This document shows, in pieces, positions 1 through 64,000 of a DNA stretch of 64,000 nucleotides. The stretch is from positions 1,612,001 through 1,676,000 of the forward strand of contig CP032931.1 in the NCBI GenBank assembly GCA_003666485.1, in the 5' to 3' direction. This stretch comes from Levilactobacillus brevis (GTDB lineage Bacteria; Bacillota; Bacilli; Lactobacillales; Lactobacillaceae). The first letter of the stretch is position 1. Each line of letters begins with the position of its first letter. Under the pieces are notes generated by a model, which did not search any database, had not been told where the DNA came from, and was given only the letters and a program-made list of their open reading frames with translations. Position numbers and translations under genes: made by a program.

Positions 1-453
1 GGGCAAGACGCGGTCTTAGTTCTGCGGATGCACTATCTGATTTCTAACGCCTTGGATATCAGTGGGTACGAAGGGGTCGTTTTCGACCTATCTAACCATC
101 CCGATATCTCTGAGCTGTACCTGATCTCAGACATGCTGATCACGGATTACTCTTCCGTCTTCTTCGACTTCGCTTACCTGAAGCGGCCAATCCTGTTCTA
201 CCCGTATGATTATCACATGTACAAGGATGAACTGCGGGGCTTCTACCTCGATTACGAAAAGGACTTGCCGGGTGAGATTGCCCATAACGAAACGCAATTG
301 CTCGACATGATCGGCGAGAAGCTCCAGACGCCAGACATGAGCGGCAACCAGAAGTTCATGGACTTCTACCGCCGCTTCTGTGCCATCGACGACGGGCTGA
401 GCTCCCTGAAGATCGTCAACTACGTGGTCCAACAGATTGAAAAGAACGTTTAA
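1..453 (+). CDS. CDP-glycerol glycerophosphotransferase, C-terminal part
   Basis: The reading frame is open from the first base, so this is the 3' end of a gene that starts outside the window; 150 residues are visible. The block SDMLITDYSSVFFDFAYLKR followed by a proline-tyrosine-rich PILFYPYD stretch is characteristic of the TagF/TarF-type glycerophosphotransferases, which add glycerol phosphate units from CDP-glycerol to wall teichoic acid on the cytoplasmic face of the membrane. The ITDYSS motif belongs to the GT-B-like donor-binding half. Polymerase (TagF) and primase (TagB) cannot be separated from this fragment. It is followed by repeat copy A1 and a bidirectional terminator. Confidence 0.85.
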   Translation, partial: GQDAVLVLRMHYLISNALDISGYEGVVFDLSNHPDISELYLISDMLITDYSSVFFDFAYLKRPILFYPYDYHMYKDELRGFYLDYEKDLPGEIAHNETQLLDMIGEKLQTPDMSGNQKFMDFYRRFCAIDDGLSSLKIVNYVVQQIEKNV

Positions 454-490
454 TGCCTTTGGGGCAGCAGGGCTGACGATGTGTGTGGGC

Positions 491-688
491 TGACCGCCTT
501 ACCGTTCGCTAAAGATGGGCCGGTACGCTGTGGGCGGACGGGTCGAGCCACAGTGCGGTCTCGACACCTCGCCTTTGAGCCGAAGTTCGCGTCTCAAAGA
601 CGCCAGTTTATCTCAGAAGCATGGGTCCCATGCCTCTGAGAAAACTCCCACGGCTGAGCCCATCTTTAGCGAACTCTCGGCTACGGTG
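491..688 (+). repeat. Structured intergenic element A, copy 1
   Basis: GC-rich, palindromic, non-coding. The closing stem TTCGCTAAAGATGGGC (505-520) pairs perfectly over 16 bp with 658-673. Inside are hairpins using GTCGAG/CTCGAC, CTTTGAG/CTCAAAG and TCTCAGA/TCTGAGA. A conserved GCTGTGGG ... CCCACGGC pair extends the closing stem inward. It is the reference orientation for the A family. Bases 689-811 after it show no gene. Confidence 0.8.
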
Positions 689-811
689 GTGAATTGTCTG
701 TCATGTATGTTAAGTCCGTGATGGTTGATGCCTCGCAGACTGTGGCTTCGGACAGTCACCACGCTGGTTGCCAGCTTTGCCGGATGGTAACGGTCAAAAA
801 TTAATGTAAAC

Positions 812-858
812 AAAACTGCAGGCAACCACGCTGACGTGGATACCTGCAGTTTTATTTT
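812..858. terminator. Bidirectional terminator
   Basis: The arms AAAACTGCAGG (812-822) and CCTGCAGTTTT (843-853) pair perfectly around an inner CCACG/CGTGG hairpin. The T-rich tail on the plus strand and A-run on the left allow termination both ways, separating the teichoic acid gene from the minus-strand gene at 1128-1679. Confidence 0.75.
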
Positions 859-920
859 ATCGTAGTGTGTGATTGGCTATCGCCATGAGTGCAGCCTGTT
901 GTTGGTGAGTCAATCCATTT

Positions 921-1095
921 TAGCCGTGAGTGAAGTGAAATCTAGGCTCAGCCGGGGAATTTACCAGCGCTTTTGCTGGCAAATTGGTGACTTTGAGACG
1001 TGATTTTCGGCTCAAAGCAAGGGTCGAGACCTTGGCTCGGCCCGTCCTCCCCCAGCGTTCCAGCCTAGAGTTTCACGTAACGGTAGGCGGCCAGG
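921..1095 (-). repeat. Structured intergenic element A, copy 2
   Basis: Reverse-orientation A copy and the most divergent one. Its closing stem has a different sequence (TCTAGGCT with AGCCTAGA, plus GTGAAA with TTTCAC) but still pairs, with one bulged base. The left end has GTAGCC-like TAGCCGTGAG; the right end has the family GGTAGGCGGCCAG. Confidence 0.75.
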
Positions 1096-1127
1096 TCCGA
1101 TGATGTCGCCGGAGACCACTGACGGAA

Positions 1128-1679
1128 CTAACGGTAGCTGGTGGCTTGTCGGTAAGCGTGGGTGGTCAGCTGGTCGACCTGGTCAGTCGTGATGCCGGCC
1201 TGCTTGAAGTAGGTGCGCAAGATCAGCCGGTAATTGTGACGAACCAAATTGACATCTGGCCGCTTGACCGTGGTGAGCTGGTGCTGGGCGTCCTTGGCCA
1301 AGCGCAGTGCACGGGACGGTTGCTTGAGGTTTTTGACCAGATAGGTCACATTCTTGCTAGCCTTTTTCGACTGGGGACTGATCGGTTGATTGGCCGTTCG
1401 GCTGCTGGCCAGGGATTGTTTCATGTTAGTGGTCAGACTCGTGACCTCGTAATATTGATTCTTTTTTAATTGGACGTGGTCGTAGCTCCTGAACAAGAGA
1501 TTGTTGAGCAAGAGCGCAATCACCGCTAGCCCCGCGCCGCAGAGAATCACGGACATAGTGGGGCGCAACGGTTGGTGCTTGGTCCGCGCGATGAGCAGCC
1601 CAGCCAGGCCACCCAGGACCACCAGGGCCCCGACACCAAAGACGATTTCAATGAGTAAGGCTTCTGTAGACGCCGACAT
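1128..1679 (-). CDS. Small membrane protein of unknown function
   Basis: The 183-residue protein has two hydrophobic segments near the N-terminus (IVFGVGALVVLGGLAGLLIA and a second around VILCGAGLAVIALLLNNLLF), then a basic Gln/Lys/Ser-rich soluble tail, so it is probably anchored in the membrane with the tail on one face. I do not recognise a family. An ATG 30 bases further upstream is in frame, but a TATGAT -10 box lies at 1716-1721 on the minus strand and would make that start nearly leaderless; the ATG at 1679 has GGGTGA ahead of it. It is transcribed towards copy A2 and divergently from prfC. Confidence 0.6.
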   Translation of the reverse strand: MSASTEALLIEIVFGVGALVVLGGLAGLLIARTKHQPLRPTMSVILCGAGLAVIALLLNNLLFRSYDHVQLKKNQYYEVTSLTTNMKQSLASSRTANQPISPQSKKASKNVTYLVKNLKQPSRALRLAKDAQHQLTTVKRPDVNLVRHNYRLILRTYFKQAGITTDQVDQLTTHAYRQATSYR

Positions 1680-1861
1680 AATTTCACCCGTTTCTAAAAT
1701 AAACTTCATTCTCTAATCATACCACGAAATCCAGTTGACTAGCGAACCAGGTCTAGAAACAATGACGGGGTGGCGGAACTGTCTAGTTGGCGTGGGTGTT
1801 ACGAGCGGTTGGCGGAAGGACGTCGAGGCCAGGTACCCCCGGTCTGTCACCGGCCGATAGC

Positions 1862-1890
1862 TTTCAACTCCCTGCTAAATGTGTTAAAAT
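1862..1890 (+). promoter_or_regulatory. prfC promoter
   Basis: TTTCAA (1862-1867), 17-bp spacer, TAAAAT (1885-1890); about 65 bases ahead of the prfC start codon. The -35 box matches only partly. Confidence 0.55.
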
Positions 1891-1956
1891 TACTAGCTGT
1901 GACCTTTAAACTTAAATGAGACTCTAAATACTAAAAAAATTTTGTGAGGAAAAAAT

Positions 1957-3534
1957 ATGAGTGAAAAAACTTTAGCGTCAGCGGTGGATAAACGCCGGAC
2001 GTTTGCCATCATCTCTCACCCCGATGCCGGGAAGACGACGATTACCGAACAGCTGCTGTTGTTTGGGGGCGTGGTCCGCGAGGCCGGTACCGTTAAGGCC
2101 CGGAAGAGTGGCAACTTTGCCAAGTCTGACTGGATGGAAATTGAACAAAAGCGGGGCATCTCCGTGACCAGTTCCGTGATGCAATTTGACTACCAAGGCA
2201 AGCGCATCAACATTTTGGATACCCCTGGGCACGAAGATTTCTCTGAAGATACGTACCGGACACTGATGGCTGTGGACTCCGCGGTCATGGTCATCGACTC
2301 TGCCAAAGGGATCGAACCGCAGACCAAGAAGCTATTCCAGATCTGTAAGATGCGGGGCATTCCGATCTTTACCTTCATGAACAAGTTGGACCGGGATGGC
2401 CGCGACCCAATGGACCTGATTGCTGAGCTGGAAGATGTCTTGGGCATCGAAGGCTACCCAATGAACTGGCCGATCGGGATGGGTAAGGAATTGAAGGGCC
2501 TGTACGACCGCTACCACCAACGTGTGGCGTTGTTCCGGCCCGATGACGAAAAACACCAATACCTGCCATTAAAAGCAGATGGTGAATTAGCCGAACCCAA
2601 TGCCTTGGAAGAGGATAGCTGGTACCAAGACGCCAAGGACAACATGGAATTGATCGGTGAAGCCGGTAACCAATTTGACGAGGCCAAGATTGCCAGCGGG
2701 GATCAAACGCCGGTCTTCTTCGGCTCTGCCTTGGCCGACTTTGGGGTTAAAACGTTCTTGGAAACGTACCTGGAGTACGCGCCGAAGCCAGCCAGTCACC
2801 ACACCGAAGAAGATACGGACGTGGCACCGACCGATCCAGAATTCTCTGGTTTTGTCTTCAAGATTCAAGCCAACATGAACCCACATCACCGGGACCGGAT
2901 CGCGTTTGTGCGAATCTGTTCGGGTGAATTTGACCGGGGCATGGATGTCACGCAGGAACGGACGGGCAAGAAGCTGCGGCTGTCCAACGTGACGGAGTTC
3001 ATGGCCGATACCCGAGAAAATGTCGAAACGGCCGTGGCCGGTGACATTATCGGGCTCTATGATACGGGGAATTTCCAAATCGGGGATGCCATTTATACCG
3101 GAAAGAACAAGATTAAATTTGAAAAGCTCCCACAATTTACGCCAGAACTCTTTGTCCGGGTTTCGGCGAAAAACGTGATGAAGCAAAAGTCCTTCCACAA
3201 GGGCATCAATCAGCTGGTCCAAGAAGGGGCCGTTCAGCTGTACACGTCGTATTCGACGGGGGACTACATCTTAGGAGCTGTGGGTCAGTTGCAGTTCGAA
3301 GTCTTCCAATTCCGGATGCAAAACGAATACAACTCAGAAGTTGTCATGGAACCTATGGGCAAGAAGACTGCTCGCTGGATCAACCCGGACCAACTGGACG
3401 AACGGATGTCCTCATCCCGGAACCTACTGGTCAAAGACAACCATGGCGAGCCACTGTTCTTGTTTGAAAACCACTTCGCCGAACGCTGGTTCAAGGACAA
3501 GTACCCTGATGTTGAACTGACCGCTAAACTTTAA
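1957..3534 (+). CDS. prfC: Peptide chain release factor 3
   Basis: A 525-residue translational GTPase of the usual RF3 length. RF3 removes RF1/RF2 from the ribosome after peptide release and acts in the cytoplasm. Visible GTPase motifs are the P-loop [13 protein letters not shown] near residue 20, DTPGHEDF (G3) and NKLDRDGRD (G4), with [15 protein letters not shown] as the switch region typical of RF3. GAGGAAAAAAT precedes the ATG. It is a single-gene unit with its own promoter and terminator. Confidence 0.97.
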
Positions 3535-3543
3535 TCGCAACCC

Positions 3544-3594
3544 AACCGCCGCAACGCGCCTCTCCAGAGACAGCCGTTGCGGCGGTTTTTTGTC
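3544..3594 (+). terminator. prfC terminator
   Basis: AACCGCCGCAACG pairs with CGTTGCGGCGGTT, followed by a T-run, ten bases after the prfC stop. Confidence 0.85.
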
Positions 3595-3613
3595 GTGGGT
3601 ATTGTGCCAACTT

Positions 3614-3806
3614 GGCCGCCTTACCGTCCACTAGATATGAGTTGGAACGCGGTGGGTGCCGAGGCGAGCCAAGAAGCGGTCTCGCCCCTTAACTCGGAGC
3701 CGGCAGCCCGCGTCTCCGAGTTACCAGTTCCCTAACCGGCGTGACCCGTGCCGCTAAGGGAACTCCCACGGCTGAACTCATATCTAGCGGACTCTCGGCT
3801 ACGGTG
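3614..3806 (+). repeat. Structured intergenic element A, copy 3
   Basis: Closing stem CTAGATATGAGTT with AACTCATATCTAG; inner hairpins GGCGAG/CTCGCC, AACTCGGAG/CTCCGAGTT and AGTTCCCT/AGGGAACT. Every stem differs in sequence from copy 1 yet pairs. It is followed after about 90 bp by element B copy 1, forming an A-B unit. Confidence 0.8.
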
Positions 3807-3898
3807 ATGCTGGTCAAGTCCACTGATCCAGCCCACGCGGTGTGTTACCGCGGGTATTGGCCCCGGTTATACCAATGACAACTGAGTGATCAATACTG

Positions 3899-4124
3899 CC
3901 GGAGGAGGCCAGGGGTGTAGCCAGCTGTGTCGACGGTGTTGGCTGAGGTCTTTTCTCAGCCTACAGCGTGGGGCGCCTTTGGAGACTTGCGGGTTGTGCA
4001 AGGCTTCAAAGCGAGGTGGAAGCCCGCGCCTGGGCTGGAGCCGTCCCCCATAGCAGGTGGAACCCCTGGCAGCCGTAGGCACTGGTTTGGCAAAAGTAAT
4101 GGGAGTGGACGGTAAGGCGGCCAG
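3899..4124 (+). repeat. Structured intergenic element B, copy 1, with A-type right border
   Basis: Outer arms GGAGGAGGCCAGGGG and CCCCTGGCAGCCGTAGG can pair. The first inner hairpin is GGCTGAG...CTCAGCC. After the B palindrome the sequence ends with GGACGGTAAGGCGGCCAG, the same border as reverse A copies. Open frames here on both strands are by-products of the GC-rich palindromes. Confidence 0.7.
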
Positions 4125-4300
4125 GATACGCCATCTAACCTCCAAGACACAACCCGTGAAGTCAGATTTCGAAGGGAAGGCTTCGAAATTTGCGTCGGGC
4201 AATCGGCAAAAAAAGATTTCTGTTACACTGTAAACGAAATGACTATGGCAGACAGAGATTAAGTCCCACAACCGTTTGGGGACGGAGAGGAGCGGTTGCG

Positions 4301-6427
4301 ATGAAGCAAAAGAATTGGTTAGGGTGGTTGATTGGTCTGGGACTGTTGCTTACTGGCAGCGCCGTGGGGCAGGCGGATGCGGATTATGATCAAGCGTTGA
4401 AGACAGCGCCGCAGGGTATTTCCCTTGATAACATTTTTGTGCCGGGAACCACGAGTAATAATCAGGCAGCGGTGGTCGGCACCACGAATCCCGCCATTAC
4501 GGGAACGCAGGCGGCCAAGGTGAACAACGGCAAGAAGCAATTCGGTGCGCTGTGGTCGACGGAAGATAACGTCTTTGATTTGACGAAAGATCAGTCGGCC
4601 TCAATGTGGTTGTATTTCGGCAACACCGGTAAGAAGGCCGCGGACGGCATGGCATTTGTGATGCACAATGATGAAAGCGGTTTAGCAGCCACACCAAAAT
4701 TTGGTAAGAACGTGTCCGGCGAGACCTTGGGTGTCTGGGGCGTCGATACGGATAAGAAGCAAACAACGCCCGACAAGCTAGCGACGACGGCGATTCAAAA
4801 TAGTTGGGCGCTGGAATTTGACACGCATTTGAACACCTCGACGAACTACGGCAACGCTGGGGACGCGGATTCCTTCGACGTCGGCATTGCTGGGCCACAC
4901 ATTGCCAACAATTATCCGGCCGCGGTGAGTAGCTACCAAATGGTGAAGACGACCACGCTGCTACCGCTCTACAGTGTTGGCTACTACGCGACGCAGACCC
5001 ATGCTGGCCTGTTGAAGGGTGACTACACGTTGCTGGCCAACGGGGCGTGGCACCATTTAAGCCTGGATTGGCACGCGGATACCCGGGAGATGACGTACAC
5101 CTTTGATGACAAGGACCCGGTTTCCGGGACTGCGCAGACGGGTCTGCGAGAAACGGCCAAGCTCGACCTCGACGAGATTGATCCGCAGCATACGGGTCAG
5201 GTTCGATGGGGCTTCACGGGAGCGACCGGGGACAGCTACGAAAATAACCTGGTCGTCGTCGAAGAGGTGCCAGGATTAGTCGATGCGCAGGCGACCGCGA
5301 CGCTGACCGATACCACCATGGGCAAAGTTGTGCACGATGGCGACAGCATCAAGGGACAGGATGCGATTCAATTGGATTACGACCTGGCATACTTGAGTGG
5401 CAAGCAAGACTGGCAAGAGGTGCAGGCCCAGTTACAGATTCCGGATCAGCTGACGATTGACGCGGGAAAGATTACCGCTGCGGATGGCACCACGACGACC
5501 GTCGACCTGACTGGGCTGACGAACAACCAGGTGACAATCAAGCTCGCGCAGGCGCTGTCCGCTGACAATGCTACCGCGACCATCAGTCTGACGGGGACGG
5601 CGAACAATTTGAAGGCGCCGGTCACCGTGGCCTCGGTAGCCAGTACCTTCAGTGCCGTCAACGGGGTCGTGACAACGGATACGCCGGCGTTCACCCTGAA
5701 CCCGACGCTGGAATTGTACGCGGCCTCCTTGTCGGGGAGTAGCGTTCAGATTGAAGCCAACGAAGACGCGGTCATGAAGGGTCTGGTCGTGGTGCCCGAG
5801 GGCGTTGACCTGACCAACCCGGACATGACGGTCCACACCACGCTGAACGGAAAAAAGCGTCCGGACGTACAAATGACCGCCGGCGATGACCCGTCCAGTG
5901 GTCGCTTCAACGTGACCGTGGCGGCGGGTGACTTGCAGAGCGGCCAGAACACATTGCTGACCACCGTCTCAGACCCGTACGGCAACGTGTCTAACACGGT
6001 GAAATTTACCATTACGGTCAGCCGGCAACTGGTGTTCCAGACGGTTGCGGATAAGAGCTCCTTTGCGGATACGACCCTGACCGGCACGCACCAGCGGGTC
6101 AAACGCACGCTGGACTGGCAGGTCGACATTTTGGATACCCGTGAGGCCGGGGCCAAATGGTCGCTGCAGGTCACCAGCACGCCGTTTATCAATCAAGACG
6201 GTCAGGCGCTGGCGGGGACACTGAGTTATTATGACGGTGACGACCGCACGCCGATTGGCACCACGCCCATCACCATCAGCCAGGGGGAGGCCGCGGACGC
6301 CGACGTGGTCACCAATGTGGTCGATGACTGGGATGAAGAGAGCGGCTTACTGCTCGAAGTCAATAGTGCGGCCCTGTCCGGCAAGTATGCCAGTACGGTG
6401 ACGTGGCTGTTGAACGATGTCCCGTGA
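4301..6427 (+). CDS. Secreted L-type lectin-like WxL-domain surface protein
   Basis: The 708-residue protein begins with a clear signal peptide (MKQKNWLGWLIGLGLLLTGS, cleavage near QADA). Residues about 30-330 resemble the legume/L-type lectin fold seen in Firmicute surface proteins (FGALWS, MAFVMHNDE, ALEFDTHLN, HHLSLDWHADT). The middle has Ig-like repeats rich in Thr/Ala. The C-terminus carries both WxL motifs (KWSLQV and VTWLLNDVP), which in other lactobacilli and enterococci give non-covalent attachment to peptidoglycan, so no LPXTG anchor is expected or seen. The ATG at 4301 has GGAGAGGAG ahead of it and starts the signal peptide; an in-frame extension back to 4190 is not credible. Unusually, no other WxL-cluster genes adjoin it. 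Confidence 0.82.
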   Translation: MKQKNWLGWLIGLGLLLTGSAVGQADADYDQALKTAPQGISLDNIFVPGTTSNNQAAVVGTTNPAITGTQAAKVNNGKKQFGALWSTEDNVFDLTKDQSASMWLYFGNTGKKAADGMAFVMHNDESGLAATPKFGKNVSGETLGVWGVDTDKKQTTPDKLATTAIQNSWALEFDTHLNTSTNYGNAGDADSFDVGIAGPHIANNYPAAVSSYQMVKTTTLLPLYSVGYYATQTHAGLLKGDYTLLANGAWHHLSLDWHADTREMTYTFDDKDPVSGTAQTGLRETAKLDLDEIDPQHTGQVRWGFTGATGDSYENNLVVVEEVPGLVDAQATATLTDTTMGKVVHDGDSIKGQDAIQLDYDLAYLSGKQDWQEVQAQLQIPDQLTIDAGKITAADGTTTTVDLTGLTNNQVTIKLAQALSADNATATISLTGTANNLKAPVTVASVASTFSAVNGVVTTDTPAFTLNPTLELYAASLSGSSVQIEANEDAVMKGLVVVPEGVDLTNPDMTVHTTLNGKKRPDVQMTAGDDPSSGRFNVTVAAGDLQSGQNTLLTTVSDPYGNVSNTVKFTITVSRQLVFQTVADKSSFADTTLTGTHQRVKRTLDWQVDILDTREAGAKWSLQVTSTPFINQDGQALAGTLSYYDGDDRTPIGTTPITISQGEAADADVVTNVVDDWDEESGLLLEVNSAALSGKYASTVTWLLNDVP

Positions 6428-6435
6428 GTGCAGAT

Positions 6436-6480
6436 AAAAAGGTTGTGCAGCGTTCTCAAATGAATGCGCACAACCTTTTT
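6436..6480. terminator. Bidirectional terminator between convergent genes
   Basis: AAAAAGGTTGTGC pairs with GCGCACAACCTTTTT. It serves the WxL gene on the plus strand and the NADH oxidase gene on the minus strand. Confidence 0.85.
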
Positions 6481-6509
6481 GGTGTTGATTAAGTTAACTG
6501 ATGATTGGC

Positions 6510-7865
6510 TTACTCAGCGGGTTGGAACTTAGCCACTTTTTCTTGAGCGGCTTGTGCCAAGATGTTCAGGTAGTTGAATGGCCGGTCGAAGTTTGGCTGG
6601 AAGAGCATGTCGACCATTGCCAAGTCATCGATGGTGTTTTCGTTTTGGATGCAAACGGAAAGGGTGTTGGCTGATTGGGAGACGTCGTAGCGACTCATCA
6701 AGGCGCCACCCAAGATCCGCCGACTGTCTGGGTCAAAGACCAGAGACATCAAGACGGGTTCCGTCGTTGGCATGAATTCTGGCCGGTAGTTGTCCTTGAC
6801 GATAACTTGTTCGGCGTTGATGCCTTGTTGTTTGGCAGCAGCTAACGTCAACCCGGTGGAAACGATGGTCCGGTCGTACAGGGCTAAGCCAGAAGAAGAT
6901 TGTGTCCCCATGTACTTAACGGTTGGCTTGACCAGGTTCTTGCCGACCAGGATGCCTTGGCGAACCGCGTTAGTGGCCAAAGGAATGTAGGCGTTTTGGT
7001 GCGTTGGGTTGTAGTGAACCGCAGCACTATCGCCGGCAGCGAAGATGTCTGGGTTAGAAGAACGCATGTAGTCATCGGTAATGATGGCGCCGTTCTTGGC
7101 CATATCGACCTTGCCCTTTAAGAGACCCGTGTTTGGCCGGAAGCCAATGCACAAGATGGCCAGATTCGTGTCGTAACTACCCTTGTCCGTCTTGATGGTT
7201 ACGCCATCACCGGTGTCAGTAAAGCTTTGAACCGTTTCGCCCAAGGCCAATTGGACATTGTTGTCGCGGTAGTCTTGTTCGATCACGTCCGTGAATTCTG
7301 AATCAAAGTACTTGGGCATCACGCGGTCCATGGCGTCGATCAGCGTGACATCATGGCCGGTCGTGGAGTAGGCTTCAGCCAGTTCGGCACCAATATAGCC
7401 AGCACCAATAACGGTGATGTGCTTAGCTGATTTGGCGTCTTCAATCAACGTTTGCGCGTGGTTCCAGTTCTTGCAAAGCTTGACGTGGTCGCCGTCAATG
7501 CCCGGAATCTTGGGTACGATTGGCCAAGAACCAGAGGTCATGACCAGCTTGTCGTAGTCGGCCGTTGTTTGTTCATGGGTGTTCATATTCTCAACGGTCA
7601 CTGTCTTTTGGTCAGGGTCGATATTCAACACGTTGTGGTTCATTTGAACATTGGCGCCGAGACTCTTGAGTTCTTCAGGACTGGAATAGAATAAACCTTG
7701 GGGGTCCGCAACCTTTCCACCGAGGTACAAAGCAATTCCACATGACAGGAAGGAGATGTTATCGTTCTTCTCGTAAACGGTGACTTCTGCGTCTGGATGT
7801 TCTGCTAAGATCTGCTTAATGGCAAAGGTGCCTGCGTGTGTACAACCAACAACTGTGACTTTCAT
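6510..7865 (-). CDS. nox: FAD-dependent NADH oxidase (water-forming type)
   Basis: The 451-residue flavoprotein belongs to the NADH oxidase/peroxidase/CoA-disulfide reductase family. VVGCTHAG at the N-terminus binds FAD, VIGAGYIGAELAEA (about 155-168) binds NADH, and Cys42 in SFLSCGIALYLGG is the redox-active cysteine of Nox2-type enzymes. Oxidising NADH to NAD+ with O2 spares acetyl phosphate from reduction to ethanol in heterofermenters, which is the likely role. The ATG at 7865 has GGGAGG ahead of it; an upstream ATG at 7907 has no ribosome site. It diverges from the dipeptidase gene. Confidence 0.9.
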   Translation of the reverse strand: MKVTVVGCTHAGTFAIKQILAEHPDAEVTVYEKNDNISFLSCGIALYLGGKVADPQGLFYSSPEELKSLGANVQMNHNVLNIDPDQKTVTVENMNTHEQTTADYDKLVMTSGSWPIVPKIPGIDGDHVKLCKNWNHAQTLIEDAKSAKHITVIGAGYIGAELAEAYSTTGHDVTLIDAMDRVMPKYFDSEFTDVIEQDYRDNNVQLALGETVQSFTDTGDGVTIKTDKGSYDTNLAILCIGFRPNTGLLKGKVDMAKNGAIITDDYMRSSNPDIFAAGDSAAVHYNPTHQNAYIPLATNAVRQGILVGKNLVKPTVKYMGTQSSSGLALYDRTIVSTGLTLAAAKQQGINAEQVIVKDNYRPEFMPTTEPVLMSLVFDPDSRRILGGALMSRYDVSQSANTLSVCIQNENTIDDLAMVDMLFQPNFDRPFNYLNILAQAAQEKVAKFQPAE

Positions 7866-7891
7866 GATGGTGCCTCCCAAAACAAGATTTT

Positions 7892-7977
7892 TTGAAGGGT
7901 ACTTCACAAGCTAGTCTATGTGAAATCCCTATCAATTGAATACAACTCTATTTTAGACAATCTGTTCTAAATGTCAA
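7892..7977 (-). promoter_or_regulatory. nox promoter with possible Rex site
   Basis: On the minus strand TTGACA (7972-7977), 16-bp spacer and TAAAAT (7950-7955) form a strong promoter. The spacer carries TTTAGA/TCTAAA half-sites. Downstream, TTGAAGGGTACTTCACAA (7892-7909) matches 12 of 18 positions of the Rex consensus, a redox repressor that often controls nox genes; this second point is inference. Confidence 0.6.
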
Positions 7978-8035
7978 CACTTTTTTGAAAGTGTTACCAT
8001 TTTGTCATTATCACGGGTTAAGGCCGAAGCTAGTC

Positions 8036-8064
8036 TTGCGCTGGGAAAAGCGGTAAAATATGAT
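8036..8064 (+). promoter_or_regulatory. Dipeptidase promoter
   Basis: TTGCGC (8036-8041), 17-bp spacer, TATGAT (8059-8064), 31 bases ahead of the start codon. Confidence 0.6.
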
Positions 8065-8095
8065 TCGTAGAAAAAATAAGGAGTGACCACTAATT

Positions 8096-9529
8096 ATGAA
8101 ATTCGCAAAGCATCTCTCGGCTTGTACGTCCGTTTTAGTCGGCAAGGACGCCACGGTCGATGGCTCCACGCTCATCGCCAGAAACGATGACACCTTCTTA
8201 CCGCTGACTCCGCAACGCTTTTACGTGCACCCAGCTGAGCATGATCAACCTAAGCGTACTTGGGTCTCCAACCAAAACGGCTTCACGGCGCCAATTCCGA
8301 GCGATGGCTACCGCTACTTAGCAACGCCTAACGTGGAAGTCGACAAGGAAGGGGTCTACGCCGAAAGCGGCTTTAACGAAAAGAACGTGGCAATGAGTGC
8401 CACCGAAAGTGTTTACGGTAACCCCGCACCACTGGCCTTGGACCCGTTGGTTGAAAATGGGTTAGCGGAAGATTCACTGCAGACCATGGTTTTACCGTAC
8501 ATCAACTCGGCTCGTGATGGCGTGCGCTACCTGGGCAATTTGATCAAGCAATACGGTTCACCAGAAGGTAACGGCGTGCTCTTCTCCGATCACGATGAGG
8601 TCTGGTACATGGAAATCGTGACCGGCCATCACTGGGTCGCACAGCGCATTCCCGATGACGCCTACGCGGTGACCGCTAACCAAGTGGCCATCCAACAGGT
8701 CAGCTTCGATGATCCCGACAACTTCATGTATTCCGAGGGGATTCAAGCCTTCGTGGCCGATAACCATTTGAACCCTGACCAAGACGGCTGGAACTTCCGC
8801 CACATCTTTGGGACCGACAACGAAAAAGACCGGCACTACAACACGCCACGGGTCTGGTTTGGTCAGCACGTGCTCAACCCGGAAATCGAACAGGACCCGC
8901 AATCCAGCGACCTGCCATTCATTTGCCGGACCAGTCACAAGATCAGCGTGGAAGACGTCGAATATATTTTGAGTTCCCACTATAACGAGACCAAGTACGA
9001 TCCGCTGGGCCCTGGGGATGACGAAGATAAGTTTAAATTCCGGCCGATTGCCATGAACCGGACGCAAAATTCTCACGTCCTGCAATTACGCAACGACGTG
9101 CCCGCCGAAAGTTCTGCCATTTTCTGGTTGAACTTCGGGGTCCCGGCCTTCAGTCCTTACGTGCCATTCTTTGCCAACGCCACGGATACGGACCCATCGT
9201 ACAGCCAAACGCCGGTTCATTTGGACGACGTCAGTGCTTACTGGATGTACCGCAAGCTGTCGATGATCGTGGAATCTCACTACGTTCAGTTCATTGAACA
9301 GGATACGGACTACATCACGGCCGCTAAGCAGAGTCTGCGCGCGCACGTGGCAACGACCTTGGAACAAGCTAAGTCATTGTCAGGCGATGAACTGACGGCC
9401 TTCTTGACGGCGCAAAACCACCAGGTCGCCGCTGACATGCGCAAGGTCACCACGCAGCTGACCAACGACCTGATTGAAAAGGGCCTGACGCTGTCGCACC
9501 TGACCTTCAACATGGATAAGAACCTGTAG
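8096..9529 (+). CDS. pepD: C69-family dipeptidase
   Basis: This 477-residue N-terminal nucleophile hydrolase matches lactobacillar PepD/PepDA in length. Cys10 in LSACTSVLVGK is the predicted catalytic residue exposed by processing, and DGSTLIARNDD is the family signature. It hydrolyses dipeptides in the cytoplasm, completing peptide use in a proteolytic amino acid auxotroph. AAGGAGTG lies ten bases before the ATG. It is followed by copy A4 and then its terminator at 9883-9923. Confidence 0.92.
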   Translation: MKFAKHLSACTSVLVGKDATVDGSTLIARNDDTFLPLTPQRFYVHPAEHDQPKRTWVSNQNGFTAPIPSDGYRYLATPNVEVDKEGVYAESGFNEKNVAMSATESVYGNPAPLALDPLVENGLAEDSLQTMVLPYINSARDGVRYLGNLIKQYGSPEGNGVLFSDHDEVWYMEIVTGHHWVAQRIPDDAYAVTANQVAIQQVSFDDPDNFMYSEGIQAFVADNHLNPDQDGWNFRHIFGTDNEKDRHYNTPRVWFGQHVLNPEIEQDPQSSDLPFICRTSHKISVEDVEYILSSHYNETKYDPLGPGDDEDKFKFRPIAMNRTQNSHVLQLRNDVPAESSAIFWLNFGVPAFSPYVPFFANATDTDPSYSQTPVHLDDVSAYWMYRKLSMIVESHYVQFIEQDTDYITAAKQSLRAHVATTLEQAKSLSGDELTAFLTAQNHQVAADMRKVTTQLTNDLIEKGLTLSHLTFNMDKNL

Positions 9530-9547
9530 TCTTAAACTGGTGAGGGG

Positions 9548-9740
9548 CTGTCCGCCTTACCGTTCGCTAGATATGAGTCGGAACGCTGTGGGCGCCGGGT
9601 CGAGCCAAAAAGCGGTCTCGCCCCTCAACTCGGAGCCGGTAACCCGCGTCTCCGAGTTGTCAGTTTTCTAACCGGTAAAGCCCACCGCTAAGAAAACTCC
9701 CACGGCTGAACTCATATCTAGCGAACTCACGGCTACGGTG
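9548..9740 (+). repeat. Structured intergenic element A, copy 4
   Basis: The closing stem GTTCGCTAGATATGAGT (9562-9578) is perfectly complementary over 17 bp to 9710-9726. The hairpins AACTCGGAG/CTCCGAGTT and AGTTTTC/GAAAACT are present. The copy lies between the pepD stop codon and the apparent pepD terminator, so it is probably transcribed. Confidence 0.8.
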
Positions 9741-9882
9741 GTGGTTGGCCAGACAACATGTTGGCCCCATGATGAAGTCAGTCGTGCTGCTGGGACTGCT
9801 ATTGGGATACTCTTGTATATGTTAGCAACCTGAAACTCGTAACGGTAAGGTGGCCAGCACAATCAGTCGTAAATAAAGATTT

Positions 9883-9923
9883 AGCGCTACCGTAGCCAGC
9901 AAGGCTGATCGGTAGCGCTTTTT
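9883..9923 (+). terminator. Terminator after pepD and copy A4
   Basis: AGCGCTACCG pairs with CGGTAGCGCT, followed by five T. It sits about 350 bases after the pepD stop with copy A4 between. Confidence 0.7.
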
Positions 9924-9940
9924 GATTTGGTCAGCTAAAG

Positions 9941-10217
9941 ATTGAAAGTAGACTTAACGCGTTGATTCCCAGAACGACAGTGTTCTGTCCACTAAAATTA
10001 GTGAAATCAGGAGCCTGCGTCAGCCAAGGTTCCAACTGTTCTGAGGAATATTGCCAGCTTGGGAAGAGGTCTGTCGGTCCGCCCACCGCGTTCCGACCCA
10101 TATTTGGCGGACGGTAGGCGGCCAGTTTCTACTACGAAGCTGTAAATGACTAATTTTAACGTCATGAACTGCATGGTGACGACGACTCTGGCCGGCTTTT
10201 GTCTTGCAATCTTCAGT
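9941..10217 (-). repeat. Internally deleted A-B repeat unit
   Basis: Read on the minus strand, this begins with the A-side arm (TTGCAAG near 10203-10210, AAAATTAGTC), passes the A border CTGGCCGCCTACCGTCCGCC, then jumps into the end of element B (GGTTCC, GGCTGACGCAGGCTCC) and the B-side arm ending at 9941. The whole inside of A and most of B are missing. The same outer arm sequences flank the fuller unit at 13101-13680. Confidence 0.65.
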
Positions 10218-10350
10218 TTGGACAGATTTAGGGCAACCTGAAGTCTCCAGAAATCTTCACAAATTGGCCTAAGTCTGCACAAAACTTTTCGTAATAATAA
10301 GATTATAGTAATCAACACGATGATTCATTTATATAACGGAGGATTAAATT

Positions 10351-12957
10351 ATGAAGAGAAAAGAGATGACGAAAATTCAGTTAACGGCCCAACAGGGGCT
10401 GACAGCGGCTCAGGCACAAGAACGGCTGGCACAGACTGGCCCGAACCAACTGGTGGCCGCGAAGAAACCCGCATTGTGGCGACAAGTTGCTCGCCACTTG
10501 AGTGATGTGTCCTCATTGGTCTTACTATTTGCGGTGGGACTGGCCAGTTACATGGCCCTGTTCCAAGGTGGCGGTTGGACCAAGACAATCGTGATCGGGT
10601 CCATTTTGATTATCAATGTCCTAATTGGGTTGTACCAAGAAGCCTCCGCGGAAAAGGCGTTGGCGGCCCTGCAGTCCATGAGTCTACCGACCACGACCGT
10701 GCGCCGTGACGACATCGCCCAGACCCTACAGGCCAAAGATGTGGTGCCGGGGGACCTGGTGCTCTTAAAAGCTGGGGACCAAGTACCGGCCGATGGTGTC
10801 GTGCTCCAGAGCACCAATTTAGCCGTCGACGAAGCCGTATTGACGGGAGAAAGTGTGCCCGTTGCTAAGGAGAAATTGACGGATCCCACTGCGGCGACAG
10901 AAGCCCAACAAGTCTTCTCCGGGACAGCGGTCACGGCGGGGACGGCCATCGTTCAGGTCGTCACGACCGGGATGGCGACGGAGCTGGGCCAGATTGCGGG
11001 CTTGTTGAACAAGACTAAGAAACGGGCCACGCCACTTCAAGGCCGGCTGAACCGGCTATCGGGCTGGTTGACAGCCTTTGCCGTACTAGGCGGCCTGGTG
11101 ATCTTTGCCCTCAGCATTTGGATGCAAAATCAAGGCTTGGCGGATAGCTTGATGATTGGGATTTCCCTGGCGGTGGCGGCCGTGCCGGAAACGTTACCGA
11201 TTATCGTGACGATCAGCCTGGCGCACGGAGTCAAGCGTATGGCCAAACGCAACGCCATCATGCGGCGGGTCAACGCCGTCGAAACGATTGGTGGCGTCGA
11301 CGTGATCGCCTCCGACAAGACGGGGACGCTGACGCAAAATCAGATGACCATTACCCGCTACTGGACGCCCAACACGCAAAACGCGCTGGCGGCAGAAGAC
11401 CTGTCGCCGGCTGGTGAAAAATTGATGCGGTACCTGGGCTTGGCCACGAACGCAGAGATCCAGACGGTCAACGGGCAAGAAGAAACGATGGGCGACCCTA
11501 CGGAACTGGCTATCGTTCGCTGGTTAGCACGGCATGACCGGAGCCGGCAACAATTTGAAAAACGCGCGCCCCGACTCGCCGAAGACCCATTTGACTCCAC
11601 GAAGAAAACGATGGCAACGATTCATCGTTTGGCGGATGGCCAGCAGTTGGTCATCGTCAAGGGGGCCTTTGACCGCCTACCGATTGCCTGGCAACCTGGC
11701 CAACTGGCTCAGGCGCAGGCCATGCATGACAGTTTTGGGCAGCAGGCGCTACGGGTCTTGTCCGTGGGATACCGGGTAATGCCGGCGACACAGACGCATG
11801 ACTGGGCAGAACTGACGCAGGGTCTGACGTTTGCCGGGCTGGTCGGTATTATCGATCCACCGCGGCCAGAAGTGATTCCGGCGATTCGTGAAGCGAAGCG
11901 GGCCGGTATCAAACCCGTGATGATCACGGGGGACCACATGGTGACGGCCGAGGCCATTGCCAAAGAAATTGGGTTACTGACGCCTGGGCAACTGGTGATG
12001 TCCGGTAACGAACTCCAAACGCTAACGGACGCCGAGCTGGACGCACAGATCGCCGACATTGCCGTTTACGCGCGGGTCTCACCGACCGATAAGATTCGCA
12101 TCGTTCAGGCCTGGCAACGGGCTGGCAAGACGGTGGCCATGACGGGTGATGGGGTCAATGATGCCCCCGCGCTGAAAGCGGCCGACGTCGGCATCGCGAT
12201 GGGAATCACGGGGACGGAGGTCTCCAAAGGTGCGGCGGACATGGTCTTGACGGATGACAATTTTGCGACGATCATCGCGGCAGTCAGAGAAGGCCGGACC
12301 GTGTACCAAAACATCCTGAAGGCCGTGGAATTTCTGGTGGGGGTCAACTTCGCCCAGATCTTCCTGATGGTTGGCGCCGTTCTGATGGGCTGGGGCGCCC
12401 CGTTACTGGCGGAGCAGCTCCTGTTGATCAACGTATTGGCCGATGGGATTCCTGGCTTCTACATTTCCCGTGAGCCGGGCGAAAAGGAAGCGATGGAACA
12501 GCCACCGGTGGCCAACGACGAGAGTCTGTTTGCCCGGGGGCTGGGTAGCCGAATGGCGACGCGAGCCGTGACGTTTACCTTCCTTACGCTGGGCATCTAC
12601 GCGATTAGTCGCTTTGGCCTATCCGCTGGACAAGCAACGCTGGGGATGACGATGGTCTTCTTGGTTCTAGCAGTGGGGTCGATGATCGACATCTACGCCA
12701 TCAAGGACCGCCAGCCGGTGACGCGCCAGAGCCTACGCCGCAATCCGGTGTTAAACGGGGCCATGCTCTTGGCTATTGCCTTGGTGATCGCCATCGCGAC
12801 GGTTCCTGGCCTGCAGGGGATGTTCGGCCTCGTGAGCCTGCCACTTGTGGCTTGGCTGATCGTGATTCCAGCGATGTTCGTGCCAACGCTGGTCTTGGAA
12901 ATTGCCAAACGCTGGCAACGGCGAGGCAAGACAACTTGGGTAGCTGAAATTGACTAG
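10351..12957 (+). CDS. Cation-transporting P-type ATPase (P2 type)
   Basis: The 868-residue pump has all core motifs: LTGESVPV in the actuator domain, the phosphorylated Asp322 in [23 protein letters not shown] in the hinge, and a C-terminal block of about six membrane segments. The transmembrane signature is VPETLP where calcium pumps usually have PEGLP, so calcium is likely but not certain; Mn2+ or other cations are possible. GGAGG precedes the ATG by eight bases. The predicted role is ATP-driven cation export across the plasma membrane. It is monocistronic with a strong terminator. Confidence 0.88.
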
Positions 12958-13035
12958 GGCAGCGACCTGTACGGAAAAAATGAAGCTGGCGAAATTCATG
13001 CATGATGACAGTAGTACCGCCAGCAAATAACCACG

Positions 13036-13082
13036 AAAAAACCGGGTATCAGCGACTGATTCGTTGCTGATACCCGGTTTTG
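13036..13082 (+). terminator. P-type ATPase terminator
   Basis: AAACCGGGTATCAGC pairs perfectly (15 bp) with GCTGATACCCGGTTT, followed by TT. Confidence 0.85.
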
Positions 13083-13167
13083 CTTGGGCATAAATAAAGT
13101 TTGAAAGTAGATTTAGCGCGTTGATTCCCGGACCGACAATGTTTTGTCCATGAGATTGGTGAAAATA

Positions 13168-13352
13168 GGAGCCTGCGGCAGCCAGGGTTCCGCCTGCTCT
13201 GGGGAACACCTCCAGCCTGAGAAGCGGTCTTCCGGTTCGCTTGGAAGTCTGGCCAAGCCCACCAGTCTTCCAAGTCGTCCCACGCTGTAGGCTGAGAAAA
13301 AACCTCAGCCAACACCGTCGACACAGCTGGCTCCACCCTGGCTGCCTCCGGC
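13168..13352 (-). repeat. Structured intergenic element B, copy 2
   Basis: Outer arms GGAGCCTGCGGCAGCCAGGG (13168-13187) and CCCTGGCTGCCTCCGGC can pair. Inner stems are CTTGGAAG/CTTCCAAG and GGCTGAG/CTCAGCC. The B-side arm continues left to about 13101 and matches the arm at 9941. Confidence 0.75.
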
Positions 13353-13450
13353 AAGTTGACGTCTGTCAATGACATTGTATTGGCTGGGAGTTAGTCGATA
13401 GGTTAACTGCTGCCAGGGGCTAAGTTGGCAATTGGTAGTTAATCACTCAT

Positions 13451-13640
13451 GTAGCCGAGAGTCCGTCAAATATGGGTTCAGCCGTGGGAGTTTCCTTAGC
13501 GGCGCGGTTCATGCCGCTTAGGAAACTGGCGTCTTTGAGACGTGTTTTTCGGCTCAAAGCGAGGCCGAGACCGCTTCTCAGGCTCGGTCCGGTCCGCCCA
13601 CAGCGTTCCAACCCATATTTGGTGGACGGTAGGCGGCCAT
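13451..13640 (-). repeat. Structured intergenic element A, copy 5
   Basis: The closing stem CAAATATGGGTT/AACCCATATTTG is present, with the A-side arm continuing right to about 13680 (GACTAATCTTAAC). Together with B copy 2 it forms a full reverse-orientation A-B unit. Confidence 0.8.
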
Positions 13641-13695
13641 TTCCCACTATGAAGCTGTAAACGACTAATCTTAACAGGTTCTAACCGATTTTCAC

Positions 13696-14796
13696 CTAAG
13701 CATACTCAATTTTAGCAAGCCGGACGTAGCGCGCGTTGATATAGGCGTCTGGGCCGATTTGGTACCAGACCAGCTGTTGATCATCGACCACGCGACCGCG
13801 AATGTCCAGCGCCTCACCGTGCCGGAGTTGACCGGCCGTTTCACCGTATGGCTCGTGGTAAATGGATACGGCCTCACCCGGCACGTAATCAACGGTCCCC
13901 ATGCGTTCAAATTTCTGCGGGTGCCATTTGTCCGGCGCAGGCAGATGAAGGTCGATGAACTGGTGGTCGCGACGGACGGTATCCTGGGCGCGAAGCCACT
14001 GTTCGCCACCGAGATTGTACCAGACTTCACCGCTGGTCAAAGTGATGATCATGAAGAGCCGCCACAGCGAGTCTGTTGGAAATTGGTAGCCGTAAGCCTG
14101 ACCGTTGGGCTCATCGTAGACCTGATGATCGGCCTGTAAGAAGACAAATTGATGAACCCGCTGAACCGTTTGCCAGGAATCACGCCGGTAGTAGTAGACC
14201 ACTTGCCCGGGTTGTTCGGCAAAACGGCCGCGTTGATTACCCTGTGCCTGGAAAATATGGTAGTTGGGAACAGTCGGGGGCGTCAGGGAAAAGGGCGTTC
14301 CCAAGCGGCCGCGTAGAATCCCTGGCAACTGTAAGAGGCGCCCCGTATCGTAGTCGACCAAATAGCTGATGATGGGCTGTCCCCAGTGCCGGACATAGAC
14401 CAATGTGGTCAGACCGTATTCGCTGAGGTACGTCTGGGTGAAGCCGTGAACGTCCTGTAAGGCGTAGCCCGCAATTTCTGGGAAGCGGAAATTGACCGAG
14501 TGATGTAACCGCCCGGTCAGCACCAAGGCGGGCTGAAGCGGCCGATTTTGCGTATCGACCAGCCGAACGACTAGCGTGGCGGTCGGCTGCGTTTCACTAG
14601 TCTGAGCCGTCGTAGCCTGTGGTAACGGGAGCGCCGGTTGTGCAGGCGGCAGGGGCGTGGCCGGTGTGGAGACGGCTGGGGTCACTGGCTCAGGCACCGC
14701 GGGGGTGGGGGTGAGCCGGTGTTGTGCGTGTCGTGGTCGCCGTTTAGGCGGTCGGGTCGGCGCGATTGCCCGCCGTAACCAGTCAAAAAAAGCCAT
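13696..14796 (-). CDS. Hypothetical protein with proline-rich linker and SH3-like C-terminus
   Basis: The 366-residue protein starts with a basic segment (about 1-28), then a Pro/Ala/Thr-rich stretch (about 29-70). Next come one or two modules resembling MucBP-like repeats (VVRLVDTQNRPLQPALVLTG; ISYLVDYDTGRLL). The end looks like a bacterial SH3 domain (VSIYHEPYGETAGQLRHGEA ... WYQIGPDAYINARYVRLA). Such modules usually act outside the cell, but I see no signal peptide, membrane segment or anchor, which is odd. GGAGGTG precedes the ATG. The function is unknown; the domain calls are by eye and tentative. Confidence 0.6.
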   Translation of the reverse strand: MAFFDWLRRAIAPTRPPKRRPRHAQHRLTPTPAVPEPVTPAVSTPATPLPPAQPALPLPQATTAQTSETQPTATLVVRLVDTQNRPLQPALVLTGRLHHSVNFRFPEIAGYALQDVHGFTQTYLSEYGLTTLVYVRHWGQPIISYLVDYDTGRLLQLPGILRGRLGTPFSLTPPTVPNYHIFQAQGNQRGRFAEQPGQVVYYYRRDSWQTVQRVHQFVFLQADHQVYDEPNGQAYGYQFPTDSLWRLFMIITLTSGEVWYNLGGEQWLRAQDTVRRDHQFIDLHLPAPDKWHPQKFERMGTVDYVPGEAVSIYHEPYGETAGQLRHGEALDIRGRVVDDQQLVWYQIGPDAYINARYVRLAKIEYA

Positions 14797-14825
14797 GTCC
14801 GTTCACCTCCAGAAGTTTCGTTAAA

Positions 14826-15047
14826 ACCAGTATACCGCATTCTCCGACTGGATTGCAGACCCTAATTGCAAAACGCTTCCATAACGCGTTAAAAAATCCG
14901 GAAAACAGGTCTCTACATGACGTGAGGGGCCTAATCACCGCTTGACCAAACGTACCGGTAAGTTAGTCAAGTACGGCTGATTGCGATAGATTAAGCGAGT
15001 GGAAATGGTTGGATAGGTAGGACCGAGTATCGTCTGTAAAAACCATC
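14826..15047. other. Intergenic sequence without recognised features
   Basis: About 220 bases upstream of the minus-strand gene at 14796 and left of copy A6. No convincing frame, RNA gene or promoter pair is visible. Confidence 0.4.
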
Positions 15048-15243
15048 GTAGCCGAGAGTTCGTTAGATATGAGTTCAGCCGTGGGAGGATTCTAAGCGGC
15101 ATGACCTGATGCCACTTAGAATCCTGGCGTCTTTGAGATGCGTTCTTCGGCTCAAAGGCGAGGGCCGAGACCGTTCCTTGGCTCGGTCCGTCCGCCCGCC
15201 CACCGCGTTCCGACTCATATCTAACGGACGGTAAGGCGGCCAG
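15048..15243 (-). repeat. Structured intergenic element A, copy 6
   Basis: Closing stem GTTAGATATGAGT with ACTCATATCTAAC, and the longest P4 hairpin of the set (GGATTCTAAG/CTTAGAATCC). No B partner is adjacent. Confidence 0.8.
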
Positions 15244-15268
15244 AACCGTCCAATGTTGCGGTCAAACC

Positions 15269-15304
15269 AAAAAAACGACAGCCACCCGGAGGCAACTGTC
15301 GTTT
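15269..15304 (-). terminator. clpE terminator
   Basis: On the minus strand AAACGACAGTTGCC pairs with GGTGGCTGTCGTTT, followed by a run of T, eight bases after the clpE stop. Confidence 0.85.
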
Positions 15305-15311
15305 AATCAAG

Positions 15312-17558
15312 TTACTGCTTATCGGTATCAGCCTTAGATTCCGCCGTGTCAGCCTTGTTGGCTTCGGTGTCGGCAGCTAAGACGATCTTGCCGTCTTCAA
15401 TCTTGGCCACGAGGTTCTTAACGTCCGCGTGATCAAGGTAGAAGTCCGCAATCCGATCTTCAATTTCTTCTTGGATGACTCGCCGCAATGGACGAGCACC
15501 CATAGCTGGGTTATACCCTTTAGTCACAAGCTGTTCCTCAACTGGTTCAGTGACGTGAATGTGCAGGCCTTGACCAGCCAACATATTGTTGACGTCACCA
15601 ATCATTAAGTCAACGATGTGCATCAAGTTTTCCTTGCTCAAGGAATTGAACTCGATGATATCGTCAAACCGGTTCAAAAATTCTGGCTTGAAGTAGTTGG
15701 TCAGGTTGCCCAGAACAGAGTGGGTCTTGCCTTCAGCGGCAGCACCGAACCCAACATTGGCTTCAGCGTCACCGGTCCCGGCGTTACTGGTCATGATGAT
15801 CAGGGTATCCTTGAAGGAAACTGTCCGGCCTTGAGAATCGGTCAAGCGACCGTCGTCAAGAATTTGTAAGAACATGTTCATGACGTCGGGGTGGGCCTTT
15901 TCAATTTCGTCCAGCAGAATCAAGGTGTACGGGTGGCGACGGACTTGTTCCGTCAATTGGCCAGCTTCTTCATAGCCGACGTAGCCAGGTGGTGACCCGA
16001 TCAACTTAGAAATGGAATGTGGTTCCATGTATTCTGACATGTCAAAGCGAATCATGGCCTCTTGGGAGCCGAAGAGTTCATTGGCCAATTGCTTGGCTAA
16101 TTCCGTCTTCCCAACACCAGTTGGTCCCACGAAGAGGAAGGACCCGATTGGCCGACCCGTGCCGTTCAACCCGATACGGTTCCGGCGAATGGCCCGCGCA
16201 ACCTTGTCGACGGCTTCGTTTTGGCCGATGACGTGCTTTTCCAAATCAGCGGGGAGGCTTTGCAGCTGATGTTGTTCCTTAGCTGCCAGCTCGCCAACTG
16301 GAATCGACGTCTTTTCTTCAACGATGTCTTGCATGTCCTTAACGGTGACCGTGGCCGATTGATCTTGTTCGGCGTTCTTGGCGGTCTCCTTGGACTTTTC
16401 TAACTTGTTGACCTGATCACGGTAGTAGGCGGCTTTTTCGTAGTCTTCCTGCTTCAAAGCGGCCTGCTTCTGCTCCTCAGCACCCTTGATCTTTTCGTCA
16501 ATGGCCTTCGGGTCAGCCACGTTGATCGTTAAGTTCTTCCGTGAACCGGCTTCATCCAACAGGTCAATGGCCTTGTCGGGTAAGAAGCGGTCTTGGATGT
16601 AACGGTCAGACAGGCGAACGGCAGCCTCAATGGCATCGTCCGTGTAGTGAACGTGGTGGTAATCTTCATACTTCTTTTGGATGCCTTGTAAAATCTTGAC
16701 GGCTTCATCAGCACTCGGTTCGTTGACCGTAACGGGTTGGAACCGCCGTGCCAGGGCTTGGTCCTTTTCAATATCTCTGTATTCATTTAAAGTCGTAGCC
16801 CCGATGAGTTGGAAGTCTCCCCGTGCCAAGGCTGGTTTCAAGACGTTACCCGCGTCCATGCCACCTTCAGCGTTGCCGGCACCCATGATTTCATGGATTT
16901 CGTCAATAAAGAGGATGATGTCCGGATTGCTCTGGACTTCCTTCATCAATTGTTGCATCCGTTGTTCAAATTGACCGCGGATCCCGGTTCCTTGAACCAG
17001 TGACACCACGTCCAACCGAATGATTTGCTTATTGGCTAATTTTTCAGGAACGTTGCCTTCAACAATGCGTTCCGCAAGGCCTTCGATGACGGCCGTCTTC
17101 CCAACACCGGCTTCCCCGATCAACACGGGGTTGTTCTTGGTCCGGCGATTGAGAATTTCGATGACTTGAGCCGTCTCCTTGTCCCGACCAATGACGGGAT
17201 CAACCTTACCATCCTTCGCCAGCTGGGTCAGGTTCAAGCCGTACTGACTGAGTAGGCCATTGCCCTTACCCCCGTTGTTGCCGGTCGGTTGGGTCGGTTG
17301 ACCAGATTGGGCACCGGATTGCCGGTAGTCAGCTTGATCGTTGCTGTTGCCGCCTTGCATTGCCCGGAAAATATCATCCAGGTTGCCAAAGCCGAATGGA
17401 TCTTGTGCCATACGGCCACCTCCATTTCCAGAATCGTTTTGTTGCTGCTTAAGCAGTTGGTAACAATTTTGGCATAGGTCAACTTGTTGCCGCTGCCCGT
17501 TCACACTCATGTACAGGTGAATCGTTGCTTCATTGCGGTGGCAATTTTGACATAGCAT
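15312..17558 (-). CDS. clpE: ATP-dependent Clp protease ATP-binding subunit ClpE
   Basis: The 748-residue HSP100 chaperone unfolds proteins for ClpP. Its N-terminal zinc finger ([10 protein letters not shown] ... DLCQNCYQ, two CxxC pairs) is diagnostic of ClpE. A Gly/Gln-rich linker follows, then the first AAA module with [13 protein letters not shown], a UVR-type coiled coil near the middle ([19 protein letters not shown]), and the second AAA module with [13 protein letters not shown]. The ATG at 17558 follows GGAGACGACAAG and opens directly onto the zinc finger; the frame stays open upstream but that extension is not conserved-looking. CtsR operators overlap the promoter. Confidence 0.95.
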
Positions 17559-17623
17559 CTTGTCGTCTCCTTTCTTGCCTGGAATTCTCGTGGGAAACAC
17601 CCACGCAGGTCCGTTCAAAAGGG

Positions 17624-17677
17624 TTTGACCTTTCTTGACCATTGACCACATTATACCGCGTTCACGTCCCCGTGCAA
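17624..17677 (-). promoter_or_regulatory. clpE promoter with CtsR operators
   Basis: On the minus strand TTGCAC (17672-17677), 16-bp spacer, TATAAT (17650-17655). Immediately downstream are three GGTCAA heptads: GGTCAA at 17642-17647 and GGTCAAG-AAA-GGTCAAA at 17624-17640, matching the CtsR tandem heptad operator. The operators cover the transcription start, so heat or protein stress should relieve repression. Confidence 0.85.
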
Positions 17678-17884
17678 GTAATTTGTTTCGGGGCACAAGC
17701 GGTGCAAAATGGGGTATCTCCAGCGAACATTTTCATTCTAGCACTCTCCTAGGTAGAATGCTAAAATCACTACTTGAAAACGGCCAAATCTTTAAAAACG
17801 GGGTATATTCTGAGGCGTTGACTACCTGGATGGTAGAGTGCGTGCTAGACTAGAATGGTAGGGGGGAAATCGCGTCTGACCAAG

Positions 17885-17935
17885 CCTTCAGCACCATGCT
17901 AAGATTCGAAAATGATTAGCGTTGGTGCTGAATGG
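17885..17935. other. Hairpin in the clpE-18088 spacer
   Basis: TTCAGCACCATGCTAA can pair with TTAGCGTTGGTGCTGAA around a 13-base loop. There is no T-run on either side, so it is not an obvious terminator. The rest of 17678-18008 holds no visible gene. Confidence 0.4.
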
Positions 17936-18087
17936 TTTAAGGGTTGGCGACCTTACTAACGGCGTTTCGGCAACAGATAAAAAAGTGGTGTGTCCCGGCA
18001 ATTCCGGGTATACTGTTAGTCTCAGCCTGGTGAGCACCTGTTGGGATACCCCCCAAACAACTCACCTTAAAGAGGAGGAATAAAACT

Positions 18088-18291
18088 TTGGCAAAAGATT
18101 TTACTGATCTGATGAATCAGCTGAAAGATAAGAAATTAGATGAATTTGAAGTCACACCAGAAGAATTTCCAGCGTTTCAAAAAGCGTTCATGGCCTTTGA
18201 AACACGGAAACGGGTGGTGGGTCAGGCCCACAAGGGTGGTAAGCTCATCTATCGTTATGACGACGATGCCCAAAATGAGGCTGAATCATGA
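18088..18291 (+). CDS. Small conserved-looking protein upstream of ptsHI
   Basis: The 67-residue acidic, soluble protein (MAKDFTDLMNQLKDKKLDEF ... GGKLIYRYDD) starts at TTG preceded by AGAGGAGGA. A TATACT -10 box lies at 18009-18014, and a leader hairpin (GGTGAG 18029-18034 with CTCACC 18061-18066, inner TTGGG/CCCAA) ends just before the ribosome site. I do not recognise a function. Its position ahead of ptsH without a terminator suggests possible co-transcription. Confidence 0.65.
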   Translation: MAKDFTDLMNQLKDKKLDEFEVTPEEFPAFQKAFMAFETRKRVVGQAHKGGKLIYRYDDDAQNEAES

Positions 18292-18319
18292 TTATTTGAT
18301 GTAAGCGGTTCATGAATGC

Positions 18320-18348
18320 TTGTAATTTGCAGGCGAGATTGATATTCT
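18320..18348 (+). promoter_or_regulatory. ptsHI promoter
   Basis: TTGTAA (18320-18325), 17-bp spacer, TATTCT (18343-18348), about 110 bases before ptsH. Confidence 0.55.
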
Positions 18349-18456
18349 TAGAAGGTAGGCGTAACTCACCAAATGGTTGTTTGGCCCATGCGCAAGGTCA
18401 GGGTGAGTCACGTTAGATTAAGAAATCAACCTAAGCTTAAAGGAGATCGATCAATT

Positions 18457-18723
18457 ATGGAAAAACGCGAATTTCGTGTCACTGCAGAAACTGGTATCCA
18501 CGCCCGTCCAGCGACGTTATTAGTTCAAGCTGCTAGCAAGTTCAACTCAGAAGTTAGCTTGCAGTACCAAGACAAGTCCGTTAACTTGAAGTCCATCATG
18601 GGCGTTATGTCCTTAGGTGTTGGCCAAAACGCCAGCATCACCATCACGACTGACGGCGACGACGAAGCAGATGCCATGAAGGCAGTGGCTGAAACGTTGA
18701 AAAAAGAGGGTTTATCTGACTAA
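18457..18723 (+). CDS. ptsH: Phosphocarrier protein HPr
   Basis: The 88-residue HPr carries phosphate from enzyme I to sugar-specific EIIA domains. His15 in TGIHARPA is the PTS site and Ser46 in LKSIMGVM is the regulatory site phosphorylated by HprK, which lets HPr act with CcpA in carbon catabolite control. The ATG at 18457 follows AAAGGAG; an in-frame ATG at 18373 is spurious. The stop overlaps the ptsI start by one base. Confidence 0.97.
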
Positions 18724-20456
18724 TGAGAGCGATGCTCAAGGGAATTGCCGCCAGTGATGGGGTGGCTTGCGGCCGGGTATACCGGTTTGTTGAACCAGAC
18801 CTTCGCACAAAAAGACGGTCAATCACTAATCTTGATTACGAATTAAATCGATTCCATCAGGCCCTTGAAGCAGCCGTCTCAGAAGTCGAGACGATTAAAA
18901 CTCGTGCAACTAAAAACCTGGGCGCTGATAGTGCCCAGGTTTTTAGTGCCCACATTGAGATGCTCCAGGACCCAGAATTCATTGGTGCCGTTGAGACACA
19001 GATCAAAACCGAGCGGATCAATGCCGAAGTTGCCTTGGCGAGCGTGGCCAACATTTACGAAGGCCGGTTGAAGGAACAAAACGCGTACATGCAAGAGCGG
19101 GTCAGTGACCTCCATGACATTACCAAGCGGGTCACGGCACATTTGCTGGGCGTGAAGTTGCCGGATCTGGCATTGCTCAAGGAACCCGTCGTCGTGGTCA
19201 CGCATGATCTGATTCCCAGTGACACGGTCTCAGTGGATGCCAAGTACATCCTGGGCTTCGTGACGGACTTAGGCGGGCGTACCTCGCATTCGTCCATCTT
19301 GGCGCGGTCACTGAACATTCCTGCAGTCGTGGGGACGCAATCGGCGACGGCTGATCTGACGGATGGCACCATGGTCATCGTCAATGGGACGCGGGGCAGT
19401 GTCATTAGTGAGCCGACTAAGCCGGAACTGGCAACGGCTAAACAGGCCATGCAGGACCGCGCGGCAAACATGCAACGACTCGCGACGTTACGCCACCACA
19501 CGACGACCAGCCAAGATGGCGTCGGCGTGCTGCTGGCGGCCAATGTCGGTACCGCTAACGATATCCCGAACGTGTTAAAGAACGGGGCTGAAGCAATCGG
19601 GCTCATGCGCACGGAATTTCTGTACATGGACAGCGAACAGCTCCCCACGGAAGATGAACAATTTCTGGCCTATCGCCAGGTCGTCCAGGCCTTGGCCCCG
19701 CGGCCGGTTGTGATTCGGACGCTCGATATCGGTGGCGACAAGCCGTTGCCGTATCTGAAGCAAAAGCCAGAAGCCAACCCCTTCTTAGGGGCACGGGCGA
19801 TTCGGCAGAGCTTGGCGCATCAAAACGTCTTTCGGAGCCAGTTGCGTGCACTGCTGCGGGCCTCGGCCTACGGTAATTTGCGGATCATGTTTCCCATGAT
19901 TGCCACGCTAGACGAGTTGCGGCAGGCCAAGGCCATCTATGATGACGAACGCTCCCGGCTGACCACGGCCAAGGTGCCGATGGGCAAGGTCCAGGTCGGC
20001 ATGATGGTCGAGGTTCCGGCAGCGGCCATGCTCGCGGATCGCTTTGCTCAGGAGGTCGACTTCATGAGCATTGGGACCAACGACCTGATCGGCTACACCA
20101 TGGCGGCAGACCGGACGAACCAAGACGTGGCCTACCTGTACCAGCCATACCATCCCGCAATTTTGCGGTTGGTGGACCGGATCGTGACGGCGGGCCACGC
20201 GGCGGGCATTCCCGTGGCGATGTGTGGCGAGATGGCCGGCGATCCCATTGCGGTACCCCTGTTATTGGGGATGGGGCTAGACGAGTTTTCAATGGGTGCG
20301 GGGTCGATCTTAAAGACGCGCCAGCTGATCAGTCAGTTGGACGCCAAGGAGCTCCAATCCTTAGTCGAGACGGTCTTAAACTCAGCCAGCACCAGCCAGG
20401 AGGTCGTCACGATGGTCCAAGCGGCGGTGCCTGATGTATTGAATCAAACAGATTGA
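18723..20456 (+). CDS. ptsI: Phosphoenolpyruvate-protein phosphotransferase (enzyme I)
   Basis: The 577-residue enzyme takes phosphate from phosphoenolpyruvate and gives it to HPr. His189 in GGRTSHSSILARS is the phosphorylated residue, and the C-terminal PEP-binding barrel shows MRTEFLYM and MVEVPAAAML. It is translationally coupled to ptsH (ATGA-type one-base overlap). Length and motifs are normal. A strong terminator follows. Confidence 0.97.
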   Translation: MRAMLKGIAASDGVACGRVYRFVEPDLRTKRRSITNLDYELNRFHQALEAAVSEVETIKTRATKNLGADSAQVFSAHIEMLQDPEFIGAVETQIKTERINAEVALASVANIYEGRLKEQNAYMQERVSDLHDITKRVTAHLLGVKLPDLALLKEPVVVVTHDLIPSDTVSVDAKYILGFVTDLGGRTSHSSILARSLNIPAVVGTQSATADLTDGTMVIVNGTRGSVISEPTKPELATAKQAMQDRAANMQRLATLRHHTTTSQDGVGVLLAANVGTANDIPNVLKNGAEAIGLMRTEFLYMDSEQLPTEDEQFLAYRQVVQALAPRPVVIRTLDIGGDKPLPYLKQKPEANPFLGARAIRQSLAHQNVFRSQLRALLRASAYGNLRIMFPMIATLDELRQAKAIYDDERSRLTTAKVPMGKVQVGMMVEVPAAAMLADRFAQEVDFMSIGTNDLIGYTMAADRTNQDVAYLYQPYHPAILRLVDRIVTAGHAAGIPVAMCGEMAGDPIAVPLLLGMGLDEFSMGAGSILKTRQLISQLDAKELQSLVETVLNSASTSQEVVTMVQAAVPDVLNQTD

Positions 20457-20466
20457 GATGAATGAA

Positions 20467-20519
20467 GAGTGGAACCAGTGCCTTTTGGCCCAGGTTTCGG
20501 CAATATAAGTTCGGAAATA
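20467..20519 (+). repeat. Element D half, copy 1
   Basis: GTGGAACCAGTGCCTTTTGG, then CCCAGGTTTC, then GCAATATAAGTTCGG. The same block recurs at 51645-51700 (minus), 55343-55411 (plus) and 56497-56555 (minus). Here it lies between the ptsI stop and its terminator. Confidence 0.6.
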
Positions 20520-20521
20520 CC

Positions 20522-20557
20522 AATGAGTTTGGGTGCTTTATCCCAAACTCATTTTTT
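20522..20557 (+). terminator. ptsHI terminator
   Basis: AATGAGTTTGGG (20522-20533) pairs perfectly with CCCAAACTCATT (20542-20553), followed by T. Confidence 0.9.
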
Positions 20558-20558
20558 A

Positions 20559-20788
20559 GTGGCTAGGAAAGGGACGTCTGGTTAAGCTAGGGTTCCATTA
20601 GTCGAGAGAACCAGTGCGTATGCAGGAATCATCGTGTTTATGTGATAGTTCCAGGGGAGGATGTCTTTGAGTCGCACGACGATTTGGCTGATTGTGACAA
20701 AACAAAGTCTGGACAGTGCCAGTGTGTTAAACTGACATAACTACAGTGGGCAGATGTGAGTGGCCAATTGCTGCTGATAACCACCATC
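20559..20788. other. Intergenic sequence without recognised features
   Basis: Between the ptsI terminator and copy A7. I see no gene, promoter or strong hairpin. Confidence 0.4.
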
Positions 20789-20976
20789 GTAGCCGAGAGT
20801 TCGTCAAATATGGATTCAGCCGTGGGAGTTCCCTTAACGGTGGGGTTTTACCGTTTAGGGAACTGGCGTCTTTGAGACGTGATTTTTCGGCTCAAAGCGA
20901 GGCCGAGACCGCTTCTCAGGCTCGGTCCGGTCCGCCCACCGCATTCCAGTCCATATTTGGCAAACGTTAGGCGGGC
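20789..20976 (-). repeat. Structured intergenic element A, copy 7
   Basis: Closing stem CAAATATGGA with TCCATATTTG; P4 hairpin AGTTCCC/GGGAACT. It lies directly beside a shortened B copy and a further A copy, giving an A-B-A arrangement on the minus strand. Confidence 0.8.
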
Positions 20977-20999
20977 CGGATCGTAACTAAAGGTTGCAA

Positions 21000-21166
21000 G
21001 TACAAAAGCACTTGATAATACTCAGCTGACAAGGATTGTGAACATGAAATTAGTCCACGCCCACCACCTGCGGCTGTCAGAGATTCCGGTAGCTATGGGA
21101 AACGTCGGCGGCCTATGGAGCGATTCGCCGGCGTCACAGCAACCTACACCTCTGACTGCCTCCGGT
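21000..21166 (-). repeat. Element B, copy 3 (shortened) with flank
   Basis: The outer arms (CTGCGGCTGTCAGAG and CTCTGACTGCCTCCGG) and the flank CTCAGCTGACAAGGATTGTG match copy 5 at 55129-55340 in reverse, but about 80 bases of the interior are missing. Confidence 0.65.
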
Positions 21167-21247
21167 TACGTCGGTGGTTAACCACAAAATTAACAGAAAA
21201 ATCGCTGAAATGGCAACGTTCATCCACATTAGTGGACAACCTGTCAC

Positions 21248-21427
21248 GTAGCCGTGAGTGAGCTAAATTTGGACTCAGCCGTGGGCGTTTTCAAGTGATC
21301 TACTTGGAAACGGGCGTCTTCGAGACGTGGCTTTCGGCTCGAAGCGAGGTTGAAGACCGCACTTTGGCTTCGACCGGTCCTTCCCACAGCGTCACGGTCC
21401 AAATTTGGCGAACGGCAAGGCGGCCAG
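21248..21427 (-). repeat. Structured intergenic element A, copy 8
   Basis: Closing stem AAATTTGGAC with GTCCAAATTT; P3 hairpin CTTCGAG/CTCGAAG. It is nearly identical to A copy 10 and is joined to B copy 3 by a recognisably similar linker. Confidence 0.8.
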
Positions 21428-21486
21428 CACCATCAACCGTGGCTGTAATGTGCAAGAATTAATTTGACAGCAACTACCGCTGACGT

Positions 21487-21515
21487 TTGCAATCACCTAG
21501 GCAAACCCATATAAT
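21487..21515 (+). promoter_or_regulatory. Promoter of the glycolipid operon
   Basis: TTGCAA (21487-21492), 17-bp spacer, TATAAT (21510-21515), about 70 bases before the first gene. Confidence 0.7.
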
Positions 21516-21583
21516 TATGATGATTGTAAAATGCGTAGTACCTAACTATTTAGCCAAAACACAAGACGCAAGGGGGATTGGCA

Positions 21584-22762
21584 ATGAACATTGGCATATT
21601 TACGGATACCTATTTCCCTCAAGTGAGTGGGGTTGCGACTTCCATTAAGACGTTGCGAGATCAATTGGAAAAACAGGGGCACCAAGTCTACATTTTCACG
21701 ACCACTGATCCACACGTGGAGAAGAACGTGTACGAGCGCAATGTCTTTCGCTTCTCAAGTATTCCGTTCGTATCGTTTACGGACCGTCGAATCGCGGTTC
21801 GGGGGTTGTTTCAGGCTTATCAGATTGCAAAGGAACTGAATCTTGACGTAGTCCATACCCAGACGGAATTTTCGATGGGCTGGATCGGCAAATTTGTGGC
21901 GCGCAATCTGGAGATTCCGTGTCTACATACGTACCACACGATGTATGAAGATTATTTGCATTACGTGGCTAATGGGAAGATTCTGAAGCCCGTTCACGTT
22001 AAACAGGGAACACTGGCGTTTTGTTACCACCTAACGGGTGTCGTGGCACCCAGTGACCGGGTCTTGACGACCTTGACGGATTACGGTGTCAAGGCGCCGA
22101 TCCGCGTGATTCCGACCGGGGTCAACCTGCATCAATACGAGCAGCCCGACACGGCTAATTTACGCCGGCAATTGGGTTATGCGCCGGATACACCAGTCAT
22201 CTTGTCGCTGAGTCGCTTGGCTTATGAGAAAAATATCAAGGCCAGCATCACGGGCCTGGGCCGCATTTTGGAACAGGTGCCGAACGCCCAACTGCTGATC
22301 GTGGGAGATGGGCCGGCCAAAGAAGACCTGGAAGCGCAAGCCCAGGCTTCGGGGTACAACGATCACATTACCTTTACCGGTGAAGTGAACAACGATGACG
22401 TGTTCCGCTACTACCACATGGCCAACGTCTTTCTGTCGTCTTCGGATTCCGAGTCGCAGGGGCTGACCTACATCGAAGCGATGGCGGCCGGTACGAAGAT
22501 CGTGGTCATGACCAGTCCGTATACCGACGAATTACTGTCGAGCCGGACGCTGGGGGTCACGTTCACGACCCAAGATGAAATGGTGACCAACGTCGTGGAC
22601 TACCTGCTCCATGGGGATGAAGAGCAGGATCCTGATTTACTGGCCCAAAAGCTCGCGGAGATTTCCGCGGATACCTTTGGCCGGCACATCATTGAATTTT
22701 ATCAGGATGCCCAAGCGAGCTACGAACAGTCGCACGAGGATACCCCAGACTTTAGTGATTAG
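21584..22762 (+). CDS. lafA: GT4 glycosyltransferase, LafA-like (diacylglycerol glucosyltransferase)
   Basis: The 392-residue GT-B enzyme has the N-terminal loop PQVSGVATSI and the C-terminal nucleotide-sugar site with SDSESQGLTYIEAMAAGTKI (E-x7-E). It fits 1,2-diacylglycerol 3-alpha-glucosyltransferases that make the first sugar step of the lipoteichoic acid glycolipid anchor at the inner membrane face. Chosen start is ATG 21584 behind AAGGGGGA; a TTG two codons earlier is possible. The next gene begins 12 bases after the stop. Assignment to LafA rests on gene order and family, so substrate is inferred. Confidence 0.85.
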   Translation: MNIGIFTDTYFPQVSGVATSIKTLRDQLEKQGHQVYIFTTTDPHVEKNVYERNVFRFSSIPFVSFTDRRIAVRGLFQAYQIAKELNLDVVHTQTEFSMGWIGKFVARNLEIPCLHTYHTMYEDYLHYVANGKILKPVHVKQGTLAFCYHLTGVVAPSDRVLTTLTDYGVKAPIRVIPTGVNLHQYEQPDTANLRRQLGYAPDTPVILSLSRLAYEKNIKASITGLGRILEQVPNAQLLIVGDGPAKEDLEAQAQASGYNDHITFTGEVNNDDVFRYYHMANVFLSSSDSESQGLTYIEAMAAGTKIVVMTSPYTDELLSSRTLGVTFTTQDEMVTNVVDYLLHGDEEQDPDLLAQKLAEISADTFGRHIIEFYQDAQASYEQSHEDTPDFSD

Positions 22763-22774
22763 AGGAGTTATTGG

Positions 22775-23797
22775 ATGCTAAAAATCAACATGTTTTCTGC
22801 GGCTGATTCCGTGAAGGGTCAGGGCGTGGGGAGTGCCTACAACGAACTCATGAATCTGTTGGCCACGCGGTTGGACCAAGAATTTGACGTGTCCGTGAAC
22901 AGTTATCGCCGGGTCGACTTGACCCATTACCATACGATCAACTTTTCCTATTACCTGTCAACGTTCTTGCCCCATCGTGGCCGCAAGATTGGTTACGTCC
23001 ACTTTTTACCGGAGACCTTGGAGGGGAGTCTGAAGATTCCGCAACCGTTCCGGGCTATTTTTTACAAGTACGTCATTGCCTTTTATAAGCGAATGGATCA
23101 CATCGTGGTGGTCAACCCGACCTTTATTCCCAAATTAGTGGCGGCGGGCATTCCGGAAGACAAGGTCACGTATATCCCGAACTTCGTGAGCCGCCAGGAG
23201 TTCTATCCGGTCGATGCCGACCAAAAACTAGCGTTGCGCCAGCAGTATCACTACGATCCGCAACGCTTCACCATTTTGGGCATCGGTCAGATTCAGGAGC
23301 GCAAGGGGTTGTTTGACTTCATCAAATTAGCCCGTAATAACCCGGACCTGCAATTTATTTGGGCCGGGGGCTTCTCTTTTGGTCGGATGACGGATGGGTA
23401 TGCTGAGCTCAAGAAGGTCGTCGATGATCCGCCGGCTAATTTGAGCTTCCCGGGCATCGTGGACCGCGATAAGTTGGTGGACTATTATGATCTGGCGGAC
23501 CTGTTTTTACTGCCGTCATTTAACGAGTTGTTCCCCATGTCTGTGCTTGAGGCCTTCAGTACCGGGACACCGGTCTTGTTACGGGACCTCGACTTGTACC
23601 AGGCGATTATCGCGGGCGACTACCAACCGGCGAAGGATTATGCGGAAATGAACGCGCAACTGCAGCGTTTACCGCATGATCCCGCTGCACTGGCCGATTT
23701 GCGGCAAAAGAGCCTGGCCGCGGCTGACCGTTACTCCGAAGAACACCTCACGACTATTTGGCGGGCGTTCTACACGCAACAAGCAAAAGAGGGGTAA
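22775..23797 (+). CDS. lafB: Glycosyltransferase, LafB-like
   Basis: The 340-residue GT4 enzyme carries VNPTFIPKLV, GIGQIQERKG and SFNELFPMSVLEAFSTGTPV, the E-x7-E site. In lactobacilli the gene after lafA adds galactose or a second glucose to glucosyl-diacylglycerol. GAGGAG precedes the ATG. It overlaps no gene but is only three bases from the next start, so one operon is very likely. Confidence 0.82.
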   Translation: MLKINMFSAADSVKGQGVGSAYNELMNLLATRLDQEFDVSVNSYRRVDLTHYHTINFSYYLSTFLPHRGRKIGYVHFLPETLEGSLKIPQPFRAIFYKYVIAFYKRMDHIVVVNPTFIPKLVAAGIPEDKVTYIPNFVSRQEFYPVDADQKLALRQQYHYDPQRFTILGIGQIQERKGLFDFIKLARNNPDLQFIWAGGFSFGRMTDGYAELKKVVDDPPANLSFPGIVDRDKLVDYYDLADLFLLPSFNELFPMSVLEAFSTGTPVLLRDLDLYQAIIAGDYQPAKDYAEMNAQLQRLPHDPAALADLRQKSLAAADRYSEEHLTTIWRAFYTQQAKEG

Positions 23798-23800
23798 GGG

Positions 23801-24847
23801 ATGTCACGACGAAATAAATGGGTTTTAGCCTTAATGTTTCTGTTGGGAATCGCCATCTTTGCGTTTTCCCTGCGTGACATTAAATTTTCTGTCTTAGTCA
23901 ATGATTTTGTGAATATCAACTTCTGGTGGTTCTGGGTGGCGATTTTGTGTATGGCCATTTACCTGGGCCTAGAAGCGTGGATCGTCAAGGTGTTCATCTC
24001 TGATCGAATCGAAGGCTTTACGTTTAAGGATGCCTTGCGTATCCCGATGGTTGAACAGCTATTCAATGGCATCACGCCATTTTCTTCCGGGGGGCAACCC
24101 GCCCAGTTGATTGCGTTGATGCAGACGGGGGTCGATGCCGGTAAGGCCAGCTCCGTCTTGCTGATGAAGTTCGTGGTCTATCAGTCCATGATCGTCATCA
24201 ACTTCTTATTTGCCCTAGTGATTGGTTTTCACAGCATTCAGGACAAGCTGCACGCGTTGGCTTGGCTGGTGGTGTTTGGCTTCACGATTCACCTGGCCGT
24301 GATTATCGGTCTCCTAATGGTGATGTTTTGGCACGCCTTTACCAAGAAGCTGGTCGGGGTCATCATGACGCCCATGAAGTGGTTCATGAAGGCGGAACGG
24401 TTCAACCGCATGGAAGCCAATATCAATGGCAAGATCGATTCCTTTTACGCGGAGAGTGTGCGGATCAGTGGTCAGTGGAAATTAATGCTGCGGGTTTTTG
24501 TGATTACCTTCTTCCAGCTGATGTTCTACTACCTGATCCCCTACTTTATTATGTTGGCACTGGGATACACCACGGCCAACATCGTCATGGTCACGAGTCT
24601 CCACATCTTAATCGTGATGGTGATTTCACTCTTTCCCATTCCCGGCGGTTCCGGGGGAGCGGAGTACAGTTTTGAAATGATCTTTAAGAGCTACATCTCA
24701 TCCAATAGTAAATTGGTGCTGGCCATGATCTTATGGCGGCTGCTGACCTATTACTTGGGGATGCTGGCGGGCTTGGTTGCCATGGTGATTCGTCCCGATA
24801 AGGTCCACGAGACCCCGGGCAAACGACAGAATTCCAGAAATGATTGA
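23801..24847 (+). CDS. Polytopic membrane protein, UPF0104/LPG-synthase transmembrane family
   Basis: The 348-residue protein has about eight hydrophobic segments and the family region EQLFNGITPFSSGGQPAQL. These proteins resemble the flippase-like half of MprF without its catalytic domain and are common next to glycolipid glycosyltransferases. A role in moving the glycolipid anchor across the membrane is inference from the neighbourhood. Its ribosome site AAAGAGGGGTAAGGG overlaps the end of lafB. Confidence 0.75.
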   Translation: MSRRNKWVLALMFLLGIAIFAFSLRDIKFSVLVNDFVNINFWWFWVAILCMAIYLGLEAWIVKVFISDRIEGFTFKDALRIPMVEQLFNGITPFSSGGQPAQLIALMQTGVDAGKASSVLLMKFVVYQSMIVINFLFALVIGFHSIQDKLHALAWLVVFGFTIHLAVIIGLLMVMFWHAFTKKLVGVIMTPMKWFMKAERFNRMEANINGKIDSFYAESVRISGQWKLMLRVFVITFFQLMFYYLIPYFIMLALGYTTANIVMVTSLHILIVMVISLFPIPGGSGGAEYSFEMIFKSYISSNSKLVLAMILWRLLTYYLGMLAGLVAMVIRPDKVHETPGKRQNSRND

Positions 24848-24923
24848 GATTTTCTGGATTAGGGCGTGCCATAGAGGCCTAAGTTTGGTAAAATCATAGT
24901 GAAAGCTAGAAAGGGGACCAACC

Positions 24924-25160
24924 ATGGAAGAATCTCAACTGATTGGCATCATTAATCGCTTGAAGGCGATGCAAGAGGATGCTACCGACGAGCCACAACC
25001 CCGTCGTTTTGAAAAAGAAGGCGTGGAACAAGCAACGGTCGTATTTAACCAATTGACCCACACTTACACGTTAACTGAACACAATCCGGAAACGACCTTT
25101 GAGTTTGATAACATTGATTTAGTGGCTATCGAATTATTTGATTTACTGACGGATAACTAA
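24924..25160 (+). CDS. YkuJ-family small protein
   Basis: The 78-residue protein (MEESQLIGIINRLKAMQED ... FEFDNIDLVAIELFDLLTDN) resembles the YkuJ/DUF1797 family of Firmicutes, whose function is unknown. GAAAGGGGACC precedes the ATG. TAAAAT about 35 bases upstream may be its own -10 box. A strong terminator separates it from ltaS. Confidence 0.75.
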   Translation: MEESQLIGIINRLKAMQEDATDEPQPRRFEKEGVEQATVVFNQLTHTYTLTEHNPETTFEFDNIDLVAIELFDLLTDN

Positions 25161-25163
25161 TCA

Positions 25164-25198
25164 CAAAACTATGGGTGCCATAGTTTTGTTTTTTTTTA
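25164..25198 (+). terminator. Terminator before ltaS
   Basis: ACAAAACTATGG pairs perfectly with CCATAGTTTTGT, followed by eight T. Confidence 0.95.
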
Positions 25199-25353
25199 GA
25201 AAAAATGGTGAGCGACATCAGGCAGCTTAAGAGCAGTCGCTGCGGTCGACGAGCCGTGATCGGCACCCCACGTTTGGACCGATTCTTCCGCGGAAGGGCG
25301 TTTGTCAGGTGTGGCGTTTGTGTGATTAAAACTTGAATTTTTTCAAAGGTTCT

Positions 25354-25390
25354 GTAATCAGATTGATTACCCACTAATATCCGCTATACT
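25354..25390 (+). promoter_or_regulatory. ltaS promoter with palindrome over the -35 box
   Basis: TTGATT (25363-25368), 16-bp spacer, TATACT (25385-25390). GTAATCAGATTGATTAC (25354-25370) is a perfect inverted repeat with 7-bp arms covering the -35 box, so a repressor may bind here; no regulator is assigned. Confidence 0.6.
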
Positions 25391-25424
25391 GTAGTGATGT
25401 TAATTATTTTGTGGAGGCTGTCTC

Positions 25425-27482
25425 ATGGCGAACTTTTTTAAACGGAACATGAACTGGATCAACACCCGCATGGGCTTTTTCCTGTTAACCATTGTTCTCT
25501 TCTGGGCAAAGACTTACATTGCCTATCAAACTGAATTTACTTTAGGAGCCAAGGGGAGTGTGCAGCAGTTTCTACTGTTCATCAACCCGGTACCAGCAGC
25601 ACTGCTGATATTTGGGATTGCGCTATACTTCCGTGGTCGGCTCGCTTACTGGTTGATGATGATTATCAACGTCTTGGAATCGACCTGGATCTTCGCGAAC
25701 GTCTTGTACTATCGTGAATTTTCAGACTTCTTGTCCTTCGGGATCATGAAGGGCTCAAGCGACGTGGGCAATAATCTGGGCAAGAGCCTGGCACAAATCA
25801 CCCACGTCTATGATTTTTTTGTTTATATCGATATCGTGATTTTGATCATCCTGTTGGTCACCCACGTGATTCGCATCGACCCGCGGCCCTTTAAACGCCG
25901 GTACGCCTTTTCCATCACCGTCCTGTCGTTTGGACTGATGTTTGCCGAGTTTGGCATGGCCAACGCGGACCGCTCAGGCTTATTGACGCGGACATTTGAC
26001 AATAACTACATCGTCAAATACATGGGGCTGAATGAATATGCGGCCTTCAACGCGTATCAGACGCAAAAGGAAAGTGCGACACGGGCCAGTGCCAACGCCA
26101 GTGATATGAAGAGTGTGCTGAAATACCTGAAGCAAAATCGGGTGAGTCCGAATGTGTCTTACTACGGTAAGGAGAAGGGTAAGAACGTCTTTATCATTCA
26201 CCTGGAAAGCTTCCAGCAGTTCCTGATCGACTATAAGGTCGACGGCAAGGAAGTGACCCCAACGCTTAACAAGTTCTACCATAACCAAAACACGTTGTCG
26301 TTTGCCAACTTCTACAATCAAGTTGCGCAAGGGAAGACGTCTGACGCGGAAATGATGCTCGAAAACTCACTGTTTGGCTTACCTCAGGGGTCGGCGATGA
26401 CCACCTATGGGACGCAAAACACCTTCCAGGCGGCACCAGCAATCCTGAGCCAAGAGGCGGGATACACCACGGCGGCCTTTCATGGGGATGTGCCGAGTTT
26501 CTGGAACCGGGATAACACCTATAAGTCATGGGGTTACCAGTACTTCTTTAGCTCCAGCTACTACCACGAGAAGCCAGGGTACAGTGTGGGGTATGGGCTG
26601 AAAGACAAAATCTTCTTTGAACAGTCAGCGAAGTACATCGAGCAGTTACCACAACCGTTCTATGCCAAATTGATTACGTTGACGAACCACTACCCCTATG
26701 AGTTAGATAAGAAGAACACGGACTTCCCCGCTACCAAGACAGGGGACAAGACCGTTGATCCATACGTGCAAACGGCCCATTACCTGGATCAGTCCTTTGC
26801 GGAATTCCTGACTTACCTGAAGAAGGTCGGTCTGTACAAGAACAGTGTCATCGTCGCTTACGGGGACCACTACGGGATTTCCAATAACCACCGACCAGCG
26901 ATTGCCCAATTGCTGGGTAAGAGCAAGGTTACCAACTTTGACCTGGCCCAGTTCCAAAAGGTCCCATTCATGATTCACGCCACGGGACTCAAGGGGGGCA
27001 TTAGCCACACCTATGGGGGCGAGATCGATGTTCTGCCGACGCTGCTGGACCTGTTAGGGGTCAAGAACACGGACACCGTTCAGTTTGGTCAAGACCTGCT
27101 GGCGAAGAACCGTAATCAGACGGTGGCGTTTAGAAACGGGAATTTTGTTTCACCGAAGTACACCAAGATTGGCGGAACCGTCTACGATACCAAGACGGGG
27201 AAAGTCTTAACACTGACGGCGGCCCAAAAGAAGACCGTCGCGCAGTTACAAAACCACGTGACGACTGAACTGTCATTGTCCGATCGGGTGATTTATGGGG
27301 ACTTGTTACGCTTCTACAAGCCAAAGGGCTTCAAGAAGGTCGACAAGGCTGCCTTTACCTATAAGTACAAGCCAGCGATGGAAAAACTCGCTGAGGCCGA
27401 AAAGGAAGAAAAGACCAGTGCTTTGGTGAAGAACCATAACAAGACGACGACGTACAAGACAGATGCGCCAGAACTGAAGTAA
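25425..27482 (+). CDS. ltaS: Lipoteichoic acid synthase
   Basis: The 685-residue enzyme has five N-terminal membrane segments (within about 1-190) and an extracellular sulfatase-like domain. QGKTSDAEM contains the catalytic threonine, HGDVPSFWNRDN and YGDHYG hold metal and substrate residues. It polymerises glycerol phosphate from phosphatidylglycerol on the glycolipid anchor outside the membrane. GTGGAGG precedes the ATG. Together with lafA, lafB and the flippase-like gene it makes a nearly complete lipoteichoic acid module. A basic/acidic Lys-Glu-rich tail ends the protein. Confidence 0.94.
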   Translation: MANFFKRNMNWINTRMGFFLLTIVLFWAKTYIAYQTEFTLGAKGSVQQFLLFINPVPAALLIFGIALYFRGRLAYWLMMIINVLESTWIFANVLYYREFSDFLSFGIMKGSSDVGNNLGKSLAQITHVYDFFVYIDIVILIILLVTHVIRIDPRPFKRRYAFSITVLSFGLMFAEFGMANADRSGLLTRTFDNNYIVKYMGLNEYAAFNAYQTQKESATRASANASDMKSVLKYLKQNRVSPNVSYYGKEKGKNVFIIHLESFQQFLIDYKVDGKEVTPTLNKFYHNQNTLSFANFYNQVAQGKTSDAEMMLENSLFGLPQGSAMTTYGTQNTFQAAPAILSQEAGYTTAAFHGDVPSFWNRDNTYKSWGYQYFFSSSYYHEKPGYSVGYGLKDKIFFEQSAKYIEQLPQPFYAKLITLTNHYPYELDKKNTDFPATKTGDKTVDPYVQTAHYLDQSFAEFLTYLKKVGLYKNSVIVAYGDHYGISNNHRPAIAQLLGKSKVTNFDLAQFQKVPFMIHATGLKGGISHTYGGEIDVLPTLLDLLGVKNTDTVQFGQDLLAKNRNQTVAFRNGNFVSPKYTKIGGTVYDTKTGKVLTLTAAQKKTVAQLQNHVTTELSLSDRVIYGDLLRFYKPKGFKKVDKAAFTYKYKPAMEKLAEAEKEEKTSALVKNHNKTTTYKTDAPELK

Positions 27483-27489
27483 TGAAATG

Positions 27490-27534
27490 CAAAGACCCCG
27501 GTCGCCCGGTAAAAGGTGCGATTGGGGTCTTTTG
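27490..27534 (+). terminator. ltaS terminator
   Basis: AAAGACCCC pairs with GGGGTCTTT, loop of about 24 bases, short T tail. Confidence 0.75.
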
Positions 27535-27667
27535 CTGTCTGCGGGGTCAAGCGGGAGGGGAGCAGAGGTAGACCGCTTAGTGGGCGGTTTTACGGGATCG
27601 GGTTGCATTTGGTTCAGTCAGTAGAGACGGCGGCTGAAAATAATTTCAGTAAATATTCATTTTCCCC

Positions 27668-27910
27668 TTGACCAGAGCGGCGGATATTGGTAAACTATTT
27701 TTTGTTGTCAATTACGCAAACAAGCGTTGTGACGACAACGACGAATCGAGATTCAAGTAATTGAAAAAAAGGCTTGACGGTCTTAGCAATTCTTGATATA
27801 GTAGTAATCGTTGTTGAGAATATTTATTCAATTAGTTGCAGTAAACATCAATATTTATTCAAAAAGATGTTTAAAAATTAGTTGACATGATTTTGACAGC
27901 ATGATATACT
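27668..27910 (+). promoter_or_regulatory. Tandem rRNA promoters
   Basis: Three promoter-like pairs each with a 17-bp spacer: TTGACC/TAAACT (27668-27696), TTGACG/TATAGT (27774-27802) and TTGACA/TATACT (27882-27910). The last two are strong. A boxA-like TTTGAAAACTGAAC follows at 27958-27971 in the leader. Confidence 0.8.
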
Positions 27911-28101
27911 TTAAAAGTTGTCACGGAGCAATTGCTTCTCTGATAACTTGGTAGACCTTTGAAAACTGAACATTGTTTCGACAAACCAAATATGTGTAGG
28001 GCGGTTTGATACTTGGTATCAAACCCAAACAATATTTGCGAAGTCAATTCGCTTTTAAAAATGTAACAACAATCGATGAGCTATTCAAGCACATCATCTA
28101 T

Positions 28102-32809
<4,708 letters not shown>

Positions 32810-32876
32810 GTAGAGTTGGTGTTCTCAAAGAAAATAAATTGATGATATCTAGTTTTGAGGGAATAAGTTCTCTTAT

Positions 32877-32994
<118 letters not shown>

Positions 32995-32995
32995 C

Positions 32996-33507
32996 GACTC
33001 CGAGCCATAATGGGCGTTATAGTCAGTAGCTTCTTGATTGCCATAAGTGTCAGAATGGGTTGAATCAATATCAATAATGGTGGTCGTCTGATTAGTTAGC
33101 AGTCGAGCTTGATCAATAAGAGCTTGATTTAAAGTCTGGAAGGCGTCCACACCTGCGGAATCGATACGTTGCCAGAAACGGGATATCGTCGCTTGTGAAG
33201 CTAAGGCTGGTTTGTCCAATAAAAGTTTAAACAATGGTTCTGCAACCAATGAGGTTGCAGCAGAATCTGTATTATAACCGGCAATGATCTGCAGAACCAA
33301 CTGCATTAAGATACTTGAATTACTATGTCGGCAGTATTGTCGATGGTCGTTGAACTTCAATAGATTGTCAGCTAAGTTCGTGAACTGAAACTTTGCCATC
33401 AGTTCAACACACAAGGTTAGGCCACCATCAGAAGATAATTGACCGCCGGTATGCGATGCTAGAATGTTTTTATTGAAACTAAATGCCATTTCCTGTACAG
33501 TTTTCAT
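32996..33507 (-). pseudogene. IS1380-family transposase, N-terminal fragment
   Basis: About 170 residues remain of a protein normally over 400. MKTVQEMAFSFNKNILASHT and IIDIDSTHSDTYGNQEATDY are typical of IS1380 DDE transposases, the second block holding the first catalytic Asp. The frame is intact up to HYGSESR and then runs backwards through the 5S gene, so the remaining two thirds were lost at this junction. The left IS end probably lies near 33588. No second IS end is seen. Confidence 0.85.
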
Positions 33508-33558
33508 TATAGAGTCCTCTTCTCTTTATAGTGTCTTTTGGTCGAGTTAACTATACCA

Positions 33559-33643
33559 GAGCTGAGGCTCTTTTTCTGCACTTAAAAGGTGAAAACGTAA
33601 AATTCCCATCAAGCACTTGAATCATGTGTTTGATGGGGATTTT
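33559..33643 (+). terminator. Two hairpins downstream of the rRNA operon
   Basis: AGAGC/GCTCT followed by TTTTTC (33554-33577) lies in the IS end. AAAATTCCCATCAA with TTGATGGGGATTTT (33598-33643) follows. Either may end transcription from the rRNA operon now that the native terminator is gone. Confidence 0.5.
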
Positions 33644-33701
33644 GGAGTTTCTGGTGAATAATTCAGGAAATATGTTGCAGGATTGGGAGGTTCATACATA
33701 A

Positions 33702-34634
33702 ATGAAAAAACGGGATTGGCAAATACTGTTTGGGTTAGCGGCTATCTTACTCGGGTGGCAGCTGACGGGAGTGGCCGCTCAGGCGAGCTATAACAGCATG
33801 TTTGCTCGTGAGGGGTACTTGGCCAAGCATGAGCGTTTAGACGCGACACGGACGTTTGATCGGCGAATTAGCCGCTATAAATCCGTGTATATCACCCAGA
33901 ATAAGGCGGGGCGTATCCGTAACGTGAGCGTGATGTTTTACGCCAAACCGCAGCAGGATCACTTCACGACCTATGCCAGCCATTGGATCAACGTGCGTCA
34001 GCTTCGCAATGGCCAGTTGTACGCCTACAATGACCGAACCGTGTATGGCAACTACCTGGTTGCCTATCACCAATTTGGTCGGGGACACGGGACGACTATT
34101 AAAGCGGGAAGTCGACCGGTGAAGCTGCACTTTTCTAAGCGGGGGAATCTATTGATCAAGTATCAAAAGAGCCTGCTGACGGTTCACCTGAAGAACGGTC
34201 AGATCAATCTAAATGGCAAGGCAACTAGTGCTAAGCACAATCGCCAATTTAAGCGAGCCGTCCCGACAAAGGGGAAGCGCGTGAACCGATTGATTGCGGA
34301 TGCAAAGCGGTACCTTGGCGTGCCCTACAAGTATGCCGGCCGGGATGCCTTCGGTGGCCTAGACTGTGCCTCATTCGTCGATCAGGTCTATTTGGACGTG
34401 GAACACCGCGATATTGGCGGTATGACTGGCGTTCAACAGAAGTTAGGGAAGCACGTGGCCGTTCGGAAGGCCAAAGCCGGGGACTTACTCTTCTGGCAGA
34501 TTGCTGGGCAGAAGTACACCTACCACGTGGCAATGGCTATCGGTCATGGCAAGCTGATTGAAGAAGCTGGGAAGTCGGTCCATATTTCTAAAATTGCTAA
34601 CCGACACCCACAATTTGCGATTCATATGAAATAA
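33702..34634 (+). CDS. Secreted NlpC/P60-family cell wall hydrolase
   Basis: The 310-residue protein has a signal peptide (QILFGLAAILLGWQLTGVAA, cleavage near AQAS). A central basic region of about 160 residues is unrecognised. The C-terminal NlpC/P60 domain starts near residue 195, with Cys222 in GGLDCASFVDQVY and His275 in YTYHVAMAIG. Such enzymes cut peptidoglycan stem peptides and act in growth or separation. GGGAGG precedes the ATG. It appears to be a single-gene unit. Confidence 0.88.
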   Translation: MKKRDWQILFGLAAILLGWQLTGVAAQASYNSMFAREGYLAKHERLDATRTFDRRISRYKSVYITQNKAGRIRNVSVMFYAKPQQDHFTTYASHWINVRQLRNGQLYAYNDRTVYGNYLVAYHQFGRGHGTTIKAGSRPVKLHFSKRGNLLIKYQKSLLTVHLKNGQINLNGKATSAKHNRQFKRAVPTKGKRVNRLIADAKRYLGVPYKYAGRDAFGGLDCASFVDQVYLDVEHRDIGGMTGVQQKLGKHVAVRKAKAGDLLFWQIAGQKYTYHVAMAIGHGKLIEEAGKSVHISKIANRHPQFAIHMK

Positions 34635-34742
34635 CGATATTTGGTGGAGGTGAGTTGCTAGCCTCCAGCGCACACGTAGAAAATTCTGAGTCTTGAGCAA
34701 GTGGGGCTTGCGAAATAAATTAACTCTGGTAGGATGAGTGAT

Positions 34743-35030
34743 ATGACAAAACAAGAAATGACAAACAAAGACAATATTGCCGTGTTCAAGGCCCTCGCCG
34801 ATCCGATTCGTTTTGAAATTGTCCGCTACTTAAGCCAACTTGACCATGAAGTGGCTTGTGGTGAGATCGGTCAGGCGATGCAGATCAGCAAGACCTCGGG
34901 GTCCTATCACTTTAAAATTTTGCAGGAGGCCGGATTAATTACCGCTCATAAGGTGGCACGTGAAAAATATGTAACTTTAGACCGCTCGACCTTTGACCAC
35001 TATTTAACTCATTTCTGGCAAAACTTATAA
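34743..35030 (+). CDS. ArsR-type winged-helix transcriptional regulator
   Basis: The 95-residue protein has the ArsR fold: FKALADPIRFEIVRYL, then QISKTSGSYHFKILQEAGLI as recognition helix and wing. No metal-binding Cys pair (CxC) is visible; the single Cys is in EVACGEIG, so the signal may not be a metal. Similar regulators control efflux genes in lactobacilli. ATG 34743 has AGGA nine bases upstream, better than the ATG at 34734. It precedes the MFS gene, whose promoter carries a perfect inverted repeat that is the likely target. Confidence 0.82.
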   Translation: MTKQEMTNKDNIAVFKALADPIRFEIVRYLSQLDHEVACGEIGQAMQISKTSGSYHFKILQEAGLITAHKVAREKYVTLDRSTFDHYLTHFWQNL

Positions 35031-35045
35031 CGAACTAGACCAATT

Positions 35046-35077
35046 GGGAGAAGCCGCTGCTGGGCTTCTCCCTTTTT
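35046..35077 (+). terminator. Terminator after the ArsR-type gene
   Basis: GGGAGAAGCC pairs with GGGCTTCTCCC, followed by five T. Confidence 0.85.
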
Positions 35078-35117
35078 AATTTGGGCCTTGCCAGGGTGTA
35101 AGCATCATGATATGTTT

Positions 35118-35145
35118 AGATAGTTCAAAAATATTTGAACTATCT
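35118..35145. promoter_or_regulatory. Palindromic operator upstream of the MFS gene
   Basis: AGATAGTTCAAA (35118-35129) and TTTGAACTATCT (35134-35145) are perfect 12-bp arms around AATA. This 12-4-12 layout suits a dimeric ArsR-type repressor; the gene just upstream is the natural candidate. Confidence 0.7.
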
Positions 35146-35167
35146 TATGGCGTAAGGAGATTGGGAA

Positions 35168-36547
35168 ATGAGTGAAAATGTGGGTCGCTCAAAATGGGTA
35201 CTGTTGCTGACGTCACTTGGCTTTTTTATGGCAATGATGGATACCATGATTGTCACTACGGCTTCAACAGCTATTCGGACGCAATTTCAAATATCGGTGA
35301 GGAGCCTCCAGTGGGCATTGAACGCTTACAATATTACTATTGCAGCGGTCTTGTTGATTGGTGTGACCCTAGGTGAACGTCTGGGCCGACGGAAAATTTA
35401 CAACTGGGGAATCTTAGTCTTTACTTTGGGATCAATTCTATGTGCTTTGGCACCGAATATTAGTTGGTTAATCATTGCCAGGATTATTGAGGGGATTGGC
35501 GCATCGGTCATGACGCCGATGTCCATGTCAATTCTCACGAATTCTTTGCCGGCTAGTCAACGGGGACGAGCCCTGGGTATTTGGGGTGGTATCGGCGGAC
35601 TCGCATTGATTGTGGGTCCCTCACTGGGGGGATTGATTGTGGCGCAACTAGCCTGGCAGTGGATCTTTTGGATTAACGTTCCGGTAGGTGGGCTGGCCAT
35701 ACTTTTATCTAGGCGACATCTGCCAGAAAGCTACGGTCAGAACGCGCCGATTAATTTGGTTGATAATGGCCTGATCATTATTGCCATGGCCGGCATTGTT
35801 TGGGCCCTCTCTGCAGTTAACGGCAGTGGTGGTATGTTAGCTCTGATGGTGGGTGGCATGAGTTTAGTCGCGGGTGGATGGTTCATTCGCCGGCAGTCTC
35901 AGGAGACCATGCCGATGGTACCCTTAGCTCTTTTTCGAAATAAAACCTTTGTTGGCGGAAATCTCGCCACTGCCGGTCTCTACGGTTCTATGTATGGTGT
36001 GGTCTTTTTTCTACCGCAATACCTGCAAGTCAGTCAACAGGCCAATGCTTTGACTGCTGGCCTAGAATTACTACCTTGGACTGGAACACTAGTTGTCGTG
36101 GCACCGTTTGCCGGTCGAGCTGTGGATCGATTTGGTGAGCGATGGGTCGCCACCATTGGCTTGGGCTTACAAGGTCTTGGCTATCTGCTGATTGCGCTAC
36201 TGGTTAGACAATCTTATTCGTGGTTAATTGTTCCACTAATGTTGGCAGGCATTGGACTGTCGATGGCCGGGCCGGCGCTGCAAAAGTCCGTTCTGGGTGC
36301 TGTGCCAAGCATGATGATTGGTAAGGCCTCGGGGGTATACAATGTTTTTCGTCTCTTGGGCGGTGCGGTGGGCACGACGGTGGCTGTGATGATTTTTTAC
36401 CAGTTTCATGGAAGCACATTTACGAATGGGTTCCAGGCGACCATGCTAGGTGCCGCCAGCATGTCCTTAGTAGGAATTGTTTGGTCGAGACGCTTACATC
36501 TTAGCAAGACTCTCACAACCGAAGAGACCACAGACTTTCAAAATTAA
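35168..36547 (+). CDS. MFS drug efflux transporter (DHA2-like)
   Basis: The 459-residue protein is hydrophobic throughout with many membrane spans. MDTMIVTTASTAIRTQF in the first helix, GVTLGERLGRRK (motif A) and GIWGGIGGLALIVGPSLGG (motif C) place it among proton-driven drug/H+ antiporters of the EmrB/QacA group. AAGGAGATTGGGAA precedes the ATG. The regulator upstream and the operator suggest inducible expression by a toxic compound that is not known. Confidence 0.85.
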   Translation: MSENVGRSKWVLLLTSLGFFMAMMDTMIVTTASTAIRTQFQISVRSLQWALNAYNITIAAVLLIGVTLGERLGRRKIYNWGILVFTLGSILCALAPNISWLIIARIIEGIGASVMTPMSMSILTNSLPASQRGRALGIWGGIGGLALIVGPSLGGLIVAQLAWQWIFWINVPVGGLAILLSRRHLPESYGQNAPINLVDNGLIIIAMAGIVWALSAVNGSGGMLALMVGGMSLVAGGWFIRRQSQETMPMVPLALFRNKTFVGGNLATAGLYGSMYGVVFFLPQYLQVSQQANALTAGLELLPWTGTLVVVAPFAGRAVDRFGERWVATIGLGLQGLGYLLIALLVRQSYSWLIVPLMLAGIGLSMAGPALQKSVLGAVPSMMIGKASGVYNVFRLLGGAVGTTVAVMIFYQFHGSTFTNGFQATMLGAASMSLVGIVWSRRLHLSKTLTTEETTDFQN

Positions 36548-36575
36548 CGCCTCACTACCGAAAAAATGACAAATA

Positions 36576-36610
36576 AAAACCCTAGCTGGACTGGCGGCTA
36601 GGGTTTTTGC
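36576..36610. terminator. Bidirectional terminator
   Basis: AAAAACCCTAGC pairs with GCTAGGGTTTTT between convergent genes. Confidence 0.9.
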
Positions 36611-36636
36611 AGGTATTCGTCAATGTTTGATAGTGA

Positions 36637-37206
36637 TTAATCGTTGTAGGCGTCTGCCAAACCGACCTTGTCTTGGTGGTCGATGGAGGCGTAACGATCG
36701 GAAGCATACATCACGCTGGACTTGCTAGAAGAATGGCTTAAGCCTAAGGCATGGCCAATTTCGTGGGTAGCAACGTTAGTCCGTTGGTTCTTGGTGTAAC
36801 CGTACTTGGTTAATAAGCTGCGGTTCAAGGTGGACTTTGCAGAAACGATTTCGTTGTCGTTGCCCTTGTTTAAGTAAGAGTAGTTGGTGTAACCGGCTAA
36901 CTTGCCGCTCTTGGTGCTGAGGGAAGCGGAAGAAGTCAACGTGATGTCAGCCTTTTCGCCGCTCTTGGCAGCCTTTAATTGAACAACACCGACTTTGTTC
37001 CAACGCTTAACGGCGTTCTTCCAAATGCTCTTGTAGTAGCTGGAGCCCGTGTTGGTCTTGTATGTAATTGTGGTTTGATCCCAAGCACCCCAGGAAGGTG
37101 TTGGTTTGCCGGTAGCGGCGGCGAAGATGGTGGAGCTGAAGGTTGCTAAGGTGATGACCAGAGTTGCGATAACTAAGACGGTCCATTTAATAATTTGTTT
37201 GAACAT
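36637..37206 (-). CDS. Matrixin-like zinc metalloprotease, exported
   Basis: The 189-residue protein has an N-terminal membrane/signal segment (WTVLVIATLVITLATFSSTI) and the zinc site HEIGHALGLSH (HExxHxxGxxH), followed by the SSVMYA Met-turn. It fits the small M10-type proteases exported by lactobacilli; substrate unknown. The frame runs on upstream into the IS256 end, but the true start is the ATG at 37206. An IS256 copy lies 38 bases upstream, so its own promoter may be displaced. Confidence 0.85.
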   Translation of the reverse strand: MFKQIIKWTVLVIATLVITLATFSSTIFAAATGKPTPSWGAWDQTTITYKTNTGSSYYKSIWKNAVKRWNKVGVVQLKAAKSGEKADITLTSSASLSTKSGKLAGYTNYSYLNKGNDNEIVSAKSTLNRSLLTKYGYTKNQRTNVATHEIGHALGLSHSSSKSSVMYASDRYASIDHQDKVGLADAYND

Positions 37207-37244
37207 TTTGAATACCCGCTTTCTTTTAATTCCGAATGATTCGC

Positions 37245-38596
37245 GAGAGCGTAAAATATCTTGTGTAAATGCATAAAAGATTTCTGAATTGTATAGAAAT
37301 AGGGAATGCCTTCCCTTATGATATTTAGTAACCACAGAAAACATCACAGGAGGCATTCCCCATGAATGAACTTACCACAGAAATTATCGCTGCACTAGCC
37401 CAAAAGCAAGATTTGGACGAAGTTTTTCGTCACCACCTCGAAATTGCGATTAACCAGCTGCTTCAAACCGAATTGGTAGAGTTTTTGGGTTACGAACGCT
37501 ACTCATACGCTGGGACTAACACTGGTAATAACCGCAACGGCAGTTATGAGCGCTCGTTTGATACGAAGTACGGCCAACTTAACTTAACCATTCCTCGAGA
37601 TCGCAATGGCCGGTTTAAAAATCATACCTTGCCAGCCTACGGTCGGCACAGTGATAATTTAGAAACAACGGTCATTCAGTTGTATACCAAGGGAATTACC
37701 ACTGCTGAAATTGCCGAACTCATTGAGAAAATGTACGGTGCTCACTACTCCAAAGCCACGGTTTCCAACATGACTAAAGCCGTCAATGAACAGGTTCAAG
37801 CTTTCCAGCAACGTCGACTGGCTTCACAATATGCGGCCATCTTCTTAGATGCCACTTACTTGCCGTTAAAGCGGGATACCGTTCAAAAAGAAGCCGTTCA
37901 TATTGCGATTGGCATTCGTCCAGATGGTACGAAAGAAGTGCTGAACTACCAAGTGGCGCCAACGGAATCGACTGGAATCTGGACTGAACTGCTGGGAACC
38001 TTGATCAAGCAGGGCGTTAAAGATGTGCTGTTGTTTGTGGCCGATGGGTTAGTTGGTTTGGATGAAGGCTTGAATCGGAATTTCCCTAAAGCCAAACGAC
38101 AACGTTGCCTGGTTCATGTTGGGCGGAATCTGATGAACAAAGTTCGCGTAAAAGACCGCAAGGCCGTGATCAGTGACTTTAAACAAGTTCATCGGGCCGC
38201 CAACCGTGAAGCAGCCGAACTGAAACTGAATGAGTTCGCCAACAACTGGCATCAGACCTATCCCAAATTAATCAAAGATCTGCTTAAAATGCCGAATTTA
38301 CTCACTTTCATGGACTTTCCACCAGCTATCCGGCAATCACTATACTCCACTAACCCGATTGAGAACTTTAATAAGCATCTCAAGCGCACCACCCACCACA
38401 AAGAACAATTTCCAACGGAAGATTCACTGGATCGCTTCCTGGTTTCTCAGTTTAATGTTTATAACGAGAAGTCTCTGAAGCGGATCCACCGAGGGTTCAA
38501 AGGACTCCAGGACACCTTGGAAGCATCATTTATTTAAGTTAGATACATATTATATGTACGAAGGCATTTCGTTTACACAAGATTCTTGACGCTACC
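37245..38596 (+). mobile_element. IS256-family insertion sequence, copy 1
   Basis: 1352 bp. The ends share an imperfect 27-bp inverted repeat whose inner part ATCTTGTGTAAA is identical in both ends. It encodes one transposase on the plus strand. It is the same element as 58304-59655 (opposite orientation) and 63895-64000 (same orientation). Confidence 0.95.
37362..38537 (+). CDS. IS256-family (Mutator) transposase
   Basis: The 391-residue DDE transposase appears intact: Asp in IFLDATYLPLK, Asp in LFVADGLVGLDEG, and Glu in YSTNPIENFNKHLKR. CLVHVGRNL is the family C-x2-H motif. CAGGAGGC lies ahead of the ATG. The protein is identical to that of copy 2, which argues for recent activity. Confidence 0.96.
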   Translation: MNELTTEIIAALAQKQDLDEVFRHHLEIAINQLLQTELVEFLGYERYSYAGTNTGNNRNGSYERSFDTKYGQLNLTIPRDRNGRFKNHTLPAYGRHSDNLETTVIQLYTKGITTAEIAELIEKMYGAHYSKATVSNMTKAVNEQVQAFQQRRLASQYAAIFLDATYLPLKRDTVQKEAVHIAIGIRPDGTKEVLNYQVAPTESTGIWTELLGTLIKQGVKDVLLFVADGLVGLDEGLNRNFPKAKRQRCLVHVGRNLMNKVRVKDRKAVISDFKQVHRAANREAAELKLNEFANNWHQTYPKLIKDLLKMPNLLTFMDFPPAIRQSLYSTNPIENFNKHLKRTTHHKEQFPTEDSLDRFLVSQFNVYNEKSLKRIHRGFKGLQDTLEASFI

Positions 38597-38604
38597 TGAT
38601 TCGC

Positions 38605-38956
38605 TTTTTAATTGCTTACTATCTTATTGACTATGGTTAGTATAAAGCGAGAACTAAAAGAGTTGGACGGACACTTCTATGGGGATGGATAGTTTCGACG
38701 GGACAATAATTGTAAAGTGGACAAACTTTATCCCATAAACAGGATTGTGTGGTACTAGATGGTTACACATTGGCATTTGTGGCCACTTTTGGATGTAAGC
38801 GATTTGCGGGTTGGTTAAAGATTTTGCCAAATAAAAAAAGTCCCGCCACCCAAATCGTCAAAAACGACTAGGGCGTAAGGACCATGAGATAATTAAGCGA
38901 AATCAGTCAAGTGTAACGAACATTTCAGCGAGTAAAACCGTTAAACCCGCCGTAAA
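38605..38956. other. Intergenic region, former upstream region of the metalloprotease
   Basis: About 350 bases with no gene. Before the insertion this sequence adjoined the metalloprotease gene; on the minus strand a TATACT hexamer near 38639 could be its old -10 box, with no good -35 box. The rest is unassigned. Confidence 0.4.
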
Positions 38957-39277
38957 TCACAAATATTTCACTGCAGTGCCGTAGGCGGCCACGGATTGCA
39001 TGTCGGTACCAATCGATCCGGAGTCAAACCGCATCATGACCACGGCGTCGGCACCCATATTGCTGGCATTGACGCGTAGCCGGTCGACGGCGACGTTACG
39101 GGCTTCATCTAACATCTTAGTGTAGTCCTTGATCTCACCGCCCACCACGTTCTTCAGGGAAGCGCCAATATTACGGAGGACATTTTTTGATTGCGTGGTT
39201 AACCCAAAGACTTCACCGATGACCTCGTACTCGTGCCCAGGAATGTGTTCCGTCGTGGTAACTAAAATATCTGCCAT
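38957..39277 (-). CDS. YbjQ/UPF0145-family protein
   Basis: The 106-residue protein ([20 protein letters not shown] ... [18 protein letters not shown]) matches the YbjQ family, small proteins that form a pentameric ring and sometimes are called heavy-metal-binding; the function is not established. GAGGAGGAATT precedes the ATG. No operon partner is near. Confidence 0.88.
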
Positions 39278-39594
39278 GTGAATTCCTCCTCTATAGTTGT
39301 CTTAAATATACCCAAGCGGGTGGGAGAAGGCAAGTCAAGTCGGCGAATAAATATTTTTTGAAGACGCATTATTAGAAAATTAATTGCGAAGCGACTGCAT
39401 TTATCGCTTGTTTGCGGATGTATATACACAAGATTAGACGTGCTTCGGATATTTTTAGCAAAATCTATGCAAAATAAGTTGGCAACAGGTGTTCATGATT
39501 GTATCTGTATTAATAATAAGGTCTGTTAATTAGGAATGAAGTGTGTTAATTTGAAATCAGTACTAGTGCTGACTAGTCTAAAGGAGGAGAATTA
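39278..39594. other. AT-rich intergenic region between divergent genes
   Basis: Must hold promoters for both neighbours. ACTAGT occurs twice near 39563-39578 (TACTAGTGCTGACTAGT), just before the ribosome site of the next gene; its meaning is unknown. Confidence 0.4.
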
Positions 39595-40185
39595 ATGACA
39601 CTTGCACCACATGAAATCAAGCGGATCTTGAGCGTTGAAGAGGCGTTATACACACCCATTTCAGAAGAAGATCGGCAATTGATTGATCAGTTTTTGGAGC
39701 TGCGCCAGGCCTACCAGTTAGTGACGCGGCGAATCGAGGATGCCTTGCAGGCGCCTTTAGACCATTACCAACAGCGACGTCACTTCTATTTGGACGTTGG
39801 GGACCTGGCGCATTTTCGCATGAACTTCTTCGAGTTGGTCGGCCACTTCCTGCAAAATACCGTGGGGTTGACCTACCGGCTGGAACTGTGGGACCGGGGC
39901 TCTCACCGTAAGTACAGCTTTTCGGATCAAGACTTGGCCGCAGCATTGCGTGACGACTTGCACACGGGGACGGCAGTTGAAACGCTGGTGTATGAGACGC
40001 TGAACTTTCGCTTACGGCGGAAGTTTGAGGTGCGCGGGCGACACTTGTATTGGGAAAAGTCGCAGTTCTTTGTGGCGGGCAAGGAAGTTCCGCTGACGGA
40101 TGGCTTGATGCAACTCCAGTGTGAATTGGAGGAGCGGTTACCGGGAATACAGGGGACCATTTTGAAAATCAAAGAGTTCACGTAA
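39595..40185 (+). CDS. Hypothetical soluble protein
   Basis: The 196-residue protein has no signal peptide or membrane segment and is rich in Leu, Arg and aromatic residues. I recognise no domain. The strong ribosome site AAGGAGGAG before the ATG and codon use like the neighbours support a real gene. It stands alone between YbjQ and a convergent small gene. Confidence 0.65.
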   Translation: MTLAPHEIKRILSVEEALYTPISEEDRQLIDQFLELRQAYQLVTRRIEDALQAPLDHYQQRRHFYLDVGDLAHFRMNFFELVGHFLQNTVGLTYRLELWDRGSHRKYSFSDQDLAAALRDDLHTGTAVETLVYETLNFRLRRKFEVRGRHLYWEKSQFFVAGKEVPLTDGLMQLQCELEERLPGIQGTILKIKEFT

Positions 40186-40279
40186 ACGGTGGGGGCTGTG
40201 GCCAATGGTGACAGCTCCTTTTTGCGTGTACAACACAATACTTAGCCGACAACGACCATTAAATTAGTCTTTACCCATC

Positions 40280-40313
40280 ACCCGCGACCCATATTGAACG
40301 GTAGGCGGCTGGA
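40280..40313 (-). repeat. Element A border fragment
   Basis: GACCCATATT then GAACGGTAGGCGGCTGG, preceded by the arm motif AAATTAGTC at 40261; only the border and arm of A are left. Confidence 0.5.
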
Positions 40314-40327
40314 TTTGGCGCACAAAA

Positions 40328-40356
40328 ATTGACCAATCAACAGCTGATTGGTCAAT
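40328..40356 (-). terminator. Terminator of the 40358-40702 gene
   Basis: ATTGACCAATCA pairs with TGATTGGTCAAT; on the minus strand it is followed by five T. Confidence 0.85.
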
Positions 40357-40357
40357 C

Positions 40358-40702
40358 TCAGTTCATTGTGGAATTCAGGGCTAATTTGTCTGCGAGCAAA
40401 CGCTTAGTCGTCGTGATTTGGCCGCGTAACAAATCTTTGTGCGCCACCGCAATTACGTTGGGGCGGCTACGCAGGTGCTGATTGCTGCCGAGAATTTGGT
40501 CATCGATCAGGTAGAGCGCGTTGGGCGCTACCGTGAGGTCCCAATGATGTTCAGCGTGGACCTGCGTTGTGGGTAAGTGCAGCGCAGTCGCCAAGTTTTG
40601 ACAAAAGTGAGCGAGCAAAGCAGCATCCACGACGCGATTACCGGTGAGCGTGGGTTGAAATTTACCACTGAGGATGTCGCCAATCACTTTGATTTCGGTC
40701 AT
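40358..40702 (-). CDS. Hypothetical protein
   Basis: The 114-residue soluble protein has no family I recognise (MTEIKVIGDILSGKFQPTLT ... HKDLLRGQITTTKRLLADK). GGAGGAACCTGC before the ATG and the terminator directly after the stop support the gene. It may be co-transcribed with the membrane protein gene upstream (40827-41534). Confidence 0.65.
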   Translation of the reverse strand: MTEIKVIGDILSGKFQPTLTGNRVVDAALLAHFCQNLATALHLPTTQVHAEHHWDLTVAPNALYLIDDQILGSNQHLRSRPNVIAVAHKDLLRGQITTTKRLLADKLALNSTMN

Positions 40703-40826
40703 GCAGGTTCCTCCATTACTAGATGATGCCCCATTTTAGCACGGTTTAGTGGGAAAACGGTAGTCGTGGCCCCTGGGTTTAGCGAAACTTTAAAATCTCT
40801 CAATAGATAATTGGTCTGCTTAATGG

Positions 40827-41534
40827 TTAATAGAGAATGAGAACGCCTACCAGAAACTGGCAAATGCCGGAGAACGTTAGCCGGTAGCGTTGATTGAGTC
40901 GTTGCTGCAACCACCAGTGAGCCGCCAGCAAGAGGACAATGACGATCGTGTGCCAGGTAAATGGCAAACTAAATAAGGAAAGAACACAAATAATTGGCGT
41001 GATTAAGGTTAACCGCCAGTCCCGTTCGGCCGTCAAATAGTAGGGCTCAAAAAAGGCCAAGTAACTAGTCATCAGGGGAACTAAGGGTGTCACGAATTGT
41101 AAGGCGAGGTAATGGTTACGTAAGAAAAACAAGATTACGGGCACACCGCAGCCGGCTAACACGCTGAAGACCACTAGCCCATAAACGGACTGAAGGCCCA
41201 GCTGAGGCACGCAGGCGAGCACTAGGAAGATACATAGCAGTAGGGCAAACACCTGGACTAAATGGTCATCAGGTGCCGCCAGAAAGCCCATAGTGGCGGA
41301 TGCAACGACCAGGATGGGGCCGATGGTCGATTGAAAATGGCGTTTCAAAATCAAGAAGGTGCCGGCCGCCAGAAAGATACCGTAGATGGCGAGGAAGAAT
41401 TTGACGTCGGTCGCCAGGGGTGTGCCGGTCGCGGCGGTCGTGCCGGCCAGCCACCACAGAAAGTTTTGACAGAAGACAAAGATGAACAGTTGCTGGACCG
41501 TTCGGTTTTTGAAGAAGGCCATGAGAGTGGTCAT
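40827..41534 (-). CDS. Polytopic membrane protein of unknown function
   Basis: The 235-residue protein is almost wholly hydrophobic, with about seven to eight membrane segments (LFIFVFCQNFLWWLAG; FFLAIYGIFLAAGTFLI; VFALLLCIFLVLACV and others). No transporter signature is visible. Start ATG 41534 follows GGAGCG; the upstream in-frame ATG lacks a ribosome site. TATAAT on the minus strand at 41560-41565 is a plausible -10 box. Confidence 0.65.
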   Translation of the reverse strand: MTTLMAFFKNRTVQQLFIFVFCQNFLWWLAGTTAATGTPLATDVKFFLAIYGIFLAAGTFLILKRHFQSTIGPILVVASATMGFLAAPDDHLVQVFALLLCIFLVLACVPQLGLQSVYGLVVFSVLAGCGVPVILFFLRNHYLALQFVTPLVPLMTSYLAFFEPYYLTAERDWRLTLITPIICVLSLFSLPFTWHTIVIVLLLAAHWWLQQRLNQRYRLTFSGICQFLVGVLILY

Positions 41535-41682
41535 GGAATCGCTCCGTTTCGACTGATTAATTATAGTGTTGCCTTTTATCTTAGTAATTATTTGGCTGTG
41601 GGTCAACGGTTCTTTGAGAAATTTACCGGCGCTTCCTTTTAAGTCGGCCGGATTTGTGTTAAAATTCTTGAGTTATGAGTCA

Positions 41683-41779
41683 ATTCCCGATAGGATTCAC
41701 GCGTCTTGTGAAGCTGCCTTGTAACCGAATGGCGTTGAGATTATCGGTCAACTCGCCGTCTACTATATCTAGGGGGAAT
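41683..41779 (+). promoter_or_regulatory. SMK box (SAM-III) riboswitch of metK
   Basis: The leader contains ATTCCCGATAGGAT (41683-41696), a short hairpin, GCCTTGTAACCGAA, and GGGGGAAT (41772-41779). ATTCCC can pair with GGGGGAAT, which includes the metK ribosome site, so S-adenosylmethionine binding would block translation. This is the known SMK arrangement of Lactobacillales metK. TAAAAT at 41660-41665 is the likely -10 box. Confidence 0.9.
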
Positions 41780-41784
41780 ATCCA

Positions 41785-42972
41785 TTGCAAGAAAGACATT
41801 TATTTACTTCAGAATCCGTTTCTGAGGGCCATCCCGACAAAATCGCCGATCAGATCAGTGACGCTATCTTAGATGCGATGCTGGAACAAGATCCCGATTC
41901 CCGGGTTGCCTGCGAAACGTCCGTCACGACGGGGCTTGTCCTGGTCTTTGGTGAAATTTCGACCAAGGCCTACGTCGACATCCAAAAAGTGGTTCGCGAA
42001 ACTATTAAGGAAATCGGCTACACGGATGGGCAATACGGCTTTGATGGCGACAACTGTGCCGTCCTCGTGGCGATCGACGAACAATCACCTGATATCGCGC
42101 AAGGGGTCGATGACTCTTTGGAGACGCGTGAAGGGGATGAAGATCCACTCGACAAGATTGGTGCCGGGGACCAAGGCCTCATGTTCGGCTATGCCGTCAA
42201 TGAGACGCCCGAATTAATGCCATTGCCAATCGAATTGAGCCACGCGTTGATGCGGCGAATTGCTAAGCTGCGGAAGGCGGACGTGATCGATTACTTACGG
42301 CCCGATGCCAAGGCTGAAGTCACAGTTGAGTACGACGACAACGAACGCCCAGTCCGGGTGGACACGGTTGTGCTGAGTACCCAACACGATCCTGACGTGA
42401 CGTTGGATCAAATTCGCCAAGACGTGATCGAACAAGTCATCAAGCCAGTAATTCCAGCTGACCTGTTGGACGATCAAACGAAATACTTCATTAACCCCAC
42501 GGGCCGCTTTGTGATTGGTGGACCACAAGGGGATGCCGGGTTGACCGGTCGGAAGATCATCGTCGACACGTACGGTGGTGCTGCTCACCATGGTGGTGGG
42601 GCCTTCTCCGGGAAGGACGCTACCAAGGTGGACCGTTCTGCCAGTTACGCCGCCCGGTACATTGCCAAGAACATTGTGGCGGCCGAACTCGCTACCAAGT
42701 GTGAAGTGCAGATTGCCTACGCCATTGGGGTAGCGGAACCTGTTTCCGTCTACATTAACACGTTTGGCACTGGTACCGTGGCTGAAAGCAAATTGAACGC
42801 TGCCGTTCGGCAATTGTTTGACTTGCGGCCAGCAGGTATCATCCAAATGCTTGACTTGAAGCGGCCAATTTACAAGCAGACCGCCGCATACGGTCACTTT
42901 GGCCGGACCGACATCGACTTACCTTGGGAACATCTGGATAAGGTCGACGCCTTAAAAGCAGCTGTGAAATAA
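41785..42972 (+). CDS. metK: S-adenosylmethionine synthetase
   Basis: The 395-residue enzyme makes S-adenosylmethionine from methionine and [19 protein letters not shown] is the methionine/ATP site at the N-terminus, [12 protein letters not shown] the central motif, and [17 protein letters not shown] the C-terminal P-loop-like motif. Translation starts at TTG, with GGGGGAA upstream inside the riboswitch stem, giving negative feedback by its own product. Normal length. Confidence 0.97.
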
Positions 42973-42989
42973 TTAAACGAACACATGGG

Positions 42990-43020
42990 AGGTCGGGGCG
43001 AGCAATCGTTTCGGCCTTTT
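42990..43020 (+). terminator. metK terminator
   Basis: A 12-bp stem with several G-U pairs (AGGTCGGGGCGA with TCGTTTCGGCCT), GCAA tetraloop, then TTTT. Confidence 0.7.
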
Positions 43021-43059
43021 GCTTATCGGCAGAAGGTTGATTAACCCATTAATCCTGCG

Positions 43060-43141
43060 TGCTAATCACTAAAACTAGTGAAACCCAACTGCCGCCGGCC
43101 ACCGCGTTCCGCCCCATATTTGGTGAACGGCAGGTGGTCAG
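43060..43141 (-). repeat. Deleted A-B repeat remnant
   Basis: ACTAAAACTAGTGAAA resembles the B-side arm near 9998-10013, and CCACCGCGTTCCGCCCCATA with the GGTGAACGG border is the end of A. The interior of both elements is missing. Confidence 0.5.
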
Positions 43142-43358
43142 CTCGAACCAAGTCGTTTTGTAGTGCCAAGGTGCACGACGATTTAGCTGAAATTTACTGG
43201 CGCAATCAGAGGTTCAAAGAAAAAATTTAAGCTAACGACTTGTTTTTTTGACGGTTAGCCGTGATAATTGGTTTATTACTGAAAAACAGAAATTGGGCAG
43301 TAGCAGCAATTGGCTACGTAGATTCGTTGTGTGGTGGGGCCAACGTGAGGAGGAAATT
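43142..43358. other. Upstream region of the second MFS gene
   Basis: No clear promoter pair; an open frame continues upstream of the MFS start but without a ribosome site. Confidence 0.35.
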
Positions 43359-44840
43359 ATGTCTAAGAAACAAACTAACGTTGGTTTGGTCACTATTGCT
43401 GTCTTTGTTGCCACGTTTATGTCAGCCGTTGAGGGGACCATCGTCTCGACGGCCATGCCGACCATTGTCGGTGATCTGCACGGGGTGGCCCTCATGAACT
43501 GGGTCTTCTCTATTTTCTTACTGACCAGTGCGCTAGCGACCCCCATCTACGGGAAGTTGGCGGACACCGTTGGTCGGAAATCAGTCTTCTTGGTGGGCCT
43601 GTTCATCTTCGTGTTGGGGTCCACGCTGTCCGGCATGTCGCATAGCATGGAAACGCTGATCGCTTGGCGGGCCCTGCAAGGAATTGGGGCCGGCGCCATC
43701 ATGCCCGTGTCCTTTACGATCTTAGCCGACATCTATCCCGTTGAGCAACGGGCCCGGGTCATGGGTCTCAATGGCTCTGCCTGGGGAATTGCGGCGGTGG
43801 TCGCACCGTTACTGGGTGGGTTCATCGTCGACCAATTGAGTTGGCATTGGATCTTCTTTATTAACATTCCTATTGGGATCATTACCATCGCCCTGATTTG
43901 GTTCTTCTTAAATGAGTCAACCGAGCGTAAGGCTTTCACCATGGATTGGTTTGGTTGCTTCTGGTTATCAGTGGGGTTGTTGGCAATGATGCTGACGTTC
44001 CAGCTGCTAGGGGAAGGTCAGATCAACGTCTTGTGGGTCGTGGCCGGATTTGCCGTGGCCATCGTGGCCTTTGGGCTGTTTATTCGTCAAGAAAAACGAA
44101 CGGCCGACCCGTTGATTCCGATGTCGCTCTTCAGTAACCGCACCTTTGTGATTCAAAACCTGATTGCCGCATTGTTAAGTGGCTTCATCATGGGCTTTGA
44201 AGTTTATTTACCCACTTGGACACAGGGCCTCTTAGGCTTAATGGCGTCACAAGCTGGGTTTGCCATCACGCCAAGCTCGTTGATGTGGATCGTGGGGTCG
44301 TTTATTGCGGGGAAGCTCCTGTTGAACCGCTCACCTTACAGTATCGTGAATTTGGCGTTGGCGCTGGTCTTAGTCGGGGCCGTCACGATGGCTGTGATTC
44401 CGGCTAGCACGCCGTTCTGGTGCTTCTTCATTATCGCTGCCATCTGTGGGACCGGTTTTGGGATCACCATCACTACCACGACCGTGACCGTTCAAAGCAA
44501 GGTGGCCGTGGACGAAGTGGGGGTCGCTACCTCATTTAACACGTTGTCGCGGACGCTGGGGCAAACTATCATGGTCTCCATCTTTGGGATTATCATGAAC
44601 CTGGAAATGGCCCGGGGCGTTGCCAGTCATCCCGGCACCAGCATGGCAATGATGAATAAGTTAATTAACCCGCAGACGGCTAAAGAATTGCCGGCGCACT
44701 TGTTACCGACCCTACATGGTATCCTATATCAAGGGCTCCACGTCATCTTCATTGGCGGGGCACTGCTGATTGTCATCTCATTCTTAGTGAACTTTTTTGA
44801 TCGCAAGGATACAGAACAGGTTGCGGGGCACCAGGGGTAA
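43359..44840 (+). CDS. MFS multidrug transporter, DHA2 (14-span) type
   Basis: The 493-residue protein shows the 14-helix drug/H+ antiporter pattern: SAVEGTIVSTAMPTIVGDL (motif D1), GKLADTVGRKSVFLVG (motif A), RALQGIGAGAIMP (motif B) and GSAWGIAAVVAPLLGGFI (motif C). Substrate is unknown. GTGAGGAGGAAATT precedes ATG 43359. No dedicated regulator gene is next to it. Confidence 0.88.
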   Translation: MSKKQTNVGLVTIAVFVATFMSAVEGTIVSTAMPTIVGDLHGVALMNWVFSIFLLTSALATPIYGKLADTVGRKSVFLVGLFIFVLGSTLSGMSHSMETLIAWRALQGIGAGAIMPVSFTILADIYPVEQRARVMGLNGSAWGIAAVVAPLLGGFIVDQLSWHWIFFINIPIGIITIALIWFFLNESTERKAFTMDWFGCFWLSVGLLAMMLTFQLLGEGQINVLWVVAGFAVAIVAFGLFIRQEKRTADPLIPMSLFSNRTFVIQNLIAALLSGFIMGFEVYLPTWTQGLLGLMASQAGFAITPSSLMWIVGSFIAGKLLLNRSPYSIVNLALALVLVGAVTMAVIPASTPFWCFFIIAAICGTGFGITITTTTVTVQSKVAVDEVGVATSFNTLSRTLGQTIMVSIFGIIMNLEMARGVASHPGTSMAMMNKLINPQTAKELPAHLLPTLHGILYQGLHVIFIGGALLIVISFLVNFFDRKDTEQVAGHQG

Positions 44841-44905
44841 TTAGTCCCGTTTTAAGTTAAGTTACGGTATAATAATGCTAAACAACCAAAAGTGGAGGCG
44901 ATAAG

Positions 44906-45229
44906 ATGTTTGAAAGTAATCACGCACGGTACGCAAGTTATGGCACGGTTGCGGCCTTGCCGGATAATATGATTGACGCAATCTGGCAGATTATTGATCA
45001 CGACCTCCAAGGGTTGTTTCCATTAGATAATCTGTTGACGTTTAAGCTACACAACCACCAAGGCAATACGACCTTTGAATACGTCCAGTCGGATGACAAG
45101 CAAATGACGTTGCGGGCGGGATTCGACACGGACTTTGGCTACACGCCAGAGCTGCCAGAAACGGTGTTGGCTTACGACGATGGTGACAGTCAGATTATCC
45201 TGCTGCCATCTGAAACGAATGACCGGTAA
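44906..45229 (+). CDS. DUF960-like small protein
   Basis: The 107-residue protein (ARYASYGTVAALPDNMIDAI ... LLTFKLHNHQGNTTFEYVQS) resembles DUF960 proteins of Lactobacillales, of unknown function. GTGGAGGCG precedes the ATG. It is monocistronic with a strong terminator. Confidence 0.7.
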   Translation: MFESNHARYASYGTVAALPDNMIDAIWQIIDHDLQGLFPLDNLLTFKLHNHQGNTTFEYVQSDDKQMTLRAGFDTDFGYTPELPETVLAYDDGDSQIILLPSETNDR

Positions 45230-45243
45230 AAATTGACGCAATG

Positions 45244-45293
45244 AAAATGGTGATTGTGACGGGGGATGTCCGCTGTCGCAATCACCATTTTTT
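45244..45293 (+). terminator. Terminator of the DUF960-like gene
   Basis: AAAATGGTGATTG pairs with CAATCACCATTTT, long loop, then T-run. Confidence 0.85.
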
Positions 45294-45397
45294 GTTTTGT
45301 CTGAGAGTTGTTTAGTAAATTTAAACGGTCGACGCAAATCTGATAACAGGTGCTGTCTAAAATTCGGCGAGCCGGCTGCAAGTGTTCTGCTAAAGGT

Positions 45398-45544
45398 TGC
45401 AAGTTTAAAAGTAGCTAAACTTATGGTGACACCAGGGTTTACAGGGATAAAATTAGTCTTTGAACGTCATGTAGTCCGTACTGGCCGCCTTACCGTCCGC
45501 CCACAGCGTTCCGGCCCATATTCGGCGAACGGTAAGGCGGCCAG
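45398..45544 (+). repeat. A-side arm plus solo border palindrome
   Basis: The A-side arm (GGTTGCAAG, AAAATTAGTC, GTAGTCC) leads into CTGGCCGCCTTACCGT (45481-45496), which is perfectly complementary over 16 bp to ACGGTAAGGCGGCCAG (45529-45544). The whole A interior is replaced by about 32 bases, leaving a border-to-border palindrome. Confidence 0.7.
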
Positions 45545-45565
45545 TCCACACAAAAATCGTCAGGA

Positions 45566-46336
45566 CTACTGAATCAAACCAAAGTGACGGAGCCCGTGGA
45601 CGATGCCGTCAGTCGTATTAGAAGTGGTGACGTAAGCGGCTTTAGCCTTGGCTTCCGGCACCCCGTTGCCCATAGAAATCGGTACGTCGACCTCATCAAA
45701 CATTTGCAGGTCATTGTAGCCGTCGCCAAACGCGTACGTTTTCACGCCTTGAAGACCAGCCTTATCCAGTAGAGCTTGAATGCCGGACTGCTTGCTGACG
45801 CCGTGGACCATGGTGTCTAAGCAGCGTGGGTTGTTGCGGACCAGGTCTAATTGGCCAGCAAATTGATCGTGGTATAATTGATCTTTATCGCGGTTGAAGA
45901 CGTTGATGAAGTTAATCTCTTGATGTTGGTACCAATCAGGATCGACCACGGGGTTCAGCCGCAACAGCTGAAAGTTTTCGGTCGTGTCGGCGTTGGCCTG
46001 ACTGAGCCGGAAGCCTGCACGATTGTAGTAGGCCAGTGGATCATGGTGAGCGTTGGCGAAGGCCGTGATGGCCGCTAACGTTGGCTGATCAATGATGGAA
46101 GCGGTGAGGCGTTTGCCTTCAAACTGCACGTAACTTCCGTTGGCACCGACGACAGAATCAATGCCAGTGGCGTCTAAAACATATTGAATCTCAAAAATGT
46201 TTCTTCCTGTCGCAATAACTGGTAAAATATGATGTTGTTGCATTTCGTGAATGGCAGCGATGCTGGCTGGCAAGACGTTCTTGTGGTCGTCAAACAAGGT
46301 GCTATCCAAATCAAAAAAGACGATTGCTTGATACAT
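45566..46336 (-). CDS. HAD-superfamily phosphatase, Cof type
   Basis: The 256-residue hydrolase has FFDLDSTLFDD (catalytic Asp pair), VIATGRN (motif II) and FGDGYNDLQMF (motif IV) with a Cof-type cap domain. It probably dephosphorylates sugar phosphates or cofactors such as FMN or pyridoxal phosphate; the substrate cannot be read from sequence. AGGAGG precedes the ATG. It diverges from the deoxynucleoside kinase gene. Confidence 0.9.
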   Translation of the reverse strand: MYQAIVFFDLDSTLFDDHKNVLPASIAAIHEMQQHHILPVIATGRNIFEIQYVLDATGIDSVVGANGSYVQFEGKRLTASIIDQPTLAAITAFANAHHDPLAYYNRAGFRLSQANADTTENFQLLRLNPVVDPDWYQHQEINFINVFNRDKDQLYHDQFAGQLDLVRNNPRCLDTMVHGVSKQSGIQALLDKAGLQGVKTYAFGDGYNDLQMFDEVDVPISMGNGVPEAKAKAAYVTTSNTTDGIVHGLRHFGLIQ

Positions 46337-46490
46337 ATTTAACCTCCTAAATGTTGACGTGTTGCGGTTCTATTATACAGCAAGAACCAAAGTTGACGAA
46401 ATGGCGGAAATTTTTTTTGCCAAGCAAATGTAGTAGTTGCCATTTTTATGTTACACTATATCTTGTATTTTTAATTAAAGAGGGGCTATC

Positions 46491-47135
46491 ATGGTGATAA
46501 TTACAGCTGGAATGATCGGTGTCGGTAAAACGACCCTTACTGGAAAGATTGCGTCACACTTGGAAACTCAAGCATTTTTTGAACCGGTTGGTGATAACCC
46601 AGTGTTACCACTTTACTACCGGGACCCAAAGCAATATGGGTTCTTGCTACAAATTTACTTCCTGAACAAGCGGTTTAGCATGATCAAACGGGCCCTTGCG
46701 GACGACAACAATGTCCTGGACCGTTCAATCTATGAAGACGCGCTCTTCACGCGGGAAAACAACGCAGAAGGCAACATTACGGACACTGAGCTGGAAGTTT
46801 ACCTCAACCTGCTGGACAACATGATGAATGAACTGAATGAATTGCCAAAGAAGGCCCCCGATTTGTTGGTTTACGCTGACGCTGACTTCGACACGATCCT
46901 CCACCGGATCAAGAAGCGGGGCCGTGACTACGAACAATTCGATGATAATCCTGAATTGGAATCATACTACAAGAAGATGTGGACAGCCTACCAAGGCTGG
47001 TTCGCAGACTATGACGTGAGCCCTAAGATCAAGATCGACTTGCAAAAGTACGACCTGGATGTTCCCGGCAACACAGAATTGGTACTGGCCCAAATCGACG
47101 ATGCCTTAAAGGACATCCGCACGCCAGTTAAATAA
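46491..47135 (+). CDS. Deoxynucleoside kinase (dAdo/dGuo/dCyd kinase type)
   Basis: The 214-residue kinase has the P-loop GMIGVGKTTLTGK, the DRSIYEDALF (DRS) motif and a lid region KKRGRDYEQ. It phosphorylates deoxynucleosides for dNTP salvage, important in lactobacilli that rely on salvage. Lactobacilli often carry two related subunits; only one is here. AAGAGGGG precedes the ATG. Confidence 0.92.
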   Translation: MVIITAGMIGVGKTTLTGKIASHLETQAFFEPVGDNPVLPLYYRDPKQYGFLLQIYFLNKRFSMIKRALADDNNVLDRSIYEDALFTRENNAEGNITDTELEVYLNLLDNMMNELNELPKKAPDLLVYADADFDTILHRIKKRGRDYEQFDDNPELESYYKKMWTAYQGWFADYDVSPKIKIDLQKYDLDVPGNTELVLAQIDDALKDIRTPVK

Positions 47136-47144
47136 GCACGTTGA

Positions 47145-47179
47145 AGCCACCACCGGTTTAATCGGTTGGTGGTTTTTTT
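47145..47179 (+). terminator. Deoxynucleoside kinase terminator
   Basis: CCACCACCGG with CGGTTGGTGG (one mismatch), followed by seven T. Confidence 0.75.
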
Positions 47180-47355
47180 ATGGGACGAAATCGTTAAGGA
47201 ATACTAAAGAAAGGGGGTCGGGGGTGACAAACGGCGGCTGGATTTCGTTAGTAAGTGTATAGGGGCCAAAGATTGCGGATTGAAGAATGAAGGTCGACTA
47301 GAATTAATATCATTCAGCGCGATAAAACTAGTTGTGTGCAGTTACGTGGTGCGCA

Positions 47356-47549
47356 CTGGCCGCCTACCGTCCGCCAAATATGGGTCGGAACGCGGTGGGC
47401 GGACGGGTCGAGCCAAAGTCCGGTTTCGACACCTCGTCTTTGAGCCGAAGGTCGCGTCTCAAAGACGCCAGTTACCTAACCAGCAAATAGCGCTGCTAAG
47501 GTAACTCCCACGGCTGAACCCATATTTGACGAACTCCGGCTACAAGGTG
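47356..47549 (+). repeat. Structured intergenic element A, copy 9
   Basis: Closing stem CAAATATGGGT with ACCCATATTTG; hairpins CTTTGAG/CTCAAAG and AGTTACC/GGTAACT. It carries an A-side arm from about 47310 and is followed by B copy 4, making a full plus-strand A-B unit. Confidence 0.8.
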
Positions 47550-47641
47550 ATTACCAATGGACAACTAATTTAACTCCTAGTGTTAGCTACTTTTTTCACT
47601 GGCTTGGAGGTTAACATACAGTTACCGAGAAACACCATCCC

Positions 47642-47826
47642 GCCGGAGTCAACCAGCAGTGCAGCCAGCTGTGTCGGCCCAGTTAGCTGGCGTTTCTGGC
47701 CAGGTTACTGGGCGGGACGACTTGAGAGACTGGTGGTTTTTGCCAGGCTTTCAAGCGAACCGGAAGACCGCTCCTCAGTCTGGAGGTGTTCCCCAGAGCA
47801 GGCGGAACTGTTGGCTGACGGAGGCA
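47642..47826 (+). repeat. Structured intergenic element B, copy 4
   Basis: The inner stems CCCAGT/ACTGGG and CTTGAGAG/CTTTCAAG replace those of other B copies with different sequences but kept pairing. GGCTGACGGAGG closes the outer stem. Confidence 0.7.
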
Positions 47827-47881
47827 TTCTGGTTTCGCAAATCTAAGTGGTTAGAATATTAGTCAACCGTCAATCGAAACC

Positions 47882-47921
47882 AAAAGAGCACGCCGCCTCC
47901 AGTATCGGAAGCCACGTGCTC
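47882..47921 (-). terminator. pgmB terminator
   Basis: On the minus strand GAGCACG pairs with CGTGCTC around an inner GCTTCC/GGAGGC hairpin, then TTTT. Confidence 0.75.
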
Positions 47922-47929
47922 AAACAGAT

Positions 47930-48601
47930 TTAACCCAGTTTCTTAGCGATGTTGGCCAACGTGACTTCTGCTGTGTCCGCGAAGACCATGTCAGCGGCGC
48001 CCAATTCTGTGGCGTCACCAATGCCCAGGGAGACTTCGCCAGCGGCATTGATAGCGGCGACACCAGCGGCGGCATCCTCGACCCCAATGCATTGGTCAGC
48101 AGGGAGGTTCAAGAGTTCCGCGCCCTTGGTGTAGATTTCTGGATCCGGCTTGCCGTGGGTCAGGCTAGCGGGGTCAACGATCTTGGGAAAGTAGTCGGCC
48201 AGCTGTAATTTGCCCAGAACCCGTGGCGCGTTCTTGGAGGCGGACGCCAGTGACAATTGATACCCCTTGGCACGCAGGTCATCCAAGAAGGCCTTCATAC
48301 CAGGTAAAATGTTAGCGGGCGTCATCTTATCGACTTCGGCCACGTAGTTCGTGTTTTTTTGGGTGGCCAGTTGTTCCTTTTCGGCTGGGGTGTAGTCGTT
48401 TTCCTTGCCGCCAGCCTTGAGGATCATTTCCAACGAGTCCATCCGGCTAATGCCCTTCAAGCCGTTGGCCAGTTCGTCGCTCCAAGCTACGCCCAAAGAA
48501 TCGGCGAGTTGGTGCCAAGCGGTCCCGTGCAAAATGGAGGTGTCGGTGATGACACCGTCGAGGTCAAAAACAAATCCTTTAATATCAGCAAACTTAGTCA
48601 T
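47930..48601 (-). CDS. pgmB: Beta-phosphoglucomutase
   Basis: The 223-residue HAD enzyme turns beta-glucose 1-phosphate into glucose 6-phosphate. FDLDGVITDTS contains the phosphorylated Asp and the acid/base Asp, LKGISRMDSL is the substrate-binding cap loop, and GKPDPEIY and GVEDAAAGV complete the site. The gene lies 12 bases after the GH65 phosphorylase, whose product it consumes. Start ATG 48601 follows AAGGAGTG; an ATG three codons upstream is less well placed. Confidence 0.95.
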   Translation of the reverse strand: MTKFADIKGFVFDLDGVITDTSILHGTAWHQLADSLGVAWSDELANGLKGISRMDSLEMILKAGGKENDYTPAEKEQLATQKNTNYVAEVDKMTPANILPGMKAFLDDLRAKGYQLSLASASKNAPRVLGKLQLADYFPKIVDPASLTHGKPDPEIYTKGAELLNLPADQCIGVEDAAAGVAAINAAGEVSLGIGDATELGAADMVFADTAEVTLANIAKKLG

Positions 48602-48613
48602 GTAAAGCACTCC

Positions 48614-51328
48614 TTAATAAGTGATAGTTTGTGGAACGTTAGGTTTTAGTGAAACAGTTTGTTGCCCAATTTTAAGTGTTGCGGTGTGGTCTGCCGTGAC
48701 GGTCACACGATGGTGATCGATGGCAAAGGTGTAGCGCGTCCCGCGTAGCAGGTGGCTGAATTTAACGGCATCCCAGGCTTGTGGCAAATGCGGATTGACC
48801 GTCAACTGTTCTGCCAAGGCGTCGACTCCGGCGTAGTAACGCGTCGACATCAAGGTGACGGCGCCCATGACGCCCAGGTGAATGCCTTCGGCTGTGGTAC
48901 CACCCTGGATATCGTAGTAGTCAGAGAACAACGCCTGGGAGAAGAGCTTCCAGGATTGGTCCATGTTGCCAGCCATGGCGGTCAGCGCGGCATAAACGAT
49001 GCGTGACAGCGTGGAGCCATGGGTCGTGCGGTCCAGGTAGTACTGCAGATTTTGCAGTAAAGCGCGGCGGGGCAGGTCATAGCCCAACTGTTTGAGTAGC
49101 CCCAAGACCTGGGACGCATCCAGATTGTAAAAGGCCATGAGCGCGTCGGCTTGTTTAGCCACTTGGTAGGCGTCGGGCGTTTTGCCTTCCGCCTTTAGGA
49201 TGCGGTCCATCCGCGAAATGTCCCCATACTTTTGCCGATACTTGGTGAAGTCCAGTTGCGGCAGCTTGAAGTAGCCCTCGAATTGGCCGATGATGCCGTC
49301 TGGACTGATGTCGAGCTTGAGGTGATGACTGACAGCGGCAAATTGCTTAAGCGTATCGTCAGTCACCTGTGTCTTGTGATCGACTGCCTGCAAGGTTTTA
49401 GGCGGCAACGTTTGCCGAATCTGCTTGAGCTGGTTGAACAGCCAGGTGACCATCAGATTGGTGTAAGCATTGTTGGCCAGGCCCGTCGTATCAGCGTTGG
49501 GATAATTCTCGTGGAACTCGTCCGGGCCCATGACCTTGTCAATCGTGTAACGGTGAGTGGCGTTGTTCAATGTGGTCTTGCTGAGCCAGAATTGGCCGAT
49601 CTCCTGTAGCATTTCCAAACCGTACTTTGCCATGAAATCGGTATCGCCGGTGATGCGGGTATACAGGATGACGTTGTAGGCAATGGCCAAGGAAACGTGG
49701 CGTTGGAGGGACGAGTAGTCGGGGTCCCAGGTGTTGGTCAACGGATTCAGGTGGGTGACCTGTGACTGTTCATCGCCGTGTTCACCGGATTGCCACGGGA
49801 ACATGGCCCCGGCATAGCCAGCCGCTTGGGCGTTCTTCTTGGCTGCGGGCAAACGCCGGTAGCGATAAAGCAAAAGCTGCCGGGTCAGCTTCGGGTCGTG
49901 GAGCGCGAAGACGGGCAAATCAAACATTTCATCCCAGAACACGTGTCCCCGGTAAGCTTCACCGTCCAGTCCCCGGGCGTTGATCGAAGCGTCGATCTGA
50001 CCCGAACGAATCGCCTGGACCGCCGAGAAGAGGTGATACAGGTTGACCCGAGTCAGTTTTTGCGACGTGATATCGCCGCTGATTTGGATATCGGCGTCCG
50101 CCCAACGGCTTTGCCAGTAGTTGGTGCTGCTGGTCAGAGTGTCTTCAAAGGAGGCTTGCTTGAGCTCAGCGGTGGCTGCTTTCAGGAGATTGCCAGTTGT
50201 TTCGCGACTGGTGAAGAGGACCACATTTTTTTCAAAGGTATAGGTGTGTTGTGGTTGAACTTCGACCGAGCGCATTTGCCGGACTTGTTGTTCCGCGTTG
50301 GGCCGGGTATCGCTAGGCGCGTTCAGGGATTCACCAGGACCGGTCAAATGCGCACCGATGGCCATATCGACGTGGGATGAACGCGTTTGCGCTTCCAAAA
50401 AGATGCTATCGGGTTGTTGGCTGGTGCCGGTGATCCGGAGGTGCCGTTGGTCAAAGGCGTTGTAGCGCGCCACGTTGCCGTTGACGACGCTACCGTCGAT
50501 GGTCGAATAGACCTGTAGGCTGCCCGCAAAGTTGATGGGCGTGATGCTGTAGCGAATCGCCAGGCGGTGCCAGTCCTTGAAGTTGGCCAGCTTGCTGGTC
50601 TTGATCTGCAACGTGTGACCGGTCGATAGCTGAACCAGCATGGTCGTGGTCAGCGTCCCGGTGTGAAGGTCCAGGCTCCGGTAGATGTCTTGGATATCAG
50701 CGGCCTTAATTTGAAAGGGATTCTGGTGATCGACGCCAAAGGACAGGGCTTGGGCGTTCGGTAGGTTGACCAGGTCTTCGTTGGTGACTTGGCGACCGTT
50801 GAGATTGGTGGTCAACTGGTCATATAATCCCGCCGTATACATGCCGGGGTAGTTGTCCGCGTCCGCGTGGGCTTCCGTATAAGCGCCCCGCACACCAAAG
50901 AATCCGTTGCCCACCGTGAGCATGGCTTCCTGGCCGTAATTGCGCTTGCCTTGGTACTGACCATAATAGTCCAGGTGCCATGTTAAGTAGTCGCGTTTGG
51001 CCTGTAAGGCGGCTTCTAGGCCCTGATTGGCAATGGCCTGCTTGCTGACGACCGGAATGTTTAGCATGTTGGTGATGGCCAGGCCGATATCGATTCGTTG
51101 GTGATTGATGCCCACGACCGTATCGGAGAAGGGGTAGCTCAAGGCGTTATCGACCACGGCGGCATCCACGTCGAGCCCCGCTAATTTCAGCCGGAGATTC
51201 TCAAGGTTTTCGCCAATCGTCTGTTCCGAATTGTATGCAATAATAAATTGCCGCTCGCCAGACTGATCTGTCGGGTGGTAGCTGACTTCCAAAGAATCAT
51301 CTAAAACGTGTAATGTAATGATTTTCAA
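48614..51328 (-). CDS. GH65 disaccharide phosphorylase (maltose/kojibiose/trehalose type)
   Basis: The 904-residue protein contains the full GH65 fold: the beta-sandwich domain starts near residue 118 (GQEAMLTVGNGFFGVRGAYT) and the barrel carries MGPDEFHENYPNADT with Glu604 as predicted general acid. The C-terminal phosphate-binding part includes THGSTLSRIVYA and GIHLGVMGAV. It would split an alpha-linked glucose disaccharide with phosphate to glucose and beta-glucose 1-phosphate for PgmB. The exact sugar is not readable. The N-terminus is about 110-120 residues longer than classic maltose phosphorylase and its function is unknown. TTG start with AGGATG upstream. Confidence 0.88.
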   Translation of the reverse strand: MKIITLHVLDDSLEVSYHPTDQSGERQFIIAYNSEQTIGENLENLRLKLAGLDVDAAVVDNALSYPFSDTVVGINHQRIDIGLAITNMLNIPVVSKQAIANQGLEAALQAKRDYLTWHLDYYGQYQGKRNYGQEAMLTVGNGFFGVRGAYTEAHADADNYPGMYTAGLYDQLTTNLNGRQVTNEDLVNLPNAQALSFGVDHQNPFQIKAADIQDIYRSLDLHTGTLTTTMLVQLSTGHTLQIKTSKLANFKDWHRLAIRYSITPINFAGSLQVYSTIDGSVVNGNVARYNAFDQRHLRITGTSQQPDSIFLEAQTRSSHVDMAIGAHLTGPGESLNAPSDTRPNAEQQVRQMRSVEVQPQHTYTFEKNVVLFTSRETTGNLLKAATAELKQASFEDTLTSSTNYWQSRWADADIQISGDITSQKLTRVNLYHLFSAVQAIRSGQIDASINARGLDGEAYRGHVFWDEMFDLPVFALHDPKLTRQLLLYRYRRLPAAKKNAQAAGYAGAMFPWQSGEHGDEQSQVTHLNPLTNTWDPDYSSLQRHVSLAIAYNVILYTRITGDTDFMAKYGLEMLQEIGQFWLSKTTLNNATHRYTIDKVMGPDEFHENYPNADTTGLANNAYTNLMVTWLFNQLKQIRQTLPPKTLQAVDHKTQVTDDTLKQFAAVSHHLKLDISPDGIIGQFEGYFKLPQLDFTKYRQKYGDISRMDRILKAEGKTPDAYQVAKQADALMAFYNLDASQVLGLLKQLGYDLPRRALLQNLQYYLDRTTHGSTLSRIVYAALTAMAGNMDQSWKLFSQALFSDYYDIQGGTTAEGIHLGVMGAVTLMSTRYYAGVDALAEQLTVNPHLPQAWDAVKFSHLLRGTRYTFAIDHHRVTVTADHTATLKIGQQTVSLKPNVPQTITY

Positions 51329-51466
51329 AGCTGATTCGTCATCCTTTCTGCTAAATGATAGCGTATTCTTTCACGTTTAATCTTAGGCTAACTGGTCGCA
51401 ATAAGCAATTATTTCCGTTCAGAATGGTCAAAATAATAATTATCGTGAACGCCGAAATGGCGCAAT

Positions 51467-51480
51467 TGCAATCGGTTGCA
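51467..51480 (-). promoter_or_regulatory. Possible cre/LacI-type operator upstream of the GH65 gene
   Basis: TGCAATCGGTTGCA fits the loose cre pattern TGNNANCGNNNNCA and has TGCAA/TTGCA arms. It is about 140 bases ahead of the start codon, a fitting place for CcpA or a sugar repressor of the LacI family. The remaining sequence 51329-51640 shows no gene. Confidence 0.45.
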
Positions 51481-51644
51481 GCTTTTGGACGTTCTTGCTT
51501 GTGACGGTGAGAACTGACTCATGTCTGGGATGATGGTGCGCTTGTCTCCCTTGCTGAGCCGGACACGCGTATCTGGATGGATGATTAGAGCTCACTGACA
51601 ATTACGGCCATAGGAAATGTTTGGGGCAAAATATCCAAAGTCTT

Positions 51645-51700
51645 TGGTATCTCCGTCCTTACATTGCTGAAACCTGGGCCAAAAGGCAGCTGGTTCTACG
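51645..51700 (-). repeat. Element D half, copy 2
   Basis: In reverse: GAACCAGCTGCCTTTTGG, CCCAGGTTTCAGCAATGTAA, then GATACCAAAGACTTTGG, parallel to 20467-20533. Confidence 0.6.
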
Positions 51701-51708
51701 CTCATAAG

Positions 51709-51738
51709 AAAAAGAGCCCGGAATTTTCCAGGCTCTTT
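51709..51738 (-). terminator. Terminator of the 2-hydroxyacid dehydrogenase gene
   Basis: On the minus strand AGAGCCTGG pairs with CCGGGCTCT, followed by T-run TTTTTCTT. Confidence 0.85.
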
Positions 51739-51756
51739 GCAGCATACATATTTAAG

Positions 51757-52716
51757 CTAGTTGACCACGTACAGTGGATCTTCACCCTTATCGACTCTGA
51801 CCGCGTTCTTGGCAACGATAGCGGCCATAGCATCACGAGCTTCCACCGTGGCGTTACCGACGTGTGGCGTCAAGATAACGTTGTCTAAGGCCTTGAATCC
51901 GTCGTCTACGTTAGGTTCTGCTTCGTAAACGTCCAGAGCAGCGCCGGCCAGTTCACCGTCGCGTAGGGCTTGCAGCAAGGCAGCTTCGTCGATCACGGGT
52001 CCACGAGCGGCGTTGATGAGGTAAGCGGACTTCTTCATCCGTTTGAACTCGGGCGCACCCAACAGGTGATGGGTCTGGTCGTTCAGTGGACAATGCAACG
52101 TCAAGACGTCACTGTTGTCGATGACTTCATCCAACGTGGCGTAGGTCGCGTTGAGGCTAGCCTCAGTGGCGGCGTCTAGTGGGTGACGTTGGGTGTAGAG
52201 AATCTTCATGTCAAAAGCAGCCATCCGCTTAGCAACGGCTTGGCCGATTTGGCCCATACCGACGATTCCCAAAATCTTCCCGGCGAGTTCGTGGCCCAAG
52301 AAGAAGAGTGGGGACCAGCCGTCAAAGCCCTTGGTCCGCATCAACTTGTCACCTTCGACCATCCGATGGGCCAAGGTGATCATCAAGCCGGTCGTCACTT
52401 CAGCGGTCGAGGTCGTGGAGACCTTCGGCGTGTTGGTGACGGGGATGTTCTTGGAGCGGGCGTATGCGGCGTCAATGTTATTGAAACCGGCGCCGTAATT
52501 GGCAATAATCTTTAACTGAGGGTCGGCGTCGATCACGTCTTTATCCACTTGCGTAGACAGTGGCGTAATGAGGTAATCCTTGCCGACAATTCGCTTCAAC
52601 AACTCGTCCTTTGTGATTAATCCGCTACCTGAATAACTGTCAACATCGAGCCCGGCTTGGTTCAAAATGTCTAGGGCTGACTGGGGAATAGGTGCAGTTA
52701 CTAAAACACTGGTCAT
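51757..52716 (-). CDS. D-isomer-specific 2-hydroxyacid dehydrogenase
   Basis: The 319-residue NAD-dependent dehydrogenase has the Rossmann motif GIVGMGQIGQAVAKRM, the NAARGPVID loop with catalytic Arg, DVYEAEP with the Glu, and LTPHVGNA with the His. It probably reduces a 2-oxoacid to the D-hydroxyacid; glyoxylate/hydroxypyruvate or branched-chain 2-oxoacids are all possible, and it is not a clear D-lactate dehydrogenase. ATG 52716 follows GGAGTG; the upstream GTG is rejected. Monocistronic. Confidence 0.85.
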   Translation of the reverse strand: MTSVLVTAPIPQSALDILNQAGLDVDSYSGSGLITKDELLKRIVGKDYLITPLSTQVDKDVIDADPQLKIIANYGAGFNNIDAAYARSKNIPVTNTPKVSTTSTAEVTTGLMITLAHRMVEGDKLMRTKGFDGWSPLFFLGHELAGKILGIVGMGQIGQAVAKRMAAFDMKILYTQRHPLDAATEASLNATYATLDEVIDNSDVLTLHCPLNDQTHHLLGAPEFKRMKKSAYLINAARGPVIDEAALLQALRDGELAGAALDVYEAEPNVDDGFKALDNVILTPHVGNATVEARDAMAAIVAKNAVRVDKGEDPLYVVN

Positions 52717-52867
52717 GAGTGTCACTCCTTCAGTAAAATTTCATTTCACAAGTCTATTGTAATCGTTTTCACCATGGAAAGCATCCTTCACTGAAAAAAC
52801 TTTCGAAAAAATCTGGCAAACGTGGTAAGCTGTGAACCATAAGACTGATGGAAAGGGGTTAACAACC

Positions 52868-53074
52868 GTGAAAGTAGTCACAGGTTTCCTCATTGTTGTC
52901 CTCACGGCTGGCTTGGTCGGCGGGACTATCTGGCTGATGCTCACCCTGACAATCGCCGCGTGGCTGGAGGTGCTGATTGGCGTCGTCGGCTTCGTTCTGG
53001 CCACGGTCGTCAATCTCCTGTTATTCTGGTTCCTCTGGCCACGGACATCGTCGTTTGATGAGGATGACGACTAA
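52868..53074 (+). CDS. Small two-span membrane protein
   Basis: A 68-residue protein with two hydrophobic helices (VVTGFLIVVLTAGLVGGTIW and LIGVVGFVLATVVNLLLFWF) and an acidic tail SFDEDDD. No family is recognised. I prefer the GTG at 52868, which follows GGAAAGGGG; the ATG at 52832 has no ribosome site. A strong terminator follows. Confidence 0.6.
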   Translation: MKVVTGFLIVVLTAGLVGGTIWLMLTLTIAAWLEVLIGVVGFVLATVVNLLLFWFLWPRTSSFDEDDD

Positions 53075-53088
53075 AACAGACTAACCTT

Positions 53089-53136
53089 AGTGGTGAGAAA
53101 TGATTCGACGGAATCTTTTCTCACCACTTTCGTTTT
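53089..53136 (+). terminator. Terminator of the small membrane protein gene
   Basis: AGTGGTGAGAAA pairs perfectly with TTTCTCACCACT, then TTCGTTTT. Confidence 0.9.
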
Positions 53137-53139
53137 GGC

Positions 53140-54600
53140 GTAAAGTGGTAGTGAGGTTGACATGTCGCAGGCTTTTTTGGCGCTTGACGCCGTAACTAAA
53201 AATGGCAACTTCACTGTACCATCAAATAATCTGTTCGTAGTCTGTTGGCCTAAAGGTCGGGTATTGAAAATTAGAATGATGGTATGTTTACGTAAAAAAC
53301 CTAAAGGATGGTGTTCGCAATGGCAATTGTATTCGGTATCGATGTTAGTAAAGCCACCTCAAGTGTGGCCGTAATTAATGATGAGACTACTGTTTGGCAA
53401 TCCGTCATCAAAAACGACTGGTTTGGTTTTCAAGAACTTCTCAAGCACTTACAAGATTACCGCGAACCGCAGATTATCTTTGAAGCAACTGGTGTATACT
53501 CACAACGTCTCAGACGCTTCTTAGACGAACAACGCTATCGGTATACGCAGCTCAACCCATTGGCCGCCAAGAAGCAGTTAGACGGCTTACGCACTCGTAA
53601 GACCGATAAGAACGATGCGCTTCATTTGGCACAGACACAGTTGATCTTCAAACGACGACTGACTTACTATCAAGAGCCGGTCTATCGCGATTTGATGAAC
53701 CTTAGTCGTTTCTACTCAGAAATCAACTCGGACCTAGTGCGCATGAAGAACCGACTACATCGCAGCTTACAGCTGAGCTTTCCAGAAGTGGAAACTATTA
53801 TGGGAAAACCAACAGGAAATTTCTATTGGAATATTGTGCAAACCTACCCACACCCTGATTGCTTGCTTGACTTAACGCCAGAAGTGGTCAGCAAAAAGTT
53901 ATTTGGATTCGGTGACCATGTCTCTAAAGCCAAAGCAAAAAGTACAGCTATTAAGCTTTTGAAACTCGCACGAGGCTCCTACCCAGGCGATGCCAGTAGC
54001 TCTCCAGTGGTTATACAAACACAATATAACGCTGGCCAAGTGGCCGAGCTTTCGGCACATAAAGATCAAATCATCAAACAGATGGTCCAGTTAGCTAAGC
54101 CGTTACCGGAATTCAACATTCTCTTGAGTATTCCTGGATTTGCGGAGAAGACAGTTGTCCGATTGATTGGTGAGCTGGGTGATATTCGCCGTTTCGGTAG
54201 CAGTAACAAACTCAACGCTTTTGTCGGAATTGATCTGAGGCACTACGAATCGGGAAACTTTATCGCCACTGATCATATCAGTAAGCGAGGTAATCACATT
54301 GCCAGAGCAATTCTTTATCGTGCGATCACAAACATTGCCAGTGCAGCAAGGTGGCACCCCAATCACGTTAACGATTTCTATCAGAGAAGAAAAAAGCAAC
54401 TTCCAGTGGTCAACGGTAAAGCCGTCGGCACAAAGAAAGTTGCGATCGCCGCGATGGGTCGTCTCCTAAGAACGATTTACCATCTCGTGACAACAAGTCA
54501 GTTGTATAAGTACGGCGTCAAGCGCCAATCAATCTGACTATGTGTATAGTGTACCTCCTTGGGCAAAAAATAGAAATACCCAAGGTCTATTTGAGTTACC
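53140..54600 (+). mobile_element. IS110-family element (approximate limits)
   Basis: IS110 elements lack terminal inverted repeats, so ends cannot be set from one copy. Non-coding flanks of about 180 bases before and some bases after the transposase gene are included. The 5' flank is the place where this family encodes its guide (bridge) RNA. Confidence 0.6.
53320..54537 (+). CDS. IS110-family transposase (DEDD recombinase)
   Basis: The 405-residue recombinase has the N-terminal RuvC-like domain (FGIDVSKATSSVAV, FEATGVYSQRL, RTRKTDKNDA with DEDD residues) and the C-terminal Transposase_20 domain with LLSIPGFAEKTV and SSNKLNAFVGID holding the candidate catalytic Ser. It appears intact. Start ATG 53320 has AAAGGATGG upstream. 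Integration by this family is RNA-guided in characterised members. Confidence 0.93.
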   Translation: MAIVFGIDVSKATSSVAVINDETTVWQSVIKNDWFGFQELLKHLQDYREPQIIFEATGVYSQRLRRFLDEQRYRYTQLNPLAAKKQLDGLRTRKTDKNDALHLAQTQLIFKRRLTYYQEPVYRDLMNLSRFYSEINSDLVRMKNRLHRSLQLSFPEVETIMGKPTGNFYWNIVQTYPHPDCLLDLTPEVVSKKLFGFGDHVSKAKAKSTAIKLLKLARGSYPGDASSSPVVIQTQYNAGQVAELSAHKDQIIKQMVQLAKPLPEFNILLSIPGFAEKTVVRLIGELGDIRRFGSSNKLNAFVGIDLRHYESGNFIATDHISKRGNHIARAILYRAITNIASAARWHPNHVNDFYQRRKKQLPVVNGKAVGTKKVAIAAMGRLLRTIYHLVTTSQLYKYGVKRQSI

Positions 54601-54720
54601 CTCAAGCTCAAAAACCAAGTACCACATCACTTCAATTGGCACTCTTCTTACCCGATAGCCCCAATGACACATAAAAGAAACGGGATTAAACCGGGATTAG
54701 TACTTGACTAATGGTAGAAA

Positions 54721-54770
54721 AAAGAGTGGGACAACAGGCGCTTAGCTGGCGAGCATTAAGGCTGGTAAGC
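54721..54770 (+). repeat. Element C half next to a complete A-B unit
   Basis: GAGTGGGACAACAGGCGC then TTAGCTGGCGAGCATTAAG. It matches the left half of the C/D palindrome at 56497-56632 in reverse, and is partly complementary to the D half at 55343-55411. Confidence 0.6.
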
Positions 54771-54867
54771 CAATAACAAAAGGTTGCAAGATTGAAAACA
54801 GCTAAATTCATAGTGACGCCGAGGTCTACGGGGACAAAATTAGTCTTTGAACGCCATGTAGTCCGTG

Positions 54868-55048
54868 CTGGTCGCCTTACCGTTCGCCAAATTTGGACCG
54901 TGACGCTGTGGGAAGGACCGGTCGAAGCCAAAGAGCGGTCTTCAACCTCGCTTCGAGCCGGAAATCACGTCTCGAAGACGCCAGTTTCCAAGCAGACCAC
55001 TTGAAAACTCCCACGGCTGAGTCCAAATTTAGCTCACTCACGGCTACA
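54868..55048 (+). repeat. Structured intergenic element A, copy 10
   Basis: Closing stem AAATTTGGAC/GTCCAAATTT; P3 hairpin CTTCGAG/CTCGAAG. The A-side arm (GGTTGCAAG, AAAATTAGTC) begins at 54782. Confidence 0.8.
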
Positions 55049-55128
55049 CAGTAGATTACCCGTTAATGTAGATGTATATCACCTTTTCAGCGATGTTCCT
55101 GCCAACTTTATGGTTGTCACTGACGTAA

Positions 55129-55300
55129 CCGGAGGCAGTCAGAGGTGGAGGTTGCTGTGACAACGGTGTTAGCTGAGCGTTTTTTCTCAGCTTACACCGT
55201 GGGACGTGTTTGGAGATTGACGGGGTTCGTCAAGCTTGGCGGACCGTTCCGCAGGCCGCTGGCGTTCCCCATAGCTACCGGAACCTCTGACAGCCGCAGG
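55129..55300 (+). repeat. Structured intergenic element B, copy 5
   Basis: First hairpin ACGGTGT...ACACCGT with AGCTGAG/CTCAGCT inside; outer arms CCGGAGGCAGTCAGAGG and CCTCTGACAGCCGCAGG. It is the full-length form of shortened copy 3. The long open frame here is a by-product of the palindromes. Confidence 0.75.
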
Positions 55301-55342
55301 TGGTGGCGTGAACTAAATTCACGTTTACAATCCTTGTCAGCT

Positions 55343-55411
55343 GAGTATTATCAGTTTAAGCGGAACCAGCTGCCTGTTGGCTCAGGTTTCAGCCATATAA
55401 GTTCGAAGAGC
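55343..55411 (+). repeat. Element D half, copy 3
   Basis: TTATCAGTTTAAGCGGAACC, AGCTGCCTGTTGG, CTCAGGTTTC, ATATAAGTTCG. With the C half at 54721 it brackets the A-B unit. Confidence 0.6.
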
Positions 55412-55489
55412 CCCAATAAGCAAGGTCACTTTGTCCCGAACGCACAAAAAAAGACCATTACGATAAGTCGCAATGGCCAAAGAGTAAGG

Positions 55490-55554
55490 TTACAACATAA
55501 TTGGGGGATTATGTTGTAAAAAATTTCATCTACTTTGGGGGAGTAAAATGAAAT
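55490..55554 (+). other. Twin hairpins with G-rich loops
   Basis: TTACAACATAAT (55490-55501) pairs perfectly with 55508-55519 around TGGGGG. Three bases later ATTTCAT/ATGAAAT and ACT/AGT form a second hairpin around TTGGGGG. Neither is followed by a T-run. They lie about 215 bases ahead of the CPBP protease gene; no gene is seen in 55555-55767. Confidence 0.6.
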
Positions 55555-55767
55555 CAGTCTGTTGAATGAGGACAGAAGCCTCACGGGACAAGTCCTAAAA
55601 CTTACCCGCAACCATATATTACCGCATTCCTTAGAAAATTGCCATTAAAATATAAATTTTTCGTTAAACGGATTAATCCGGACAGGGTGAGACACCACGT
55701 TTCGTGGTACTTGCCCGTGGAAATGGCAGTTAGTTAGGCGAATCAACAAAAGTGAGAGGATGATTTT

Positions 55768-56448
55768 TTGTCAGCAAAAAAGCGGCAATTCGGCAGTACC
55801 ATGGCGTGGCTTTGGTTGATCCTACTAGTCATTATTTTAAATATCGTGCAACTACCTTTGTTATTTCTTGGCCACGGAACGGTAGGTCAGCGGTTCGTTT
55901 GGGCAGTCATCTACCTAGCTGGTTTTGCGGCCACCATCGCCTTGGGGTTGTGGGTCTACCGGCAAGCTCATCCGGTGAAGTGGCAACGGCTGACAGGGAA
56001 AGATTGGTGGCTGATGGTCAAGGCGTACGGCTTCGTGATCCTGGTCGAAATGATCCTGGGCATCGTCAATAACCTGCTCTATCATCAGACCAGCACAGCC
56101 AATAACCAGGCCATCTCGTCCTTTATGGGACAGGGGACCTTGACCATGGTCATGTTGAGCCTGACCGCCGTCTTAGCCAGCCCCGTGATTGAAGAGATCA
56201 CGTTTCGGGGGATTCTGGTAGACGGCTGCTTCCCGGCGAACATGTTTTGGCTACCAATCGTGGTCAGTGGCGTGGCCTTTTCTATCGTGCACATGAGCAC
56301 CAATCCCGTGAGCTGGCTGATCTACGCCATGATGGGCGGGACGTTCGCCTACGTGTATAAGCGGACGGGCAAGCTACAGAGCACGATTTTTCTCCATGGA
56401 TTCAACAATTTGATTGCGGTCGGGGCTATGTTGCTCACACTGCATTAG
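55768..56448 (+). CDS. CPBP-family intramembrane metalloprotease
   Basis: The 226-residue membrane protein has about six spans and the CAAX-protease/bacteriocin-processing motifs EEITFRG (EExxxR), FSIVHMST (FxxxH) and HGFNN. In lactobacilli such proteins are linked with bacteriocin immunity or surface-protein processing, but no bacteriocin gene is visible here. It starts at TTG with GAGAGGA upstream; the next ATG would cut the N-terminus by only 11 residues. Confidence 0.85.
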   Translation: MSAKKRQFGSTMAWLWLILLVIILNIVQLPLLFLGHGTVGQRFVWAVIYLAGFAATIALGLWVYRQAHPVKWQRLTGKDWWLMVKAYGFVILVEMILGIVNNLLYHQTSTANNQAISSFMGQGTLTMVMLSLTAVLASPVIEEITFRGILVDGCFPANMFWLPIVVSGVAFSIVHMSTNPVSWLIYAMMGGTFAYVYKRTGKLQSTIFLHGFNNLIAVGAMLLTLH

Positions 56449-56461
56449 TATACGAAAAAGC

Positions 56462-56491
56462 GGGTCTGGGACAAAAGTCTCAGGCCCTTTG
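56462..56491 (+). terminator. CPBP gene terminator
   Basis: GGGTCTG pairs with CAGGCCC, loop GGACAAAAGTCT, then TTT. Confidence 0.65.
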
Positions 56492-56496
56492 TGTCT

Positions 56497-56632
56497 CCGA
56501 ATATCTGGTGTTGAAACCTGGACCAAAAGGCAGCTGGTTCCGCTTAAAACTGATAAGCAAACAATCCAAACCCGGGATTATTCGCTTATCAGTCTTAATG
56601 CTCGCCAGCTAACCGCCTTTTGTCCCACTCTC
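56497..56632 (-). repeat. Complete C/D palindromic element without A-B cargo
   Basis: Read in reverse: GAGTGGGACAAAAGGCGG, TTAGCTGGCGAG, ACTGATAAGC, a loop of about 25 bases, GCTTATCAGT, GGAACCAGCTGCCTTTTGG. C and D halves pair with each other (ACTGATAAGC/GCTTATCAGT is perfect). There is no A-B insert here, unlike 54721-55411. Confidence 0.65.
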
Positions 56633-56635
56633 GAA

Positions 56636-56671
56636 AAAGCGCCCGGGCTGCGAAAACAGTCAGGGCGCTTT
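56636..56671 (-). terminator. OhrR-type regulator terminator
   Basis: AAAGCGCCCGGGCTG with CAGTCAGGGCGCTTT; on the minus strand followed by T. Confidence 0.75.
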
Positions 56672-56684
56672 GTGGCGTTATCGA

Positions 56685-57164
56685 TTAGAGTTCCTTGTCG
56701 ACTTCTTTAGCAATCTTACGTTGATCGCTGACGATGTCGAGCTGGCTCTTGACGGTCACGAGCTCGTGCATCATATCGTCGATTTCATCATTGGACATGC
56801 CCAACAACGTTTGGCATTGGCCAATCCGCGTGTAAACTTCATCACGCTTGGTGGTCGCCATTTCAGTCAAGTGAATCAAAACTTGGCGTTCGTCGGTCCG
56901 GCTACGAACACGCTCGACCCAGCCTTGCTTCTCCAGACGCTTCAACAGTGGGGTCAAAGTCCCACTATCGAGTTCCAGGCGTTCACCTAGTTGATGGACG
57001 GTCAGTGGCGCGTCTTCCCATAGCACCAACATCGCAATATATTGAGGATAAGTCAAACCAAAGGGTGCCAAGGCGCTTTGGTAGAAATGGTTAAATTTTT
57101 TGCTGGCAGAATAGATGGAGAAGCAGAGCTGCTCATCTAAAAGAATCGGTGTAACTTTCGGCAT
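56685..57164 (-). CDS. ohrR: MarR-family peroxide sensor, OhrR-like
   Basis: The 159-residue winged-helix regulator has Cys14 in [20 protein letters not shown], the position of the organic peroxide-sensing cysteine of OhrR/SarZ/MgrA proteins. [20 protein letters not shown] is the recognition region and [11 protein letters not shown] the wing. Oxidation would release it from DNA. An OhrR-type operator is just upstream, so it probably controls itself; no ohr peroxidase gene is in view. AAGGAGGCC precedes the ATG. Confidence 0.87.
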
Positions 57165-57197
57165 GGCACAGGCCTCCTTTCAATTACTTTCCAGAGT

Positions 57198-57216
57198 ATT
57201 GTATACAATTAAATTG
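57198..57216. promoter_or_regulatory. OhrR-type operator
   Basis: ATTGTATACAATTAAATTG contains a perfect ATTGTATACAAT palindrome and agrees with the Bacillus OhrR box as I know it. It lies 34-52 bases upstream of the regulator start. Confidence 0.8.
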
Positions 57217-57771
57217 CTGCTTGCAAGTAAAAACTCCCGGATTAAATCGCTTGTGAGAGCTGACTTGCCGGAATAAGTGTACGATGACTCCAAAAATGCG
57301 TTAACGTAACGTTTAAATAATTATATAGCATATCGACAGCTAACTTCAACAATTATTGATAAAATAAGTTTTTGCTTTTGAAAATTTCTAAATGGATAAT
57401 TGGTTTGTTGGGGGTATGTGACAATTGCTTAGTTATTGGCAGATCCGAAGAAAATTCGAATAAAACCGTTCACGGTGGGTGCAATTACCCCTAATTGATG
57501 TAACGGATTAGTAGAAATGACCCGTTTTGTCAATGAAAAACAAAATGACTTAGTTAGTTAACGATATGCATCTAAGTATAGCAGAAGATTTGTAAAAGGA
57601 AAGTAAAATTAGTGAAATCATCCATTAGAATCGCATGAGGACACGATGGAAAACACTTTAATGAATCACAATGTGAAACAATTATCAGGCGATAGTTTGA
57701 TTGAATATAACTCTTAGTTTATGTCAGTAATGAAAATGGGGCAAACTGGTTTTGAACATGCATAGTTTAGC
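57217..57771. other. AT-rich intergenic region ahead of the adhesin gene
   Basis: About 550 bases, clearly more AT-rich than the flanks, without a convincing frame, RNA gene or repeat from the families named here. It may hold regulatory sites for the adhesin. Confidence 0.45.
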
Positions 57772-57799
57772 TTGCTATTTACGTGGGATTAGGTACAAT
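57772..57799 (+). promoter_or_regulatory. Adhesin promoter
   Basis: TTGCTA (57772-57777), 16-bp spacer, TACAAT (57794-57799). The implied 5' leader is about 180 bases long. Confidence 0.55.
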
Positions 57800-57987
57800 A
57801 AAGGTGTAGAGAGATTTATCCACATCTAATAAACTGTGAGGATGCCTGATTAGGGCCGAAAAATCCGGTGGGAAATCTTTAAACGGTCGTTGCAGACCAA
57901 AAGCGTGGTAGTGATAGTTTGGGGTGTAACCTTACTAGGGAAGGATTGCGACAGGTTCAGCCGTCGCCAACGAGGAGGAAACAAATC

Positions 57988-58303
57988 ATGAGAACGCGAA
58001 GCTTAGTTGAAGCCAAAGAACACTACAAAGCATACAAGGCAGGCAAACATTGGCTCTACGCTTGTATCACGGTCGCAACGGTCGGTCTGGGACTCATCGG
58101 CGGTACGGGGATGTCCGCGCAAGCCGATACAGAGCCGGCTGGTGAAGAACCAGCTACGACGGTTGTCGCTGACCCGGCGACTGTTCCAGTTAAGGACGAT
58201 AGCAGCGTTGGTTTGGGTGACCAGGAGGCTACCAAGACGGCTACCGACAGTCAAAGTAATGATGTGATTCAGGATGACAATCCAGACGTCAGCGAAGATA
58301 ACG
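57988..58303 (+). pseudogene. LPXTG adhesin gene, 5' part (split by IS256)
   Basis: The first 105 codons remain. The signal region SLVEAKEHYKAYKAGKHWLY is a KxYKxGKxW-type signal peptide used by large lactobacillar surface proteins, followed by a hydrophobic core and an acidic Asp/Glu/Thr-rich start of the mature protein. The strong site GAGGAGGAAA precedes ATG 57988. After the 8-bp target AGATAACG the frame enters the IS and stops two codons later, so only a short secreted peptide could be made. Confidence 0.88.
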
Positions 58304-59655
58304 GGTAGCGTCAAGAATCTTGTGTAAACGAAATGCCTTCGTACATATAATATGTATCTAACTTAAATAAATGATGCTTCCAAGGTGTCCTGGAGTCCTT
58401 TGAACCCTCGGTGGATCCGCTTCAGAGACTTCTCGTTATAAACATTAAACTGAGAAACCAGGAAGCGATCCAGTGAATCTTCCGTTGGAAATTGTTCTTT
58501 GTGGTGGGTGGTGCGCTTGAGATGCTTATTAAAGTTCTCAATCGGGTTAGTGGAGTATAGTGATTGCCGGATAGCTGGTGGAAAGTCCATGAAAGTGAGT
58601 AAATTCGGCATTTTAAGCAGATCTTTGATTAATTTGGGATAGGTCTGATGCCAGTTGTTGGCGAACTCATTCAGTTTCAGTTCGGCTGCTTCACGGTTGG
58701 CGGCCCGATGAACTTGTTTAAAGTCACTGATCACGGCCTTGCGGTCTTTTACGCGAACTTTGTTCATCAGATTCCGCCCAACATGAACCAGGCAACGTTG
58801 TCGTTTGGCTTTAGGGAAATTCCGATTCAAGCCTTCATCCAAACCAACTAACCCATCGGCCACAAACAACAGCACATCTTTAACGCCCTGCTTGATCAAG
58901 GTTCCCAGCAGTTCAGTCCAGATTCCAGTCGATTCCGTTGGCGCCACTTGGTAGTTCAGCACTTCTTTCGTACCATCTGGACGAATGCCAATCGCAATAT
59001 GAACGGCTTCTTTTTGAACGGTATCCCGCTTTAACGGCAAGTAAGTGGCATCTAAGAAGATGGCCGCATATTGTGAAGCCAGTCGACGTTGCTGGAAAGC
59101 TTGAACCTGTTCATTGACGGCTTTAGTCATGTTGGAAACCGTGGCTTTGGAGTAGTGAGCACCGTACATTTTCTCAATGAGTTCGGCAATTTCAGCAGTG
59201 GTAATTCCCTTGGTATACAACTGAATGACCGTTGTTTCTAAATTATCACTGTGCCGACCGTAGGCTGGCAAGGTATGATTTTTAAACCGGCCATTGCGAT
59301 CTCGAGGAATGGTTAAGTTAAGTTGGCCGTACTTCGTATCAAACGAGCGCTCATAACTGCCGTTGCGGTTATTACCAGTGTTAGTCCCAGCGTATGAGTA
59401 GCGTTCGTAACCCAAAAACTCTACCAATTCGGTTTGAAGCAGCTGGTTAATCGCAATTTCGAGGTGGTGACGAAAAACTTCGTCCAAATCTTGCTTTTGG
59501 GCTAGTGCAGCGATAATTTCTGTGGTAAGTTCATTCATGGGGAATGCCTCCTGTGATGTTTTCTGTGGTTACTAAATATCATAAGGGAAGGCATTCCCTA
59601 TTTCTATACAATTCAGAAATCTTTTATGCATTTACACAAGATATTTTACGCTCTC
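58304..59655 (-). mobile_element. IS256-family insertion sequence, copy 2
   Basis: 1352 bp, the same length as copy 1, in the opposite orientation. The ends carry the same inverted repeats. Confidence 0.96.
58363..59538 (-). CDS. IS256-family (Mutator) transposase
   Basis: The 391-residue sequence is identical to the transposase at 37362-38537, with the same DDE residues. Being intact and identical, it could serve all copies in trans. Confidence 0.96.
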   Translation of the reverse strand: MNELTTEIIAALAQKQDLDEVFRHHLEIAINQLLQTELVEFLGYERYSYAGTNTGNNRNGSYERSFDTKYGQLNLTIPRDRNGRFKNHTLPAYGRHSDNLETTVIQLYTKGITTAEIAELIEKMYGAHYSKATVSNMTKAVNEQVQAFQQRRLASQYAAIFLDATYLPLKRDTVQKEAVHIAIGIRPDGTKEVLNYQVAPTESTGIWTELLGTLIKQGVKDVLLFVADGLVGLDEGLNRNFPKAKRQRCLVHVGRNLMNKVRVKDRKAVISDFKQVHRAANREAAELKLNEFANNWHQTYPKLIKDLLKMPNLLTFMDFPPAIRQSLYSTNPIENFNKHLKRTTHHKEQFPTEDSLDRFLVSQFNVYNEKSLKRIHRGFKGLQDTLEASFI

Positions 59656-59663
59656 AGATAACG

Positions 59664-61750
59664 ATGCTAATAAAGAAAATCAAGTTAAAGATGACACGTC
59701 AGCGCCAGAAAACGCTGAAATTAAAGATGAATCTGGGGTTGAGCAACAGGAGACAGCGGGCAACGAACCTAATCAAGATCAAAATGTAAGCGGTAACAAC
59801 ACTGAACAACAACCCGGTGAGGTCGTGAACAATTCGGAAAAGCAAGATCATTCACAGACGACCCCGACCGCTCAAACGCCGGCTGCTCCTCAAGTAGATC
59901 CGGTCGCACCAACGGTTAACACGGGTTCCCGACGGCCAATGATGCGAGCGGCAATGGCGATTCCTAGTGGGCCCAAGACCTTGGTGGCCGTACCGGTTTA
60001 CCGGGCCCCAGACTTTGACAAGATTCTGGGGAAAGATGCCGCGGAATGGATTCCGGATGCCAATTTACGGGCATTGCTCATCGGCTCGATTAACAAGCAG
60101 TACTATGGCAATGACACGGTCACTTCGGCTAACTTGTACCAGTACGCTGGGTTTGATGGTTGGATGAAGCAAGGTTTGAACACCATGGAAGAATACTTTG
60201 ACTTGGGACCAATCAAGAGTTTAGAGGGGCTCCAATACTTCACAAACCTCAGAACCTTTAAGCTCGGTGAAGCGGAATTGCCACTGGACGGGATGATTGA
60301 TTTCTCATTTGCCCCTAACTTACGGGAGTTCACGCTCTTCAATGTGAATGACGTTGTGACCGACTGGGGGGTTACGCCAGATACGATTATGCAGACTTAC
60401 TTTGCGAATAACGATCAGCTGCAGTACCTGACCTTAAGTGGGTTGAATTTAAACGGTAGCTTCCCTGATTTGACGGCTTATCCGGAATTGTACATGCTGA
60501 ATCTGGATAACAACCAACTGACCGGAAACTTGCCGGATATCTCGTACTTGAAGAATCTCTTCTCGTTGAGTGTTAACGATAACCAATTGAGTGGGCAGCT
60601 GCCAGATATTTCTAACTGGTCGATCACCACGCTGCGCATTACCAAGAATAAGTTTACCGGGAAATTACCAAGCACGGCGACCTTGACCGCAATTGAGTAC
60701 GGGACCAATGAAATTATCACGGCCATTGCGCCAGGAACGTACAGACCCGGGGCCTTCGTCGTGGGGAATGGGCAAACGTTGGCTAACGGGAGCCACGTCC
60801 TGACGAACGCCAACAACCGCTTTGATCCGACTGAAGGGGTCTTTGAATTCATGGACTTTACCACGGGTGAGCAGGTTACGGATGTCAAATTAGCGCCGGG
60901 TCAGTTCAGCAGTGGCGCGACCGTCATCTACTCGACTGACAGTACGACGGGAATCACGAACCATAATGCGTGGGCTCAAACCCAAACGGATGCGTCGGAT
61001 TGGTTTAGTATCGTGGCTAACCCAGCGAACCCATATGGCTTCATGCTGGTAGCCAAGCCAGAAGCCAAGGATGGCAACTACGTGATTCGCGTCAAAATGG
61101 CCGACAGCGTTTCCCGTGACATGGATGCCTGGGTCAACTTCTCCGTTGTGAATAAGATGACGACTGGAACGGTGACGCCAGAAACGCCGGAACCAGGGGT
61201 CACGACTGGGACGGTAACGATTGTTAGTGTTGATCAAGATGGCAAGGTCATCGACCAACAAGTCAAGACCGGGAACATTGGCGACACCTATCGTTTCGAT
61301 GCACCAGAAATTACGGGCTATCAAGCTACCGGTGTCACCCAGGCACAAGGCACCTACACGGCGGACGGGCAGACCATCACCTTCACTTACAATGAGTTGA
61401 AGAACGCGGGTGACGGAGCAACCATTGATGACAAAACGCCGACCACCAAGTCGGATGCCACCGTCACGACAGGTGGTGCGGCCGACACAATTGCCACTGG
61501 CAAATCTCAAAAGCAGGCACGAGTCAATCGGGTGACGGGTCCAACTCAAGGCGTGAAGGCCCTGAAGACGACTGGTCGGCAAGCGACGACCAACTTAGCT
61601 ACGGGTCATCAAGCGGCTAAGTTAACGGCTACCAAGCAGGCCGGCTTACCACAAACCAATGAAGCCAGTTCTGGCAACTACATCTTGGCCGGGATTGCCA
61701 CGTTGTTGGGTGCACTGGGGATGGCCAGTCTGAAATTACGCAAACGCTAG
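59664..61750 (+). pseudogene. LPXTG adhesin gene, 3' part (LRR, MucBP, sortase anchor)
   Basis: The frame continues exactly from the 5' part once IS and one target copy are removed: 316 + 2087 bases = 801 codons, an 800-residue protein. Contents in order: acidic Asn/Gln-rich linker, a leucine-rich-repeat domain (LTLSGLNLNGSFPDL, LNLDNNQLTGNLPDI, LSVNDNQLSGQLPDI), an Ig-like region, one MucBP-like repeat (VTIVSVDQDGKVIDQQVKTG ... TITFTY), a Thr/Lys-rich wall stretch, and the sorting signal LPQTNEASSG, a hydrophobic segment and KLRKR. It would be a sortase-anchored mucus or host-binding protein. An internal GTG at 59825 opens the frame but there is no signal peptide, so export is lost. Confidence 0.9.
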
Positions 61751-61756
61751 GCAAAT

Positions 61757-61793
61757 AAAAAATCGGCAGGTCATTGACCCATCGATTTTTTAG
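61757..61793 (+). terminator. Adhesin gene terminator
   Basis: AAAAAATCG pairs with CGATTTTTT seven bases after the stop. Confidence 0.75.
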
Positions 61794-61928
61794 CAATGAT
61801 AAAGATTTACGCCACGGGTATGTTAACTAGCCGATGAAACGCGCCAGTGACAAGCGGGATTGCCGCTATTTGCTGGTGGATGTGGTATTTTACAGTTGTT
61901 CCTAATCCTGATGGGGACGGTAATATAA

Positions 61929-61966
61929 GGCCACCGGCGGCAGTGATGTCGTTCGGTGGTTTTGTG
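61929..61966 (+). terminator. Possible terminator hairpin
   Basis: CCACCG pairs with CGGTGG, then TTTTG. No gene immediately upstream is evident, so it may be left from a lost gene. Confidence 0.4.
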
Positions 61967-62013
61967 TTTGATTAAGGTGTTGAAAATGGAAATCTGTGGG
62001 TGATGCTTTTAAG

Positions 62014-62042
62014 TTGATTACGGATATACATTAGGATATACT
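62014..62042 (+). promoter_or_regulatory. mazEF promoter
   Basis: TTGATT (62014-62019), 17-bp spacer, TATACT (62037-62042), 54 bases before mazE. Confidence 0.7.
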
Positions 62043-62096
62043 ATCTCTGGATTAAAGAAATCAGTAATCTTGAAGTAAAGTAAGGAGGACCTACTG

Positions 62097-62360
62097 ATGC
62101 AAGTAAAAATTACAAGGTGGGGTAATTCGCAAGGTATCCGCCTGTCAAAAAAGATTTTAGATAATGTTGGGATTACAGATCCGATTGGTCAAAAGCTGGA
62201 AGTAAGTGTTGATCAAGACGAGATCATTATTAAGAAGGCACCAACAAAATCCAAATTAGCTGAACGTTTTGATGGATTTGATCTCAGCAACTACCGTAAA
62301 GCTAATCAGGATTCAAAGGAGTTTGATTGGGGAGAAAGTGTTGGTAAAGAATTGCTCTAA
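62097..62360 (+). CDS. mazE: MazE-family antitoxin (AbrB fold)
   Basis: The 87-residue protein starts with the swapped-hairpin DNA-binding domain KITRWGNSQGIRLSKKIL and ends with an acidic tail (FDWGESVGKELL) that would wrap the toxin. It neutralises MazF and represses the operon. AAGGAGGACC precedes the ATG. AT-rich like its neighbours. Confidence 0.9.
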   Translation: MQVKITRWGNSQGIRLSKKILDNVGITDPIGQKLEVSVDQDEIIIKKAPTKSKLAERFDGFDLSNYRKANQDSKEFDWGESVGKELL

Positions 62361-62418
62361 AATAGTCTAACTTTTCGGCAGTTGAGCATATAGAAATCTA
62401 AATTTAGGGGCTGGCATT

Positions 62419-62742
62419 TTGTCATTTGAGCAAGGAGATATTTATAAGATGGAATTGAATCCAACACAAGGACATGAACAGAGAGGCTGGCGACCAGTAA
62501 TGATTGTCTCAAACAATGATTTCAATCGGCTGACTGATATGGTAAAAGTTGTGCCAATCACAAGTAAGTCGAAGGCTTTTCCCATGCATTTGGATTTACC
62601 CGATGAATTGCGTACAAAAGGGCAATTGCTTGTTGAGCAAGAAAGGTCAGTTGACTTAGCTTATCGTAAACATCGTTTTGTGGAGAAGTGCTCTAGGGGT
62701 TTTCTGGATGAAGTGCTTGAGCTGATTGCGGAAACATATTGA
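62419..62742 (+). CDS. mazF: MazF-family endoribonuclease toxin
   Basis: The 107-residue toxin has GDIYKMELNPTQGHEQRGWR, VMIVSNNDFN, VVPITSK and GQLLVEQERSVD, the MazF/PemK RNase fold. It cuts mRNA at short sites; the site is not predictable. It starts at TTG with AGGGG upstream. The 58-base gap from mazE is unusual, since the two genes normally touch or overlap; combined with the weak start codon this could lower toxin output. Confidence 0.9.
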   Translation: MSFEQGDIYKMELNPTQGHEQRGWRPVMIVSNNDFNRLTDMVKVVPITSKSKAFPMHLDLPDELRTKGQLLVEQERSVDLAYRKHRFVEKCSRGFLDEVLELIAETY

Positions 62743-63253
62743 AGATGAGCGATGCAATCACTTCTTAGTATTGGAATTACATATACTTAGATGAGGCCGA
62801 TTGTATATTCCTTTGCTCCTCACCATTGGTAGCAGTCTGTATGAACTTTATCTGTCTACAAATTTAGGTGTACAAACGAGAGTGCCTGTAATACGGTCTT
62901 GCCAGGGGCTAGGTGTCCTCAGAATTTCTGAAGTGAACAAATTAAAAATCAGCTATCTTTGAAATGATTTGTGCGCGATTTGTTACCTTCGTTTTAGCTA
63001 TAGTTTCATATCGCCCCAGTTAGAGCCATTCTCAGTCGTTTTGGGCAAACAAAAAATCCCTCCGTCATTGTCAGATGAATTTATATTATTTCATCTGACA
63101 ACCACAAAGGGATTATAACAAATTGATGGGTAGGGTGGCTTTTGGGGATTTGACAAGATATGTTTTTCAGGTATATTTTATATAGACAGATTTGCATCAA
63201 TGAATTAAGCTAAATACTGTTTGTTATTTTTAATATGGAGTAAAATAGTAATC
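62743..63253. other. AT-rich intergenic region with a hairpin
   Basis: GTCAGATGAA (63070-63079) pairs with TTCATCTGAC near 63090-63099, framed by AATCCCT and AGGGATT. This looks like the end structure of a lost gene or IS. No gene is visible. Confidence 0.45.
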
Positions 63254-63904
63254 ATGAAAAAGAAAAAGCCAGTCTATATGGGCAAAAGGTATGACTACGT
63301 TGTTTATTTAAGTTATCCTGGAGAGGAACAGTTTGATGAATTAGGAAAACTGATATTGAATGATTACTTACACAAACACAGCAGTATAGAGAAAAATGAT
63401 TTAAATTTAAAAACGAACAGATTGAATGACTACTATGCATCTATATATATCATTAACAAGCAAGAACATGTAAAGAAGCGTATTCTAGTTGCGGCAAATG
63501 ATGGAGCATTGTTTCCTACGGTGGATTTAGCGATTGATGCGAATGAAAATGCGCAGTCTATTTTCGAAGAAGAAGGAGTTTACGGTTCCTATGGTATAAG
63601 GGATCGTAAGCTGTTGGATAATATCATCGAGAGTACAAAGCATTCTGTTTATTTCGGAGAAGATCAAATACCCTCGTTGCTTAGAAAAGCAGCTGTTTAT
63701 TGGTGGAAATTTGCACATTATCAGGTTTTTATGAATGGAAATAAACGAACGGGACTACTAGTGGCTAGTACATTTATGTATCTTAATTATATGATGTTAG
63801 ATTTCAATCAAGATAGAATGTACGAAATCTCGAAGGGTATCGCTAGAGATGAACTAACAGAAGATGATGTTTATGGATTTTTGTTGAAGAATACGAGAGC
63901 GTAA
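63254..63904 (+). pseudogene. Fic/Doc-domain protein, end replaced by IS256
   Basis: The 216-codon frame has a Fic-like core: VFMNGNKRTGLLVAS near residues 160-175. The usual motif is HPFxxGNKR; here the aligned residue is Gln (HYQVFMNGNKR), so the catalytic His may be missing or shifted by two. The native 3' end is lost: the last codons and the stop (ACG AGA GCG TAA) lie in the IS end at 63895. The candidate target copy is AAGAATAC (63887-63894). Start ATG 63254 is chosen from the GGAG ahead of it; codon use is strongly AT-biased. Confidence 0.7.
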
Positions 63905-64000
63905 AATATCTTGTGTAAATGCATAAAAGATTTCTGAATTGTATAGAAATAGGGAATGCCTTCCCTTATGATATTTAGTAACCACAGAAAACATCACAGG
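63895..64000 (+). mobile_element. IS256-family insertion sequence, copy 3 (left end, cut by window)
   Basis: GAGAGCGTAAAATATCTTGT and the following bases match copy 1 from 37245 onwards. The transposase start would be about 12 bases beyond the window. Confidence 0.93.

Follow-up and report, generated by a model that had tools for sequence, protein, structure and literature searches.

What kind of unit is the block of about 600 bp, free of any coding gene, that recurs in a 64-kb window of the 3.10-Mb genome of Levilactobacillus brevis (G000), and what could move it? The original prediction held that two segments, A and B, lie in a fixed relative order at five places in this window, between conserved outer arms, and suggested that they form a mobile or recombining unit. 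The order was confirmed at all five places. The modules read B(+)A(+) at 13101–13680 and A(-)B(-) at 3613–4079, 47357–47824, and 54869–55300; the copy at 21067–21426 is oriented like that at 13101 and unlike the other three.

Module profiles were built from copies in several genomes (183 positions for B and 188 for A), and A and B were recognized as two folded modules of approximately 185 bp with fixed order and orientation. The pair reads B+ A+ in 53 of the 53 clusters having both modules, mostly at a spacing of 93–103 bp, in a set that comprises the window and loci from two genomes, retrieved by searching with the unit itself, and is not an unbiased sample. Two-module elements are approximately 585–645 bp long and consist of a left arm of about 80 bp, B, a linker of about 97 bp, A, and a right arm of about 90 bp. 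Their terminal inverted repeats, CTAAAGRTTGMAAG, are located about 80 bp beyond B and about 90 bp beyond A. The form AACTAAAGNTTGNAAG was found with zero mismatch in 21 of the 35 genus genomes (0 control matches), sometimes as inverted pairs 270–630 bp apart. The two-module elements are short, lack a transposase gene of their own, and, as a family, end in inverted repeats, as MITEs do. The conserved arms that had been predicted were recovered in this structure: GGTTGCAAG belongs to the terminal inverted repeat, AAAATTAGTC is located in the subterminal arm beyond A, and GCGCGTTGATTCCC, beyond B, runs outward to the second inverted repeat. The proposed unit was right in its mobile nature and too small in its extent, since the mobile entity also takes in the inverted repeats outside the arms.

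The copies in the window are listed in Table 1. The right edge of the 13094..13695 copy is approximate and lies immediately ahead of the stop codon of MucBP (13696). A right inverted repeat and a target duplication were looked for in this copy and neither was recognizable; we read it as an old remnant of the element, in which the left inverted repeat alone can still be seen. Several copies were absent from the original prediction, namely, the A-only copies, one internally deleted copy with both ends, and the fragments at 43091–43142 and 45390–45552. The family explains 11 of the 12 direct-repeat families of the window, and the remaining one is an IS256 copy.

Table 1 Coordinates of the element, its parts, its other copies in the window, and the intact insertion sequence (IS) sharing its ends.
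Feature	Position	Strand	Remarks
Old copy of the element	13094..13695	+	left inverted repeat, left arm, B, linker, A, right arm
Left terminal inverted repeat of this copy	13094..13107	+	12/14 positions of CTAAAGRTTGMAAG
Module B of this copy	13172..13352	+	
Linker B-A of this copy	13353..13450	+	
Module A of this copy	13451..13639	+	diverged inverted copy of B
Internally deleted copy, both inverted repeats	9935..10216	+	flanks 9926-9934 TTTGGTCAG and 10217-10225 TTTGGACAG, 8/9 identical
Copy	3613..4079	-	A 3613-3802, B 3898-4079; no inverted repeat within 3 mismatches
Copy	20987..21426	+	perfect left inverted repeat 20987-21000, truncated B 21067-21130, full A 21248-21426
Copy	47357..47824	-	A 47357-47543, B 47642-47824; no inverted repeat within 3 mismatches
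Copy	54777..55300	-	inverted repeat 54777-54790 (1 mismatch), A 54869-55047, B 55129-55300
Module A alone	15048..15242	+	
Module A alone	20789..20974	+	beside the 20987 copy
Module A alone	9549..9736	-	
Module A alone	491..684	-	
Module A alone, divergent	921..1093	+	
Fragment	45390..45552	+	perfect inverted repeat 45390-45403, 3' part of A 45495-45551
Fragment, 3' part of A	43091..43142	+	
Intact IS	G014, L167 2111-3669		1559 bp; both ends CTAAAGGTTGAAAG, 8-bp duplication CTGATTAA

Other features of the window were also recorded. An IS256-family IS is present in two 100%-identical copies of opposite orientation (37245–38596 and 58304–59655), with the start of a third at 63895–64000; it appears to be recently active and belongs to a different IS family from the partner of the MITE described below. 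Short intergenic inverted-repeat pairs that are neither A nor B were found at 54723–54776 and 56578–56631, at 20479–20548 and 51619–51688, and at 55355–55409 and 56494–56548. One of these pairs contains AGAGTGGGACAACAGGCG, and similar AGAGTGGGACAAAAG sequence was observed in gaps of two relatives, L. cerevisiae (L180) and, in reverse, L. brevis (L181). A SAM-III (SMK box) riboswitch lies at 41668–41787.

The insertion signature was investigated on 67 inverted-repeat pairs spaced 200–760 bp. Exact duplications of 6–10 bp flank 40 of them (18 of 7 bp, 17 of 8 bp, four of 9 bp, and one of 6 bp), and the mean was 0.77 and the maximum 5 when the right flanks were shuffled 1000 times. The other 27 pairs have no exact duplication, some being one base off, and part of the 67 are probably chance pairings. 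The target duplications are AT-rich and mostly 7–9 bp long, and many are shaped TT...AA (TTACGATAA, TTAGAACAA, and TTAAACAA). Among the 40 exactly duplicated elements, 29 hold B and A in the standard order, seven hold one module or part of one, and four hold none (E 1e-3). Both modules are therefore not needed for insertion, because elements with one module or none also carry exact duplications.

Orthologous sites were compared at loci found in 26 relatives by a search with the neighbouring MucBP-domain protein; 24 of these loci come from named species of Levilactobacillus, one from a Lactobacillus sp., and one from an uncultured Lactobacillus bin. The site was scored in the 13 relatives having the ATPase and MucBP genes as direct neighbours, and the other 13 loci, which are differently arranged, were left out. 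The ATPase–MucBP gap is about 740 bp long in the window, where it holds B+A+. It measures approximately 62–180 bp and holds no module in nine of the 13 relatives (L177, L180, L181, L187, L188, L190, L193, L195, and L196). In the other four, a single B-type match on the minus strand is present instead of B+A+; it is full in L176 and weaker and partial in L175, L178, and L179. In these last three the strand decides little, given that A itself is B in inverted form. One gap further upstream, the site of the 9935–10216 copy is empty in L. angrenensis (L177), with an unoccupied TTTGGT after a similar terminator hairpin. Hence, the empty orthologous sites by which the original prediction proposed to check mobility were found at both places, in a comparison between species rather than strains. 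The outcome that would have spoken against it, the same loci occupied everywhere, is contradicted by the nine relatives without a module.

The unit 13101–13680 with short flanks matched at least 57 places in its own genome, a count for which 40 of 273 first-look candidates were scored, and it matched 26 of the 35 genus genomes, its own included. The cores of A and B were searched as 18-base patterns with two mismatches allowed, using the reversed patterns as a control; the resulting copy numbers are lower bounds, as the patterns recovered 80% of the A and 72% of the B modules among aligned full-length copies of the window's genome. There were 162 matches to A, 80 to B, and 0 to the controls in the window's genome, which excludes chance as the source of the repeats. 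Across the genus, A was found in 23 and B in 24 of the 35 genomes, several genomes having few matches or none and those rich in the family having from tens to over 200; the numbers of B matches reached 226 in G002, the highest, and 193 in G014. Elsewhere in the genus, the controls matched once in G023 and twice each in G019 and G034.

Beyond the genus, the B core was detected in 33 of 397 Lactobacillaceae genomes, corresponding to 19 of 25 Levilactobacillus and 14 of 372 others. Thirteen of these 14 had 1–6 matches, and single matches outside Levilactobacillus are near background, because one control match was seen in each of eight of the 372 genomes. Both stretches fetched from G321, which had six matches, contain B modules, in opposite orientations (L228 and L229). 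G320, from another genus, had 82 core matches, and none were found in the other sampled members of that genus. All eight stretches fetched from it (L220–L227) contain modules, and two of them (L220 and L226) have the same ends, with the duplications ACAAACAA and TCAAAAAG. This abundance, together with the absence in congeners, points to horizontal spread followed by amplification, and a horizontal arrival and burst of the family in G320 is likely. A search of a plasmid collection with the unit gave no match.

The position relative to genes was analyzed for 72 module clusters from the window and the loci of G000 and G003 (76 clusters under other settings), with genes called as longest ORFs and not taken from annotation. 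After removal of ORFs lying mostly inside a cluster and of matches shorter than 100 model positions, 69 of the 72 clusters were flanked by ORFs on both sides, and two of the 72 overlapped a retained ORF by more than 60 bp, the elements being intergenic in nearly all cases. The 69 clusters comprised 25 between convergent genes, 43 between tandem genes, and one between divergent genes, as against 9, 38, and 23, respectively, of 70 gene pairs without a cluster (divergent versus the rest, Fisher p 4e-7). The simple reading of the scarcity between divergent genes is a loss of promoter-disrupting insertions.

An autonomous IS with the same 14-bp ends as the MITE was identified in G014. Its transposase matches NCBIfam NF049925 of the IS4 family (E 7.6e-141) and contains the YREK signature Y-2-R-3-E-6-K in MYARRWQIEGYFKVAK. 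The ISPepr1 subgroup is described (De Palmenaer 2008, PMC2266710) as having a length of 1500–1600 bp, ends of the form YT-AA-YTT---A, the YREK signature, direct repeats of 7–8 bp, and AT-rich targets. The G014 IS, with its CT ends, agrees in length, YREK signature, duplication length, and AT-rich target, and its ends match seven of the eight fixed positions, position 7 being G and not Y. Judged from its sequence, it fits the ISPepr1 subgroup of the IS4 family with one end position off. The MITE shares these ends and duplications, and it differs from the subgroup in having also 9-bp duplications, no transposase, and a different interior.

Relatives of this IS were found on plasmids. Those of Limosilactobacillus fermentum and Levilactobacillus brevis (L202 and L203), 46–47% identical, have the ends CTGAAACTTGAAAG, matching eight of the eight ISPepr1 positions, and the Limosilactobacillus fermentum copy has TAAACCTAA on both flanks. 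The Lactiplantibacillus plantarum plasmid NZ_CP035114.1 contains an unannotated, 69%-identical transposase relative in several pieces, whose left end (L201 956–969) is the same 14 bp as in the MITE and whose right end was not found in L201. G006 and G031 each have an open frame of 49% identity, and neither showed such ends when two mismatches were allowed. Within the window's genome no intact partner IS was detected, the best match being 94 residues at 53% identity, and the MITE family therefore looks stranded there. A separate set of 14 matches with equal scores on G000:C1 (e.g., 56000–56254 and 2843377–2843631), 440-aa open frames 25% identical to the ISPepr1-type transposase, is probably another recently active DDE-type IS.

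Taken together, we estimate at about 0.9 the probability that the element is a MITE family, for which inverted ends, target duplications, empty sites, and an IS with the same ends were observed, and which would be mobilized in trans by an ISPepr1-type IS. The shared ends and the duplication length suggest that this cross-mobilization is probably the work of the ISPepr1-type transposase, which would cut and paste the MITE; the copies would then be retained mainly downstream of genes, with promoter insertions being lost. The true mobilizer could instead be a different IS merely similar in its ends, as only one of the 35 genus genomes yielded a close and intact copy of the matching IS, far fewer than carry the MITE, although many of the assemblies are drafts that lose repeated IS. 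The identical 14-bp ends and the same duplication length speak against such an IS, as do the seven termini of one IS end in G017, which suggest recent activity. In G017, an identical stretch of 79 bp that starts at the inverted repeat forms one extremity of five contigs, and 77 bp of it form that of a sixth, as would be expected of a recently copied repeat collapsed in assembly; the internal copy (77 bp) adjoins a transposase C-terminus and was traced to the intact IS in G014. A 224-bp element of G013 (L120 2924–3147) also counts against a different mobilizer: no module was detectable in it, it is flanked by an 8-bp duplication, TAAGTGAA, and its subterminal sequence resembles both IS ends by eye, so that it probably did arise from the partner IS by deletion. 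We consider a different mobilizer improbable. The IS256 of the window was set aside as a partner for belonging to another IS family.

The interior of the MITE does not resemble what a deleted IS would leave. In three of the seven elements compared with the IS, similarity covers the terminal 14–24 bp, with nothing beyond but short weak matches (longest interior match 19 bp, E 0.01), and the idea that the element is a deletion derivative of the partner was rejected because no convincing interior similarity was found in these three. Alignment of A with B gave an average score of 22.2 in inverted orientation and 11.5 in the same orientation, as compared with 10.5 (sd 1.7) for shuffled sequences, and the inverted score was the higher one in 138 of 150 random pairs. 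These scores indicate that A arose as an inverted copy of B and has since diverged, and that the element is a large imperfect palindrome; its interior consists of one folded module and the inverted duplicate of that module. The two modules found in L107 (G002) were both classed as B, in opposite orientations, and none as A.

Such modules might instead encode a structured RNA, a cis-acting 3' end or a small RNA, that spread for its usefulness, with transposition being secondary. The fold is indeed strong (z -8.0 on the plus and -5.6 on the minus strand), and the clusters lie mostly downstream of genes. In hand-picked alignments of 49 copies each, out of 96 A and 92 B copies and with modules containing N or incomplete ends left out, both sides were changed with pairing kept in at least one sequence for 27 of the 40 pairs predicted for A and 21 of the 42 predicted for B. 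The covariation of the stems runs mainly from one Watson-Crick pair to another. Private compensated double changes numbered 16 in A and five in B, 21 in all, as against about 0.03 and 0.04 (about 0.07 together) expected under independence; private uncompensated states numbered 35 and 33. A selected RNA should, however, show a clear G-U excess on its own strand. Counted without a positive control, G-U pairs versus A-C mismatches were 62 versus 20 in A and 32 versus 46 in B, and one column alone accounted for 23 of the G-U pairs in A, as one did for 14 of those in B; A leans towards G-U and B does not, so that the strand of the element does not clearly behave as one selected RNA would. Furthermore, Rfam gave no match in the unit at gathering scores and none inside three other elements at E 0.1, the sole match being an L10 leader outside the element, and exact duplications also occur on elements without a detectable module. 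A structured RNA as the reason for the spread is therefore unlikely in our view. We lean towards palindromes kept by maintenance at the DNA level or inherited from structured master copies; arm-to-arm homogenization by template switching has been described (PMC3820800, PMC8604942). A more specific version, in which the interior is a self-maintaining folded DNA module, duplicated inversely, whose stems are held in Watson-Crick register by template-switch correction or by selection for a cruciform or single-strand fold aiding copying or tolerance, is a tentative proposal that we find possible but doubtful.

Two further explanations concern the nature of the whole element. Old regulatory or terminator features, fixed and vertically inherited at the same loci, would agree with the many decayed copies near stop codons and with the matches in 26 of the 35 genus genomes; the target duplications and the comparable relatives, of which nine lack the module and four are differently arranged, argue against them, and with the empty sites ruling out vertical inheritance this explanation is scarcely credible. 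REP/BIME sequences are 20–40 bp palindromes linked to the RAYT transposase. Palindromes of this type, spread by a Y1 transposase (RAYT) and not by a DDE transposase, would share with our element the mosaic of palindromic modules arranged together, the extragenic location, and the high copy number. The terminal inverted repeats, the target duplications of 7–9 bp, and the IS4-type partner with the same ends set the element apart from REP/BIME/REPIN mosaics, its modules measure about 185 bp, and this origin is very improbable.

The MITE reading also places the element among known systems. MIC231 of Bacillus cereus (IS231 type, IS4 family) is likewise non-autonomous and has the ends of an IS4-family IS, but it belongs with a different IS subgroup, and MIC231 mobile insertion cassettes carry passenger genes, which the Levilactobacillus element does not. 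ERIC, RUP, NEMIS, and Correia elements are MITEs that are similarly short, gene-free, intergenic, foldable, and of high copy number, with inverted ends; the Levilactobacillus element differs from them in its length of about 600 bp and in its two inverted copies of a multi-hairpin module of about 185 bp joined by a fixed linker. A literature search, outside which most subscription papers lay, revealed no MITE described in Levilactobacillus or lactobacilli that matches the element. Within the known class of the MITEs, the element forms an apparently new family.

Since some two dozen genomes carry the family in dense copies, they allow the fate of a MITE, its scarcity between divergent genes, and structure-preserving mutation of palindromes to be measured, and the analysis names a likely mobilizer, the ISPepr1-type IS. 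The modules look like strongly covarying structured RNAs and may mislead RNA-discovery pipelines. If maintenance at the DNA level is true, their strong covariation would be a warning case of covariation without a functional RNA.
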